Source: an uncultured Planktomarina sp. (lineage in GTDB: Bacteria > Pseudomonadota > Alphaproteobacteria > Rhodobacterales > Rhodobacteraceae). From it: a DNA stretch of 64,000 nucleotides. The notes under the pieces were generated by a model, which was not told the origin of the DNA, made no database searches, and saw only the letters and a list, made by a program, of their open reading frames with translations. Shown piece by piece: positions 1 through 64,000 of the stretch. The stretch spans positions 124,001-188,000 of the forward strand of contig CAJJBZ010000003.1 of NCBI GenBank assembly GCA_905182535.1. Reading direction: 5' to 3'. Each line of letters starts with the position of its first letter. Within the stretch, counting starts at the first letter, position 1. A program made the translations under genes and the position numbers.

Positions 1-1
1 T

Positions 2-418
2 CAAGGCAAATCCTTTCGAATGTTTTATGGTTCAAATGAAGAGTTTGAAAAAATTCAACATGTGGGGATCAATGCGCTAAAAACTAAAGGTAACTACAGC
101 GATGAACGGCTCCTACACCATCGTGAGGGCCACAGTATATGGTGCCGTTTTCGTGCACATTCGTTAACACCAGATCGGCCTTTAGATAGAATTATTTTGA
201 GTTATGCTCAGATTTCTAATAATACTCAAACAATTACCCTCAGTAAAAGAGAGCGACAAGTTTTTGGTTTAATGAACCAAGGGATGAGCAGCAAAGAAAT
301 AGCAAGAGAATTGGAATTGTCACCACGCACTATTGATGATGTACGATCAAGACTTATCAAGCGCTTTAAAGTTAAAAGGTGCTCTGACCTGTTAGGTCGG
401 ATGACGGAGCTAGGCTGA
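2..418 (+). CDS. PAS/LuxR-type transcriptional regulator, 3' part
   Basis: The reading frame is open to the left window edge, so the N terminus lies outside. The visible part has a PAS-like end (about residues 1-70, including FYGSNEEFEKI and a G-x-x-x-WCR strand) followed by a LuxR/GerE helix-turn-helix at the C terminus (LSKRERQVFGLMNQGMSSKEIA, then a recognition helix around SPRTIDDVRSRLIKRF). PAS-HTH proteins of this layout are sensory transcription factors; the ligand cannot be read. An internal ATG at 20 lies inside the PAS fold and is unlikely to be the true start. No partner histidine kinase is visible, and the target genes are unknown. Confidence 0.75.
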   Translation, partial: QGKSFRMFYGSNEEFEKIQHVGINALKTKGNYSDERLLHHREGHSIWCRFRAHSLTPDRPLDRIILSYAQISNNTQTITLSKRERQVFGLMNQGMSSKEIARELELSPRTIDDVRSRLIKRFKVKRCSDLLGRMTELG

Positions 419-851
419 CTTTCAATCAGGGCGATTACTCCACCCAGGCTCTTTCACGAATTGGTTATAGTGATACTAGCCTGCCTTGAAATAAATATTA
501 CATCCAATAATATTAACTGGGCCACACTCATTATTGGAATTAAGGCAGCATCGGATCACAACGAGAAAATATTAGTTTCAACAGATATACTAGATCTTAA
601 CTCAGGCCTCGCACTAAAATTAGTAAAACGTATCCGATCTCTGGACCCTCAAATTGAGAAAACTTCAGCCATTTAATTAGATACTGTGCGCGATCGTAAA
701 TTTTAATCGAGGATTAAGTATTTAGCAACGCCATGGGCCGTAATCAAAGCCTTCAATTTTGCCCCCTTCTAAGCGCCAGCCATCTGTGGCACATAGAACT
801 CGGAACAAATAAGCAGTAAACCAGCTGCATGAGATCATGGCGGACTGAGTT
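419..851. other. Intergenic stretch without a convincing gene
   Basis: This AT-rich 430-base gap separates the regulator from the SH3 protein. A 71-codon open frame at 461-676 (plus strand, TTG start) has no recognisable motif, no clear ribosome binding site and ordinary intergenic composition, so I do not call it a gene. I see no terminator hairpin with a T-run and no tRNA. Confidence 0.5.
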
Positions 852-1361
852 ATGAAAAAATTAGTGCTATCTGTGGCCAACTTGGCCCTTTGTTCTCTGC
901 TTATTGCTTGCCCGGCAATGGCCGAGGAAGCCAAACGTGGCGCCGTTACTAACCTACCTATTCCTCGCTTTGTGTCTTTAAAGGCAAGCAAAGGGAATGT
1001 CCGCCGTGGCCCTTCTTTGACACATCGTATCGATTGGATCCTCAAGCTGCGTAATATGCCGCTACAAGTGGTGGCCGAACATGGGCATTGGCGCAAAGTG
1101 CTCGATTTTGAAGGCGCGGGTGGCTGGATCCACTATTCACTTTTGTCCGGCGCGCGCACCGTGATGATTAAGAAAGATACAGTTGATATCCTCGACCAGC
1201 CACTCCTTGACAGCTTGATCAATGCCCGACTTTACCGCAACGTATTGGCGTGGGTGAACGCCTGTGAACCCGAGTGGTGTGAAATCTCTGCCGACGGCTA
1301 CAAAGGCTGGGCCCAAAAATCCGCCCTTTGGGGTGTTTCCGTCGATGAGGTGTTTGAATAA
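852..1361 (+). CDS. Exported SH3-like domain protein
   Basis: The protein has 169 residues. It begins with a classical signal peptide (MKKLVLSV..., hydrophobic core, cleavage probably after the AMA at about residue 24). The body resembles bacterial SH3 (SH3_4 type) proteins of alphaproteobacteria: a strand pair around NVRRGPSLTHRIDWIL, the WRKV and GWIHYSLL strands, and a second repeat ending GYKGWAQKSALWGV. Such proteins are periplasmic and thought to bind peptidoglycan or peptide ligands; the exact role is unknown. It converges on the M3 peptidase gene with a 6-base gap. Start ATG at 852 agrees with the signal peptide. Confidence 0.8.
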   Translation: MKKLVLSVANLALCSLLIACPAMAEEAKRGAVTNLPIPRFVSLKASKGNVRRGPSLTHRIDWILKLRNMPLQVVAEHGHWRKVLDFEGAGGWIHYSLLSGARTVMIKKDTVDILDQPLLDSLINARLYRNVLAWVNACEPEWCEISADGYKGWAQKSALWGVSVDEVFE

Positions 1362-1367
1362 ACAGGC

Positions 1368-3395
1368 TTAGAGCCCACGTTTTCTCAGTAAAGCCGAGGC
1401 ATCAGGCATGCGGCCACGGAATGCCAAATAAAGGGCTTCAGCATCCTCGCTGCCGCCTTTTGACAAGATATTATCATACAAGGCCTGGGCTCGCTTCGGA
1501 TCAAACGCGCCACCCGCCTCTTCAAATGAAGCAAAGGCATCTGCATCCATAACCTCAGACCACATATAGCTATAATAGGCACTAGAATAGCCATCACCTG
1601 AGAAAATATGGGCAAATTGCGGCGTTGCATGCCGCATACTAATGGCCACGGGCATACCAATCTCTGTTAAGATCTCCTCCTGTCGGCCCATAGGATCGGC
1701 TGGCGGTTCGCCTTCGTGAAAGCTGAGATCTACCAAGGCTGAAGCTACATACTCCACAGTTTGAAAGCCCATATCAAAAGTTGCAGCCCCAAGCATGCGT
1801 GACAACAGGTCGGCAGGCATAGCCTCGCCAGTCTCCGCATGTGTTGCAAATTTTTGTAGCACCTCCGGCACCTCCAACCAATGTTCATAAAGTTGGCTTG
1901 GCAATTCCACAAAGTCACGCGCTACAGCCGTACCGGAAATGGCAGTGTAAGATACATCACTAAGCATCTGGTGCAAGGCATGGCCAAACTCGTGAAACAA
2001 GGTCCGCGCATCGTCAAAGGATAAAAGCGCCGGCATATCAGTACCTGGTTTAGAAAAATTACAGACGTTTATAACAATCGGCGCGAGCGTAGTTGGACGT
2101 TTGCGTTGACTTTGTAGAGCACTACACCAAGCCCCCGAGCGTTTACCCCCACGGGCGAAGTAGTCACCAATAAACAACGCTAAATGTTTGCCATCTCGGG
2201 TCACTTCCCAAGCACGTGCATCGGGGTGATACAACGGCACATCAACCTCGGAAAAAGATAGTCCAAACAAGCGCTGCGCGCAATCGAAGGCGGCCGCAAT
2301 CATCTGATCCAGTTGGAGATAGGGTTTCAGCTGCGCCTCATCCAGGTCATGCTCCGCCTGCCGCCGCTTTTCAGCATAGTAACGCCAATCCCAAGCTTGA
2401 AGCGGGTCGTTCACACCATCTGCGGTCATCATTTCGGTGAGCTTCTCAGCATCCGCATTGGCTTGAGCCTTAGCTGGCGCCCAAACCTGCATCAGAAGGT
2501 CTCGCACCCGATCCGGCGTTTTAGCCATTTCCGTTTCCAGCTTAAACTTTGCAAAACTACTATATCCCAGCAATTTCACCCGTTCTTGACGCAAGGCCAA
2601 AGTTTCCCGCACCACGTCACGATTATCAGTTTTCCCGCCATTTGCACCACGAGATGCCCAAGCTTTATAGACAACTTTACGCAGATCCCTGTGACCTGAA
2701 AACTGCAAAAACGGTACAATCAACGAACGCGACAGGGTCACACCCGGCCCATCAGAACCTTTTTCAATCCCTGCCGCGTGTGCAGCTTGGACTACAAAAT
2801 CAGGTAGACCCAACAGATCTGCATCTGCCAAAGGCAAAAACCAATCCCGCTCATCAGCCAAAAGATTTTGCATGAAATCGGTGCCCAGACTAGCAAGCCT
2901 AGACTTAATTTGGGCCATACGTTTGGTATCCGAACAGCTCAATTGTGCGCCAGCCCTGACAAAACTACGGCGGGTTAGCATCAATACCCGCTCTTGCTCC
3001 ACCGACAACTCATTTTTTTCACGCAGAGACCAAAGGGTTTCAATACGTTGAAATAACTTTTGATTTGAAGATACCGCTGAAGAATAAGCCGAAAGCTTTG
3101 GGGCAAATTCTCGTTGTAGAGATTCACGCTCCAAGGTGCTGTCGGATCCAGCAATAGTAAAGAATACTGAAGCTACTTGGTTTAGCAATGTCTCAGCCAC
3201 TTCCTGCGCTTCTATGGTGTTTTTGAAGGTCGGCACATCTGGGTTATCTGCGATCTTAGAAATTCCAGCCAGGGCCACATCGAGTGCCTGATCCATGGCT
3301 GGCGCAAATTCCGCATCAAAAATCTTGTCAAAGGGCGCAAGGCCAAAGGGAGTCGTCCAAGTATTTAGCAAAATCATGTCAAAGCTTTCAGTCAT
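1368..3395 (-). CDS. M3-family zinc metallopeptidase (oligopeptidase A / Dcp type)
   Basis: This is a thimet-oligopeptidase-like enzyme of about 675 residues that degrades short peptides in the cytoplasm. The zinc motif HEFGHALH sits at about two thirds of the length, with a downstream acidic region (VARDFVELPSQLYEHW) that supplies the third ligand, and the conserved GDYFARGGKRSGAWC loop precedes it. I choose the ATG at 3395 because it overlaps the stop of the upstream ThiF/MoeB gene as ATGA, the same coupling seen along this operon; an in-frame ATG at 3377 is also possible. It is the last gene of the coaBC-dut run. PrlC/OpdA versus Dcp cannot be decided by eye. Confidence 0.9.
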   Translation of the reverse strand: MTESFDMILLNTWTTPFGLAPFDKIFDAEFAPAMDQALDVALAGISKIADNPDVPTFKNTIEAQEVAETLLNQVASVFFTIAGSDSTLERESLQREFAPKLSAYSSAVSSNQKLFQRIETLWSLREKNELSVEQERVLMLTRRSFVRAGAQLSCSDTKRMAQIKSRLASLGTDFMQNLLADERDWFLPLADADLLGLPDFVVQAAHAAGIEKGSDGPGVTLSRSLIVPFLQFSGHRDLRKVVYKAWASRGANGGKTDNRDVVRETLALRQERVKLLGYSSFAKFKLETEMAKTPDRVRDLLMQVWAPAKAQANADAEKLTEMMTADGVNDPLQAWDWRYYAEKRRQAEHDLDEAQLKPYLQLDQMIAAAFDCAQRLFGLSFSEVDVPLYHPDARAWEVTRDGKHLALFIGDYFARGGKRSGAWCSALQSQRKRPTTLAPIVINVCNFSKPGTDMPALLSFDDARTLFHEFGHALHQMLSDVSYTAISGTAVARDFVELPSQLYEHWLEVPEVLQKFATHAETGEAMPADLLSRMLGAATFDMGFQTVEYVASALVDLSFHEGEPPADPMGRQEEILTEIGMPVAISMRHATPQFAHIFSGDGYSSAYYSYMWSEVMDADAFASFEEAGGAFDPKRAQALYDNILSKGGSEDAEALYLAFRGRMPDASALLRKRGL

Positions 3396-4145
3396 CAAAG
3401 AGGGTGGCAAATCGGGCAATCTGCCCGTTGTTTTGTTTTGATTACACGACTTTGGGCATCTAACACATTATACATTGCCATCCGCGACAGCAGTGGAGTC
3501 CCAGCTCCCAACAAATATTTCAACGCCTCCGCAGCCATAAAGCTGCCAATTACGCCTGGTAGGGCTGTAAATACCCCAACTTGCGAACAGCTGGGTGCAA
3601 ATTCTGGCGCTGGAGCGCTCGGAAATATGCATTGGTAACAAGGGCCTGACTGCGTCGGATCAAACAGTGAAATTTGTCCTTCCCACTGGCTCAACGCGCC
3701 ACTTACTAAAGGCCGCTTTTGCGCTACACATATTTTATTGATCAAATACCGAGTTTCAAAGTTATCTGTGCCATCAAGTATAATATCATACTCCGCAATC
3801 AACTCACCCGCTATCTCTGCGTTGAACCTTTGCTGAAAGGTTTTTATAGTCACATAAGGGTTCAGAGCTCGCAAAGCCCGTGCCGCAGAGACGACCTTTG
3901 GCAAGCCAATATCCTCATCACGGTGAATAACTTGGCGTTGCAAATTACTGGCATCAACCACGTCATCATCCACAATTCCGATCGTGCCCACACCAGCCGC
4001 CGCCAGATATTGCAAGGCCGGCGCTCCTAACCCTCCAGCCCCAATCACCAGCACCCGAGACCGTCTAAGTCGCATTTGGCCGGAGCCACCGATCTCAGGC
4101 ATGACAATATGGCGCGCATACCGCTCCAGCTCAGGTGTCAGACAT
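3395..4145 (-). CDS. moeB: ThiF/MoeB/HesA-family adenylyltransferase
   Basis: E1-like enzyme that adenylates the C-terminal glycine of ubiquitin-like sulfur carriers (MoaD or ThiS). The nucleotide site GAGGLGAPALQYLAAAG is near the N terminus, DGTDNFETRYLIN follows, then the catalytic-cysteine region, and a zinc pair CYQC...CPIC. The usual N-terminal helix LTPELERYARHIV is encoded upstream of the first in-frame ATG (4102) but only reaches a CTG at 4141. An ATG at 4145 (MSD...) is in another frame and would match the family start if one base near 4138 is wrong. The gene therefore either starts at a CTG or carries a one-base error. It overlaps the small membrane gene upstream and the M3 peptidase downstream. 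MoeB versus ThiF is not resolved. Confidence 0.85.
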
Positions 4146-4427
4146 TGTGTTACTCAGGGACACTCTTTCCGGTTGGGCTTTGCCACGCAATTTGCGCAGT
4201 CCCTGTCTGTAAACTAAAACTACCACCACAAAAGCTGCCAAGAGCGCCCAAACCTGCCAAGATCCACCCGTGTTCATCCGCAAAGGATGAGCCACTGGAA
4301 GGATCAGATGCGACAGAATTACTCCAACAAACACAGCAGCAATCATACTCCAACGCTGTTTTAAAGGCGCGTTCATGGCCCAACCAATGCTCCAAAGCAC
4401 CGCACACATCGTTCCAACTAAAATCAT
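4131..4427 (-). CDS. Small membrane protein between dut and moeB
   Basis: A 98-residue protein with three hydrophobic segments (about residues 1-18, 27-46 and 58-72) and a basic C-terminal tail (RQGLRKLRGKAQPE). It has no recognisable enzymatic motif. Its ATG overlaps the dut stop (TAATG), and its end overlaps the start region of the ThiF/MoeB gene. This coupling and its position within a conserved operon argue that it is real. The function is unknown. Confidence 0.7.
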   Translation of the reverse strand: MILVGTMCAVLWSIGWAMNAPLKQRWSMIAAVFVGVILSHLILPVAHPLRMNTGGSWQVWALLAAFVVVVLVYRQGLRKLRGKAQPERVSLSNTMSDT

Positions 4428-4885
4428 TAATTTTGCCCTGTTGAGCCAAAACCACCCTGGCCACGATCAGTGTCATCCAATTGCATGGCCAATGTGAAAT
4501 CGGCTTGAACCACTGGCGCTAATACCATCTGGGCAACACGGTCCCCGTGGAAGATTGTGAACACTTTCGCGCCAGTATTTAACAAAATAACACCAAGCGG
4601 GCCACGATAATCACTATCGATGGTCCCCGGAGCGTTAGCAAGTGTAATGCCATATTTCAGTGCCAGACCAGACCTCGGCCGAATTTGCACCTCAAACCCA
4701 ACGGGAATGGCCAATCGCAGGCCAGTGGTGATCAAAGCCCGTGCCCCAGGTTGCATCAAAACATCCCCGCGATCTAAAAAATTAGCTTTAAGGTCAGCTC
4801 CAGCAGCACCAGGGGTACCATAGGCAGGCAGGCCAAGGCTTTGGTCAGCACCCACGTCCCACATCATCTTTATGCAATGCCTCAT
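4427..4885 (-). CDS. dut: dUTP diphosphatase
   Basis: Trimeric dUTPase of 152 residues, the usual length, hydrolysing dUTP to dUMP and pyrophosphate to keep uracil out of DNA and supply dTMP synthesis. All family motifs are present: GAAGADLKAN near the N terminus, the RPRSGLALKYGI loop, the NAPGTIDSDYRG uracil hairpin with the catalytic aspartate, and the C-terminal arm RGQGGFGSTG that closes on the nucleotide. The start overlaps the coaBC stop as ATGA. It lies between coaBC and the small membrane gene, a linkage common in alphaproteobacteria. Confidence 0.96.
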   Translation of the reverse strand: MRHCIKMMWDVGADQSLGLPAYGTPGAAGADLKANFLDRGDVLMQPGARALITTGLRLAIPVGFEVQIRPRSGLALKYGITLANAPGTIDSDYRGPLGVILLNTGAKVFTIFHGDRVAQMVLAPVVQADFTLAMQLDDTDRGQGGFGSTGQN

Positions 4886-6072
4886 GATAAGGCGCCCGCA
4901 ATCCGCTGGGCCAGGCGTCGCGCCACCTCCACTTTAGGCATATCACTCCAAGCCTCAGCACCGTTTGCGTCAATCACTGTCACAGTATTATTTTGCCCAC
5001 CCATGACCCCCATCGCAGGAGTCACGTCATTGGCCACAATCCAATCACAGCCCTTCCGCAGCCGCTTTGCTGTCGCATTTTCAAGCACATCACTGGTTTC
5101 AGCTGCAAAACCAATGACCAGTTTGGGCCGTTTCTCATGCTGTGCAATCAAAGCTAAAATGTCAGGGTTCTCTGAAAACTTCAGATCCGGCAGCACCCCT
5201 GAAACTTGTTTCTTGATCTTTTGTTTCTGCGGTTCATCTACGCGCCAATCTGCCACAGCAGCAGCAAATATGGCCACATCTGCGGGCAAAACAGCCTGTA
5301 CAGCCATCAGCATTTCATTTGCTGTTTGCACCCGGTGCACCTGAACGCCAGTTGGCGGAGCCACATCTGCCGGACCTGTGACAAAACTAACCCGCGCACC
5401 CAAATCACGTAGCGCTTCCGCCAGTGCGGTGCCCTGCGCCCCTGAAGAGCGATTAGCAATATAACGCACTGGGTCTATCGGCTCATGGGTCGGGCCAGAA
5501 GTAACTAAAATATGCCTACCAGACAAAGGACCAGTTTCAAAATACTGCCCTACTGCTTGCAAAATTTCAGTCACTTCAGCCATACGACCCACACCAAATT
5601 CACCACAGGCCATTTCACCCTCATTCGGGCCAACTACCTGCACGCCATCGGCTTTCAATATCGCCAAATTACGCTGGGTGGCGGGGTGATCCCACATGCG
5701 GACATTCATGGAGGGTGCAATCATCACATGAGTATCAGTGGCCAATAAAAGCGTTGATGCCAAATCATCAGCAATACCATGTGCCATTTTTGCCATAAGA
5801 TGCCCCGTAGACGGGGCGACCAGCACTAGGTCTGCGGAGCGTGATAACTCAATGTGGCCCATCTCAGCCTCATCAGTCAGATCAAATAAATCTGTATAAA
5901 CTTTAGAGCGCGCAAGGGCTGAAATCGACAGTGGTGTAACAAACTGTGCTCCGGACTTTGTCAGCACAGGCGTGACCCGCACACCCTCCTGAGTGAGCTT
6001 CCGTATCAAATCAGGTGCTTTTATTGCCGCAATACCACCAGCTATGATTAAGAGTATATTTTTTTCACTCAT
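4882..6072 (-). CDS. coaBC: Phosphopantothenoylcysteine decarboxylase / phosphopantothenate-cysteine ligase
   Basis: Bifunctional coenzyme A biosynthesis enzyme of 396 residues. The N-terminal flavoprotein (CoaC) half shows IAGGIAAIKAPDLIRKL, the APSTGHLMAKMAHGIADDL stretch, the APSMNVRMWDHPATQRNL substrate clamp and the MACGEFGVGRMAE cysteine loop. The C-terminal CoaB half shows ILVTSGPTHEPIDPVRYIANRSSGAQG and KLVIGFAAET. It catalyses two successive steps from 4'-phosphopantothenate to 4'-phosphopantetheine. It follows the sigma factor gene by 55 bases and overlaps dut. Confidence 0.96.
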   Translation of the reverse strand: MSEKNILLIIAGGIAAIKAPDLIRKLTQEGVRVTPVLTKSGAQFVTPLSISALARSKVYTDLFDLTDEAEMGHIELSRSADLVLVAPSTGHLMAKMAHGIADDLASTLLLATDTHVMIAPSMNVRMWDHPATQRNLAILKADGVQVVGPNEGEMACGEFGVGRMAEVTEILQAVGQYFETGPLSGRHILVTSGPTHEPIDPVRYIANRSSGAQGTALAEALRDLGARVSFVTGPADVAPPTGVQVHRVQTANEMLMAVQAVLPADVAIFAAAVADWRVDEPQKQKIKKQVSGVLPDLKFSENPDILALIAQHEKRPKLVIGFAAETSDVLENATAKRLRKGCDWIVANDVTPAMGVMGGQNNTVTVIDANGAEAWSDMPKVEVARRLAQRIAGALS

Positions 6073-6127
6073 AAGCTATAGTTAAGCAGCCAGACGCTGC
6101 TCTGCAAGGCCCAGCAACACCAACGCA

Positions 6128-7006
6128 TTACTGGAAAAACGCACCCGCCTCTGGGGCTTGATCTTCCAGACTCATCCTCATCTTCTTAAAAGCCGCTGCT
6201 TCAACTTGTCTGATCCGCTCTTTAGACAGGCCCAATTCTGTACCCAAACTTTCTAAAGTGCGTGGCGCTTCGATCAACTTGCGCTCACGAACGATGTAGC
6301 GCTCGCGATCATTCAAGACGCTCATCGCTTGCGCCAACCAAGTACGTAGGGCCGCTTGATCATGATCAAATTCGACAATTTCGTCTGCTTGGGCGCTGTC
6401 ATCTTTCAGCGCATCAATCCACTCACGACCTTCATCTTCGGTTGACTGCGTCGCATTGAGAGAAAAGTCAGAGCCCGAAAGGCGGCCATCCATCATTTCA
6501 ACGTCGTGCAACGGGACACCTAAATCCTGCGCGATCAATTGCTGTAATTGATGACGGTCCAACGTTTGACCAGCATTATTAGCATCACGTTCAATCCGTG
6601 CTTGGATTCTTCGCATGTTAAAAAACAGTGATTTCTGTGGGCTGGTTGAGCCAGTTCGTACCATGGACCAATTGCGCATCACATATTCCTGCACTGAAGC
6701 TTTAATCCACCATACAGCATAGGTTGAGAAGCGTACTCCACGATCTGGATCAAATTTTTCAGCTGCTTTCATCAGCCCCAAGCCTGCCTCTTGGATTAAA
6801 TCGCCCATCGGGGCACCATAGCGTTTAAATTTAGCCGCTTGCGATATGGCCAAACGCATGTAGGCATTGATTAGGCGGTGTAGACTTTCCTCACACCGAT
6901 CATCCCGCCAAGCGTAGGCTAGTTTCAACTCAGTTTCAGCATCCAACATTTCTGCCTTCATCGCTGTGCGAGCAAAAAAGTTATCTGTGCGTGCATCTAA
7001 GGGCAT
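6128..7006 (-). CDS. rpoH: RpoH-type (sigma-32 family) RNA polymerase sigma factor
   Basis: A 292-residue group 3 sigma factor. Region 2 is clear (GDLIQEAGLGLMKAAEKFD, then RFSTYAVWWIKASVQEYV), as is region 4 (RTLESLGTELGLSKERIRQVE). The RpoH box, normally Q(R/K)KLFFNLR, appears as QKSLFFNMRR, which places it in the heat-shock sigma family. The ATG at 7006 is preferred because GGAAG lies 8 bases upstream; the longer frame adds 15 hydrophobic residues atypical of the family. Many Rhodobacteraceae carry two RpoH proteins, one linked to photo-oxidative stress; which one this is cannot be decided here. It is in line with coaBC-dut. Confidence 0.9.
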   Translation of the reverse strand: MPLDARTDNFFARTAMKAEMLDAETELKLAYAWRDDRCEESLHRLINAYMRLAISQAAKFKRYGAPMGDLIQEAGLGLMKAAEKFDPDRGVRFSTYAVWWIKASVQEYVMRNWSMVRTGSTSPQKSLFFNMRRIQARIERDANNAGQTLDRHQLQQLIAQDLGVPLHDVEMMDGRLSGSDFSLNATQSTEDEGREWIDALKDDSAQADEIVEFDHDQAALRTWLAQAMSVLNDRERYIVRERKLIEAPRTLESLGTELGLSKERIRQVEAAAFKKMRMSLEDQAPEAGAFFQ

Positions 7007-7094
7007 AAGTACGGCTTCCAGTGTTATTAAGAAGAAAAACTTGTTACCCACTATATACGGAGCTAAATACTGATTGGATCACTTTGGGGAAACT

Positions 7095-7628
7095 ATGCCT
7101 GTACATCACGACATCGAACAGCTTCGCTTAGTGCTGGGGGGGGCTAACTCCGGAAAATCACTGTTTGCTGAGAACTTGGTACGCCAATCAGGCAGGCCCC
7201 GACGCTACATTGCAACCGCACAGGCTTGGGATGATGAAATGCGAGCCAAGATTTCAGCACATAAGGCTCAGCGGGGTGCCAATTGGATCACACTTGAAGC
7301 CCCCCTTGATTTGGTAGGTGCACTTGCATTGGCCAAAACTAATGAAATTGTACTACTAGACTGCGTGACACTATGGCTTACCAATATGATGATGGCAGAG
7401 CAGGACATTACACAGGCGACTAAATCCCTCTGCACGGCCCTTAGTGAAGCATCATGCCCAGTGGTGGTGGTCAGCAATGAAGTGGGGCAAGGCATTGTAC
7501 CTAACAATGCAATGGCGAGGGCTTTCATAAATTACCAAGGCAATTTAAACCAAGCTTTGGCTAACGTAGCCCAAGAGGTATTTTTCGTGATCGCAGGTTT
7601 GCCACAGCAACTGAAGGGTCACCCATGA
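7095..7628 (+). CDS. cobU: Adenosylcobinamide kinase / adenosylcobinamide-phosphate guanylyltransferase
   Basis: CobP/CobU of about 177 residues, which phosphorylates adenosylcobinamide and attaches GMP during assembly of the lower loop of vitamin B12. The P-loop GGANSGKS is at the N terminus, followed by RYIATAQAWDDEM, the W-x-T-x-E strand, LLDCVTLWLTNMM and VVSNEVGQGIVPNNAMARAF. I choose ATG 7095 because GGGGAA lies just upstream; a longer start at 7074 has no such site. The stop overlaps the downstream phosphatase gene. The rpoH gene diverges from it. Confidence 0.93.
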   Translation: MPVHHDIEQLRLVLGGANSGKSLFAENLVRQSGRPRRYIATAQAWDDEMRAKISAHKAQRGANWITLEAPLDLVGALALAKTNEIVLLDCVTLWLTNMMMAEQDITQATKSLCTALSEASCPVVVVSNEVGQGIVPNNAMARAFINYQGNLNQALANVAQEVFFVIAGLPQQLKGHP

Positions 7629-8197
7629 CTGATTGGTTTTGGATCCGGCATGGGCCAACCCATGAAAAAAACTTTGTCGGCTGGCGAGATGTGCCCGCGG
7701 ATCTTTCCGATGTGGCATTAATCAACCGCCTAGCCGACTTTCTGCCTAACGAAGCCGTTGTGGTATCTTCAGACCTGATCCGTACTGTTACCACAGCTGA
7801 TGTATTGACCAATGACCGCACAAGGCTGAGCCATGAACAAGATCTCCGCGAATTTAATTTTGGCGATTGGGATGGGCGGCACTGGGCCGATGTTGCCAAA
7901 ACCGACCCCCAGCTGAGCCGCGATTACTGGGAACAACCCGGTGATATTATAGCTCCCAACGGTGAAAGCTGGAATATGGCCGCCGCGCGTTCTCGGGTTG
8001 TGGTGGACCGCTTAGGTGCTCAACACAGCACCATCATTGCTGTGGCACATTTTGGAATCATTCTCACCCAAGTACAAAGAGCATTGGGGATCAGCGCCTA
8101 TGACTGCCTCGCCCATAAAATTGACAACTACAGCGTCACGCATCTCCACGAAGACAAAGGGCAGTGGCAAGTCAAATGTATCAATTTTTTACCGTAG
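7625..8197 (+). CDS. Histidine phosphatase, probably alpha-ribazole phosphatase (CobC-like)
   Basis: This 190-residue protein has the phosphoglycerate-mutase-like catalytic set: the RHG motif at the N terminus (WIRHGPTHEKNFVGW), an arginine in SSDLIRTVTTA, the acidic LREFNFGDWDG loop and the second histidine in AVAHFGII. It overlaps the cobU stop by ATGA. That coupling makes removal of the phosphate of alpha-ribazole phosphate, in cobalamin nucleotide-loop assembly, the best guess. Family members also act on other phosphates, so the substrate is inferred from context. Confidence 0.85.
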   Translation: MTDWFWIRHGPTHEKNFVGWRDVPADLSDVALINRLADFLPNEAVVVSSDLIRTVTTADVLTNDRTRLSHEQDLREFNFGDWDGRHWADVAKTDPQLSRDYWEQPGDIIAPNGESWNMAAARSRVVVDRLGAQHSTIIAVAHFGIILTQVQRALGISAYDCLAHKIDNYSVTHLHEDKGQWQVKCINFLP

Positions 8198-8394
8198 CGA
8201 CTATTGGCTACTTGGTCAGCTTGGAAAACGATTATTGTAGTGCACGGAGAAATCCTTAGCTTCACGGCCTACTAATATCACCACGTGATAAAAGCGTCTC
8301 AAGCTATCGTGTATCTTGCTCGAAGTAATAACATAGTGGGTGTTAATGTCGCTTAAGCTACCAATTTCAGATTTTTCATATTAGAAAACTCAGC

Positions 8395-9162
8395 TCAGCC
8401 ACGCACCGCGCGAAAAACTGCCGCAGCGGCCCAGCCAGCAAAGATCGCAATTGCCAGTGACAACAGACCGTAGACCACTGGTCTTTGGTGAGCTAAATTG
8501 TACAACCAGCGTTCGATACCAACTTTGCGCACATCAATCGCAGTTTGGTGTTGGGATATTACATCCCCGTCTCGCATGAGAAAAATCCGTGCCGTGTAGG
8601 TACCCTCGACCAAATTAGCTGGCAGGGATACTGACGTTGAAAATAGGGTTTGGTCTTGCAAAGTCACCGCACCGGACAAAGTTTGATATAGGCCATCACT
8701 TTCACGCACACGGACTAAAGCTTCAGTAAACTCTTCAGGATTTTCAATGGCTAGTGGGCCGCTGACAGCTCGGATCAGCTGTCGGACTGAAATTTGATGC
8801 CATAGATCTGAGGCCTCACTAACCGCCTGCTCAAACGGCCTAGTGGTCGCCACAGCGTAAAAGCTGGGAGCCAAGTCCACCTCGAGCGCATCCACATTCA
8901 CCCAAATACCAAAGCGCTTGTCTTTCCGGCGAACGGTGACAGGGGTGCGCGGACTAGCTATAGTTACTACAACGTCTAGATCACCCTCTGAGCTCTCTTC
9001 ACTTTGATGCTTGAGAGCCCCAAACACTAATATTTCAGAACCATCAAAGAATGCCGTTATCCCAATTTCTTGTTTCGACAGGCCAAGCACAATATCTTGG
9101 GCGGAGGCATGCCCTATCCATGACAGCATTGCAATCACAACAAAGGCATAAATGTTCCGCAT
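8395..9162 (-). CDS. TIGR02186 family exported transmembrane protein
   Basis: A 255-residue protein with an N-terminal signal peptide ending near ASAQD, an all-beta periplasmic body and one C-terminal membrane helix (GLLSLAIAIFAGWAAAAVF) before a short basic tail. This matches the alphaproteobacterial family TIGR02186, whose function is unknown. Its ATG at 9162 shares a base with the stop of the TauE-type transporter (TGATG), and this pair is seen together in many Rhodobacteraceae. A role in sulfur-compound export is suggested by the partner only. Confidence 0.85.
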   Translation of the reverse strand: MRNIYAFVVIAMLSWIGHASAQDIVLGLSKQEIGITAFFDGSEILVFGALKHQSEESSEGDLDVVVTIASPRTPVTVRRKDKRFGIWVNVDALEVDLAPSFYAVATTRPFEQAVSEASDLWHQISVRQLIRAVSGPLAIENPEEFTEALVRVRESDGLYQTLSGAVTLQDQTLFSTSVSLPANLVEGTYTARIFLMRDGDVISQHQTAIDVRKVGIERWLYNLAHQRPVVYGLLSLAIAIFAGWAAAAVFRAVRG

Positions 9163-10079
9163 CAATGGCCCCCTGCTACGCCGAGGCTGAACAGCTCAGA
9201 GGGTTGGACTATAAGGTCAAACCCAAGCTTGGCACATACGAATAATACCATGATAGCTAGCAAAATTCGCAACTGCTCTGCCTTAAGTTTTGCGCCAAAC
9301 ATGGTGCCAAATTGCGCACCAATTACCCCACCCACCAGTAACAGCACAGCTAAAACCATATCTACAGTATAATTAGTGGTAGCGTGCAACATTGTAGTGA
9401 AGGCAGTCACAAAGATAATTTGAAACAGTGAAGTACCCACGACTACTTTGGTCGGCATGCCCAGCAGATAAATCATAGCTGGAACCATAACAAAGCCACC
9501 GCCAACCCCCATGATAGCTGCCAAAATACCTACTAAAATACCAATCAGCACTGGAGGAATAGCCGATATATAAAGACCAGATACACGAAACCTAACTTTC
9601 AATGGTAATGCATGAACCCAAGTGCGCTTCTTACGAGATTTTGATGGCACAGCATCCTTTGATTTACGCAAAGCTTGTAAGCTTTCTGTAAACATCAAAC
9701 TTCCCACAATGCCCAGAAATACAACGTAGCAAAGCTTAACTAGCAGATCGACCTGGCCTAAACCTTTGAGGTAGTTAAAAATGAACACACCCACGCCAGC
9801 GCCTATCAAGCCGCCAATCAAAAGTACGCCACCCATTTTAAAATCGACATTTCGTCTTTTCACATGGGCTAAAAAACCTGAAAAAGATGAGGCAACAATC
9901 TGGTTAGCTTCTGTAGCCACAGCAACAGCAGGCGGAATACCGATAAAAAATAAAAGCGGAGTCATCAAAAAACCACCGCCCACACCAAACATTCCAGACA
10001 ACACACCAACTAAGCCACCCAGACCCAAAAGGACAAAGGCATTTACCGATACTTCAGCAATAGGGAGATAGATGTACAT
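9162..10079 (-). CDS. TauE/SafE-family sulfite/sulfonate exporter
   Basis: An inner-membrane permease of about 305 residues with eight or so hydrophobic helices. The two family repeats are visible: LLGLGGLVGVLSGMFGVGGG in the first half and VGILAAIMGVGGGFVMVPAM in the second, each with the G-x-G-G-G signature. Such TSUP proteins export sulfite, sulfoacetate or related anions. The ATG at 10079 (MYIYLPIAEVSVN) fits the family start better than the 7-residue longer frame. It is coupled to the TIGR02186 gene; both lie far from the sox genes at 60 kb. Confidence 0.88.
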   Translation of the reverse strand: MYIYLPIAEVSVNAFVLLGLGGLVGVLSGMFGVGGGFLMTPLLFFIGIPPAVAVATEANQIVASSFSGFLAHVKRRNVDFKMGGVLLIGGLIGAGVGVFIFNYLKGLGQVDLLVKLCYVVFLGIVGSLMFTESLQALRKSKDAVPSKSRKKRTWVHALPLKVRFRVSGLYISAIPPVLIGILVGILAAIMGVGGGFVMVPAMIYLLGMPTKVVVGTSLFQIIFVTAFTTMLHATTNYTVDMVLAVLLLVGGVIGAQFGTMFGAKLKAEQLRILLAIMVLFVCAKLGFDLIVQPSELFSLGVAGGH

Positions 10080-10186
10080 GTCGCCGCATAGCGCTATCAC
10101 TGCATTCCAGCAAGAGCTTGAGAAAAATTTCTACGGATTTACTACTACAAAAGCCGTTTGGCCCTATGTTTAATCTTATTCTGGTC

Positions 10187-11326
10187 CTACTTTTCTTTCA
10201 CGTAAGGAACGCCACCAGAGCGCGGTGGAATCGCTTTCCCAACAAATCCTGCTAAAACCACCACTGTTAAGATGTAGGGAAGTGATTGGATAAATACGAC
10301 TGGGATCTTAATTTGTGTACTCATACCAGCGCTCCATACGCTAATCACAATCAAGACAGACACAAATGCAACTCCAAAGCCAAGCCCACCAAGTACAATC
10401 TTATCAAGGAGATCTTTACGCCAAACATAACTCACCAGCCCGAAGGCAGTAAGTAGAAGAACTCCACTCAAAGACCAAGCAGGCAACAAAATATTTTGGA
10501 ATCGGTTATCCACCGCAAAGAAAAAACCGAACAACAGACAGGCTCCCAACGCATACCAAGGTCGCCATTTAGCAAAAATTAGCGCCGCCAATGCAATGAA
10601 CCCTCGCCCTGCTGACATATCTTTTGTGAAGTTGGCTTGTAAAGCAGTAGCGATATACGCACCGGCAATACCACATAATACCCCACAGATAACAACTGCC
10701 GCATAGCGCATCCCAACAACAGATATACCAGCTGTATCAACCGCTGCTGGGTTTTCACCCACTGCGCGCAACCGCAGACCAAACCGCGTTTGATAGAGCA
10801 CAAACCATGACAGCGGAACTGTGAGCAAAGCCACATAAACTAGAAGAGAATGGCCGGATATTAGTTCAGAGTATAACTGCATGACCGGCCCAACATCAGC
10901 CATCTCCTTGGATGGAATAGCACCAGGAAAGTTTATTGGCTCAAATCGCCCACCTGATTGTAAGGGCGGTGTTCTCCCACCTTGACCAAACCAAGCCTGC
11001 GCTACTACCACAGTGAGGCCAGCAGCTAAAAAGTTTATAGCCACACCAGAAATAATTTGGTCCCCCCTTAAGGTAATGGAGGCCAACCCATGAATTGCGG
11101 ATAACATAACTGAGGCACCAATCCCCGCCAATAGCCCTACCCAAACGGATCCAGTCGTATAGGCAACTGCAGCCGACACAAAAGCAGCAGCCAGTATTTT
11201 GCCCTCGAGACCAATATCAAATATTCCAGCACGTTCCGAAAATAATCCTGCCAAACATGCTAATAATAGAGGCGTCGCCAAGCGTAGAGAGCTATCAAGG
11301 ACTTGAACAAGAGTAAGGAAGTCCAT
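10187..11326 (-). CDS. Nucleoside-type ABC importer, permease subunit 2
   Basis: This 379-residue integral membrane protein of the BPD_transp_2 family starts with the characteristic LATPLLLACLAGLFSERAGIFDIGLEGK and contains GDQIISGVAINFLAAGLT and RFGLRLRAVGENPAAVDTAGI. These are hallmarks of the NupQ/YufQ-like permeases that work with BMP-family binding proteins. The extra C-terminal helices run to residue 370. It begins 4 bases after the stop of the partner permease, so the two are cotranscribed. The likely substrate class is nucleosides or related purine compounds, inferred from the family. Confidence 0.88.
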   Translation of the reverse strand: MDFLTLVQVLDSSLRLATPLLLACLAGLFSERAGIFDIGLEGKILAAAFVSAAVAYTTGSVWVGLLAGIGASVMLSAIHGLASITLRGDQIISGVAINFLAAGLTVVVAQAWFGQGGRTPPLQSGGRFEPINFPGAIPSKEMADVGPVMQLYSELISGHSLLVYVALLTVPLSWFVLYQTRFGLRLRAVGENPAAVDTAGISVVGMRYAAVVICGVLCGIAGAYIATALQANFTKDMSAGRGFIALAALIFAKWRPWYALGACLLFGFFFAVDNRFQNILLPAWSLSGVLLLTAFGLVSYVWRKDLLDKIVLGGLGFGVAFVSVLIVISVWSAGMSTQIKIPVVFIQSLPYILTVVVLAGFVGKAIPPRSGGVPYVKEK

Positions 11327-11330
11327 GTTT

Positions 11331-12422
11331 TCAACCCCTCCATGCCATTAGAAATAGCCGTTCAAGTGGCGCACGAACCATCATAGTAAGGGCACCGGTA
11401 AATAGTATCACCAGCGCTTGAATAACAATAATGAGCTCACGCGGTATTTTAGTCCAGAGAGCTAACTCTGCCCCACCTTGATAGAGAAAGCCAAACAGCA
11501 GTGCGGCTAATAACACCCCAAGTGGGTGGCTTCGCCCCATTAGTGCTACTGCAATCCCAATAAACCCAGCACCTTCGGTGAAGTTTAGAATGAGGCGTTC
11601 ACTCTCTCCTTGAGTCGTGTTGATTGCCATTAACCCACAAAGCGCGCCAGAAATCATCATGGTAATCATAATTATTTTGACAGAACCCACACCGGCGTAG
11701 CGTGCAGCTGGCCCAGACTTACCCAAAGCACGAATTTCATAACCCAAAGGAGACCGCCAAATTAAGTACCAAACGGCGACGCAGGCCAACAGGGCAATAA
11801 AAAAACTCACATTTGCCGGTGCTGACCGAAACATTTTTTCAAAACCTAAGAGCTGAGCCATATCTTCAAATGTCGGCAAATGCGTGCTGGCCGGGAAGTT
11901 TGCTGTTGCGGGATCCATACTTCCTTTTGGCTTGAGGGCGCCAACAAGGAAAAAGTTCAAAATACCAGCCGCAATAAAATTAAACATGATGGTGGTAATT
12001 ACAATGTGGCTACCTCTCTTGGCTTGCAGATATGCAGGTAAACCAGCCCAAATCATTCCAAACACAGCTGCACCCACCGATGCTCCAACAATGGCGAGGC
12101 TCCAATGTGGCCACGGGATGAACAGGCAAACGAGGGACACTCCCAAGCCACCCATCATTGCTTGGCCCTCACCCCCAATATTAAATAGTGAGGCATGAAA
12201 AGCGACTGAAACTGCAAGACCAGTGAAAATAAAATTTGTAGTATAGTAGAGCATGTAGCCCCAACCAGCGGATCGCAACAAAGTACCTTGAACCATCAGA
12301 CTGAGTGCTTCACTTGGACTTTCGCCAATTGCTAAGATCAGCAAGGCAGACAAAAACGCCGCCAACAGTAAAGAAAAGAGGGGGACTAAAACAACATCAG
12401 CCCATTTTGGCATCACATCCAT
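11331..12422 (-). CDS. Nucleoside-type ABC importer, permease subunit 1
   Basis: This 363-residue membrane protein of the same superfamily resembles the NupP/YufP subunit. It shows TNFIFTGLAVSVAFHASLFNIGGEGQAMMGG, the EAA-like LPAYLQAKRGSHIVITTIMFNFIA stretch and SPLGYEIRALGKSGPAARYAG. It pairs with the adjacent permease to form the heterodimeric channel and is energised by the upstream ATPase. The gene sits 40 bases downstream of the ATPase stop. Confidence 0.88.
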   Translation of the reverse strand: MDVMPKWADVVLVPLFSLLLAAFLSALLILAIGESPSEALSLMVQGTLLRSAGWGYMLYYTTNFIFTGLAVSVAFHASLFNIGGEGQAMMGGLGVSLVCLFIPWPHWSLAIVGASVGAAVFGMIWAGLPAYLQAKRGSHIVITTIMFNFIAAGILNFFLVGALKPKGSMDPATANFPASTHLPTFEDMAQLLGFEKMFRSAPANVSFFIALLACVAVWYLIWRSPLGYEIRALGKSGPAARYAGVGSVKIIMITMMISGALCGLMAINTTQGESERLILNFTEGAGFIGIAVALMGRSHPLGVLLAALLFGFLYQGGAELALWTKIPRELIIVIQALVILFTGALTMMVRAPLERLFLMAWRG

Positions 12423-12462
12423 TAGAGAGCTCCAAACATTTTACTGAAAAAATGGGTTAGGT

Positions 12463-14002
12463 TCATTTTCTAGCCTCACTGATGACACCTGCCATTAACA
12501 GGCCTAGCTCTTTTTCATTTGTTTTTGAGGGATCACGTTCACCCATAATTTGACCATCAAACATTACTGCAACCCTGTCCGACAAGGATAGAATCTCATC
12601 TAATTCAACCGAAATAAGTAAGATTGCTTTACCCCGATCACGCAACGCAACAATCTGTTTGTGGATGAATTCAATCGCACCAATATCAACGCCACGAGTG
12701 GGCTGACCAACTAAAAGCAAATCAGGATTACGTTCTATCTCTCGTGCCAAGACAATTTTTTGCTGATTGCCGCCTGAAAAGTTCTTAGCTGTTAAATTTG
12801 GATTTGGCGGCCTTACATCGAAGCGAGCCATTTTGGCCGCAGTTTCTTCACGGATCGCAGCATTATTCATCAAAAAGCGATTTAATTGGTGATCAGGGTC
12901 CCGATGATAGCCAAAAATTGCATTTTCCCAAGCTGTAAAATCCATAATCAGGCCCTCACGCTGGCGATCTTCTGGAACGTGTGCAATTCCTCGCGCGCGG
13001 CGCGATTGGCCATCACTAGAGGAGCCTGTCAAATCAATCTCTGACCCGTTAACACGGATGGACCCAGTGGCAGATTGGTACCCGCCCAAAACCTCTAGGA
13101 GCTCAGATTGGCCGTTTCCCGCAACGCCAGCAATCCCCAAAATTTCGCCAGCGCGTACATTAAGGCTTATGTCTTTCAGCCTAAGCACCCCAGCCTCATC
13201 AACTACGTTTAATCTGGAAACTTCCAGCACCTGATGCTTGGGTTGAGCCGGTGTTTTGTCTACGCGCAGTAAAACTTTTCGACCAACCATTAGTTCAGCT
13301 AAATGCTCAGGGCTAGTTTCACTAGTTTTTACAGTTGCAGTCATCTCACCACGGCGCATCACACTCACTGTGTCTGTGATCTCCATAATTTCACGTAATT
13401 TATGCGTGATCAAAATAATCGTTTTACCTTCTTCACGAAGTCGACCCAGAATTCGGAACAGCTGCCCAGCCTCCGCCGGTGTAAGAACACCAGTGGGTTC
13501 ATCCAATATCAAAATATTGGCCTTGCGGTAGAGTGCCTTGAGAATTTCGACACGTTGCTGCATGCCAACACCAATTTCTTCAATTACGGCATCGGGATCA
13601 ACGTTCAACTCATACTCTGCAGCCAATTCTGCAAGCTCAGCTCTCGCCTTACGCAAAGATGGGGCTAAAAATTCGCCACTCTCCGCACCCAGCACAATGT
13701 TTTCAAGAACTGTGAAGTTTTCAACCAATTTAAAGTGCTGGAAAACCATCCCAATACCAGCAGATATTGCTGCCTGGCTATCCGGGATAAGTGTTTTTTG
13801 ACCATCAATAAAGATCTCACCAGCGTCGGCTTTGTAAAAGCCGTATAATATTGACATTAAAGTGGATTTTCCCGCACCATTTTCGCCAATAATACCATGA
13901 ATGGTTCCTGGCATTACGCGGATAGAAATATCTTTATTGGCCTGTACCGGGACCAAAGGCTTTAGAAATACCTTTTAATTCAATGGTGTCGTACATGGTC
14001 AT
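12463..14002 (-). CDS. Nucleoside-type ABC importer, duplicated ATPase subunit (frameshifted near its start)
   Basis: This protein has two fused ABC ATPase domains, about 510 residues. Domain 1 has Walker A GENGAGKSTL and Walker B ILILDEPTGVLTP. Domain 2 has GVAGNGQSELL and the signature NFSGGNQQKIVLAREI. The true N terminus (MTMYDTIELKGISKAFGP) is encoded from ATG 14002, which has GAAGG 7 bases upstream. It is out of frame with the rest because of one extra base in the GGG run at 13949-13951; removing it joins the halves exactly. I regard this as a consensus error. The operon order is BMP, ATPase, permease, permease. Confidence 0.88.
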
Positions 14003-14077
14003 CAAAATACCTTCAATTTGGAGGGCTGTATTCAGTCGAGTTTGAATGGCCCCATTACTCAAGCCTATAAGACTAAC

Positions 14078-15061
14078 TTAGAAAGACACCGCTGGGCAGG
14101 TCTCATCATCCGTGTAATTATGAACCGATATCGAACCACTCGCGATTGCGGCCTCAGCCGACTCAACTTTGGCCTGCATGTCACTACTGACCAAAGACGC
14201 ATTATGCTCATCCATTGCAAAGCCCACAGCACCCATAAAATTGCCAGTTTCGAGGTCATTACCCGCTGTAAAAGCTTCATACACAGCAATATCAACACGC
14301 TTCAACATAGATGTTAAAACTTTACCAGAATGCAAATAGTTTTGATTGCTATCAACACCGATTGACAAAATACCTTCGTCGGCTGCAGTCTGTAATACAC
14401 CGACACCTGTCCCACCAGCTGCAGCAAAAACAACATCAGCGCCTTGACTGATCTGCGCCTTTGTAAGCTCAGAGCCCTTCACCGGGTCATTCCAAGCTGC
14501 AGGTGTTGTTCCTGTCATATTAGCTATGACGGTTGCATTTGGATTGACCGCCTTAACGCCTTGTGCGTAGCCACAGCCAAAGCGGCGGATCAGGGGAATG
14601 TCCATACCACCAACAAACCCAACAACGCCAGTTTCAGAGGCTTGAGCAGCCATCATGCCCACGAGGTAAGAACCTTCATGCTCATTAAAGCCAATGCCAC
14701 GCACGTTGGGCATGCTTAGCCAGTTTACGTCAATGACCGCAAACTTAGTATCTGGGTAGTCTGGCGCTACTTTGCTAAGCGAGTCAGCGAAGGCAAAACC
14801 AGCCATTACGATTGGATTTGAACCGGCTTCAGCAAAGCGACGCAAGGCCTGCTCACGCTGAGCTTCATTTTGAAGTTCAATTTCACGGAACGAACCACCA
14901 GTTTCCTCAGCCCAGCGCTCTGCTCCTTTAAAAGCGGCCTCGTTGAATGATTTGTCAAATTTTCCGCCAAGGTCAAAAATGATAGCAGGGTCAGCAAGCG
15001 CAGCCGTAGTCGTAAGCGCTAGAGCAGCTGCGCTGCCTATAATAGATTTCATAAAGCTCAT
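14078..15061 (-). CDS. BMP-family ABC transporter substrate-binding protein
   Basis: This 327-residue periplasmic protein has a signal peptide (MSFMKSIIGSAAALALTTTAALA) and the BMP/PnrA fold. Family landmarks are FDLGGKFDKSFNEAAFKGAE near the N terminus, GFAFADSLSKVAPDYPDTKFAVID, and GVGVLQTAADEGILSIGVDSNQ. It lacks a lipobox cysteine, so it is probably soluble in the periplasm. BMP proteins bind nucleosides in characterised examples. It is the first gene of the importer operon; the 180 bases upstream are AT-rich and probably hold the promoter. Confidence 0.9.
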   Translation of the reverse strand: MSFMKSIIGSAAALALTTTAALADPAIIFDLGGKFDKSFNEAAFKGAERWAEETGGSFREIELQNEAQREQALRRFAEAGSNPIVMAGFAFADSLSKVAPDYPDTKFAVIDVNWLSMPNVRGIGFNEHEGSYLVGMMAAQASETGVVGFVGGMDIPLIRRFGCGYAQGVKAVNPNATVIANMTGTTPAAWNDPVKGSELTKAQISQGADVVFAAAGGTGVGVLQTAADEGILSIGVDSNQNYLHSGKVLTSMLKRVDIAVYEAFTAGNDLETGNFMGAVGFAMDEHNASLVSSDMQAKVESAEAAIASGSISVHNYTDDETCPAVSF

Positions 15062-15245
15062 TAGAGTCTCCCGTTAATAACTAAAGCCCAGCGGAGAGAA
15101 TCTCTCTACGCACATGCGAGCAGATCAGACGATCATGTCTAAACTAGCCCACTCTGCCAAGCTCGGATCAATAGAAAAATAAAAAAAAACTAATATTTTA
15201 GAAAATTTGGAACTAATACCAGCATAAAAACTTTAATTAATATAT
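15062..15245 (-). promoter_or_regulatory. AT-rich leader of the BMP importer operon
   Basis: This gap separates the 3' end of rimI from the BMP gene, and both are transcribed leftward. It contains A- and T-rich blocks at about 15172-15250, consistent with an upstream promoter. I cannot identify a specific operator or riboswitch fold. An SD-like AGACTC stretch precedes the BMP start. Confidence 0.35.
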
Positions 15246-15677
15246 TTAAAATAATGACTTACGTAAAATTAACGCATCTACAGAAGGACCACCTTTACGA
15301 TCATAATATCCCTTACGAAGCCCCACTTGTGCAAAACCTAAGCTGTTATACAGAGAAATTGCCGAGTTATTGTTGGGCGCGACCTCTAAAAAACCCCAAA
15401 GTCCACCATTCGAGGCAGCTTTGTCCAGTAGTTTAGCAACCACTGCACGCCCATGCCCTTGTTTTTGATGGGAAGGAGCACACGCCACAGTTAGAATTTC
15501 CAACTCATCAACAACCAAGCGCCCCAAAACAAAACAATGAGATTGAGATATTACAAAAACGCCAGACTGCCCCATCAAAGCCTCGAATTCCGTCGCACTC
15601 CATGAGCGTTCTGTCGTAAATGCCTGATAGTGAATTTGGGCTAGGTCAGCCGAAGTTAAGCTTGTCTCACGCTGCAA
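15246..15677 (-). CDS. rimI: Ribosomal-protein-alanine N-acetyltransferase-like GNAT
   Basis: A GNAT acetyltransferase of about 143 residues. The acetyl-CoA loop is VACAPSHQKQGHGRAVV, followed by FLEVAPNNNSAISLYNSLGF and YYDRKGGPSVDALIL, typical of RimI, which acetylates the N-terminal alanine of ribosomal protein S18. The start is uncertain. A frame opening at 15728 would run deep into nfuA, so the TTG at 15677, giving LQRETSLTSADLAQ, is the most economical choice. This TTG lies inside the last codons of nfuA. In related genomes tsaB usually lies between nfuA and rimI; here there is no room for it. Confidence 0.78.
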   Translation of the reverse strand: MQRETSLTSADLAQIHYQAFTTERSWSATEFEALMGQSGVFVISQSHCFVLGRLVVDELEILTVACAPSHQKQGHGRAVVAKLLDKAASNGGLWGFLEVAPNNNSAISLYNSLGFAQVGLRKGYYDRKGGPSVDALILRKSLF

Positions 15678-16231
15678 CTGGGCGGACTTCAACCACTTCA
15701 GGGATATAATGGCGTAGTAGATTCTCAATGCCCATTTTAAGCGTCAGGGTCGACGAGGGACAACCGGCACATGCGCCTTTCATATGCAGATAAACCACCC
15801 CACGGTCAAAGCCGTGGAAGGTTATATCACCACCATCTTGGGCTACAGCGGGGCGAACGCGAGTATCCAAAAGCTCTTTGATTTGAACAACGATGGACTC
15901 ATCAGCCGCGTCGTAATCACCTTCTGCAACAGTAGCCGTTTGGCCATCAGACAGTACAGGTGCGCCGGACTGAAAGTGTTCCATAATGGCACCCAGTAAT
16001 GCGGGTTTGATATGGTCCCAGTCCACAGTATCAGTTTTGGTCACAGTAACAAAATCAGAACCTAAAAACACACCAGAGGTTCCTTCCACCGCAAAAATTC
16101 GCTGGGCAAGTGGGCTGGCAGAGGCGCCATCCGCCGAAGGAAAATCTGCCGTGCCCATATCCATAACAGATTGGCCAGGCAAAAATTTCAAGAGTAGCTG
16201 GGTTCGGTGTACTTTCGGTTTGAATAAACAT
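15667..16231 (-). CDS. nfuA: NfuA/NifU-family iron-sulfur scaffold protein (one-base frameshift)
   Basis: An Fe-S carrier of about 188 residues with an N-terminal Nfu_N domain and a C-terminal NifU domain holding the cluster motif CAGC (KGACAGCPSSTLTLKMGIE). The family start MFIQTESTPNP is encoded from ATG 16231, with GGAGG 8 bases upstream, but joins the LKFLPGQ strand only if one extra base near 16189 is removed. The alternative in-frame extension upstream makes no family sense. I treat the shift as a sequencing error. Downstream it overlaps rimI; upstream lies usp. Confidence 0.9.
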
Positions 16232-16331
16232 AGCAGGTGCCTCCAGTTTTCACTCAAATAAATATGGGATACTTGCAGTATAATGTCAAGTTTTTAGAAT
16301 AGTTCTAATTCAAAGGAGATTAAACTCACAG

Positions 16332-16787
16332 CTAGCTGATAGCTTCCAGTTGTTCTTTGCTCAAGCTGCCGGGAACAATCACGATCGGCACTTCCAAACT
16401 ACCCGATGATTTGGACAACTGAGTGACCAATGGCCCTGGACCTTTACGGTCATTCGCAGCCCCTAGTACTAGGATATCAACTTCTGAGTCATCACGAATT
16501 TGGGACAGAATTTCTGCTACAATTTCGCCCTCTCGAATCACAAGCTCAGGATCGACATTGTGTTTATCACGCATCCACTTGGCAAAGACCTCAAAATGAG
16601 CATTGATCCGATCACGGGCCTCTTCGCGCATAATTGCACCTACACCGATCCAGTGATTGAACTCCTCAGGAGGGATGACCGCCAATATTTCGACCCGCGC
16701 GCCGGTATTTTCGGCCCGCATGGCGGCAAAGCGCATTGCGTTCAAACATTCTGTCGAACTGTCCAGTACAACCATAAATTTACGCAT
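16332..16787 (-). CDS. Universal stress protein (UspA family)
   Basis: A single-domain Usp of 151 residues beginning MRKFMVVLDSSTECLNAM, with the ATP-type loop near the C terminus (VLGAANDRKGPGPLVTQL, then VPIVIVPG). The ATG at 16787 has GGAGG 7-8 bases upstream and fits the family better than the longer frame. Usp proteins are nucleotide-binding stress factors of the cytoplasm. The position between trpS and nfuA matches the order known from other Rhodobacteraceae. Confidence 0.9.
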   Translation of the reverse strand: MRKFMVVLDSSTECLNAMRFAAMRAENTGARVEILAVIPPEEFNHWIGVGAIMREEARDRINAHFEVFAKWMRDKHNVDPELVIREGEIVAEILSQIRDDSEVDILVLGAANDRKGPGPLVTQLSKSSGSLEVPIVIVPGSLSKEQLEAIS

Positions 16788-16892
16788 CAAAGGCCTCCGT
16801 TCGAGCAGCATCATGCCTGCAGCTTAAGGTGCCCGCAACGTTAAACTTACATGATGCGCCAAATTAAACCTGTAGTTCACGACAAGCCAAGC

Positions 16893-17909
16893 CTAGCGCA
16901 GCATCCCAACTATATCGTAAGTTTTTTGCAGAATTGGCGCCGCTAAAGCCCGTCCCCGCTCTGCCCCACGGGCCAAGATACGGTCAATCTCCGCTGGATC
17001 TTGCATCAAGCGGGACATTTCACTGGAAATCGGCGCAAGCTTGGCCACGGCCAAATCTGCAAGCTTGGGCTTAAAAGCCCCAAACTGCTGGCCAGAAAAT
17101 TCACCAATCACCGCTTGGACGGTCATTTCGTTCAATGAGGCATAGATATTGACTAAATTTTGGGCCTCGGGACGACCGTCTAAGCCCTCCAGATTATCAG
17201 GCAACGGATCCATATCAGTTTTAGCCTTCTTGATCTTCTTTACCAAAGTCTCAGCACCATCAGTCATATTCAAGCGGCTCATATCGCTAGGATCTGATTT
17301 GGACATTTTTTTAGTACCATCGCGCAGGCTCATCACCCTAGTAGCCGAACCCTCAATTACGGGTTCAGGAATAGGGAAAAAATCCACGCCAAAATCATTG
17401 TTAAACTTCACCGCAATATCTCGCGTCAGTTCAAGATGTTGCTTTTGATCTTCGCCTACAGGCACATGTGTCGCGTGGTAAATTAATATGTCAGCGGCCA
17501 TCAGTGCAGGATAGCCAAATAAGCCAAGCGAAGCGTTTTCACTGTTCTTACCAGCTTTGTCCTTCCACTGGGTCATCCGCTTCATCCAGCCCATGCGGGC
17601 AACACAGTTAAAGCAACAGCCCAGCTGCGCATGCTCTGGCACTTGACTTTGGTTGAACAAAATAGATTTCTCAGGATCAATGCCGGCAGCAATAAAACCT
17701 GCGCAAAGTTCACGGGTATTTCGCCGCAAATCTTCAGGGTTTTGCCACACCGTGATCGCATGCAAATCAACCATACAATAGACTGTTTCAAAACCACCAT
17801 CAGCCTGCATATCCACAAAACGCTTCATCGCACCAAGGTAATTTCCGAGCGTCAACCCACCAGATGGTTGGATGCCGGAAAAGACGCGCGGAATAAAAGT
17901 TTGGGTCAT
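16893..17909 (-). CDS. trpS: Tryptophanyl-tRNA synthetase
   Basis: Class I aminoacyl-tRNA synthetase of 338 residues that charges tRNA-Trp. The HIGH-type signature reads [13 protein letters not shown] near residue 13, the KMSKS motif is [10 protein letters not shown], and the family helix [18 protein letters not shown] lies between them. I choose ATG 17909 ([14 protein letters not shown]), with GAGG upstream. A frame open to 18056 overlaps the divergent rhomboid-like gene and is not needed. No frameshift is present. Confidence 0.95.
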
Positions 17910-17982
17910 AGCAGCCTCAGCTCTGGAATTCATTCCCTGCATCGCATACTCAGCAAGGCTGAAGCCGTCAAGGAAACAAGCC

Positions 17983-18662
17983 ATGTCCGACTCTCCTACC
18001 CACGCCGTAAACCCCCTGCCGCCAGCGGTGATTGTCCTGTTTTTGATCATTGTCATCGGGGAGGCCTATATCGCTGGAGCCGAAGCACGCCTTTGGGGTA
18101 GCATTGATGCGCGCATAGGATTAATCCGCCAATTTTCTTTTATGCCAGAGGGCTTTGAGCGCGCCATGTCAGCAGGTTTGTGGATTCCTGAGCTATTCTG
18201 GCGAATGCTGACCTATCCATTTGTGCATGGTTCCCTGATGCAGGCAGTTTTTGCCAGTGTGTTCATTTTAGCACTGGGAAAATTTGTAGGTGAAGTTCTA
18301 GGGAATTTTGCAGTGGTTGCAATATTCTTCTCTTCTGCGATTTTTGCAGCTTTAGACTGATACTATTTGCTAATTCAAATTTTCCACTTTTTGGCGGTTT
18401 CCCCGCAGCTTACGGACTTATTGGTGCCTTTAGCTTTGTACTGTTCGGCCGCTCAGAAGGTCTATTGAGCCAACAACTTATGGCATTTCGGTTGCTCGGG
18501 ATTTTGATGGTAATCAACATCAGCTTTTCCCTTCTTCAGGAAGGACCACCTATTTGGATTGCAGAGTTTTGTGGTGCCGTCACAGGATTTATCTCCGCAG
18601 CCATCATTCACCCAGGCGGAATTCGCGTCATAGTCAGCAAATTTCGTCGTGGTTTAGATTAG
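17983..18662 (+). CDS. Rhomboid-like membrane protein lacking the catalytic serine (frameshifted)
   Basis: A membrane protein of about 225 residues that diverges from trpS. The N-terminal part, [10 protein letters not shown] followed by a hydrophobic helix and a [15 protein letters not shown] segment, matches the rhomboid WR and H-x-x-x-x loops. The frame breaks at about 18352, where one missing base would join it to [17 protein letters not shown] and the remaining helices. The rhomboid GxSx active site, normally G-A-S-G, is here G-F-P-A-A-Y-G, without serine, so it is probably a non-proteolytic rhomboid homologue. It ends in a short basic tail and overlaps the murJ stop. Confidence 0.72.
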
Positions 18663-20186
18663 CGACGCATTCGATGACGCAACTCACTGAAAGTGAGAGC
18701 CCCAGTCATGCAGCAGGCAATCCCATAGCTAACAATGCCTATGGCCAAAATAACAATCAATGCAAGCACCCGCGAGCTAGGGACTTGCAGCTGTGGCCCC
18801 AACACTGTTGCAGTCAGCCAAATAGCTACCCCCATCATCAGACTGGCTAAAACAATCCGCCATGATTTGGCTCGTAATCTTGCATCCAATCGAGCGGCAT
18901 CACCAAACTTTCGACTACCCCACCAAAGACACGCAAGCATTGCCCAGCCTGCAAAAGTTGCCCCATAAGCTGAGGCGGTGAAGCCAACATAAGGGCTTAA
19001 ACCAATGGCGATAGCAGCATTAACTGCCAAGGCAACGAGTGCAAAATAGAAGGGCGACTTAGTGTCCTCGCGGGCAAAAAATAAAGGTTGATATAGTTTT
19101 TGCTACATAGGCTGGCAAGCCTAATCCGTAGATTGCCGTGGCCAAAGCCGTGGCGGCAGTATCGCTGGCCCCAAAGGCCCCACGTTCAAACAATACTGAC
19201 ACCAAGGCAGTCGGAATAACCAATAGGGCAACAGCGCTAGGAATTGTCAGCAACAATGAAAACTCAGCGGTACGGTTAAAAGCTTCACGAGCCCCAACAG
19301 TATCATCCAAACGCAACCGGCGCGACAGATCCGGCAAGAGAACAATCCCAACAGCAATGCCGACCACACCAAGCGGTAATTGATAGAGACGGTCGGCATA
19401 ATAAAGCCAGGCATTGGCGCCTTCAAAATAACTGGCAATTTGCCGACCAACCACTAAATTCACCTGCACTACACCACCAGCCAAAGCGGCGGGGGCTGCA
19501 ATCATCGCCAAACGTTTTAGCTCAGGCGTCATCCGTGGCAGGCGCGGCACAAGGGTAAACCCAGCCCGGTGTGCCGCCACCCAAACAAAAGCAAACTGTG
19601 TTACCCCAGCCACTGGCACGCTCCATGCCAGTGTTAATCCAATATTCCAGTTAGCCCAGTCAGCAATAAACAGCCCGGACAGAAAACAGATATTTAGCAA
19701 GACTGGCGCAGCTGCGGAGGCCACGAAGCGACCGGCAGAATTCAACACCCCAGAGGCCAAGGCCACCAAAGAGATGAAAAGAATATAAGGGAAGGCTATC
19801 CGACCAAAAACAACTGTGAGATCAAATCTTTCATCCCCCGCAAATCCACTGGCCATAATCCAAACCAAATAGGGCATGGCAAGCATAGCAATTGCATTCA
19901 ACACAATCAGCACAAAAGCCAACATCGACATGGCATCGCGCGCAAAATCTACAGGGCTATCTCCAGAAGCCAGTTTTTTAGAGAACATTGGCACAAAGGC
20001 CATATTAAATGCGCCTTCAGCAAAAAATCTGCGAAAAAGATTAGGTAATGAAAAGGCCAAGATGAAAGCTTCAGCTACTGGTGTCGCCCCAAGGGTACCC
20101 GCTATAAATATGTCACGGCAAAATCCCAGAACGCGCGATACAAGGGTCCAAAATCCAACAGTAAAGAACCCACGCATGATACTCAT
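18659..20186 (-). CDS. murJ: Lipid II flippase (one-base frameshift)
   Basis: An integral membrane protein of the MVF/MurJ family, about 509 residues with some 14 helices, that moves lipid II across the inner membrane for peptidoglycan synthesis. The start MSIMRGFFTVGFWTLVSRVLGF and the RRFFAEGAFNMAFVPMFS loop are diagnostic. The frame breaks in the A6 run at 19076-19081. One more base restores TISTFIFFAREDTKSPFY and the last 120 residues. Because MurJ is normally essential this looks like a homopolymer error. The ATG overlaps the glnD stop (ATGA). Confidence 0.9.
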
Positions 20187-22951
20187 GACAATGCCTTAAG
20201 CGCGCCTTGCTTAAGCGCGTCCCGCAGTTTTTGCTCCAAAATATTACGTTTAACCTTAGAATGGAATTTCAGGCCAAACATGTCTTTAACATAGAAAGTA
20301 TCTACAACCTGCTCACCATAAGTGGCAATCACTGCACTGGAAATATTAACATTGGCGGAAGCAAGCGTACGAGTTAAATCATAAAGCAGCCCTAAACGAT
20401 CTCGGGTGTCGACTTCAATGATCGTGTAAATTTCAGAACCTTCATTGTCAAAACTGATCGATGTTGGAACCTGAAAAGCGCGTTCGCGCCTTTTGATTTT
20501 ATCACGTGACTGAATCGCCTCACGCGCCACAAAAGTACCTTGAAGAGTTTCATTAATCATTTTCTCAAGCCGCCCAAGGTGGGTGTCCTCATAAGGGTGA
20601 CCTTCAGCATCTTGGACCCAAAAAACTGCAGTAGCGTAACCATCCTTGCTGGTGAAAGTGCGTGCGTCCACAACGTTAGCACCACTGAGCGCCAAGGCAC
20701 CGCAAAAACGGCTAAAAACGCCCGGATGGTCGTCCATTGCAAAACAAATTCGAGTGGCATCGCGATCTTCATCCGGCTGCACATCCATGCGAATTTCGTC
20801 ATCAGGAATATCCAACAAAAGGCGTGCAAAGATTTGATGCGCTGTGACGTGCAGGCCCTGCCAATAGGACGGATAATGTCGGTTTGTCTCATAGCGCAAA
20901 GCGGACTTCGACCAATCGGCCAAGGCTGCCCTTAAGTTTTTCTTGGCCTCTGTGCCGCGATTTTCGCGATTAAGATCCTCCAGGCCCGTTTCAAGCGCCT
21001 TTTTGGTCTGCCTATACAAAGCGCGAATCAAAACCGCCTTCCAATTATTCCAGACGCCAGGACCAACCCCAGAGATATCGCAGACTGTCAGGACTGTCAG
21101 GAGATCCAGTCGCTTAACAGACTGTACAGCTTTGGCAAAATCACGCACGGTTCTGGGATCGGCAATATCACGCTTCTGCGCCATATCCGACATTAATAAA
21201 TGATGTCGCACCAACCATTCCACGGTGTCCACTTCTTTTGGTTTGAGACCTAGCCGAGGCGCCACTTCTCGAGCAATTTTGGCTCCTAATACAGAATGGT
21301 CGTCAGGCCGCCCCTTCCCAATATCATGCAGTAAAAGTGCTATATAAAGAACCTTACGATTAAGCCCACCCGCCAAGATACTGCTAGCCACGGGCAACTC
21401 TTCAATCAATTCGCCTCGTTCAATGGCAGCTAAATAGCTGATGGTTTGGATAGTATGCTCATCCACCGTATAGGAGTGATACATATTAAATTGCATCATC
21501 GCAACGATTGGCTCAAATTCCGGTATGAACGCAGCCAAAACGCCCAGCTCATTCATTCGGCGCAATCCACGCTCAGGGTTACCATGTTTGAGTAATAAAT
21601 CCCTAAAAATTCGGAGAGCCTCTTCGGAATTTCGCATCTGAATATCAATCAAATGCAGATTGGCCGAAACCAAACGCATTGCATTCGGATGGATCAGTAA
21701 ACCAGTGCGCAGGCCTTCTTCAAAGACCCGCAGCAAGTTCATTTTATCTTCTAGAAATATGTCTGGATCTGAAATAGCCAAACGATTTTGTAAGATGCAA
21801 TAGCCAGGGCGCAATTTAGGTTTACGCCGTAAAAATCGGGCCAAAACGGGTTCTTTTTTCACATGTGCCGCTTCCATTGCGGTGAGAAAAATACGGGTCA
21901 ATTCGCCTACTTTGGTGGCATGGCGAAAATAGGTTTGCATGAAATGCTCCACCGCACGCCGCCCGCCACGATCTTTATAGCCCATGCATTCCGCCACTTC
22001 GACCTGCAAATCAAAGGTAAGCAGATCCATGCTCCGATTGGCGATCAAATGAAGATGGCAGCGCACCGCCCAAAGAAACTCCTGTGCTGCAAGAAACGTG
22101 GCAAACTCATCAGCCGTAAAAACCCCAGCATCCACCAATTGCTCAGCGTGAAATACCCCATTAATGTATTTCTCAATCCAGAAAAGAGATTGCAGATCGC
22201 GCAGACCACCCTTGCCTTCCTTAACATTTGGTTCGACCATATAACGTTGGCCACCTTGCTTAACATGACGCGCTTCACGCTCAGTCAATTTGGCTTCGGT
22301 AAACTCTTTCTCCGTGCCTTTAAACAGTTTCTCACGCAATTGGTTTTGCAGCTGGTCAAATACTTCTTTGTCACCCAGCAGAAAGCGCATTTCAACCAAA
22401 GATGTTCGGATGGTATAATCTTCTCGTGCAAGGCGCAAACAGTCACGAGTAGTGCGACTGGCATGCCCAACCTTGAGACGTAAATCCCAAAGTACGTATA
22501 ACAGGCTTTCAATCACGCTTTCGGCCCATACAGTCATTTTGTAGGGTGCAGAAAACATTAAGTCGACGTCTGAAAATGGGGCCATTCCACCCCGCCCGTA
22601 ACCACCCACCGCGATTAAAGCCAAACGTTCAGAGGTTGTGGCGACCTGTACTGGGTGCAAATAGTTGACCACAGCATCATAGGCAGTAGTCACCACACAA
22701 TCTGTAAGGTAACAATAGCTCGCCGTTGTGGCATGCGCATTAAAAGGGGCCCCTTTAAATGCCGTAGAAATCTCAGCCATGCCGAAGCTGCGGGCCTCTC
22801 GTAAAATTTCCACCAATTTAGAACGAAGTACGGTGGAGTCTAAAGTATCTGACAATTCCACATTAATCTTTGCTGTTATGGCGTCACGATCAAAAACCTT
22901 CCAAGCCTCACTAATGAGTTCATCAGGCTCAGTGACATCAGATCTTTTCAA
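20183..22951 (-). CDS. glnD: [Protein-PII] uridylyltransferase / uridylyl-removing enzyme
   Basis: The 922-residue nitrogen-status sensor modifies PII proteins in response to glutamine. Domains in order: nucleotidyltransferase (GGYGRGGMAPFSDVDLMF), the GlnD central helical domain, an HD phosphohydrolase domain (LLLHDIGKGRPDDHSVLG), and two ACT domains at the C terminus (DDHPGVFSRFCGALALSGAN and DTRDRLGLLYDLTRTLASAN). The start is probably the TTG at 22951, three bases after the stop of the upstream lipoprotein gene. The frame is intact over its whole length. Confidence 0.95.
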   Translation of the reverse strand: MKRSDVTEPDELISEAWKVFDRDAITAKINVELSDTLDSTVLRSKLVEILREARSFGMAEISTAFKGAPFNAHATTASYCYLTDCVVTTAYDAVVNYLHPVQVATTSERLALIAVGGYGRGGMAPFSDVDLMFSAPYKMTVWAESVIESLLYVLWDLRLKVGHASRTTRDCLRLAREDYTIRTSLVEMRFLLGDKEVFDQLQNQLREKLFKGTEKEFTEAKLTEREARHVKQGGQRYMVEPNVKEGKGGLRDLQSLFWIEKYINGVFHAEQLVDAGVFTADEFATFLAAQEFLWAVRCHLHLIANRSMDLLTFDLQVEVAECMGYKDRGGRRAVEHFMQTYFRHATKVGELTRIFLTAMEAAHVKKEPVLARFLRRKPKLRPGYCILQNRLAISDPDIFLEDKMNLLRVFEEGLRTGLLIHPNAMRLVSANLHLIDIQMRNSEEALRIFRDLLLKHGNPERGLRRMNELGVLAAFIPEFEPIVAMMQFNMYHSYTVDEHTIQTISYLAAIERGELIEELPVASSILAGGLNRKVLYIALLLHDIGKGRPDDHSVLGAKIAREVAPRLGLKPKEVDTVEWLVRHHLLMSDMAQKRDIADPRTVRDFAKAVQSVKRLDLLTVLTVCDISGVGPGVWNNWKAVLIRALYRQTKKALETGLEDLNRENRGTEAKKNLRAALADWSKSALRYETNRHYPSYWQGLHVTAHQIFARLLLDIPDDEIRMDVQPDEDRDATRICFAMDDHPGVFSRFCGALALSGANVVDARTFTSKDGYATAVFWVQDAEGHPYEDTHLGRLEKMINETLQGTFVAREAIQSRDKIKRRERAFQVPTSISFDNEGSEIYTIIEVDTRDRLGLLYDLTRTLASANVNISSAVIATYGEQVVDTFYVKDMFGLKFHSKVKRNILEQKLRDALKQGALKALS

Positions 22952-22953
22952 AC

Positions 22954-24141
22954 TTAAAATCCAAAAATTGAAAAGGAACTTGGAGCCTCCTCAAGTACAA
23001 CCACTCGATTGCCATCGATCGTAGCCACGGCTAGCCCACGTTCAATTGTACCATCCCTGTGCAGTCGAAAAATACCAGCAGCGCCCTGAAAACCACCTAT
23101 CAAGGTGAGGCCTTTGCGATTTAAAGCATCTCGGCTACCAGTGGCCACAGAAGCCCCAACAGCGGCAACGCCGTCATAGGCAATTGCCGCCAATGGATGC
23201 GGCGCATTGCCATATACCGACTGGAAACGGGCACGGAATTGCTCAGTTCGAGTCGGACTCGGCATCGCGAACCAACCACCTTGAATGGCAGGTAAATGAA
23301 AGGCTGAGGGCAAGACATCCCATTGTGAAAGTCCAACATACTGCACCGATTCAGGATCAATCCCAGCTTCCGGCAGCAGCTGCGCGATCAAAGGTAAACC
23401 GCCGTCATAATCAGCAGTCAAAAATACAACATCAGCATCGATCAGCTCATTACGCTCGGCAATACGGCTCATGGCATCCACCAAGTCCTGCTGAGTGAAT
23501 TCATAACTTTCAATACCTACAGCCTTTGTGCCTCGAGAAACCAAAGATTTCTCAATAGCATTACTGCCCGCCTTACCTGGAACGTTGTTAGCATGCACAA
23601 TCAAAGCACGTTTTTTGCCTTGCCCCGAAGCATAGGCAACTAACCGGCTGGCAGTATTTTGAAAAGTATGACCCAGCACATAGACGTTGCCGCCGGCAAT
23701 ATCAACGTTATTGGATAGAGACAAAACACTGACGCCACTGCTGGCGATCGCAAGACCAGCCGCATTAGCCGCGCCAGAAAACAGCGGTCCCACGATTACC
23801 TGTGCGCCTTCCTCAACAGCCAAAAGAGCCATCTCGGCGGCTTGTGCCTCTAGACCTGCAGTATCGTAAATACGCATCTCCATCTCTACGCGAAGAGCCA
23901 AATCCTCCATTGCCATTCGAGCAGCTCGCTCCGCTGACACAGCCAAAACACGCACTCGCGGGTCTGCAGCGCTGACTGGCAAGAGAACCGCAACTTTCAC
24001 CTTTTTCAAGCCATCATTGCTGGGGCCACCACCTAGACCTGAGCCAGTTGAAGGAGCCACACACGCAGATATCAAAAAAACACCACAAAGCACCAAAACG
24101 GCACCCCACAAATAACGCATCGAAGAAAATAGAGAAACCAT
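22954..24141 (-). CDS. LpoA/LppC-like penicillin-binding-protein activator lipoprotein
   Basis: An outer-membrane-type lipoprotein of about 395 residues. The signal sequence ends with the lipobox LISAC. The body is a periplasmic-binding-protein-like fold ([58 protein letters not shown]) as in LpoA and Leu/Ile/Val binding proteins. In enterobacteria LpoA activates PBP1a; in Rhodobacteraceae the role is inferred. ATG 24141 has AAGGGG upstream; an internal ATG at 24120 is also possible. Divergent from rsmI, a linkage seen in many proteobacteria. Confidence 0.85.
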
Positions 24142-24216
24142 GGTCAAAGCGCCCCTTCAGAGGTTAATAGTCGCTTGTTACATGCATTTTATTGCAATCC
24201 ACAAAGGGGTCCAGTG

Positions 24217-25079
24217 GTGAATCATAAATTGATCAAGTTGGATCCAGGGTTATACCTTGTAGCAACACCTTTGGGCTCAGCACGAGATATTACCCTTCGT
24301 GCTTTGGATATTTTGGCCTCTGCAGACGTTTTGGCAGCGGAAGATACACGGACTGCGCGTAAATTAATTGAAATTCACGGTGTGCCCCTGAACGGCAGAC
24401 GAATCATTGCTTATACAGCAATGCTGGCGACCGTCAACGAGTTTTAAACCATATCGCAGAGGGGAAATCTGTGGCCTATATCTCTGAGGCAGGGACCCCA
24501 TTAATTGCAGATCCAGGCTATCAATTGGTTCGCGATGCACGACAAGCAAATATGCCAGTGCTGTCAGCACCCGGGCCCGCAGCCTGCATCGCAGCCCTTA
24601 CGATAGCTGGCCTGCCAACCGATCAATTTCATTTTGCGGGATTTCTGCCCCCACAACAAACGGCGAGGCAAAAAAGTTTGGTGGAACTAATGCCTCTGCG
24701 CGCGACATTAGTTTTATACGAGTCTCCAAAACGACTAAATGCGCTTTTGGCGGATATAGAATTCGTGGGCGGCAGTGAGCGCAATGTAGCAGTTTGCAGA
24801 GAATTGACCAAGAAATTTGAAGATGTACAAATAGGTCCCGTAAACACCTTGCGTGCATTTTACGAAGCAAAGCCCGCTAAAGGGGAAATTGTAGTTTTAA
24901 TTGATGCCGGCGAAGACGCCAAAGTAGATGAAATTGATTTGGAAGCGGCACTTGTGCAAGCAATGTTGAGTCTCAGAGTAAAAGATGCTGCAGATGTCGT
25001 TGCTGGAGCCTACGGTTTGCCGCGCCGCGAAATCTATCAAATGGCATTGCGGCTTCAAGGCGTAAAACAAGTTGAGTAA
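24217..25079 (+). CDS. rsmI: 16S rRNA 2'-O-ribose C1402 methyltransferase (one-base frameshift)
   Basis: A SAM-dependent methyltransferase of the tetrapyrrole-methylase fold that modifies C1402 of 16S rRNA. Motifs: [33 protein letters not shown], then after the break [20 protein letters not shown] and [14 protein letters not shown]. The first third ends early at 24447. One missing base at about 24416 joins the halves through [15 protein letters not shown]. The start is a GTG (24217 or 24214) preceded by AAAGGGG. The gene order LpoA-rsmI-(yraN)-gshB is the usual one. Confidence 0.9.
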
Positions 25080-25099
25080 ACACGACATAGCAAAAGGCG

Positions 25100-25380
25100 C
25101 TCAGAGGAAACCTAGTTTATCAGAGATGCAAAACTTTTAGAAACCTGTGATTACGGATTAGGCTATGTACTTTCAAAACACGACATCGTTGCTCAGGCTA
25201 GGCTCCAGGAGCGAAGTGGATCTCAACTTCTAAGAAGGTGATGTTGTCTCCGCATTAGGAGTCAACTAGGACTGAACAAAGGGTGCCGAGTCACCAATTC
25301 AACGAATGGGCCCACCAAAAAAAAATTATAATTTATCAAACTGGTATTTAATGTCTGCCTGCCACTAGCCCGCGCAACGT
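25100..25380 (+). pseudogene. Probable remnant of yraN (UPF0102 endonuclease-like)
   Basis: No open gene fills the gap between rsmI and gshB, where yraN normally sits. Reading the plus strand at about 25217-25264 gives SRSEVDLNF, a stop, then EGDVVSALGVN. This lines up with the YraN signature G-E-(I/V)-D-L-I-x-x-(D/E)-G-D-x-V-V-F-V-E-V-K. Upstream, a GYVLSKHDIVAQAR segment resembles the preceding strand pair. Frame changes and stops on both sides mean that no protein can be made. I infer decay, or several sequence errors, of yraN; the match is short. Confidence 0.45.
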
Positions 25381-25502
25381 GTTTGACGCCACGTGAATAG
25401 GCATATCGCAGTATTATAGAGATGTATTGGACCAACAACCATGCCTCTTGCCAGCCTGTTACCACAGTGCCATCTAGAGGTGGAAAATTCGGAGGTTATC
25501 AC

Positions 25503-26441
25503 ATGTCGAAAAAAATTGCCTTTCAAATGGACCCTATCGAAACCGTCAGCATAGATGCTGACAGCACGTTTCATTTGGCACTGGAAGCCCAAAGCCGGGG
25601 ACATGAAATTTATTACCACACCCCAGGCAAACTGCTGTTTGAAAATGGAAAAGTTTTTGCTAAGGGCCAGAAAATGGTCCTACGTCGAGAAGTTGACAAC
25701 CATGTTGACTTGGGCGAAATGGAGCATTTGGACCTTCACGCCTTTGATGTGGTATGGCTGAGGCAAGATCCCCCTTTTGACATGGGCTATATCACTACAA
25801 CCCATCTTTTGGACTTCTTAAAATCAGACACTTTAGTCGTGAATGATCCATTTTGGGTCCGGAATTATCCCGAAAAACTTCTAATGTTACAATTTCCAGA
25901 TCTCATCCCCCCCACCACCATAGCAAGGGATCTGGACACTCTTAAAACATTTAGAGCCATTCATGGTGATGTGATAGTCAAGCCTCTCTATGGCAATGGA
26001 GGCGCTGGAGTGTTTCGTCTCACTCCAGAGGACCGCAACATTGCCTCGCTGCATGAATTATTCACCAGCATCAATAGCGAACCGCTAATCATCCAAAAAT
26101 TTCTGCCGGACGTTAGCAACGGCGATAAGCGTGTCATCTTGGTAGACGGCGATGCTGTAGGTGCAATAAACCGCGTGCCGGCAGCGGGCGAAACTCGCTC
26201 CAATATGCATGTGGGAGGCCGTCCTGAAAAGGTTAATCTTACCGCGCGCGATCTTGAAATTTGCGCAGCGATTGGGCCACTCTTGCGTGAAAAAGGTCAA
26301 GTTTTTGTCGGCATAGATGTAATTGGTGATTACTTAACCGAGATCAACGTTACCTCCCCCACCGGACTGCAAGAGTTACAGCGATTTGATGGTACAAATG
26401 TGGCGGGTTTGCTTTGGGACGCGATTGAAGCAAAATTATAG
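25503..26441 (+). CDS. gshB: Glutathione synthase
   Basis: An ATP-grasp enzyme of 312 residues joining gamma-glutamylcysteine and glycine. Start MSKKIAFQMDPIETVSIDADSTF is the family N terminus, and GGAGG lies just upstream of ATG 25503. Further motifs: LRQDPPFDMGYITTTHLLD, VKPLYGNGGAGVFRL (ATP loop), KRVILVDGDAVGAINRVPAAGETRSN and TEINVTSPTGLQE (Mg ligands). Cytoplasmic thiol redox metabolism. The frame is intact. It converges on the helicase gene. Confidence 0.96.
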   Translation: MSKKIAFQMDPIETVSIDADSTFHLALEAQSRGHEIYYHTPGKLLFENGKVFAKGQKMVLRREVDNHVDLGEMEHLDLHAFDVVWLRQDPPFDMGYITTTHLLDFLKSDTLVVNDPFWVRNYPEKLLMLQFPDLIPPTTIARDLDTLKTFRAIHGDVIVKPLYGNGGAGVFRLTPEDRNIASLHELFTSINSEPLIIQKFLPDVSNGDKRVILVDGDAVGAINRVPAAGETRSNMHVGGRPEKVNLTARDLEICAAIGPLLREKGQVFVGIDVIGDYLTEINVTSPTGLQELQRFDGTNVAGLLWDAIEAKL

Positions 26442-26442
26442 A

Positions 26443-27995
26443 CTAAAATGTCCCATCCGTCTGATCTTCTACCGGCTCCATGGTCAGATCGAAATTGGGG
26501 ATCTCAGCGGTAAGATCATCCACCACCAAGGGCCCACTAGGGCGGGCCAAGCGGTTACGCACAACCCAGATCAAACGGTTTTCGGCACGAGTTATAGCAA
26601 CATACGCCAAACGCTTCCAGAGCTGAGTACCCGCTTCAGTCCGGTTCATCTTTGCAGCCATGTAAATATCAGGTGCAAACACCTGTACCGTATCCCATTG
26701 TGAGCCCTGAGCCTTGTGTATGGTAACCGCCGCCCCGTGAAGAAACGTGGCGCCCATGCGAGCAGCAAACGGGATGAAGGGCTCTTCCTCACCAGGCTTC
26801 TCAATTTTAACAATGCTTGCGGCACTAAGTTGTGGCTGCTCTGCACCGATCACATGCAGTCGTGAAAATCCTGGCTTACGTCCGAGGCCCAGATAAACCA
26901 CTTGTGCGCCCTTGATTAAACCGCGTGCCTCAAGATCTAGCCGCTTCTTTCTATGCTTTACAGGTAATTCAATACCGTCGCAGATAAGCGGTTCACCCGC
27001 CAAAAGTTCCTCCAATGGTGCATCAAAAGCTCCACGAAACGCCTGAATAAGCTTGATACGCGTCACATTTCGCCAGACTAAAACTGGCGAGCGTGCCATC
27101 AGATCCGACTCAACCCGTTGGCCTATGACAACACGCTCGTCCCTACTCGCAGCCTCCTCTACCATATTCTCAAAATCTGAAAATTGTAGAGTGGGGTCAC
27201 CCAAGGCATGGGCTAAATCCAAGATTGGGTTGTCTTGGGTCTGGCGGTGCACCCTGCTGAGCACCAACCGGCGCTTTTCTGATAACGCATCAAATACCAT
27301 TGCCCCAGATTGGTTCACCGGCGCCAGTTGCGCCGGATCCCCAAAACAGAATCAACGTCGGAAAAATTTCCTGTAGATCTTCGAGCTGCTTTGCGTCCAG
27401 CATCGAGCTTTCATCAACAAAGCCGACATCCAGCGGATCTTCGCGACGTTTCCACCCGGTGATGAAATCCGACCCGCGCAACCCGGCGGCTGCTAGGGCA
27501 CCAGGTATTGAGGCATTGGACGCATAAAAATTATGAGCGCGGTCCAAGGAGATATCCGTCACCCCTTCGACCTCAGGCCGCGAACCATTGCCGCCCAGCC
27601 ATTCCGCAATCTTTTCATATTCTGGATCATACATTGGGGTGTAAAGAATACGGTGGATCGTGGTGGCTGGCACGCCGCGGTTGCGCAAAACGCTTGCCGC
27701 TTTGTTGGTGGGGGCCAAAATTGCCAAGGTACGCCGATCCTTGCGCGCGCTTAGGCTCATAATCTCCCGACACGATATTCATACCAGTATCTTTCAACGC
27801 ATGGTACAGCTGCCCCAAAAGAAGAGTTTTACCGGACCCAGCCTTGCCGATCACAGCCGCAATACTGGTTTTACCTTCAAGTTGTGGGTCCAGCCTACCA
27901 TTTGATATATCTACACCAGCAGAGCGCAGAATATCACTGATAGTATCATAGGCTTGCGCCTGATCATCTGAGTATGAAATGTTCTTCTCTAACAT
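26443..27995 (-). CDS. RecD-like superfamily 1 DNA helicase (two frameshifts)
   Basis: A helicase of about 515 residues in three reading-frame pieces. The N-terminal part has Walker A AVIGKAGSGKTLLLGQLY. The middle has APTNKAASVLRNRGVPATTIH and the Walker B-like VGFVDESSMLD. The C-terminal part has the UvrD_C_2 motif VTIHKAQGSQWDTV and VAITRAENRLIW. Breaks lie near 27750 (GC repeat) and 27345, where one T too many in TTTTGGGG hides the GDPAQLAPVNQSGAM motif. Corrected, the frame is continuous. Family members translocate 5' to 3' on DNA; this one lacks the long RecD2 N-terminal domain. Cellular role unknown. Confidence 0.82.
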
Positions 27996-28087
27996 TCCCC
28001 TGTGTAACCAATGGCACAGACTGGGGCCAGTGCAATTCCAAAAGTATACGGGGCAAGAAGAGTTTATTTTCCCTACCTAGGCTTTAA

Positions 28088-29372
28088 TTATCGTGCCGCC
28101 AGCAGGGTTTCAGAAACCGTTCGTAAACCCCGGCAGGGCGCTTGGACCAATACTGACATATTACCTGGTAAATGCTGATTTTGGCGCATTTTCATATGGG
28201 CTTTGGGAAGCTCGTTCCAATCAAACACTTCTGATAGACAAGGGTTTAACTTATCCTCACACATTAGTCTGTTGGCCGCTGCCGCTTGTTTGAGATTAGC
28301 AAAATGTGAGCCCTGCAAACGCTTTTGGTGCATCCACATATAGCGCACGTCCAAGGTCAGGTTATATCCAGTAGTACCAGCACAAATCACTACCATTCCG
28401 CCTTTTTTGCAAACAAACGTCGAGATTGGGAAGGTACTTTCACCCGGGTGCTCAAATACTAAATCAGGGTTATTGCCCTTGCCAGTTATCTCCCAAATAG
28501 CCGCGCCAAATTTTCGAGCCTCTTTAAACCAAGCCACGTATTCTGGAGTATTTACAGTAGGCATTTGTCCCCAACAGTCAAAATCGCTTCGGTTGATCAC
28601 ACCTTTGGCACCAAGTCCCATCACAAAGTTGCGTTTGCTTTCGTCGCTTATCACTCCAATTGCGTTTGCACCAACTACATTGGCCAATTGCACCGCATAA
28701 GATCCAAGCCCACCAGATGCACCCCAGATCAATACATTCTGACCAGGTTTCAGCTCGTGGGGGGCATGGCCAAACAGCATCCTATAAGCAGTCGCAAGGG
28801 TCAAAGTATAGCATGCACTTTCCTCCCAAGTTTGATGCTGTGGTCGTGGCATCAACTGTTGGCTTTGAACGCGGGTGAACTGACTGAAGGATCCGTCTGG
28901 TGTTTCATATCCCCAGATGCGCTGAAGTTGAATACATCGGATCGCCGCCGTTGCATTCTTCATCATCACCATCATCTTGATTGCAATGCACCACAACCTC
29001 ATCACCGATCTTCCAACGGGTCACTTTGGACCCTACTGCCCAAACGATACCAGCAGCATCAGATCCAGCAATATGGTATGGTTGCTTATGACTATCGAAG
29101 GGGCTAATGGGCGTTCCTAATGCCGCCCAAACACCATTGTAATTAACACCAGCTGCCATCACCAACACTAACACATCATGATTATCGAGCTTTGGTACGT
29201 CTAAAACCTCTTGCAACATTGCCGTATCTGGCTCCCCATGGCGCTCCCTGCGAATGGCCCAGCCATACATCCGGGTAGGTACATGCCCAGAGGCGGCATT
29301 TCACCCACTTCATAAAGATCTTTTTTACCGTCTTGTCTAGGCGGTTAGAGATGAGTTTGAATCCAACGGCAT
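28088..29372 (-). CDS. ccrA: Crotonyl-CoA carboxylase/reductase (several frameshifts)
   Basis: The NADPH-dependent medium-chain dehydrogenase of the ethylmalonyl-CoA pathway, which converts crotonyl-CoA and CO2 to ethylmalonyl-CoA. Recognisable parts: DLYEVGEMPPLG, YGWAIRRERHGEPDTAML, CNQDDGDDEECNGGDPM, the NADPH loop WGASGGLGSYAVQLAN, and YMWMHQKRLQGSHFANLKQA. The frame breaks near 28925, 29283 and 29333; each is repaired by one or two bases. I place the start at ATG 29372 (MPLDSNSSLTA), which has AAGGGG 7 bases upstream. Corrected length about 428, as in the family. Divergent from ecm. Confidence 0.9.
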
Positions 29373-29729
29373 GGGATGCCCCTTCACATTATCACTGCAT
29401 TGCAGAATCAATCTGCACAAATAATAATTAAAATTAGTGACGAAATAATGCAACTAATTTTTATACAAAATTGTAATTTTATTACTTTTAGTTTTATAAA
29501 TTTATCAAAAGTTAAGAGCTAAATTCCAGATCTGTAGCCTGTATTTTAATGAAGTTTATATATTCCAGCCAAGCCAAATTAGTTTATATTCCTCAATAAA
29601 AGCGGCTGAATCAAATAAAATCAACAGTGTTGCAGTTGCCGTATGGCGATGAATTGACAGGCTATCATTATTGCGTCATCAGATACTTTAACGCAATAAT
29701 ACTGCGCCCTTATAATAAGAGGCCCTGCC
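29373..29729. promoter_or_regulatory. Divergent promoter region between ccrA and ecm
   Basis: This 357-base, very AT-rich region lies between two divergently transcribed genes of the same pathway. The block at 29430-29520 is dominated by A and T runs and probably includes both promoters. I see no coding frame and cannot name an operator. An SD-like GAGG sits 8 bases before the ecm ATG. Confidence 0.5.
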
Positions 29730-31710
29730 ATGACCCAAGAGCTAAAAGATCGTCCCTGGTTGTTTCGAACCTATGCCGGTCACTCCACTGCTGCGGCCTC
29801 CAACGCCTTGTACCGCTCGAATCTATCCAAGGGCCAAACCGGGTTGTCCGTGGCCTTCGATCTGCCAACCCAAACGGGCTATGACAGCGATCACATCTTA
29901 GCTCGCGGTGAAGTCGGCAAGGTCGGCGTTCCAATTTGCCACTTGGGCGACATGCGCACGCTTTTTGCAGATATCCCATTAGATAAAATGAACACCTCGA
30001 TGACAATCAATGCGACGGCCCCTTGGTTGCTCTCATTATACATCGCGGCCGCTGAGGAGCAGGGTGCAGATACTATAGCTCTGCAGGGAACAGTACAAAA
30101 CGATATTATTAAAGAATATTTAAGCCGAGGCACCTATATTTGCCCACCGAAACCGTCTCTGCGCATGATCACTGATATCGCTGCCTATACCCGCGAATTT
30201 CTGCCAAAATGGAACCCAATGAACATCTGTTCGTATCACTTGCAAGAGGCCGGTGCCACACCAGAGCAAGAGCTCGCCTTTGCTTTGGCTACAGCCACTG
30301 CAGTATTGGATGATTTACAAGGCAAAGTCCCACCAGAACATTTTTCCTCGTCTGGTCGGACGGATATCGTTTTTCGTCAACGCCGGTATCCGGTTTGTCA
30401 CCGAAATGTGCAAAATGCGCGCTTTTGTCGATCTTTGGAATGAAATTTGCGAAACCCGCTATGGCATAAAAGACCCCAAATATCGACGTTTTCGCTATGG
30501 GGTGCAGGTCAATTCTCTGGGGTTGACCGAGCAACAACCCGAAAACAATGTCTATCGGATTTTAATCGAGATGCTGGCCGTAACCCTGTCTAAGAACGCC
30601 CGTGCCCGTGCCGTGCAACTGCCAGCTTGGAACGAAGCTTTGGGACTGCCGCGGCCGTGGGACCAACAATGGTCTCTGCGTATGCAACAAATCATGGCTT
30701 TTGAAACTGATATTCTGGAATATGAGGACTTATTTGATGAAAACCCAGCAGTGGAGCGCAAAGTGGCTGCTCTAAAAGAAGATGCACTGGCGGAATTGGC
30801 TTTGATTGACGGCATGGGCGGCGCAGTAGAAGCCATCGGTTATATGAAATCTAGGCTGGTCGAATCGAACGCAGTGCGCATCGGCCAAATTGAAAGTGGT
30901 GAGATAACCGTTGTGGGCGTGAATACCTATCAAACCGGAGAACCTAGTCCCCTCACTTCCGGGGACGACGCTGTCATGAATGTTGATCCCACAACTGAAG
31001 CCGAACAAATTTCTCGTTTGAACACATGGCGCGCCAGTCGTAATCCTGAAGCCATGCAACAGGCTCTGGATCAACTGCACAAAGCTACGCTGCGCCACAG
31101 AAGCTCGCGCTGTGCCTTCAATTGCCGCAGCCAAAGCTGCGTGACGACCGGAGAGTGGGCCGATGTAGTGCGCCAGGCTTTTGGACAATATCGCGGTCCC
31201 ACTGGGGTCAGCGCCAGCGCCTCCAACCGCACCGAAGGGCTAGACGAAATCCGCGAGTCAGTTGCTACGGTGAGTGCTAAGCTAGGAAGGCAACTAAAGT
31301 TTTTGATGGGCAAACCCGGCCTTGACGGCCATTCGAACGGCGCTGAGCAAATCGCCACCCGTGCTCGCGACTGTGGAATGGAAATTTCTTATGAGGGTAT
31401 TCGTTTGACGCCAAAAGAGATTGTTGCGGCCGCTCAAGATGGACAAGTGCATGTCATTGGCCTTTCAATTTTATCAGGCTCACATATTTCTTTAATGCAA
31501 GACGTCATGACAAAATTGGAGCAAGCAAATCTGGGTCATATCCCTGTGGTGGTGGGTGGCATTATTCCCGAAGATGATGCCGACCGGTTGCGTGCCATGG
31601 GAATTTCGCGGGTCTACACTCCAAAGGATTTTGAGCTTAACCAGATCATGTCTGATATTGTGTTCCTTGCCGATCCTGACCACCAAGCAGGCCCAATCTC
31701 AGCACAGTAA
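29730..31710 (+). CDS. ecm: Ethylmalonyl-CoA mutase (frameshifts)
   Basis: A coenzyme B12-dependent mutase of about 660 residues that turns ethylmalonyl-CoA into methylsuccinyl-CoA. The N-terminal TIM barrel has RPWLFRTYAGHSTAAASNAL, GLSVAFDLPTQTGYDSDH and TIALQGTVQNDIIKEYLSRGT. The C-terminal B12 domain has GLDGHSNGAEQIA (the D-x-H-x-x-G lower-ligand motif) and ISRVYTPKDFE. One surplus T near 30342 breaks the frame after KVPPEHF. A second pair of compensating errors around 31090 and 31140 puts some 17 residues out of frame; the skipped frame reads ATEARAVPSIAAAKA, as expected. It partners ccrA. Confidence 0.9.
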
Positions 31711-31719
31711 CAGAGTGAT

Positions 31720-33909
31720 TTAGTAAAAGCTCTGTGGATCAATATCGATCGATAGCTTTAATGAGTTAGGCAGTTTGAACATCGCAGTCCACTCTGTAAG
31801 GGCAACTTGTATAGGTGCTGTTTTGCTGGCCTTCACCAACAGGCGCACTCGATGCCGCCCACGCACCCTGGCTATCGGTGCAGGCGCAGGACCAAAAACT
31901 TCAGCCCCTATTTTAGTAAGTGGTAAGCAGTTTCGCGCCATCGCCTGGCCAACGTTGAGGGCTTCTTGCGCATCGGGTGACGACAATACGATCCCTACAA
32001 GCCGTCCGTATGGAGGCACCCCAGCCACCTCGCGCTCACGCGCTTCTGTTTGCCAAAAAGCATCTTCATCTCCACTCAAAATGGCTCGTATAACTGGGTG
32101 TTCAGGCTGATGGGTCTGCAACACGGCCACCCCAGGCTTATCCGCCCGACCAGCTCGGCCTGCTACTTGACGCATCAATTGAAAGGTCCGTTCAGCAGCA
32201 CGCAGATCTGAGCCTTGAAGGCCTAAATCTGCATCAATCACCCCCACAAGTGTCAGCAACGGAAAGTTATGACCCTTTGCCACTAGCTGAGTACCTATAA
32301 TAACATCCACCTCTCCCGCAGCCAAGGCAGCAATTTGAGCTTTGAGTGCACGCGCCGAGCCAAATAAATCAGAAGATAATACTGCCACTTTTGCATCAGG
32401 AAACAATGCCGTGGCCTCCTCCGCCAATCGCTCAACACCCGGTCCCACCACTGCCAATCGACCCTCGACCTCACAATTAGGACAATTTGTTGGCACAGGC
32501 TTAGTTTCACCACATTGGTGGCACATCAAGCGCTTTAAAAACCGATGCTCAACCATCCGCGCATCGCAATTATCACAGCCTACCTGATTGCCACAAGCCC
32601 GACATAGAGTGATGGGCGCATAGCCCCGTCGATTAATGAACAGCAAAGACTGCTCACCAACTTTGATGCGATCTTCAACCATTTTTTGCAGGCTAGGCGA
32701 TATCCAACGATCCCCCAGCAGGGTTTCTTGGCGCATATCAATGGCGCGCATATCGGGCATAACTGCCAGGCCAAATCGGCTCTTAAGATCAATTTTCTTA
32801 TACTTTCCAGCCTCAACGTTAGCCCAGCTCTCTAAGCTAGGCGTGGCACTGGCCAGCACCACCTGACCGCCCACCAAAGACGCACGCAGCACCGCCATAT
32901 CGCGCGCATTATAAAGTACGCCATCTTCTTGCTTGTAACTAGTATCGTGTTCTTCATCAACAACGATCAGACCCAGATCTTGGAACGGCAGGAATAGGGC
33001 GGACCGAGCGCCAACCACCATCTGCGCATCTCCTTGACCAACCATTTTCCAAGTACGGCGGCGCTCGGTCATGGTGACACCCGAGTGCCATTCCGCAGGC
33101 CGCGCACCAAAGCGGGCTTCTACGCGTGTCAGAAACTCGGCCGTTAACGCAATTTCAGGTAGAAGAACCAAGGCCTGACGCCCCTGCTTAAAGCAGGCAG
33201 CCACTGCTTCAAGATAGACTTCAGTCTTACCCGACCCCGTGACACCCTTTAAAAGTGTCGTGCTGTAGCCCCGATCATTGCCCTGCAGATAAACTACCGC
33301 CGCCGCTTGATCTTCTGACAACTCTTTACTGGACAAAGATGGATCCAATGGTGGAAATGGCATATCCTGCGGTGTGACATGTTCCTCCACAGCCCCCAGT
33401 TTCACTAGACCCTTTACAACCGAAGTCGTAACCCCAGCAGCCACCGCAAGCTCTTTGAGAGTAAAGCTCAGGCCATCAAATTCCTCCAACACAGCCAAAA
33501 CCCTCTGGCGGGTATCGGTCTTCCGAGTGATGTCAGACTGGCCCATGCGGTAGACATGCCGCATTGAGGGTGGGTCACCCAAGCCCGGGGCGCGCGTAGC
33601 CAGCCGAAGCATTTTAGACATCGGCGTGAGCGTGTAATCCGACACACGGCGCAAAAACTCCTGCATACTGTGTTGCATCGGTACCACATCCAAGACACGG
33701 ATCACCGAACGAGTTTTGGCGTAATCGAAATCTCCGATACCTGCAGCCCAAATTACGCCTAAGACTTTGCGAGGCCCCAAGGGAACTTCCACAAAGGCAC
33801 CCTGCCAGCACCCCCCTTCGGGAGCTTTATAATCAAGTGTTCGATCAAGCGGTTGGCTGGTTAGCACAGCAACCAAATCACCTTGATTAAAGAATTGGGG
33901 CTCAGACAC
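31720..33909 (-). CDS. priA: Primosomal protein N' (replication restart helicase)
   Basis: A 729-residue 3' to 5' DNA helicase that reloads the replisome at stalled forks. The N-terminal 3'BD domain starts [20 protein letters not shown]. Walker A is [13 protein letters not shown], Walker [15 protein letters not shown], and the zinc-binding insertion has [13 protein letters not shown] and [17 protein letters not shown]. Motifs V and VI appear in [21 protein letters not shown] and [13 protein letters not shown]. The start is a GTG with AAGGA upstream. The frame is intact. Convergent with ecm (9-base gap). Confidence 0.96.
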
Positions 33910-33998
33910 ATTATTTCCTTAGCAGTGGGGCTTTTAGAACCTATAGAACTAAGTTAAAGCTTCCAGTAACTAAGGCCAACCTATCAAGGACATCAGTC

Positions 33999-34652
33999 AT
34001 GAAATTTTTTGTTGATACTGCTGAAATAGACGCAATTGCCGAACTAAATGATTTGGGTATGGTTGACGGGGTCACCACAAACCCCTCTTTAATCATGAAA
34101 TCAGGACGTGATATCATCGAAGTGACCAAAGAAATATGTGACTTGGTCTCTGGTCCAGTAAGTGCCGAAGTTGTGGCGACCAAAGCTGAAGCCATGATAG
34201 CTGAGGGCCGCAAGCTTGCGGAAATCGCATCAAATATCACAGTTAAGCTGCCGCTGACTTGGGATGGCTTGAAGGCCTGCAACATTTTGTCAGGTGAGGG
34301 TAAAATGGTAAACGTGACTCTATGCTTTAGCGCAAACCAAGCCCTGTTAGCCGCCAAAGCGGGTGCTACATTTATTAGCCCATTCATTGGCCGTCTGGAC
34401 GATGTGAACATTGATGGTATGGATCTTATCGCCGATATTCGTCAAATTTATGACAACTTTGGCTTTGATACACAGATTTTAGCGGCGTCTATTCGCACGG
34501 TAAACCATGTGACACAGGCCGCTTTAATCGGTGCTGATGTAATTACTGCACCGCCGAATGTGATCAAATCTTTAGCCAATCATCCCCTGACAGATAAGGG
34601 CCTTGAGCAATTCATGTCGGATTGGGCAAAAACAGGGCAGAAAATTCTCTAA
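33999..34652 (+). CDS. Transaldolase / fructose-6-phosphate aldolase (TalC-FSA type)
   Basis: A short transaldolase of 217 residues. It starts [20 protein letters not shown] and shows [14 protein letters not shown], the Schiff-base lysine in [46 protein letters not shown] and [23 protein letters not shown]. The subfamily contains both transaldolases (pentose phosphate pathway) and F6P aldolases; the sequence does not tell which by eye. AAGGA lies upstream of ATG 33999. Divergent from priA. Confidence 0.92.
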
Positions 34653-34714
34653 ACCTGTGATATTGCTGTTTTGTATCAAGTGGGGCGACCACAACTTCAG
34701 TGAATGAGGCATCT

Positions 34715-35428
34715 ATGGACCTTCAAACAGCGGCGCAAGCAGAAGAAATCTTGCGTGATATCATTATCAAAAATCCCAGGATCGTTTTAGACGACCCACC
34801 GGTAATGCGAGCCTTAGTCTCGGCCAATGATCAGCTACGAGGCGAGAACATCGTTGATCTCCGCAGTGTTGCAATGAAGCGCCTCGAAACCCAACTTGAT
34901 CGCCTCGAGGCCACTCACCGTTCAGTGATAGCAGCGGCCTATGACAACCTTGCAGGAACGCAGCAAATTAATCGTGCCATTCTGAAGGTCATGGAACCTA
35001 ATGATTTTGGGAGCTTTCTTGAAATGACAGAGCGTGACATGCCCGACATTATGAAGATTGATTTCGTCAGTCTTATTTTGGAAACCACACAACAAGAGGC
35101 GGATCCAACGCTTGCGCATCTTAGTTCTGTTTTGATCCCCGCCCCTACAGGCTTTATCGATAAATATCTTTCCTCAAGCCCAGGAAAGGGAGATGCTAAA
35201 GTGACGCTCCGAGCCGTGACATCGCCAAGTGCACTTGTCTACGATAGCGCCCCTTGTTCGATTGGCTCAGAGGCCTGCCTAAGGTTGGAGTTTGGCGCGG
35301 AGACCGTGCCCGGCCTATTAATTTTGGGCGCAAACGACCCAAATCAGTTTTCGCCTGCGCAGGGCACTGATCTTTTAACCTTTTTTGGTACGGTTTACGA
35401 ACGCGCCGTGCGCAGATGGCTAGCCTAA
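34715..35428 (+). CDS. DUF484 family protein
   Basis: A 237-residue protein with a helical, probably coiled-coil N-terminal third (SANDQLRGENIVDLRSVAMKRLETQLDRLE) and a GAF-like C-terminal domain ending PAQGTDLLTFFGTVYERAVRRWLA. These features fit DUF484, which in proteobacteria lies directly upstream of xerC, as here. Function unknown. I choose ATG 34715 because GAGG lies 6 bases before it; an in-frame ATG at 34700 has a poorer site. Gap to xerC is 10 bases. Confidence 0.85.
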   Translation: MDLQTAAQAEEILRDIIIKNPRIVLDDPPVMRALVSANDQLRGENIVDLRSVAMKRLETQLDRLEATHRSVIAAAYDNLAGTQQINRAILKVMEPNDFGSFLEMTERDMPDIMKIDFVSLILETTQQEADPTLAHLSSVLIPAPTGFIDKYLSSSPGKGDAKVTLRAVTSPSALVYDSAPCSIGSEACLRLEFGAETVPGLLILGANDPNQFSPAQGTDLLTFFGTVYERAVRRWLA

Positions 35429-35438
35429 AGGCTACTCC

Positions 35439-36377
35439 ATGGCGTTCCAGATCCCACTCAGCCTAATCTCCCCTGCAGCGAGCGATGCAATGCTGCATTG
35501 GTTGGCTCATGAGCGAGCCCTCAAATCTGCAGCAGACAATACGCTCAAAGCGTATGCATCCGACGTGACTGGGTTTTTGAGCTTTATGGCACAGCATCGC
35601 GGCGGACCAGAAGGACTGGCTGCACTAGCCAGAATTCACACCCGCGACATGCGCGCTTGGATGGCCCATGAACGCGGACGTGGCCTGAGAAGCCGAAGCT
35701 TGGCACGCAATTTGTCCGCTGTAAAAAACTTCTTTCGCTGGTTGGCCGAGCACCATGAACTTGAACCAACGGCCGTATTGCTGACCCGTATGCCAAAGTT
35801 TGAGAAAAAACTGCCACGCCCACTGGCGGTGGGTGCTGCTCATGAGATGATTGGTGCCGTGGACACTCAAGCCCAAGAGGATTGGGTCGCCGCACGTGAT
35901 GCTGCAGTCTTAACTCTACTTTATGGCTGTGGTCTGCGTATATCAGAGGCTCTAGGCCTCTCTGGTGCGGATGAGCCCCTACCCGACGTTCTGCGTATAA
36001 TTGGCAAGGGGGGCAAGGAACGAATTGTCCCAGTCCTGCCCGTAGCCAAAGCTGCCGTGGCACGATATACTAAGCTGTGCCCTTTCCCTATAGAACAGAG
36101 TTCACCCCTATTTTGCGGGGTGCGCGGTGGTAGGTTAAATGCGGGATTAATACAAAAAGCCATGCGCTCAGCGCGGATGAAATTGGGTCTACCCGCCACA
36201 GCCACCCCACATGCAATGCGACATTCATTTGCTACGCATTTAATGAACGCTGGTGGAGACTTGCGGACTATCCAAGAGTTACTGGGCCATGCGTCATTAT
36301 CAAGTACAGAGGCCTATACGGCTGTGGATACAGAGCGGTTAATGAATGTTTACAACGCCTCACATCCGAAAGCCTGA
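35439..36377 (+). CDS. xerC: Tyrosine recombinase XerC
   Basis: A 312-residue site-specific recombinase that, with XerD, resolves chromosome dimers at dif. The N-terminal SAM-like DNA-binding domain contains NTLKAYASDVTGFLSFMA. The catalytic domain has the Arg in YGCGLRISEALGLSG, the Lys in GKGGKERIVPV, the HxxR box HAMRHSFATHLMNAGGDLR, the His/Trp region LLGHASLSSTEAYT and the Tyr nucleophile at Y in TEAYTAVDTERL. It follows DUF484 as in many genomes, so it is a housekeeping recombinase, not a mobile-element integrase. Confidence 0.95.
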   Translation: MAFQIPLSLISPAASDAMLHWLAHERALKSAADNTLKAYASDVTGFLSFMAQHRGGPEGLAALARIHTRDMRAWMAHERGRGLRSRSLARNLSAVKNFFRWLAEHHELEPTAVLLTRMPKFEKKLPRPLAVGAAHEMIGAVDTQAQEDWVAARDAAVLTLLYGCGLRISEALGLSGADEPLPDVLRIIGKGGKERIVPVLPVAKAAVARYTKLCPFPIEQSSPLFCGVRGGRLNAGLIQKAMRSARMKLGLPATATPHAMRHSFATHLMNAGGDLRTIQELLGHASLSSTEAYTAVDTERLMNVYNASHPKA

Positions 36378-36412
36378 TTGCCACTGTCAAGCTTTTCCGC
36401 TTATAGAGTGAA

Positions 36413-37105
36413 ATGAATATACGCACGAAAGCCTTAGCGGTGCATTTTCTCACCGCAACCGGAGCTGTCTTTGCCATACTGGCATTGCTGGAAGCGGTGA
36501 ATGAAAAATGGGACATGATGTTTGTCTGGTTGGTTGTGGCCTTTTTTGTCGATGGAATCGATGGGCCGTTGGCGCGTCGCTACAATGTAAAAACCAACGC
36601 GCCAACTTTTGACGGTGTGCTGTTAGATCTCATTATTGATTACCTTACATATGTCTTTATCCCTGCCTATGCATTGTTTGCTAGTGGGTTATTAGCAGGA
36701 TGGTCTGGCTGGGTTGCTATAATTGTTATCACCTTTGCCAGTGCTATGTATTTTGCAGATACTCGGATGAAAACAAAGGATAATTCCTTTCAAGGCTTTC
36801 CTGGCGCTTGGAACATGGCAGTCATTGTAATTTTTGCCACCACGCCAAATCACTGGGTAATTTTAGGATTCGTTACAATATTGGCTATCGCCATGTTCCT
36901 GCCACTCAAATTTGTGCATCCAGTGCGCACCGAGCGGTGGCGCCCCGTCACCCTGCCCACTGCATTGGCTTGGGTTGGCTTTGCAGCTTGGGCCGCTTGG
37001 GGAAATTTCACAGAAGTTCCTGCAGCGAATATAGGCCTCTTGATCACTTCTACATATTTATTGTTCGCGGGGATCGCTCAAGAACTGACGGCTCAAAAAA
37101 CCTAA
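36413..37105 (+). CDS. pcs: Phosphatidylcholine synthase (CDP-alcohol phosphatidyltransferase)
   Basis: A 230-residue integral membrane enzyme. The CDP-alcohol phosphatidyltransferase signature is complete: DGIDGPLARRYNVK, then FDGVLLDLIIDYLTY, providing D-G-x2-A-R-x8-G-x3-D-x3-D. Length and the N terminus (MNIRTKALAVHFLTATGAVF) resemble Pcs of alphaproteobacteria, which joins CDP-diacylglycerol and choline. Other enzymes of this superfamily (PgsA, PssA) are less similar by eye. It converges on the EamA transporter gene with a few bases of overlap. Confidence 0.85.
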   Translation: MNIRTKALAVHFLTATGAVFAILALLEAVNEKWDMMFVWLVVAFFVDGIDGPLARRYNVKTNAPTFDGVLLDLIIDYLTYVFIPAYALFASGLLAGWSGWVAIIVITFASAMYFADTRMKTKDNSFQGFPGAWNMAVIVIFATTPNHWVILGFVTILAIAMFLPLKFVHPVRTERWRPVTLPTALAWVGFAAWAAWGNFTEVPAANIGLLITSTYLLFAGIAQELTAQKT

Positions 37106-37938
37106 AATCGAGTTAAGGTAATTCCAATGCCTATCACGATCCCAGCCAGAATTTTGACTGGTCCCATCTTATCACGAAAGAAAATCCAACCTACTATCAT
37201 GGCGAATAAAATACTGCTTTCGCGTAATGCCGTCACTAAGGAAATGGGCGCCTCAGTCATGGCCCAAACTACAATGGCATAAGCGGTAAAAGAGGCGAGC
37301 CCCGCCAACAGTCCAACCGAGATTTGTCGTACATTGTGCGGCCAGACAGAGTGCCCCCGCAAGGCTAAGATAGCCGGCGTATAAAACAGAGCCGAGAAAA
37401 TTAGCAGCCAGGATACATAGGCTAACGCATCACCCATGGCCCGTGCACCAAGTCCATCCACCAATGAATAACCCGCCGTGGCACAGGCCGACCCAATGGC
37501 CATAGGGATCAATTTACGGTCTTCGCCCGACAGGAACACACCCTGCGCCATTATCACTATGCCAAGTCCCAAAACTAAGATACCCCACAATTCGAAGCCA
37601 GTTAGCGTATCAATTCCAAACAGTAAGCTGATCACCAAAACAATCATCGGAGCGCCTCCACGCGCAATAGGGTAAACTCGGCTGAGATCTCCACGTTCAT
37701 AAGCAAAGCCTAAAAATAGCTGGTAAAACATGTGCAAGATGCCTGAGGCGAGCAACCAAAGCCAAACTTCCCCCTGAGGAAATGGTAAAAAAGGAATTAG
37801 AGAAAGCCCAATAAACGCATGCGCAAGGGTCAAAATCAGCATAGCAGTTTGCTTGTTATTTCCAGTTTTGACCAAAGCGTTCCAACCTGCATGTAGCAGG
37901 GCAGCAATAAGAACAGCACAGAAAACTAAAATGGTCAT
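37102..37938 (-). CDS. EamA/DMT-superfamily transporter
   Basis: A 278-residue membrane protein with ten predicted helices in two homologous halves (EamA repeats). Typical elements: HAGWNALVKTGNNKQTAML, YERGDLSRVYPIARGGAPMIV at the end of repeat one and WAMTEAPISLVTALRESSILFAMIVGWIFFRDKM in repeat two. Exports or imports small metabolites; the substrate is not predictable. It is transcribed toward pcs. No frameshift. Confidence 0.85.
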   Translation of the reverse strand: MTILVFCAVLIAALLHAGWNALVKTGNNKQTAMLILTLAHAFIGLSLIPFLPFPQGEVWLWLLASGILHMFYQLFLGFAYERGDLSRVYPIARGGAPMIVLVISLLFGIDTLTGFELWGILVLGLGIVIMAQGVFLSGEDRKLIPMAIGSACATAGYSLVDGLGARAMGDALAYVSWLLIFSALFYTPAILALRGHSVWPHNVRQISVGLLAGLASFTAYAIVVWAMTEAPISLVTALRESSILFAMIVGWIFFRDKMGPVKILAGIVIGIGITLTRF

Positions 37939-38007
37939 AAGGCATTCTTAAACAGGAAACACTGGGAGGCAATCAGCGCCCCCCAAGAACAGTAACATCA
38001 ACTCACC

Positions 38008-40914
38008 TTAGCCGAGGGCTGCATCACATCTGCCACAGACGCCCTTACGACCATGCTGACCCACATCAGGCAGGATTTTCCAACAGCGTTCGCATTTAGC
38101 GCCATCAGCTTTCATGAAAGTGACGGAAATTCCTACAGTATCCTCCAGGACAAACGCTCTATCAGGTGCAGCTTGGGTGGATATTTCAATCCCAGATGTG
38201 ATGCATAGATCTGCAAAGGAGACAGATTTCAACACACCCGCCATAGCCTTATCTACATAGACCACGGGAGCGGCCTCTAGGCTGGAACCGATATTCTTTT
38301 CTCTGCGCTCAACTTCCAAGGCACCAGTAACTACACGGCGTACTTGGCGAATTATAGCCCATTTTATAGCTAAATCAGGGTTAGACCATGTGGCAGGTGT
38401 GACAGGCATATCCACAAGATGCACTGAGCTTTCAGCGCCTGGATTGCGTTCCAGCCAAACCTCTTCCATCGTGAAGGTCAGAACAGGGGCCAACCAGGTG
38501 GTTAGACGGTGGTATAGTAAATCCAACACTGTGCGTGCGGCTCGGCGCTCAGGCGTATCACCGTCACAATATAGCACATCCTTACGGATATCGAAGTAGA
38601 ATGAGGACAGATCAACCGTTGCAAACTGAAACAACGCTTGGAAAACACCTTGGAAATCATAGGCCGTGTAGCCTTTTCGCACGGTCTCATCCAGCTCTGC
38701 TAACCGGTGCAAAACCCATAGCTCCAACTCTGGCATGGCATCTAATTCAACCCGATCCCCATCACTAAAGTCGGCAAGAGAGCCCAGCATAAAGCGCATG
38801 GTGTTGCGCAGGCGGCGATAGCTATCTGCAACGCCTTTCAAAATTTCAGCACCAATCCGTAGGTCGCTGGTGTAATCTGACTGAGCCACCCAAAGCCGCA
38901 AAATGTCTGCACCATATTGTTTGGTGACATCATCTGGGGATACGGTATTGCCAATAGATTTGGACATTTTCATGCCCTTTTCGTCAAGCGTGAAGCCGTG
39001 CGTCAAAACTCCACGATAAGGTGCGCGGCCTTGCGTACCACAGGATTGTAACATGGAAGAATGAAACCAACCGCGGTGTTGATCGGTACCTTCCAAATAA
39101 AGGTCCGCCATGCCATCATCGCTCCATCCTCACGGTCACGCAACACAAAAGCGTGTGTTGATCCACTGTCGAACCAAACATCCAAGATATCAAAGACCTG
39201 CGTATAACCCTCAGGCTCCACAATGCCCGACAAGAACCGCTCTTTTGCACCGTCCATGTACCACGCATCGGCACCTTCAACTTCAAAAGCCTCCAGTACG
39301 CGGGCATTCACAACTGAATTTCGCAAGAGGTAATCGTCATCGGTAGGAAAGCAGCCATTTTTGGTAAAGCAGGTCAGAGGCACGCCCCAAGCCCGTTGCC
39401 GAGACAAAACCCAATCAGGCCGCGCTTCGATCATGGAATACAACCGATTGCGACCTGTCGGTGGCGTCCAAGTCACCAACTCATCAATAGAGGCCAAAGC
39501 CCGCTCGCGGATGGTTTTGCCATAGGTGTCCAAGCCGTCATTCACAGGCTTATCGACCGCAGCAAACCACTGCGGCGTGTTACGATAGATCACGGGCGCC
39601 TTAGAGCGCCAGCTGTGCGGATAGCTGTGTTTGATCTTGCCACGCGCCAACAACCCGTCCACTTCGGCCAGTTTTTCGATGATCGCACCATTGGCGTTGC
39701 CCTCTTTGCCATTCGGCTTGAGTATCGCTTTGCCGCCAAAGAACGGCAGATCAGCGCGGAACCGGCCATCTTCCATAACGTTATAGGTGATGACTTGCTC
39801 CAGCATGCCTAGATCGCGATAAAGCTCAAACTCTTCCATTCCGTGCGACGGCGCGCAATGCACAAAACCAGTGCCTTCGGTGTCAGTTACAAAATCAGCA
39901 GATCGAAAATCACGGATATCATCCCATTCGCCTTCGCCACCCTCCGCGCCGTGTAGTGGATGTTGAAGCTCAATCTTGGCTAGGTCATCCTGAGTTATGT
40001 CACAAAGTCGGCGGAACATGGTAGGTATCAAGACGAGCCCGACCAAAGACGTCTTCGGCCAAGTTATCAGACAGAATAAAGTGCTCCCCGATACTCACCC
40101 AGCATTCTTCAGGGCGGCCAATGACCTCATAAAGCCCATAGGAGATACCAGCACCATACACCACTGCCTTATTGGACGGCATCGTCCAAGGTGTTGTAGT
40201 CCAAATCACAACTTTAGCACTGTCTAGAACCGTATTACCCGTCCCCACCACTTTGAACTTCACCCAAACGGTGAAGCTTTCCTTATCGTGATACTCCACC
40301 TCAGCCTCAGCCAGAGCAGTTTTCTCAATTGGTGACCACATTACTGGTTTTGAGCCTTGATATAAAGTGCCATTCATCAAAAATTTCTGAAATTCCGCTG
40401 CAATCACCCGTTCGGAGTGAAAATCCATTGTCAAATATGGGTTTTCCCATTTTCCAGTGATGCCAAGGCGTTTGAACTCATCTCGTTGGGCATCCACCCA
40501 CCCAGCTGCAAATTCACGGCATTCTTGGCGAAATTCCACAACCGGAACAGCATCTTTATCACGACCTTTTTTCCGGTATTTCTCTTCTATTTTCCATTCG
40601 ATAGGGAGACCATGGCAATCCCAGCCCGGAATATAGCGGGCGTCCTTACCCATCATCTGCTGCGAACGCACCACCATATCCTTGAGGATTTTATTCAGCG
40701 CATGACCGATATGTAGATTGCCATTGGCATAGGGAGGACCATCGTGCAACGTGAAGCTTTCACGGCCTGTTTTCTGACGTAACCGGTCATAAACGCCAAT
40801 ATCAGCCCAGCGCTCCAGCCATTCGGGCTCACGTTTAGGCAATCCTGCACGCATCGGAAAATCCGTCTTAGGCAGATTGAGGGTATCTTTGTAATCAACT
40901 GTGTCGTCGGACAT
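38008..40914 (-). CDS. ileS: Isoleucyl-tRNA synthetase (two frameshifts)
   Basis: A class I synthetase of about 969 residues that charges tRNA-Ile and edits valine. The HIGH motif is YANGNLHIGHALNKILKD, KMSKS is KGMKMSKSIGNTVSPDDV, the editing domain has FVHCAPSHGMEEFELYRD, and a C-terminal zinc site is CERCWKIL...CGRCDAAL. The frame breaks near 40022 (TTCCGC) and near 39107 (GATGATGGCATGG). One base change at each joins the three pieces without loss of conserved sequence. Because the enzyme is indispensable these are most likely consensus errors. Confidence 0.95.
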
Positions 40915-41236
40915 ATCGTGTCTCTTTTTGAAGAACTGAAAAGGGGTAGCGCTGTAGTTTCCAACACCATTGGCCCGGCTGCTGCATTATCACAGCGCCG
41001 GGGATATAATTCGTAAAATGATCAATATCCTTACCATATTGGAAACGTTATAGGCCGCTAGGCGCCACTGTACAACTAACATCACACAGAGAGCTTTTCC
41101 TTTTGGATTACGAGGCAAGTAAAGCCTAACACACTTTGTTTATTTAAGGTAATTAGTACACTAATTTAACAAATGTGTCAGGGTGATGTCTTCATAATCG
41201 GTACCAATTTCAACAGTTAAATAAGAACCAAGTGTC
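40915..41236. other. Intergenic stretch upstream of ileS
   Basis: This 322-base gap lies between the ileS start and the 3' end of a GNAT gene. No frame with family resemblance, no tRNA and no terminator hairpin is visible. It presumably holds the ileS promoter. I find no T-box-like structure, which would be unusual in alphaproteobacteria anyway. Confidence 0.5.
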
Positions 41237-41683
41237 TCAATCAGGGAACAACCTCCAGCGGTAAAATATGTCTGGGAGGCCATAGTCATTATCCTGCCCT
41301 TCACTAGTTTCCAAAGCCTCAAACCCCAAATTCTGATAAAACTGTTGTGCACCATTGTCAGCCTGAAATACCCAAAGCCTTAACTCGTTGAATTGCTCCT
41401 GAGCATAGTGAATAGTTGCTTGCCCAAACCCAAGCCTTTGGAACCCAACCTTGATATAGAGCGACTGGATGATGTTATCTTCAAGAGCTAAAAAGCCAAC
41501 AGATTGCCCATCGCAGTGCAATATGGTCACTGTAGTATGCTCCAACAGCCAACGGCCATAATTAGCACGTTCGACGTCTGTATGTACCTGCGGGACCCAG
41601 CTTGCAGCCATTCTCCAATCTTCCAAAATTTGACTAATTTCCGTCGCATCCGACCAAGAACCAGCTATAAACTTTAGTTTCAT
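41237..41683 (-). CDS. GNAT-family N-acetyltransferase
   Basis: A stand-alone GNAT domain of 148 residues. The order of elements is typical: MKLKFIAGSWSDATEISQIL strand-helix, VGFLALEDNIIQSLYIKVGFQRLGFGQATIHYAQEQ (acetyl-CoA loop), LRLWVFQADNGAQQFYQNLGFEAL. GAGG lies upstream of ATG 41683. The acceptor is unknown; no neighbour gives a clue. It diverges from truA. Confidence 0.85.
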   Translation of the reverse strand: MKLKFIAGSWSDATEISQILEDWRMAASWVPQVHTDVERANYGRWLLEHTTVTILHCDGQSVGFLALEDNIIQSLYIKVGFQRLGFGQATIHYAQEQFNELRLWVFQADNGAQQFYQNLGFEALETSEGQDNDYGLPDIFYRWRLFPD

Positions 41684-41871
41684 TGCGAACCTCTAATAAA
41701 AAAATTGCGTCGCGCGGTACATCGTTATACCATAACCAGTCTTAACCTATTCTGATATTACTGACAAAATCATTCTGTTCCCTTTCGTGATACTCAAAAA
41801 TAGAACCCACATTACCTTTTGCCTAGCGCGCAGCAATTGCCAAACCTCTTAGCACAGTTTAATGCCAAAAC

Positions 41872-42657
41872 ATGCCTAGATATGCACTCAAAATTGAATA
41901 TCATGGCCAAGCCTTTTATGGCTGGCAACGCCAAAATGATTTACCAACAGTGCAGAGAGCGCTGGAACAGGCCTTGGGGAAGTTAGAGACAGACCTGCCA
42001 AATATTGCGGCAGCCGGACGAACAGATACCGGGGTACATGGGCTTGGGCAAGTAGCACATTGTGACATGCAAAAAACCTGGGGCACAGAAAAGCTCAAAG
42101 GCGCTCTGAACTTCCATCTGAAGCCAAATAAAATTGCGGTCCTTGACTGTGCCCTAGTTGATCCTGATTGGCATGCACGGTTTTCAGCGGTTGGGCGAGA
42201 TTATGTTTTTCGGTTGGTCTGTCGCCGGGCTCCAGTGACCCATGATGCAGGCCTTGTGTGGCAATCGCGGCATCCTTATTTAGACATTGATGCTATGCGG
42301 GCGGGCGCAGCTTATATGCTTGGGACCCACGATTTTACGACATTTCGATCCACTATGTGCCAAGCCAAAAGTCCAGTTAAAACACTGGATGTTTTGGACC
42401 TGTCAGCGCATGACTATCACGCCGGCAACGAAATACGCTTTCACGTCAAAGCACGAAGCTTTTTGCACAACCAAGTGAGAAGCCTGGTGGGGTCTTTAGA
42501 ACGAGTGGGGGCAGGCACTTGGGCGCCTGAACGTATGGCAGAGGCCCTTGCCGCAAAAGACCGCTCAGCCTGCGGGCCAGTTTGCCCACCTGATGGGCTA
42601 TATCTTGAGAATGTAAGGTATTCTTCAGATGTATTTGCGAAACATATGGCCGATTAA
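41872..42657 (+). CDS. truA: tRNA pseudouridine(38-40) synthase
   Basis: A 261-residue RNA-modifying enzyme converting uridines 38-40 of the anticodon arm to pseudouridine. N terminus [21 protein letters not shown], catalytic aspartate in [17 protein letters not shown], and [24 protein letters not shown] are characteristic. The frame is intact. It converges on the DUF3726-like gene with a 4-base overlap. In many genomes it neighbours fmt/def; that linkage is not seen here. Confidence 0.95.
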
Positions 42658-43163
42658 TCGTTATCAGTAAGACCAGCACCTGCCCCAACAAGCCTCGACG
42701 CATCAGTTTCTGGTACATAGGTTAACTCTGCATATATCTCCAGCTGGTGCCATTCATCAGGATCAACTTCGCACCTCGCAGATTGTAGCATAGGTCGCTC
42801 ATCCACCATAACCAACAAATCTTCACCCTGCGCCACTACTGATACTCCACGATAACGAGCTAGTGCCTCCGTGACATCACATGAGGACACTCCACGAATG
42901 CACACCAGAGGAGACGCGAGGTACGCTGCATCTGCACAAACCCAGAAATCCCTAAGTATATGAGCATTTTTTATGTCTAAACCTAGTGAAAAATCAAAGC
43001 TGGCCGTGGGTATCGGCTTGGCCAATTGTGTCAAAAGCTGTTTTAAGGCCCACGGGCTAGCTGCCATCGCAGCGGCTACCTCTTGGGCTTGCGCCACGGG
43101 CAGACCAATGCCTCTACAAGCTTTCAAGACCGTCATCTTTAGCTCATTTGATGAAATATTCAT
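42654..43163 (-). CDS. Uncharacterised protein, possibly DUF3726-like
   Basis: A 169-residue soluble protein starting [18 protein letters not shown]. Its N terminus (a helix with K-A-C-R-G-x-G-L-P and E-V-A-A-A-M) resembles, from memory, the uncharacterised DUF3726 proteins; I cannot confirm this. ATG 43163 overlaps the upstream stop as ATGA. No signal peptide, metal motif or membrane segment is seen. It is the last gene of the dipeptidase-like operon, so it probably acts with that gene product. Confidence 0.5.
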
Positions 43164-43781
43164 GGTGCTAAAACCGGCAACCACCAATCATCTCGCGCCG
43201 TACCGGCAGCAAGGTCAGAGGCCAAAGGAGCGCCTTGCGCCAAAGTAATCCGGGTCCAAAGTTGGGATTTCGGGTCGAACTTGCTTGCGCCAAAGAATGA
43301 CAGTTTACACCGCAACATATCAATAGGAAGCCATGTCTCCATCCACAAGGTTATCACGAATTTCTGAATAGGGATTGTGCACCAAAGCTTGCACACGCTG
43401 CACCGCCAACCGATGTCGCGGAACTTTTGCCAAAAACTGCCAAATTGGGCCACTTTGCCCCCGCAAATCCTGCGCTAGTGCATGTATCTGACGACTGATG
43501 TCCAATGGGCTTTCACGATCTGCACCAAGCTCTGTATGGCGTTTGCCAATCCGAGGCTCAAGCTTAGCCTCCGATACATACCAGAATTGTTCGCTGGCAT
43601 GCGGAGAGGTAAAATCTACCTCTGTGGCATAGCCACAATGCTCCACTAAAATTTTACGCAAAATATCACAGCTCATGGCCGGATCAAGAACTAGCGCATG
43701 GGGGTTGGCCATACACTCAGCCAGCCCGTCCACCAAATCTCCAAAGGGCTCCAGCATCCAACTAACGGTTAATTCTTGCAA
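43160..43781 (-). CDS. Uncharacterised protein of the dipeptidase operon (one-base frameshift)
   Basis: Two overlapping open pieces, 43320-43781 and 43160-43453, read as one product of about 206 residues if one base near 43305 is corrected: ...RDNLVDGDM then TWLPIDMLRCKLSFFGASKFD. A TTG start at 43781 has GGAAG 7 bases upstream. Alternatively this is the C-terminal part of the preceding gene, with which it overlaps by 13 bases in another frame. No recognised domain; the region RQIHALAQDLRGQSG is helical. Ends ATGA-coupled to the next gene. Confidence 0.5.
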
Positions 43782-44812
43782 GTCTTGACTTCCAGCTCAG
43801 ATTTATAGATTATATAATCTAGAGCACTGTTTTTAGTTAATATTTTAGCACTCAAGCCAATAGTCAAATTTGCCCATTCTTTTCGAAGCTTCACAATCCG
43901 AGCTTGATGCATCGGATCTGGTATATTCCACTCCAACAAGTGTTGCGCCACTCGGCGGCTGAGCGTTACCAACTGCGCTGCTGTCTCCAAATCAATCTCA
44001 GCAACCCGCACCCGCGCCAAAGCAGTTTCACGGCAAACCATCCAAGAATGTAACAACAGCGGGTGCGACACCAAAAAAGGTGCCATCCCCAGCCCTGTTG
44101 AATTCCCAATACCAAGTTGGCGCTTCACAATGTCGGGTAATTGGCTGCCTCCAACATGTTCCACCAAATCATGAGTGAATGTCCGGATCAGCCAAACTGT
44201 CAGCATTTCTGCCATAAAAGGACCTTGCAGCCCAGGCCGCGCCTCAATTTCGCGCCGGTCTGCAATCCCAAACTTGCCATTGCCGTAAACAGCAGTTGTG
44301 CGCATCAAATAACCAATATTTTGGATCATCCCCATAGGTAAGCCAGTCCCAGACCGCAAAGATGCAACAATTTGATCAAACAGCCGCACGGATTTATTGG
44401 CCCGCGACAGGCAAAGATCTTTTTCTGTGAACCGTCCCGCCTCTTGCAGGGGGGCCTGGCTTGACAGGCGTTCAATCTCTGAGGCATCAGGTACGCCATC
44501 ATAAAGCACAAAGGCCGCGTCCCAAGCCTCCGCAATCACTCTATCTGTTCGCATCTCAGGCTCAAGCGATTTTGTAATAGAAAATAACGAGTAAATATGC
44601 CCACCAACCGTTACAGAATAAACCGCCGTGCCAAAGCCGTCCTCGTCTATATTCCAATGCGGCCGAGACACCGTACTACGATCTGAGATCAATTGTCGGG
44701 TAAGGCTGCGTAGAAATGACAACCGTGATGGAAACATTGCGCCCAACCGCGACAAGCGCATGATTTTATCCGGATGGCGCAACTTGGCCTGAGAGAATAC
44801 AATATCTTTCAT
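43769..44812 (-). CDS. Large uncharacterised protein of the dipeptidase operon
   Basis: A 347-residue soluble protein with no domain I can name. Striking, probably conserved stretches are SRPHWNIDEDGFGTAVYSVTVGG, EAWDAAFVLYDGVPD, SRANKSVRLFDQIVASL, GYLMRTTAVYGNGKFGIADR and GIGNSTGLGMAPFLVSHP. The conserved G, R, N and aromatic residues suggest an enzyme. The ATG at 44812 overlaps the M19-like stop (ATGA), so it is translated together with that gene. It may continue into the downstream piece at 43160-43781 as one protein of about 550 residues. Confidence 0.6.
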   Translation of the reverse strand: MKDIVFSQAKLRHPDKIMRLSRLGAMFPSRLSFLRSLTRQLISDRSTVSRPHWNIDEDGFGTAVYSVTVGGHIYSLFSITKSLEPEMRTDRVIAEAWDAAFVLYDGVPDASEIERLSSQAPLQEAGRFTEKDLCLSRANKSVRLFDQIVASLRSGTGLPMGMIQNIGYLMRTTAVYGNGKFGIADRREIEARPGLQGPFMAEMLTVWLIRTFTHDLVEHVGGSQLPDIVKRQLGIGNSTGLGMAPFLVSHPLLLHSWMVCRETALARVRVAEIDLETAAQLVTLSRRVAQHLLEWNIPDPMHQARIVKLRKEWANLTIGLSAKILTKNSALDYIIYKSELEVKTCKN

Positions 44813-45762
44813 GACGGCTTAAATGCCTTATCCCAAAACTTCATCCAATTAGCTCCAAGAATTCCTGAAACAGGCTCCACTGGCAATCCTGCGGCACCCA
44901 GCCCAGCGGCCAGGCCCATGAAATTACGGTTGTCACGGAACCAAACCGTAGAGTTTGGAAACTCCACCAGCGACGCAGGCGTTTTCCGCCAATGGCCATT
45001 GCGCATCCAATTAACCACGCTGTCAGGTTGATCTTGGCACAAATCAGAGCCAATTCCAAACATATTTAATCCATAGGTTTGCACGGTATCAGCCACCATT
45101 TGTGAAAAATCAGACAAACTACAATCACTCCCACCTTTTAGATGGTGCGGGTAGAGCGAAAATCCAACCATGCCACCAGTGTCTGCCAGAGCTTGCAACA
45201 AATCATGATGCAGGTTGCGCGGCGCCTGATGCCAGGCACTTGGGTTGGCGTGAGTCACAGTCACAGGACGTTTTGAATAGGCTACCACATCCATAGCTGT
45301 TTTATGTCCTGAGTGTGAGAGATCAATCACCATCCCCAGGCGATTCATTTCATCCACAACTTCACGTCCAAACGCTGTGAGCCCACTATCTTGAGCCTCA
45401 AAACACCCAGCGCCAAGTAGGGATTGCTGGTTGTATGTTACCTGACAAAATCGAATGCCAAGCTGCGACAGCAGCTCAACTCGCCTAATATCTGCTCCAA
45501 TAGCTAAAGGATTTTGTAGTCCAAATAAGATTGCAGTTTTACCTGCAGCCTTAGCCGCAAAAATATCTGAACAGGTGGTCGCCCGCACGATCAAATCACC
45601 GCAATCTTCGAACCACCGGTTCCAGTTCTGTAAGTTTTCCACCACTCCGAGAAAATCTTCATGATAGCCAACAGTGATATGCACGGCAGACAGTTTCCCT
45701 AAGCGCATCTGCTGGAAAATTTCTCGGCTAGGGCGTACATACTGAAGTGCATCTATTAACAT
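44809..45762 (-). CDS. Membrane-dipeptidase-like (peptidase M19) protein
   Basis: A 317-residue amidohydrolase-fold protein. M19 landmarks are present in the middle: LGIRFCQVTYNQQSLLGAGC, GMVIDLSHSGHKTAMDV (a metal-binding H), VTVTHANPSAWH and MFGIGSDLCQD (late Asp). The N-terminal HxD metal pair of renal-dipeptidase-like enzymes is absent; the start reads MLIDALQYVRPSREIF. It therefore belongs to a divergent clade that may bind metal differently or act on another substrate. First gene of a coupled operon with two unknown proteins. Confidence 0.8.
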   Translation of the reverse strand: MLIDALQYVRPSREIFQQMRLGKLSAVHITVGYHEDFLGVVENLQNWNRWFEDCGDLIVRATTCSDIFAAKAAGKTAILFGLQNPLAIGADIRRVELLSQLGIRFCQVTYNQQSLLGAGCFEAQDSGLTAFGREVVDEMNRLGMVIDLSHSGHKTAMDVVAYSKRPVTVTHANPSAWHQAPRNLHHDLLQALADTGGMVGFSLYPHHLKGGSDCSLSDFSQMVADTVQTYGLNMFGIGSDLCQDQPDSVVNWMRNGHWRKTPASLVEFPNSTVWFRDNRNFMGLAAGLGAAGLPVEPVSGILGANWMKFWDKAFKPS

Positions 45763-46240
45763 ATTTAGAACATAAATCCTTGTTCAAAATTGGCAAGTAC
45801 TTGTGCGACATCGACACAACAATTTGCACCACGATTGTGACCACAGCACGCTACCTTTAGTACCGGTTCCACCGCTGCAGTTATCCTACCTGCAAAGACT
45901 TGAGAGATAGCATCTCTCGTAAACTACGAGTAGTGATACAAAATTTTATCTAATATTTACATTATATAGTTTCCTAATAATTAATTGAAATTTTAGAAAA
46001 TATAGAAACTCAACATCTCAATTTCAACCTACTAGAAACTTGGAGCTATCAGGGTCCAATCCGTACCACACTAACACCCAGCATGAATAGGTTATTCTTT
46101 CTTTGCCGGAATGTAATTTTTCTTGTATAGATTACCGTATAATGTGGTTCGTAGGCCCGCAGCCACAGCATCTGTATGACGCAGAAAAACAAGGGTAATA
46201 CATCAGCATTTGCTGATGTTGTGCAATCGAAGGGAAAAAA
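45763..46240. promoter_or_regulatory. Divergent control region between the dipeptidase operon and the NCS2 permease
   Basis: This 478-base region is AT-rich around 45940-46020. At 45902-45918 lies a perfect hairpin (GAGAGAT-AGC-ATCTCTC), and it overlaps a second one at 45916-45930 (CTCGTA-AAC-TACGAG); the two cannot form together. Close to the permease, TATAAT at 46138-46143 is a good -10 candidate, and a 9+2+9 inverted repeat follows at 46200-46219. I see no coding frame of note. Confidence 0.5.
46200..46219 (+). promoter_or_regulatory. Inverted repeat in the leader of the NCS2 permease
   Basis: ACATCAGCA-TT-TGCTGATGT is a perfect inverted repeat located about 20 bases before the permease ATG and downstream of a TATAAT box at 46138. 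It could be a repressor operator (the LacI/GntR type fits the size) or an RNA hairpin in the leader. It has no following T-run, so it is not a terminator. Confidence 0.45.
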
Positions 46241-47572
46241 ATGTCTGATACTGATTATGGCAATCCGAATGCCACGCCCCCTATGGGGCAAGCAATTCCA
46301 TTGGGATTACAACATGTTTTGGCAATGTTTGCGTCAAACGTAACTCCAGCAATTATTGTTGCTGGGGCTGCCGGTCTTGCCTTCGGCGGGGCTGAGCAAG
46401 TTTACCTCATTCAAATGGCGATGCTATTTGCTGGTATCGCAACCTTGTTTCAAACAGTTGGTATGGGTCCAATTGGAGCACGCTTGCCGATTATGCAGGG
46501 CACAAGCTTTGCATTTGTTGGAGTTCTGGCTGGTGTTGCCGCCACACAAGGTCTGAGCGTCGCACTTACCGCATGTTTAATTGCCGGCATTATTCACTTT
46601 GCACTTGGTAGCGTGATTCAAAAACTGCGCTTCATGTTTCCGCCCCTGGTCACAGGTCTGGTAATCTTGGCAATTGGTTTGTACCTCATTCCTGTTGCCA
46701 TCAAGTACGCAGCAGGTGGCGCCGCTGATTTCCAAATGGCTGCTGACAGCTTTGGCTCGCTTAAGCATTGGTTCGTAGCCTTAACCGTTGTTGTTGTGTC
46801 TCTAGCCTGCAAATTTCTTACTAAAGGCCTAGTTTCAAATGCAGGAATCCTAATCGGCTTACTTGCAGGTTACATAGTTGCATACTTAATGGGCATGGTC
46901 AGCTTCGGCGGAGTTGGAAAAGCCGCATGGTTCCAAGTTCCAAACGTTATGCCTTTTGGTTTTGAGTTTAGCCTGGGCGCTGTTATTGGTGTGACTCTAG
47001 TATCAATTGTCTCTGCAATTGAAACTGTAGGCGATGCAACAGCCACAACAAAGGCTGGTGCTGGCCGGGATGCTACAGACGAAGAAGTCGCCGGCGCAAC
47101 CTACGCCGATGGCTTGGGCACCGCAGTTGCAGCTGTCTTTGGCGGCCTGCCAAACACCTCCTTTAGCCAGAACGTAGGCATTGTGGGAATGACAGGTATT
47201 ATGTCGCGACACGTTGTGACTATTGCTGGTGTAATCTTGATAGTTTGCGGGTTAATCCCAAAAATTGGTGCAGTAATATCCTCCATGCCATTACCAGTAT
47301 TGGGCGGTGGCGTAATCGTAATGTTTGGTATGGTTGCTGCAGCTGGCATGAATATGCTTACAGAAGTAAAAATGTCACGCCGCAACATGATCATTATATC
47401 TGTTTCATTGGCTGTAGGACTTGGGCTTAATTTAGTCCCATCTGCTGTTCAATATTTGCCAGGTATCTGGAAAACATTAGCAACATCAGCTGTAGCTCCC
47501 AACAGCTTTTCTAGCAGTGGTGCTGAACTTGGCTTTGCCGCACGACGACTAAACACTGCGGGACCTGCCTAA
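46241..47572 (+). CDS. NCS2-family nucleobase permease, purine type
   Basis: A 443-residue inner-membrane nucleobase:cation symporter with some 12-14 helices. The NAT signature is QNVGIVGMTG; a glutamine at its start is typical of xanthine/urate carriers, whereas uracil carriers differ here. Other landmarks: GLQHVLAMFASNVTPAII at the N terminus and VSIVSAIETVGDATATTKAG. GAAGGG lies 7 bases before the ATG. The gene is flanked by an inverted repeat upstream and a strong terminator downstream, so it is transcribed alone. Confidence 0.93.
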   Translation: MSDTDYGNPNATPPMGQAIPLGLQHVLAMFASNVTPAIIVAGAAGLAFGGAEQVYLIQMAMLFAGIATLFQTVGMGPIGARLPIMQGTSFAFVGVLAGVAATQGLSVALTACLIAGIIHFALGSVIQKLRFMFPPLVTGLVILAIGLYLIPVAIKYAAGGAADFQMAADSFGSLKHWFVALTVVVVSLACKFLTKGLVSNAGILIGLLAGYIVAYLMGMVSFGGVGKAAWFQVPNVMPFGFEFSLGAVIGVTLVSIVSAIETVGDATATTKAGAGRDATDEEVAGATYADGLGTAVAAVFGGLPNTSFSQNVGIVGMTGIMSRHVVTIAGVILIVCGLIPKIGAVISSMPLPVLGGGVIVMFGMVAAAGMNMLTEVKMSRRNMIIISVSLAVGLGLNLVPSAVQYLPGIWKTLATSAVAPNSFSSSGAELGFAARRLNTAGPA

Positions 47573-47579
47573 AGGAAAA

Positions 47580-47606
47580 CCCCTGAATAATGCTCAGGGG
47601 TTTTTT
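47580..47606 (+). terminator. Rho-independent terminator of the NCS2 gene
   Basis: CCCCTGA (47580-47586), a 7-base loop, TCAGGGG (47594-47600), then six T residues. It begins 7 bases after the permease stop. The stem is perfect. Confidence 0.93.
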
Positions 47607-47688
47607 ATTATTAAAATACATGTAATTACAGCTACACTTCCCTGCCAAAACGATATGGACTGAAATAGACTATATAAAATGGTACATT

Positions 47689-48396
47689 TCACTTTGAAGC
47701 CCGCGCCTCTGCCACCAAGGCGGTGATTTCATCTACGCTCAACATGCCCGGCGCCGTGCGGTCGCCAACAATAAAAGCTGGGGTGCCAGTGAACCCAAGC
47801 TTACGAGCCAAAGCGCTACTTTGCGCAATATGCGCTTCGACTGCAGGGCTGATCATATCCGCCTTCAGTTTTGTGATATCTAAGCCCAAATCCCGAGCGG
47901 TTTTAAGGATGCTAGCTTCGCTAGCACGGCCTTCCCCATTCATCAGCACCCAATGGAATTCTTCATATTTTCCCTGGGCCCGTGCCGCCAATACGGCACG
48001 CGCAGCATAAATACTCGCCTCCCCCAAGATCGGCCATTCACGATAAATCACGCGTACATTGGCGTCTGCAGCAAGCAAAGCCTGCACAGTTTTGCCAGCC
48101 TGACGGCAATAAGGGCAATTATAATCAAAAAACTCAACAACTGTGACATCGCCTGCAGGATTTCCAAGGTTGGGTGAATTTGGGTCTTGTTCAACTTGCA
48201 ATCGCACTGTGTTAGCCCCAGAAGCAGCCTGCTCCCGCTCACGTTTTTCAAGGATCGCCACGGCCTGCATTATAATCTCAGGATTCTCTAAAATTGCCTC
48301 TAAGGCTAGTTGCTTGATCTGGTTGTCAGTCATCTGTTGCGCCGAGACCATTTGGGCAAAGCCCAAAAATGCAGCAGCAATAAAAATTACACGCAT
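47689..48396 (-). CDS. DsbA-family periplasmic thiol oxidoreductase
   Basis: A 235-residue exported thioredoxin-fold protein. Signal peptide MRVIFIAAAFLGFAQMVSAQ, a helical N-terminal dimerisation-like segment (ALEAILENPEIIMQAVAILEKR), then VVEFFDYNCPYCRQ with the CPYC active site, and the cis-Pro loop GTPAFIVG. Such proteins oxidise or isomerise disulfides in secreted proteins. ATG 48396 has AGGAG upstream. The gene converges on the NCS2 unit; the terminator lies between. Confidence 0.9.
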   Translation of the reverse strand: MRVIFIAAAFLGFAQMVSAQQMTDNQIKQLALEAILENPEIIMQAVAILEKREREQAASGANTVRLQVEQDPNSPNLGNPAGDVTVVEFFDYNCPYCRQAGKTVQALLAADANVRVIYREWPILGEASIYAARAVLAARAQGKYEEFHWVLMNGEGRASEASILKTARDLGLDITKLKADMISPAVEAHIAQSSALARKLGFTGTPAFIVGDRTAPGMLSVDEITALVAEARASK

Positions 48397-48668
48397 CAAC
48401 TAAACTCCTAAATTTCAAAATTATAATTACAAAATATCAGGTCCAATACTAGCCCTATGCCAGCCCCAAAATCATAGTTAGTAAAAAAACACTTTTACCT
48501 TATCGCTCTCTCAGAAATGACTAAGCCCCAATGGCACACCTTGATCCATCCGGCAATTCTCTTATAAATGGGCCCACGACAATTCTTTATAGAAAATGGC
48601 GCAACCACTCGCTAATACGTCAGGAACTGTTCTAAGTTTTTAGAATTTGTAAAATAAAGGAATAGGTT

Positions 48669-49562
48669 TTGAAACCAACTGATACACCCCAACAGTGGCA
48701 ATGCGTCCTGACCTGCTGGGGCACAAAATATGGTGCAGGTGATATCAACAAACTTATCACCAAGATTGCAGAAAATAACGAACACGTTGCTCGGTTTGTT
48801 ATAATTTCAGATCGGGCTCACAAGGATCTGGACCCACGCGCCGAGCCTATCGCGCTACCGGAGCAATTCATTAAACCCGAGTTTACAACTGGCGGACAAT
48901 GCCACGCAAAACTGTCAATGTTTCAAAAAGGTGTGCTGAAAACAGATATGCCTGCGATTTATATCGATCTTGATACCGCTATTTTTGGTCCCATAGAACA
49001 AGCCTTTGATTTCCAGAAAGATGAAAAATCTATAGTCATGTTCCAAAGTGCGATTTTGCCATTTTCTGCCTTGGCACGCATGATTTTTCGACTCACCAAC
49101 GGTAAGAGATACGCGCGAGGGAACTCCTCATTTGTGGTGTTCCACCCAAAGCATTGGAACGAGATTGCAGATAAATTCTTCGCCATTTATGATGCAGGAA
49201 AGTTCCGCAAATTTCGCCCCACTATTTCCGATGAACGCTACATCAGCTGGGTAGCACAAGATCATATGATAGCCTTACCAAACAGTTTTGCGGTAAAGTT
49301 TCCAACAGAATATATGCAGCATCACGCGATTTTAAGCTATGCAAAAGCATGTATTCCATGGGTGCGCCGCCGTCGAGAAAAACTGTCTGTAGTGACCCTC
49401 TGTAGCCTCGAGTTAAAGCCAGAAAAATTAGTTTGCTTGGCCCCAAACACCCATATGTCCGACAGCAAGGGCAGGGTTTTGGTTTGGAATGATTTTGTAT
49501 TGGGCGGCCTGAGAAAGAAATTGATCCAATACTATGGCCAAGACGACATTGAAAAAGCGTGA
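48669..49562 (+). CDS. Putative glycosyltransferase (GT-A-like)
   Basis: A 297-residue protein starting at a TTG with AAGGA 7 bases upstream. It has an N-terminal strand WQCVLTCWGTKYGAGDINKL, a central YIDLDTAIFGPI (D-x-D metal-type motif) and a tail WNDFVLGGLRKKLIQYYG. This suggests a nucleotide-sugar glycosyltransferase; the family is not certain. It precedes neuB and opens the surface-sugar block. Confidence 0.6.
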   Translation: MKPTDTPQQWQCVLTCWGTKYGAGDINKLITKIAENNEHVARFVIISDRAHKDLDPRAEPIALPEQFIKPEFTTGGQCHAKLSMFQKGVLKTDMPAIYIDLDTAIFGPIEQAFDFQKDEKSIVMFQSAILPFSALARMIFRLTNGKRYARGNSSFVVFHPKHWNEIADKFFAIYDAGKFRKFRPTISDERYISWVAQDHMIALPNSFAVKFPTEYMQHHAILSYAKACIPWVRRRREKLSVVTLCSLELKPEKLVCLAPNTHMSDSKGRVLVWNDFVLGGLRKKLIQYYGQDDIEKA

Positions 49563-49678
49563 ACCAGCTGTTTCCAGATTAAGCTTGCGATGGCGCGCAA
49601 CGCTGGCCCAATGTCAGGTATTGGGTTCACCTTGCGTAGTGATCAGCCTATATTAAAAAAATGTTATTGGAGCAGAAC

Positions 49679-50710
49679 ATGCAAATCGCAAATCGCAAAA
49701 TTGGACCAAACGAAAAACCTTTGGTGATCGCCGAGATTGGCATTAACCATGGTGGCGACGTTGAGGTTGCAAAGTATATGGTGCAATTGGCAGCAAAATC
49801 TGGCTGTGAGTGCATTAAGCACCAAACACATTTTGTCGAAGACGAAATGACCGAAGCGGCGAAACAGATCTTTCCGCCAAATGCAGAAATATCGATATGG
49901 GATGTCATGTCCGCTTGCGCGTTGTCCAAAGACGATGAAATCGTTCTGAAAAACTACACTGAAGACCTAGGACTAATTTACCTCTCAACCCCGTTCTCAC
50001 GCTCAGCTTCAGATTTTTTGGAAGAGATTGGCGTGCCGGGGTTCAAAATTGGATCCGGTGAGGCCGACAACCTGCCACTGATCCGCCATATTGCTAAAAA
50101 GGGCAAACCTGTGATCATGTCCACAGGCATGCAAACCATTGAGAGTATCCGCCAAAGCGTTCAAATACTTGAGGAATCCGGCGTCGATTATGCATTGTTA
50201 GAGTGCACCAATCTCTATCCCTCACCACCAGAAATTGTCTCACTGAGAGGCGTTCGAGATCTAAAAGTAGCCTTCCCGAAAGCCATTATTGGCTTTTCCG
50301 ACCATTCCATCGGTCCAGAAATGGCCTTGGCCTCCGTCGCTTTGGGCGCTTGCATTCTTGAGCGGCATTATACCGACAGCCGCTACCGCAAGGGCCCGGA
50401 CATCGCTTGTTCTATGGACCCTGCCGAACTGCGCCATTTGATCGATCGATCAAAAGAAATCCATATAGCCCTGGGTAATGAGAAGATGCGCACCGGACCC
50501 GAAGAGGATGTCTACCACTTTGCTAGAGCTAGTATTGTGGCCGACAAAAACCTACCCAACGGCCATAGGATCGTCGAACAAGATATATGGGCGCGCCGCC
50601 CAGGTAATGGAGAAATCCCCGGGTTCAAATTTGATGAGATCTTGGGCAAGCGCCTGACCCGCGCTGTAAGCCGCAATGATCAGCTCAAATGGAGCGATTT
50701 GACTGACTGA
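49679..50710 (+). CDS. neuB: N-acetylneuraminate/legionaminate synthase family protein (NeuB)
   Basis: Condenses an N-acetylated hexosamine-type sugar with phosphoenolpyruvate to a 9-carbon nonulosonic acid. 343 residues from ATG 49679, with GGAGC upstream. NeuB TIM barrel: VIAEIGINHGGDVEVAKYMVQ, ECIKHQTH, KIGSGEADNLPLIRHIAKKGKPVIMSTGM, CILERHYTDSRYRKGPD; SAF domain at the C terminus (ARRPGNGEIPGFKFDEILGK). Neu5Ac, legionaminic and pseudaminic synthases share these motifs; the product is not resolved. Confidence 0.9.
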   Translation: MQIANRKIGPNEKPLVIAEIGINHGGDVEVAKYMVQLAAKSGCECIKHQTHFVEDEMTEAAKQIFPPNAEISIWDVMSACALSKDDEIVLKNYTEDLGLIYLSTPFSRSASDFLEEIGVPGFKIGSGEADNLPLIRHIAKKGKPVIMSTGMQTIESIRQSVQILEESGVDYALLECTNLYPSPPEIVSLRGVRDLKVAFPKAIIGFSDHSIGPEMALASVALGACILERHYTDSRYRKGPDIACSMDPAELRHLIDRSKEIHIALGNEKMRTGPEEDVYHFARASIVADKNLPNGHRIVEQDIWARRPGNGEIPGFKFDEILGKRLTRAVSRNDQLKWSDLTD

Positions 50711-50768
50711 AGCCGTGCGCATCGCAGTTATCGTTTTGCTTGTGCCCAATTTAGAGTAAAAGGTCCCT

Positions 50769-51899
50769 ATGACACACAAATTACGCCTTCTCTTTGTTAC
50801 CGGAACGCGGGCAGATTTCGGAAAGATCGAACCCTTGGCCCGCACGGCAATCCAAAACGGGTTTGATGTGTCATTTTTTGTCACCGGCATGCATATGATG
50901 GAGAGCTACGGGTTGACCAAAATTGAGGTCAACCGCCTGCCTGGCGCCACAGTGCATGAATTTGTCAACCAACGGCCCGGCGACCCGCAAGATGTGATTC
51001 TGGCGAAAACCATTTTAGGGTTTTCTGACTTTATTGTGGAAGACAAGCCTGATCTCGTGCTGGTGCATGGGGATCGTGTTGAGGCACTGGCCTGCGCTTT
51101 GGTTTGCGCCACAAACTACGTCAAATGCGCCCATATTGAAGGTGGTGAAGTCTCCGGAACCATCGACGAAATTCTGCGCCATTGTAATTCGAAGTTGGCA
51201 TACTGCCATTTTGTCAGCTCCAAAACAGCCGGAAGACGGGTGCAAACACTGGGTGAGTCTGCGGATTCGATCCACGTCATCGGCTCACCAGAACTCGACA
51301 TCCACGCGCAACCATCCGGTTTTGTGCTGCAAGATGTGTTAGATCACTATGAAATTTCAAAATCTGACTACGGTATTTGTATCCTGCACCCAGTCACTTC
51401 AGAAGCTAATGACATGGGCCGACAAGCCACAGATTTATTTCGCGCATTGCAGCGAAGTGGCAAATACTTTGTCGTCATCAAGCCCAATAATGACCCAGGT
51501 TCCGAAGGCATTTTGTCAGTGATCAACACGCTTCCCGAGACGCAGTTCAAAGTCATTCCATCCATGCGCTTCGGGCGCTTCTCAGAGTTACTGCGCAACG
51601 CAGCTTGCATTTTAGGTAATTCCTCCTCAGGTGTGCGCGAGGCCCCCTTTCTTGGTATTGCTTCGTTGGATGTGGGGTCCCGGCAAACCGACCGAGCCTT
51701 CAGCGTCTCCATATCTAAGCTGGCAGCAGAAGATACCAACGGCATCCTAGATTTTATAGCCACCAACTGGCACAAATCCTATGAGCGTCAGACAGAATTT
51801 GGTGATGGAAATGCCACGCAAAAGTTTATTAACCTACTAAAGTCCAACACCTTTTGGCAACGCTCAATGCAAAAGAAATTCCATGACATTTCATCGTAA
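50769..51899 (+). CDS. neuC: UDP-N-acetylglucosamine 2-epimerase family hydrolase (NeuC-like)
   Basis: A 376-residue enzyme of the GT-B epimerase fold. N terminus KLRLLFVTGTRADFGKIEPL, DLVLVHGDRVEALACAL, CAHIEGGEVSGTIDEILRHCNSKL, HVIGSPELD, and C-terminal ACILGNSSSGVREAPFLG. NeuC-type members hydrolyse UDP-GlcNAc or UDP-2,4-diacetamido sugars to give the hexosamine used by NeuB. Its position right after neuB supports this. It overlaps the downstream Kdo-transferase-like gene by 17 bases. Confidence 0.9.
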   Translation: MTHKLRLLFVTGTRADFGKIEPLARTAIQNGFDVSFFVTGMHMMESYGLTKIEVNRLPGATVHEFVNQRPGDPQDVILAKTILGFSDFIVEDKPDLVLVHGDRVEALACALVCATNYVKCAHIEGGEVSGTIDEILRHCNSKLAYCHFVSSKTAGRRVQTLGESADSIHVIGSPELDIHAQPSGFVLQDVLDHYEISKSDYGICILHPVTSEANDMGRQATDLFRALQRSGKYFVVIKPNNDPGSEGILSVINTLPETQFKVIPSMRFGRFSELLRNAACILGNSSSGVREAPFLGIASLDVGSRQTDRAFSVSISKLAAEDTNGILDFIATNWHKSYERQTEFGDGNATQKFINLLKSNTFWQRSMQKKFHDISS

Positions 51900-53154
51900 T
51901 CTAGCGGAAACTGCTAGCCTTGCCCTATACAGAGCAATCACCACTCTAATTACACCATTTCTAGGCCAGCATCTAAAAAAACGGCTAAAACGCGGCAAAG
52001 AACACCCTAGCCGGTGGCGCGAAAAACAAGGATTTTCTGTTACAGCGCGGCCAAACGGCAAGCTCATCTGGCTCAATGCCGTGGGCCTAGGGGAAGTTAT
52101 GGCACTGCGCGGCCTTATAGTAGCCTTACATAATCGCGATCCAGAGCTTAATTTTCTAGTAACCTCCTCGACATTAGTATCCGCCGAGACCTTTGCCAAA
52201 AACTTACCGCCAAACACACTACACCAATTTCTACCACTCGACAGCCCAGCTTACACACGGCGTTTTTTAGACCACTGGAAGCCCAACCTTGCACTGTGGT
52301 CGGAACAAGATATTTGGCCCGGGCTAGTGTTCCAAACATCACACAGGAATATCCCACAAGCACTGGTTAATGTGCGTATGACCAAGACATCGTTTCGCAA
52401 TAAAACCTTTGTGCAGGCATTGTTTCGCGCCACATATAAAAATTTCTCCTTGATTTCAGCGCAGGAGCCGCAGACAGCAAATGCACTCAAAACACTTTCG
52501 GTACGCGAAGACATTCAGATTGATGGCTCTCTAAAGCCCCATTGTCCACCATTGTTTGTCGATCCCAAAGGGCAGGCAGAATTTTCTACTGCAGCCATTG
52601 GAAGATCCATTTGGCTTGCAGCCTCCTGTCATCCAGAAGATGAAGACCTGGCCCTTCAAGCCCAACGCTTACTGTTGGCCAAAGGGGCTAATCCTCTGCT
52701 GATCTTGGCCCCACGTCATCCGAGCCGAACTGATGAAATACTTGCAAAGCTTGACGGATTAAGTGTTAAAATACATAGCCGCGGCGAATTACCAGCAGCT
52801 GAAACACAAATCTACCTTGCAGACTCTTTCGCTGAAATGGGCCTTTGGTATGCAAGTTCAGAGCAAGCCCTCATCGGCGGCACTTTCAGCGCAGTTGAGG
52901 GGCATAATCCTTGGGAAGCTTTACAGCTTGGTTGCGGAGTTATGCACGGACCACGGGTGGAAAATTTTGTAACTGACTTTGATATTCTTCGACAAGCGAA
53001 AGCCTGTTTTGCGGTCCACAACGCTGAAGATATAGTCGCACATGTCACATCCCCACCCGCACGTGGACTTGAGAGCTTTGAACGCCTACAACATGCCAAC
53101 CGGTCCAAAATAAGCAATCTTACAGATCAGCTGCTTAAATTAATTCGGGCGTAG
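51883..53154 (+). CDS. Kdo-transferase-like protein 1 (GT30)
   Basis: A 423-residue protein of the WaaA/KdtA family (Glycos_transf_N plus GT-B half). Motifs: WLNAVGLGEVMALRGLIVAL, where the family reads HAVSVGE and the Glu is retained; SEQDIWPGL (family ETELWP); and GGTFSAVEGHNPWEALQLG (family GGH-NPLEP). WaaA attaches Kdo from CMP-Kdo to lipid A. The substitutions and its coupling to neuB-neuC hint at another CMP-activated acidic sugar. The start ATG 51883 is inside neuC. Confidence 0.82.
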   Translation: MTFHRNLAETASLALYRAITTLITPFLGQHLKKRLKRGKEHPSRWREKQGFSVTARPNGKLIWLNAVGLGEVMALRGLIVALHNRDPELNFLVTSSTLVSAETFAKNLPPNTLHQFLPLDSPAYTRRFLDHWKPNLALWSEQDIWPGLVFQTSHRNIPQALVNVRMTKTSFRNKTFVQALFRATYKNFSLISAQEPQTANALKTLSVREDIQIDGSLKPHCPPLFVDPKGQAEFSTAAIGRSIWLAASCHPEDEDLALQAQRLLLAKGANPLLILAPRHPSRTDEILAKLDGLSVKIHSRGELPAAETQIYLADSFAEMGLWYASSEQALIGGTFSAVEGHNPWEALQLGCGVMHGPRVENFVTDFDILRQAKACFAVHNAEDIVAHVTSPPARGLESFERLQHANRSKISNLTDQLLKLIRA

Positions 53155-53172
53155 TCAAGAAACGAGCTTATT

Positions 53173-54506
53173 GTGGCGCAAAACCCAGCCTTCCCATGCT
53201 TAAATGTCCGTATAATGCTGGCTTTGTACTGGTTAATCTGGTTGGTTTGTATGCCTGTTATCCTGGTTTACCTATATCTTCGAAGTCGTCGTGAGCCAGA
53301 ATATTTCAAATTTCTTGGCGAGCGCTTTGGCCATCACCAACTACGCAAAGGCCCCCATATTTGGATTCATGCGGTGTCTTTGGGCGAGTTGCGCTCTGCC
53401 GCGCCATTGATTGTGCATCTGTTAGAAGGCCCCCTGCCGATTGTGATCACCCATTTCACCCCCGCCGGACGGCGCGAGGTAGCACGTTTGTTTTCTTCGG
53501 CCGTTGCGGATGGGCGGTTGACGCCCTGCTATATCCCCTTCGATTATGACGCAGCCTTTAAACGGTTTTTTAATGCCTTCTCCCCCACTTATGGCCTCGT
53601 GATGGAGGTTGAATTTTGGCCTGGCATGATCATGAGCAGCCGGAAATGTGGCGTGCCGCTTGTTCTTGTGCAACGGGCAATATCCCAGAAAAAGTTTTGA
53701 GAGGGACCAATCGCGGTTTTTTTCCAGAGCGAAAGTTGTCTCAGGCTTTGCCGGCGTGATGGTGAAATCTCAGCTGCAAGCGGATCGGTTTCGCGAACTT
53801 GGCGTAAAGAAAATAGCCGTGACCGGTGAAATGCGCTTCGAACAACCCATTCCGCAAGATCACCTCGACGCGGCCCATAACCTGCGCACCGCAGCTTTTG
53901 CAGAACGTTCCATAATCACGCTAGCCAGCGTTGTGGAGGGGGAGGACGACAGGTTTTTAGAATTGATAGCAGCAATACGAACTCATTTTGCAAACCAAAA
54001 AAAATCTGCCCCACTCTTCATCTACGTACCACGCGCACCAGACCGCTTTGAACTGGTAGCAGATATGATCAGCAAACGTGGCTTAAGATATGCAAGACGA
54101 AGCGAATGGCTCAATTCTGCTTTACACCCGGAACCTGAAAGTACGATGAGCACGTTTGACATCCTGCTTGGAGACAGTATTGGGGAAATGTATTTTTATC
54201 TAGAGCTATGTGATCTCGCAATTGTCGGCGGTGGCTTTGGCCCTAAAGGCTCACACAACATCTCTGAACCTCTCTGCCTCAAAAAACCAGTCATCATTGG
54301 ACCTAATGATTACACAATCGAATTTCCTGCGCGCGAGGCCATTGCTGCCGGGGTTTGCCTCAGGATGGATTTTGACAAACTCACAGGCGACTTGAAAAAG
54401 CGCATAAAGGGTGACGTTGAAATACGGGTTCAAAGAGACTGTCGGCGGCGGGACGGAAAAAACCATCGCTGCGCTTGAAGCTTTTTTGCTGACTACCAGC
54501 CGCTAA
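53173..54506 (+). CDS. Kdo-transferase-like protein 2 (GT30, two frameshifts)
   Basis: A second WaaA-type protein of about 430 residues. The N-terminal piece has an inner-membrane helix, then WIHAVSLGELRSAAPL and VMEVEFWPGMIMSS. A surplus base near 53667 breaks the frame; after it come CNGQYPRKSFERD and VVGGGFGPKGSHNISEPLCL. A second shift near 54425 hides the C terminus GFKETVGGGTEKTIAALEAFL, which ends at 54506. The start is the GTG at 53173 or ATG at 53215. This copy is closer to canonical WaaA than copy 1. Its end overlaps the SDR gene end by 14 bases. Confidence 0.82.
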
Positions 54507-55286
54507 AACCGCCATCCACATTGACCATTTGTCCAGTCATATATCCAGCACCTTCTGAGCATAAAAATAGCATCACATCAGCGATTTCTTGAGGTTCAGC
54601 CATGCGTCCCGCCATGATCAACTTGCTCACCCGATTTTGGAACTCATCGGAATGTCCGTTGAATACCGCGCCCGGAGCAATGGTGTTGACCGTACAGCCA
54701 CGCTCAGCCCAATAGCCCGCCAACCAGAGCGTCAGGCCATGGATACCGGCCTTGGTACTCGAATAGGCTGAGAACGACTTAAATGGCATGTCCTTGTAGA
54801 TCTCATGATGCGGGCCGTTCAACGCATACATTGACGCCACATTGACCAAATGCCGCAGGGTAGCGGCCAACAATATCAATATCCATTTGGCGCGCGATCA
54901 AAAATGCTCCAGTGAGATTGACCCTTATGGTCTTCTCCCAATCTTCCAAAGAGGTATTGGCAAAATCCGGAAAGCTTTTGCCCGCTCCCATCAACATCTC
55001 GCCAGTAATTGCGGCATTGTTAAGCACCACATTGGGCAGATGACCATCAGCCGCCACGCGTTTGAAAATCTCTTTGACTTGATCCTCGTCCGCCACATCC
55101 AAATCGTAAAATGCAAAATTCAAATTTTCGCCAAAAGATTCTTGCAACGCATCAGCGCGCGCACCCAGAAGATCAGTTGCCACAACCCGGGCACCCGGAT
55201 GCAAGCATGTTACGCACATAGGTGGTGCCCAGAACACCGCCTGATCCGGTGATGAAAATTGTTCTTTTTTCAAGCAAGCTGGTCAC
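54493..55286 (-). CDS. SDR-family oxidoreductase of the nonulosonate block (two frameshifts)
   Basis: A short-chain dehydrogenase of about 264 residues. From GTG 55286, with AAGGA upstream, it reads [19 protein letters not shown] (NAD loop), then after a surplus base near 55198 GARVVATDLLGARADAL, NVVLNNAAITG, and after a second break near 54860 VNVASMYALNGPHHEIY, SAYSSTKAGIHGL (catalytic Y-x-x-x-K) and GAGYMTGQMVNVDGGF. PtmA-like proteins in nonulosonate clusters look like this. Overlaps the CMP-sugar synthetase stop. Confidence 0.85.
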
Positions 55287-55946
55287 TGGTTTGTTCCTTC
55301 ATTAGAAATTTAACGATCTTAAAATCAAGCTCGCTGTCAATATCCACACAGCGTTCGGATGGCATCAAAAACGGTAACACCCGGCCTTCAAACAGCGAGG
55401 TGGCTGATTTCAAATAGGCTGGATCCAACACATAGGTGGATGCGGCATGCTCGTAGACCACTGGCGCTTGCTGTCGTGCAACATCATGATTGAGCCAAAT
55501 TGACTGAGCACTGCATCACCCAGATCATCACGATCTACTGAAGTTATAACAACATGATCTAAGCCAAGATTTTTAACTGTTTGAGAAACTCTGTATGGCT
55601 CAAATTGATCAAGAGCCTCTGGTTTTCCAGTTTTCACATTACAGAATGCACAAGCTCGTTGTGCATGTATCCCCCAGTGACGCAATGAATGCTGCCAGAC
55701 TGTCCTTTTTGACGCAACATCCGTGCACAGTTCGGGCGGGCGCATCCCGATATCAAGCGTTTGTTTACTGCGCGCATGGCGATAGATATCTTCATCATCA
55801 GTCGAGACAATCACAACATCAATGCGGGGGTTGCCCAGCAATTGATCCAAGGACCAATCGATTAACGGCTTGCCGTTCAAGGTGCGAAAATTCTTTCCCG
55901 GCACGCCTTTGCTGCCTTTGCGCGCGCCAATATGTCCGACAATCAT
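55270..55946 (-). CDS. CMP-nonulosonate synthetase (NeuA/PtmB type), interrupted
   Basis: A cytidylyltransferase of about 225 codons from ATG 55946, whose start overlaps the Gfo/Idh stop as ATGA. N terminus [20 protein letters not shown] is the nucleotide site, followed by [14 protein letters not shown] and TVWQHSL. The C terminus has [18 protein letters not shown] and [16 protein letters not shown]. The centre, where D/Q-x-T-x-PLR is expected, is instead LipA-like (next entry). The frame also breaks near 55450, where one base joins HDSKRQ to APVVYEH. Activates the NeuB product if intact; as read here it cannot. Confidence 0.75.
55515..55677 (-). other. Lipoyl synthase (LipA) radical-SAM segment inside the cytidylyltransferase
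   Basis: On the minus strand this 163-base piece encodes LGDTCT (if one surplus base near 55659 is dropped), then [19 protein letters not shown] and [18 protein letters not shown]. This is the C-x3-C-x2-C region of lipoyl synthase, which has no place in a NeuA-type enzyme. The composition is visibly more AT-rich than its flanks. Downstream the cytidylyltransferase resumes at [15 protein letters not shown]. It replaces rather than adds to the central domain. Confidence 0.85.
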
Positions 55947-56895
55947 TGCAGGTCTACCTTTTTTGTGCCGATAAAATCTCTTTGCTCCCAAGCCTGAGCG
56001 ATCAAACTACAACTGTCGCGCACGAGATCCATTCTGGGCATATCTAAGCATATCTCATCGCCCGAACCCTCCACCAAAGTCGTAAAATCATGCATTATGT
56101 CCATAAACATCGCATTCCGTTCCAGAGTAAACCCATGCTCTGTAACACCCACAGCCGTAGAAACTGTGGCGGAGTTGCTAACGTAGTTGAACGCCACATT
56201 TTGCGTACAGCCGATTAAACTGCCAGAGCGGATTAAAACCGGCGATAGGTAGTCCATCGCCACCGTAGCCGGGCCCCAGTAGGCGAACTCAGCGACAGGT
56301 TTGAGGCAAAATCGACCCCAGGAAAGCGCTCATCCCCAATAGATGTAACGGCAGAAACCTCCAGAGATGGACAAATCATACACGCCAAATCCACCTCATG
56401 ACACAGGTCCAGCAAAACCCCGCCCCCTTTGGCGCGGGCGGCGTAGCTTTTAGAAAATGACCAATTCTCACGCCATTGGCGCACATCATGACCAACTTCA
56501 AAATGTAATCTGAAAAAATCACTGCCGTCGAATTCAGACAAAAATCTAGTGAGCGGGTGGTAGCGCAACATAAAACCCACCATAGATCGCTTCTGCAAAG
56601 ACATCTCTGTACCATAGATCACGTCAACGTCACTTTGCGTAAAAGCCAGTGGTTTTTCAATATACATAGGCACGTTGGAAGCTGCACACATTTTCACCAG
56701 CTTAGACCGCACATCCGTAGCAGTGGCAATGATGACAGCCGCTTGACCATCACAGCGCGCTATACTGCTGGAAAATACCTCAGCATCAAAGCCTCGCCAA
56801 GCAAAATGCTCAACTGTTTTTCCCAGATCTTGCAAATTAGCTGCGTGACGGCGGCCAATAGACCCGCTGCCAACAACAAAATATGTCCAAGCCAT
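55943..56895 (-). CDS. Gfo/Idh/MocA-family oxidoreductase (one-base frameshift)
   Basis: An NAD(P)-dependent sugar dehydrogenase of about 317 residues. From ATG 56895: [20 protein letters not shown] (Rossmann), [17 protein letters not shown] with the EKP motif, and [17 protein letters not shown] with the catalytic His/Asp. Near 56270 the frame breaks; one base joins SPTGA to [13 protein letters not shown]. Genes of this type occur in legionaminate-like loci, but the reaction is not known. ATGA-coupled to the cytidylyltransferase. Confidence 0.85.
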
Positions 56896-57043
56896 GCCGT
56901 TGACCCCAATCCAAAGCAGTCGAAAATAATAAATCACCGGTGGATAACACCGAAACTCACCAAACACTCATATAGCCGATGCGGCTCTTAGGCTATAGAG
57001 TTATCAGCGGCAGAGCACTATGCTAACTCTTTCCTGGTGTGGG

Positions 57044-58211
57044 TCAGTCAGAGCCAAACAAATCTCGGGTAAAGACTTTATCAGCAACATCGGCGATTTC
57101 AGGCGCAGCGCGGTTGGCGATGATAACATCCGCTTCAGCTTTAAAAACGTTGAGATCTCCAACCAACCGCGAATTCAGAAATGTCGTATTCTCTATGGTG
57201 GGCTCATAAATAATCACCTCAACGCCCTTGGCTTTGAGCCGTTTCATAATGCTTTGAATAGAAGACTGGCGAAAGTTGTCAGAGCCCGCTTTCATCGCTA
57301 GTCGGAAAACTCCTACAATTTTAGGTCTTTTCATCAAAATCTGTTCGGCAAGAAAATCCTTACGGGTGCTGTTAGCATCCACAATGGCTTGAATAAGGTT
57401 TTGTGGTACTTGGCTAAAATTGGCCAAGAGCTGCTTCGTGTCCTTGGGTAGGCAATAACCTCCATATCCAAAGGACGGGTTATTGTAATGCACGCCAATA
57501 CGCGGATCGAGCCCCAACCCTTCGATAATCTGTCGTGGGTCCATGTCCAACGAAAGGGAGTAGCTATCTAACTCATTGAAGAAGGCAACGCGCATGGCCA
57601 GATAGGTATTGGCGAATAACTTGGTCGCTTCGGCTTCTCGGGCATCTGTATAAAGAATCGGCACATCAGTTTCCTGCGATGCCTCCAAGAGCATTTTAGC
57701 GAACACTTCCGCCCTTTTTGAACGTTCGCCCACAATAATCCTTGACGGATGTAGATTGTCGTAAAGAGCCCTACCTTCGCGCAGAAATTCCGGCGAGAAT
57801 ATAACCTGTTTGGTGCCCAGTTCAGCGCGCACTTGATTAACAAACCCAACAGGAATGGTCGATCTGATGATAATAACGGCCCCAGGATTAATCCTCGTTA
57901 CATCCGCAATGACCGAGACGACAGACGAAGTATCAAAAGAGTTTGTCGCAGCGTCATAATTTGTGGGCGTAGCTACAATCACATAATCTGCGCCCATATA
58001 GGCAGCCTCAGGTGCAAGCGTTGCGGTTAAATTGAGATCATGGCTGCTCAGAAACTCCTCAAGTTCGGGATCCGAAATCGGAGACTCTCCGGTCATTGAC
58101 CATAGTCACCCGTGACGCGTCCACATCGACCGCATAGACTTCATTTTTTTGGGCCAACAAAACCGCGTTGGTCAAACCAACGTAGCCAAGCCCTGCAACT
58201 GCTATTTTCAA
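57044..58211 (-). CDS. ugd: UDP-glucose/GDP-mannose dehydrogenase family protein (one-base frameshift)
   Basis: A nucleotide-sugar dehydrogenase of about 389 residues, the short Ugd type. From TTG 58211, with AGGGG 6 bases upstream: [20 protein letters not shown] and [11 protein letters not shown]; after a break near 58087, [47 protein letters not shown] and [15 protein letters not shown] (catalytic Cys). It oxidises UDP-glucose or a related sugar to a uronic acid, giving acidic surface sugars. Sits between Gfo/Idh and the epimerase. Confidence 0.9.
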
Positions 58212-58239
58212 TTTAATCCCCTAGCTCTATGCACAAATA

Positions 58240-59151
58240 TCAGCCTTCAGCCATGTCTTGGAGAAACGCAGTGATATGCGTGTCCAAAGAGTGCTGTTGT
58301 GTCCAGCCCAGCTCTTTAATTTTACCAGTGCGCAGCTCACCTCCCATCCGATTAGCAGGATTGGCACACTGGAATTCTGGTTCACAGCCAAACATGCGAC
58401 AGACGTCAATAATAGAATGGGGCTCATCAGCACCAATCCCATAGCCATCGCCAGCGCCCCTGCCGGCGGCTAACAAAACCCCATCCGTAATATCGTCAAC
58501 ATGAGTGAAATTGCGCCTCTGTGTCCCCGGGTTAGTAACCGGCAGTGCGGTAGCACCATTAAAGACTAGCTCCTTAAACTTACCAATTACAGTTGAATAT
58601 TTGCCATTTCGCAATTCACGGCCACCGTAGACATTGTAAAAATATACAATTGCGAATGGCAAATTGTACCATTTCGAAAAATCAATCAACAATTCCGTGT
58701 TAAGCGATTTAGCAGCCGTATAGGGAGACAAATGCCGCCCAGCCCCATTTTCTGCAAACTTGGTACTAGAACCAGAATATATTAATTTAGCCCCAGAAAT
58801 TTGCCAAAACTGGAGCAACGCGGCGAAAGACTTATATATGTTTGAAAGAGCAACGTGCGGCTCAGCCAAACTTTGTTCAACTCGGCTATACTCGCCGAAA
58901 TGGAATATATAATCGAATTTTTGGGTACCAAAAATTTCTACTATATCGTTAACTTCACCCTCAACATATAGTACACCTGCTATGTGATTTTCTTTAAGTC
59001 CAGAAAGATAATTATCTAAGCAAACAACTTCCTGAGATCCAAGCACAAGCTTCTGAGCCAAATGAGAACCCACAAACCCAGCACCGCCCGTAATAAGAAC
59101 TCTTTTCGCACGAAACAGCTCAATTATTGGATCCGCATTCACTTTTGCCAC
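58240..59151 (-). CDS. NAD-dependent epimerase/dehydratase (extended SDR)
   Basis: A 303-residue nucleotide-sugar epimerase. NAD site VLITGGAGFVGSHLAQKLV, FDYIFHFGEYSRVEQS, SGSSTKF with the catalytic Ser/Thr, SPYTAAKSLNTELL (Y-x-x-x-K), NVYGGRELRNGKYSTVIG and RRNFTHVDDITDGVLLA. Similar to UDP-glucose 4-epimerase or dTDP-sugar enzymes; the substrate is not predictable. First gene of the leftward sugar block; it precedes ugd by 28 bases. Intact. Confidence 0.88.
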   Translation of the reverse strand: MAKVNADPIIELFRAKRVLITGGAGFVGSHLAQKLVLGSQEVVCLDNYLSGLKENHIAGVLYVEGEVNDIVEIFGTQKFDYIFHFGEYSRVEQSLAEPHVALSNIYKSFAALLQFWQISGAKLIYSGSSTKFAENGAGRHLSPYTAAKSLNTELLIDFSKWYNLPFAIVYFYNVYGGRELRNGKYSTVIGKFKELVFNGATALPVTNPGTQRRNFTHVDDITDGVLLAAGRGAGDGYGIGADEPHSIIDVCRMFGCEPEFQCANPANRMGGELRTGKIKELGWTQQHSLDTHITAFLQDMAEG

Positions 59152-59319
59152 CTCTTAGTTTGCGGGCTGGGCCAGCTCATTATTAACATTTACGTTTTTC
59201 AAGTAAGTAGAAATCAAATACCTCCTACTTCAATGTAACATCACTTTGAGTTTTTTGCTAAATACTATGCGTTGCCCAAAGTCCATTCCAACAATGGAAA
59301 AAGCAATTGCCAGCATCAA

Positions 59320-60243
59320 TTACTCCAACCTAATCTGCGCTGCAGGCAGGTTGGCGGTTACTTCTGCGAGGGCTGACACGGCGATCAGCGAGGCGTTGCG
59401 CAGGGAAGGGACGAGGCCGATTGGGCCTTGGATCCGCCCGCACAGCGCCGGACTGAGGCCTGCGTCTGCAAGCCGTTGCAGGCGGATATCTTGGGTCTTT
59501 CGGCTGCCCAAGGCTCCAATAAAAAATGGCCCCTGCGCCGCGGCGCGCATCAGCAGGCTTTGTTCCCACTCATGGTCGTGAAACAACAGCAGCACCGCTG
59601 TGTGAGCATCCACTGGTACCTGCAAAAAGGCTTGCGGCGTGGTCATGGGCTGGCAAGTTTTAGGCTCCAGCTGTGCCAGGTTCGTGAGATCATCGCTGTC
59701 GGGCGAGGCGATGTGCAGTTCAAAATCCATATGCGCCGCAAGGCTGGCAGTGGTGCGTAAAATGGCGCCACGCCCCGCTAAAACCAGGGCTGGCTTTGGG
59801 GCATATTGAAACCGAACGGAGCCAGATTGCGCCGCAAATGTGAGCACGGCCAGCTTGCGGGCGCGCAAATCCTCTAAGGCGCCACGCAACATCTCAAAAT
59901 TAGGTGCTGGATCAATCACCAGTTCCAACGCGCCGCCACAGGGCAGCTTGAGATCCATATAGGGCGAACCGGCACCATATCGTACCATGTTTGATCTGCC
60001 CGGTCTCGACATGGTCGTAAGCCCTTGTAAAACAATGTCGCGATCAATGCAGCCATTGGACAGATAGCCCAGCATTGAACCATCTCGCGAGACAACTGCC
60101 AAAGACCCAACCTCGCGTGCCGCCCCACCCTCAATTGCAAGACTGGTCACCAGCGCGCAAGGCTGACCCGATTTGATCAACCTCACGGTGGCTTCTAAAA
60201 TATCTTGAGCATGCTCAGCATAGGTGATGCTGGCTTCAGGCAT
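59320..60243 (-). CDS. xdhC: XdhC/CoxI family molybdoenzyme maturation protein
   Basis: A 307-residue cytoplasmic protein that helps insert sulfurated molybdenum cofactor into xanthine- or CO-dehydrogenase-type enzymes. Elements: ALVTSLAIEGGAAREVGSLAVV, GYLSNGCIDRDIVLQ (conserved Cys), RYGAGSPYMDLKLPCGGALELV, and the Rossmann-type C terminus FFIGALGSRKTQDIRLQRL. ATG 60243 has GGAGG 8 bases upstream. No molybdoenzyme genes lie next to it in the window. Confidence 0.9.
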   Translation of the reverse strand: MPEASITYAEHAQDILEATVRLIKSGQPCALVTSLAIEGGAAREVGSLAVVSRDGSMLGYLSNGCIDRDIVLQGLTTMSRPGRSNMVRYGAGSPYMDLKLPCGGALELVIDPAPNFEMLRGALEDLRARKLAVLTFAAQSGSVRFQYAPKPALVLAGRGAILRTTASLAAHMDFELHIASPDSDDLTNLAQLEPKTCQPMTTPQAFLQVPVDAHTAVLLLFHDHEWEQSLLMRAAAQGPFFIGALGSRKTQDIRLQRLADAGLSPALCGRIQGPIGLVPSLRNASLIAVSALAEVTANLPAAQIRLE

Positions 60244-60377
60244 TGTTACATCCCTCCGCAAAGCACGGATGTAACGCATGCACTATTCCGGGTGGGAAAT
60301 TGTGTCAAAGTCTAAACCCCAGAACCTGTTTGATACGATCAACCATCCCCTTCTAGGAAATCATGAACTGTTCAATC

Positions 60378-61220
60378 TTAACTGACTGCGATGTCGCGCT
60401 CCACTTTATAGACGTCTGAATTCGTATCTACCCACTCAAAGTCCAACTTTGAGGCTTCTGAGATATTCAGCCTAAAAGCAAAATAGGGATTTGCCGCGAT
60501 TGCAGGTTCCATTTTTACGGAAAACGCCAACTGCCCATTCACATAACACCTGAACCATTCGGCAATACGAATTGGGACCAGTAATCCACTAACATCGCGT
60601 CTCAGCCCAGTTTCCATTGGATGCCCAATGATTGTTCTGACTTCAATGCTACCATTCACTTCCACCTTTTTTGGAACGGCAACTTTGATCCTTGGGGTCC
60701 AACCGGGCGGAAATTGATCACTGGCGACGGCATCTTCACAGGCTCCCAATGTCACATCAACCTTGCGTGAGGCGCTGAATAAGGCGCCAGACCGCATTTT
60801 GGTCACCGCGACGATATTTTGATAGGCCTTTATGCGCAGTCTAGTCGAGAATTTGGCTGCGCTGCACATCGGGGTGAGATAAATTTTTGCAATCCGGGGT
60901 CGTGGATTTCGATCTCCATAAAGGCCGATCACCTCAGGATAGTCATCAGCCTGCATGTCACTCGGGACTGACAAGGTTAACGGCACCGATACACCGGAAT
61001 CGGAATAATGTGGCATGTCGATATGAATAGGTCCATCGTCTAAATCCAGGGCGCCGAAATCTGTCAATATTGCGTTTTTTACGTCCATTTCTGTAGCCAA
61101 CCCCATGCGGGGCAGCCCCATAGCTAAGAAAGATGCAGAGGAAATAACAAAACCCCGTCTCGTCAGATAGGAGCGCTTCACGCGCGTCGATGATGGTGGT
61201 AATTGCACCAGTGTACTCAC
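60378..61220 (-). CDS. Fused SoxY-SoxZ sulfur carrier protein
   Basis: A 280-residue exported protein. Residues 15-45 form a Tat-type signal (T-R-R-G-F-V). SoxY-like residues 50-165 end with the carrier cysteine, Cys161, in DVTLGACEDA; the canonical swinging arm is GGCGG. SoxZ-like residues 175-280 contain PKKVEVNGSIEVRTIIGHPMETG. In thiosulfate oxidation SoxY binds the sulfur intermediate covalently. Start GTG 61220 is uncertain. Divergent from cytochrome c, FccB, soxX and soxA. Confidence 0.85.
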   Translation of the reverse strand: MSTLVQLPPSSTRVKRSYLTRRGFVISSASFLAMGLPRMGLATEMDVKNAILTDFGALDLDDGPIHIDMPHYSDSGVSVPLTLSVPSDMQADDYPEVIGLYGDRNPRPRIAKIYLTPMCSAAKFSTRLRIKAYQNIVAVTKMRSGALFSASRKVDVTLGACEDAVASDQFPPGWTPRIKVAVPKKVEVNGSIEVRTIIGHPMETGLRRDVSGLLVPIRIAEWFRCYVNGQLAFSVKMEPAIAANPYFAFRLNISEASKLDFEWVDTNSDVYKVERDIAVS

Positions 61221-61262
61221 TCTTCTTAACTGATTTGTTTTATTTTAATCTGAAAACAAAAA

Positions 61263-61287
61263 AAAAGCCCCAAAAATAGGGGCTTTT
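61263..61287 (-). terminator. Terminator-like hairpin in the sox divergent region
   Basis: AAAAGCCCC (61263-61271), a 7-base loop, GGGGCTTTT (61279-61287). On the minus strand it is followed by a run of nine T residues and on the plus strand by four. It lies between the divergent starts (61220 and 61376), that is, in front of soxYZ rather than behind a gene. Possible attenuator or insulator. Confidence 0.7.
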
Positions 61288-61375
61288 ATTAATCAGTATT
61301 ATAAATGATATTTATTGATTTTAATTATGATAAATTATGTCAAAATTTGATGACTAACTATTACAGGGCATATCA

Positions 61376-61687
61376 ATGATAGCAACTTTTTCGCAGTTAT
61401 TTGTGTTTGTGTTTCTTATTTTACAGATAAGCCCGCAAATCTCACTGGCCGAAACCGCAGAACTATCTGTATTATCTTGTAGAATTTGTCACGCCCAATC
61501 CGGAACTTCGTCTGAAATCCCCAGCTTGGCCCTTAAGTCCAAGAAAGAGATCTTTTTTAGTTTTAAAACGTTTCTAGCAATAAAAGCCGAATCGACCATC
61601 ATGCATCGATATACGACCGGCTACTCAGCGGTAGAACGAGAAGACTTGGCAGATTACATTTCAAAATTTGGGTTGGTAGCAAAATGA
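61376..61687 (+). CDS. Small c-type cytochrome (flavocytochrome c subunit type)
   Basis: A 103-residue exported monohaem cytochrome. Signal peptide to about residue 25, haem site CRICH at 35-39, a likely axial Met at residue 76 and a helical C terminus. It is ATGA-coupled to the FccB-like flavoprotein, so it probably serves as its haem partner (FccA/SoxE role), passing electrons from sulfide oxidation to the respiratory chain. The partner role is inferred from position. Confidence 0.85.
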   Translation: MIATFSQLFVFVFLILQISPQISLAETAELSVLSCRICHAQSGTSSEIPSLALKSKKEIFFSFKTFLAIKAESTIMHRYTTGYSAVEREDLADYISKFGLVAK

Positions 61688-62958
61688 AAACGTTTAATCG
61701 ACGCCAAGCACTTGCCCTCTCTGCGACAGCCGCGACCGGATTACTCTTAGCCAGCCCTACGCTCGGGGCAAATCAACCCAAAATTGTTATAATTGGAGGT
61801 GGATTTGGTGGGATTTCGGCCGCCACAGTGTTGAAAACCGTTCAACCTGATTTTGACATCACGATTGTGACTGAAACGGATTCGTTTAGCACATGCCCAT
61901 TTTCCAATTTGGTGATCGCCGGACTAAGATCGCTCAAGAGCATCACCTTCTCTTATAAAAATATCGCGGCCCAAGGGATGTCGATCAAAGTTGGCAAAGT
62001 CACCGCAATTGATGCCGTGAAAAGGGTCTTATCCTTGGCCGATGGCTCGAACCTAAGTTTTGATCGCTGCATTGCCTCTCCAGGCATTGAGATGCAGTTT
62101 GACCAAATACCGGGTTATACAGAAGCACTGCAAAATCTGATGCCACATGCGTGGAAAGCGGGTGCGCAGACACTCCAGCTTAGGGATCAATTGTCGTCCA
62201 TGCGGCAGGGTGGAACTTTCATAATATACGCGCCCAACACCCCTTACCGATGCCCAGTCGCCCCCTACGAGCGCGCAAGTTTAGTTGCGCATTATTTTAC
62301 AAGACATAATCCAACAGCAAAAATTTTGATTGTTGACGAAAAGGACTCGTTCGCCAAACAAGCCCTTTTTACACAGGCATGGGAGCTGCTGTATCCAGGC
62401 ATGATTACCCATTTTCCCTTCTCCGAAACGGGAGGGATCATTGAAGTAGATGCCAAAAATCTAGAAATTATGACCCCGTTCGAAAATTTCAAAGGCGATG
62501 TTGTCAATTTTATCCCTCCGCAAAAGGCACCCAAATTTTTGTTACAATCGGGCTTAGGAGGCAATGGGTTATGGTGCAAAATTGACGAGGCCACATTTGA
62601 GTCCAAACATGCGCCCAATATCCACATTTTGGGCGATGCGGCGTTGGCGGGCGATATGCCCAAGAGTGGGTTTTCAGCCTCGGTCCAAGGTGGAATTTGC
62701 GCGCATGCAGTGGCATCTTTGATGAATGGTGAGCCGCCCAAAACCGCTGTGTTGCTCAACACCTGCTACAGTCTGGTTGCACCAGACTATGGAATCTCAG
62801 TCGCAGGTGCCTATCGCATAAACGATGAAGGTCGACTGCGATCAATCAAAAATACCGGCGGAGCGAGCTCCATTGATGCAAGCGACGAAGTCAGAAAAGC
62901 TGAGGCTTCTTATGCTTATGATTGGTACAATAGCCTCACACACGTAATGTTTGGATAG
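61684..62958 (+). CDS. Flavocytochrome c sulfide dehydrogenase flavoprotein (FccB/SoxF)
   Basis: A 424-residue periplasmic flavoprotein with a Tat signal (NRRQALALSATAATG). FAD site KIVIIGGGFGGISAATVL; Cys71 in STCPFSN is the likely covalent FAD attachment; Cys190 (PYRCPVAPYE) and Cys361 (NTCYSLVAPDYG) form the redox disulfide expected in FccB/SoxF. Oxidises sulfide or assists thiosulfate oxidation, using the upstream cytochrome as acceptor. Overlaps the cytochrome gene and leads into soxX. Confidence 0.92.
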   Translation: MKTFNRRQALALSATAATGLLLASPTLGANQPKIVIIGGGFGGISAATVLKTVQPDFDITIVTETDSFSTCPFSNLVIAGLRSLKSITFSYKNIAAQGMSIKVGKVTAIDAVKRVLSLADGSNLSFDRCIASPGIEMQFDQIPGYTEALQNLMPHAWKAGAQTLQLRDQLSSMRQGGTFIIYAPNTPYRCPVAPYERASLVAHYFTRHNPTAKILIVDEKDSFAKQALFTQAWELLYPGMITHFPFSETGGIIEVDAKNLEIMTPFENFKGDVVNFIPPQKAPKFLLQSGLGGNGLWCKIDEATFESKHAPNIHILGDAALAGDMPKSGFSASVQGGICAHAVASLMNGEPPKTAVLLNTCYSLVAPDYGISVAGAYRINDEGRLRSIKNTGGASSIDASDEVRKAEASYAYDWYNSLTHVMFG

Positions 62959-62965
62959 GTCAACA

Positions 62966-63397
62966 ATGGGTTTTAAAATATCTTTAGCTCTTGGTGCAGG
63001 ATATGCTGCAATCTGGGTTGCGACATCAGTGCTTTCTGACGGCGTAACGGCTATATATGCGCTCACAAATACTGCCGGAGACCCTGAAAACGGCCTTTTG
63101 GTCCTACGTGATTCGTCAAAAGCAAGTTGCCTGATTTGTCATAACATTGCGTCCCTTCCAGATCGTGACCAAGGGCGAATTGGCCCCGCCTTGGATGGCG
63201 TTGCTACTCGGTATTCCGAACATGACCTGCGCCTCCGGCTCATTGATGCAAGGCACATCAATGAGAAGACCGTGATGCCCCCATATTTCTCCACCGAAAA
63301 TCTCTTTCGAGTTGGACAGAAGTGGCAAGGGAAAACAATATATACAGCGCAAGAGGTCGAAGACGTTCTGGCTTTTCTGATGGGGTTAGAGGACTAA
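62966..63397 (+). CDS. soxX: Sulfur oxidation cytochrome c SoxX
   Basis: A 143-residue exported monohaem cytochrome. Haem motif ASCLICHNI, then RIGPALDGVATRY, RLIDARHINEKTVMPPYF with the axial Met of the SoxX family, and QEVEDVLAFLMGL at the C terminus. With SoxA it forms the SoxAX complex, which couples thiosulfate to the SoxY cysteine. ATG 62966 (MGFKISLALG, signal sequence) is preferred over an upstream TTG. One base separates it from soxA. Confidence 0.9.
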   Translation: MGFKISLALGAGYAAIWVATSVLSDGVTAIYALTNTAGDPENGLLVLRDSSKASCLICHNIASLPDRDQGRIGPALDGVATRYSEHDLRLRLIDARHINEKTVMPPYFSTENLFRVGQKWQGKTIYTAQEVEDVLAFLMGLED

Positions 63398-63398
63398 C

Positions 63399-64000
63399 AT
63401 GAAGAGATTGGCACTCATACTGATCATTTATGCCGCTCATGCACAGGCGCAAACTTTGGCAGGCTCAGGCCCCATCTCCGGTTATGACTTCATGGAACCC
63501 ACAACGCAGCAACTCCAGGATGATGACTTTATAAATCCAGCATTTTTTTTGGTTGATCGAGGATTGGCTCTGTGGGATCAGCCCAGCCCGACCAACTCCA
63601 AATCCTGTGGCATCTGCCATCAAGACATCGAAACTGATATGTACGACGTCTCACGCCAATATCCAAAATACGATACAAAACTTTCAAAATTCATCAATCT
63701 TGAGATGAAAATAAACAGCGAAATAGTGAATAAACTTGACGCTTCGCCGCTGGCCCCAGGCTCAGAAGACCTGCTTGCACTGACCAGTTTGATTGGGTTG
63801 CAATCACGGGGTTTGCCAATGGCCAGCGCGAGCAACGCTGAAACCCAGCCTTGGATTGAACGGGGCAAGACCATCTACAAAACCAAACGCGGTCAGTTGA
63901 ACCTTTCTTGCGCAGACTGTCATCAAGATCACTGGGGCGACAGGTTGCGCGGTGACACTATCAGTCAGGGGCAAATCAACGCATTTCCCATATTTCGCCT
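63399..64000 (+). CDS. soxA: Sulfur oxidation cytochrome c SoxA, 5' part
   Basis: Open to the right window edge; 200 codons seen. Signal peptide MKRLALILIIYAAHAQA, first haem CGICH at residues 70-74, second haem CADCH at 171-175, followed by DRLRGDTISQGQINAFP. Two haem sites mark the dihaem type of SoxA, as in Paracoccus. It is the haem-thiol enzyme of the Sox system. The rest of the cluster (soxB and others) would be expected just beyond the edge. Confidence 0.92.
   Translation, partial: MKRLALILIIYAAHAQAQTLAGSGPISGYDFMEPTTQQLQDDDFINPAFFLVDRGLALWDQPSPTNSKSCGICHQDIETDMYDVSRQYPKYDTKLSKFINLEMKINSEIVNKLDASPLAPGSEDLLALTSLIGLQSRGLPMASASNAETQPWIERGKTIYKTKRGQLNLSCADCHQDHWGDRLRGDTISQGQINAFPIFR

Follow-up and report, generated by a model that had tools for sequence, protein, structure and literature searches.

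A lipoyl synthase patch within a neuA-type gene of an uncultured Planktomarina sp. is very probably a chimera made during sequence assembly

Introduction

On the minus strand of the 64,000-nucleotide stretch of DNA analyzed here (the window), a neuA-type gene for a CMP-nonulosonate synthetase-like protein runs from 55946 down to about 55270, in the same region as a neuB-like (49661–50710) and a neuC-like (50769–51899) gene. Its centre reads as lipoyl synthase (LipA). This raises the question of whether a piece of lipA was really built into a sugar-activating gene or whether the locus was put together wrongly. An earlier note, made from the letters of the window, had named a recombination between unrelated genes and an assembly chimera as possible causes. 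Both fit the bare sequence, and the evidence added in this study favors the chimera.

Beside the neuB-like and neuC-like genes, two tandem Kdo-transferase-like genes (Glycos_transf_N) are located at 51883–54478, which are possibly the transferases for the sugar of this region.

Materials and methods

The window belongs to contig C3 of a draft assembly of 2.39 Mb in 16 contigs (74% complete, 3.2% contamination). For comparison, 40 relatives were searched, and the neuA gene was read in four of them, i.e. G005, G018, G001, and G003 (loci L003, L004, L005, and L006). For the detection of further patches, 126 kb of contig C3 were aligned to G005 and 120-base windows with less than 50% identity were selected, a scan which smaller patches escape. 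Split genes were counted over the stretch shared with G018 and G005, for genes that both of these relatives have as whole frames; frames containing N were omitted. A DNA query of 206 bases was compared with a subset of a larger genome group, namely 385 genomes from the class. The 50-residue patch protein was scanned against GTDB r220, which gave at least 595 stretches, 586 of them encoding a relative, and 80 loci were retained.

Results

Structure of the replaced centre

The first ~90 codons of the gene encode a cytidylyltransferase, followed by lipoyl synthase and then by neuA again in another frame. The native 5′ part (55677–55946, minus strand) carries the Pfam domain CTP_transf_3 and is collinear with the neuA genes of G005 and G018. 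Within the minus-strand ORF 55991–55410, which is NeuA-like at its start and then continues with 48 lipoyl synthase-like residues, this domain covers residues 21–92, compared to residues 21–144 in the gene of G005. Since blastn HSPs to G005 end at 55677 and resume at 55498, the replaced centre comprises 55499–55676. The site given in the earlier note was right, while its borders (55515–55677) have to be moved to these positions according to the alignment to the nearest relative. Also, its view that the gene was altered by replacement and not by lengthening was borne out, as 178 bases of the window stand where G005 has 205.

Read along the minus strand, the patch starts with an 18-base exact match to lipA of the genome G198 (55659–55676), followed by one extra window base at 55658 and by an exact match of 136 bases (55522–55657; L129:1519–1654). 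The 3′ junction (55499–55521) is ragged in the alignments, with a few further lipA-like bases and then neuA-like sequence with small indels. Small indels are present at both patch borders. Three-frame translation showed that the 5′ part of neuA continues in frame into most of the patch, whereas the native 3′ part (55270–55498) is in a different frame. The resulting neuA is thus frame-broken and does not encode a full-length cytidylyltransferase domain of the NeuA/PseF type.

Origin of the patch

The LipA character of the segment, already recognized in the earlier note, was clear at the protein and DNA level. Among the matches listed, the 80 retained GTDB r220 loci showed 63–77% protein identity to the patch, and the loci inspected individually, L041 and the donor locus L129, are lipoyl synthase genes. 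The patch is indeed more AT-rich, with a G+C content of 36.8% in the 136-base core vs. 48.4% in the window. No match was found in plasmid records, i.e. no plasmid-borne form, and none in viral contigs scanned with one exact 27-base junction pattern.

The 206-base query matched 43 of the 385 genomes, the window's own genome included. The best non-self match was G198, a small-genome alphaproteobacterium from another family than the host, with 98% identity over 171 bases, while the next best match reached 82%. The run of 136 consecutive identical bases is far above chance. In the genus of G198, six of ten genomes matched the patch (81–98%, G198 counted); among the other nine, five matched with at best 88%. 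This near-identity to G198 and the lower identity in the rest of its genus indicate that the patch DNA stems from G198's species or a very close one. In G198, the homologous sequence sits within a whole lipA gene (317 residues), whose locus also has a gene that we take from its sequence to be enolase-like. Neither protein is close to the 80 GTDB r220 loci (62–66% for LipA and 49–60% for the enolase-like protein in the best 10 listed). Outside lipA, no exact match of at least 22 bases was found between the window and the 30 kb of the donor contig that were compared. The donor tract in the window comprises ~155–163 bases, which is near the length of one short read.

A 21-mer common to neuA and lipA

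The donor lipA and neuA of G005 have an exact stretch of 21 bases in common (window 55599–55619, minus strand; G005:C56:3700–3720), which encodes EALDQFE in the same frame in both and is the probable anchor of the patch. It is the sole 21-base match between 129.6 kb of G005 and 30 kb of the donor contig, and G018 (331.6 kb) has no exact match longer than 17 bases to these 30 kb. The 21-mer lies within the patch nearly in register, with 57 and 100 bases to the borders vs. 79 and 105 bases in G005. Two observations count against a chimera at this point: none of the neuA loci of G018, G003, and G001 matches the donor tract exactly over 12 or more bases, and the 21-mer was observed in neuA of the relative G005 and not in the overwritten sequence of the host, whose species presumably also held this 21-mer or a similar one. 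As lipA sequence is present on both sides of the 21-mer, a single path crossing in an assembly graph would not produce the patch, while replacement of one read length around an anchor would yield this arrangement.

Comparison with relatives

In all four relatives read, neuA is open and uninterrupted with an ordinary centre. The nearest of them, G005, belongs to the same genus and is collinear with the window, with ~92–93% identity to either side of the patch. Over window positions 1–59294, this collinearity has seven breaks, of which five are N gaps in G005 and one is an 85-base extra in the window; only the patch is a swap of sequence for sequence of like length. The 126 kb of contig C3 gave 15 breaks, i.e. 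11 N gaps in G005, two sites with 70–110 bases more and one with ~0.8–0.9 kb less in C3, and the patch. That just one size-preserving non-gap replacement was found in these 126 kb, with no sign of a recurrent artefact, counts against a chimera. The equivalent scan of C3 against G018, which is mostly 74–88% identical, gave many breaks.

The identity to G005 is just 76% in the 5′ part of neuA (55751–56000) and 93–96% at 56001–57000, and the neuA-type gene may itself be a product of exchange among relatives. In G005 and G018, the SDR and MocA frames flanking neuA are whole.

State of the draft assembly

In contig C3, 16 of 83 genes are split. The controls gave 0 of 63 for G005 (six without hit) and 4 of 68 for G018, plus two short genes and one without hit. 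An earlier test with the window alone and a stricter cut had found 15 of 45 genes not whole, some of them cut by the window edge, and one more without hit. Small indels are concentrated around the patch, with 14 at 53.6–56.3 kb vs. one in the remaining 4.5 kb of 52.0–59.25 kb. On a larger scale, the counts of frame-disrupting indels per 10-kb bin speak against a chimera, as 19 were found in the patch bin, 20 in another bin, and 2–17 in the rest. Also against it, only 21 of 104 one-base indels are located beside a homopolymer run of at least four bases, so the indels depart from the classic error pattern of long reads, on which the draft was presumably based.

Six indels of 1–13 bases relative to G005 were found at 54387–54436, in the 3′ end of the second Kdo-transferase-like gene, making this a second badly resolved spot near the patch. 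The genes around neuA (Kdo-transferase-like, SDR, and Gfo/Idh/MocA) have single-base indels relative to G005 at 53658, 54851, 55205, and 56273.

Discussion

Taken from sequence comparison, the lipA patch in neuA is very probably an error of assembly, correction or gap filling and not a real feature. This reading is based on the foreign donor with its near-identical DNA, the internal 21-base anchor, the read-length tract, the ragged and frame-breaking junctions, the error-rich draft, and the intact neuA in four relatives. The draft is probably a metagenome assembly, and the host and the donor organism would have been present in one sample. Reads from the co-occurring donor, an alphaproteobacterium belonging to the G198 species or a very close one, were probably anchored on the ~21 bases common to neuA and lipA, and thereby overwrote the centre of neuA across about one short-read length. 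The fault would lie in polishing, gap filling or hybrid correction, and neuA of the living organism is most likely ordinary.

A hybrid metagenome study warns of errors that arise when the alignment of short reads is ambiguous in regions conserved between strains (PMC11552494). Like mis-polishing and chimeric assembly in hybrid or long-read metagenomes, the present case combines a short foreign stretch on a short exact match with a frameshift-rich draft and ragged junctions. Unlike them, it involves a donor from another family and a 21-mer that connects two unrelated genes instead of lying in a conserved gene.

Far less probable, though the strongest of the alternatives, is a genuine short-patch illegitimate recombination, in which a Rhodobacteraceae-like cell took up a single-stranded fragment of foreign lipA that annealed at the 21-base match, whereby ~160 bases replaced and inactivated the centre of neuA. 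The internal anchor, the heterologous flanks on both sides, and the nearly size-preserving swap are the traces expected from such an event. However, the donor is from another family, neuA was left frame-broken, the draft is rich in errors, and with 136 identical bases the event would have to be very recent. A tract of this size is unusually long for short-patch illegitimate recombination, and to our knowledge such events are extremely rare in nature and mostly involve shorter tracts. Double illegitimate recombination was reportedly described by Hulter and Wackernagel in 2008 in naturally transformed Acinetobacter baylyi. As in that system, short heterologous DNA would have replaced resident DNA at a small match. 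In contrast to it, the donor is unrelated and the gene is destroyed, and the present case is known from assembled sequence alone.

Very unlikely is a real, selected fusion by which the CMP-sugar synthetase gained an iron-sulfur segment of LipA. In its favor, the reading frame of the 5′ part of neuA extends through most of the patch. This frame is lost in the 3′ part, however, and the break disfavors a functional product. Moreover, the radical SAM domain (Radical_SAM) comprises residues 79–242 of the donor LipA, while the ~50 residues of the patch cover just its start, do not form the full barrel, and gave no Pfam domain at E 0.01. The normal neuA centre in the four relatives read also speaks against a fusion. 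Internal gene conversion or duplication from lipA of the host, the least probable alternative, is refuted, since the comparison called for in the earlier note revealed that the genome does have its own lipA elsewhere (G000:C1, ~363 kb; whole 321-residue frame, protein identity of 80–82% to the ten named proteins that match best, the first of them labelled Rhodobacteraceae, a group to which the host thus probably belongs), which was rejected as source because it agrees with the 136-base core in 95 of 136 bases vs. 136 of 136 for the foreign lipA.

If the patch is a chimera of assembly, as we consider very probable, it is a warning that read-length, size-preserving chimeras within single genes can mimic exotic gene fusions. 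As a simple test for them, one can look for a size-preserving synteny break relative to a near relative that coincides with an internal k-mer anchor and a near-identical match to foreign DNA.
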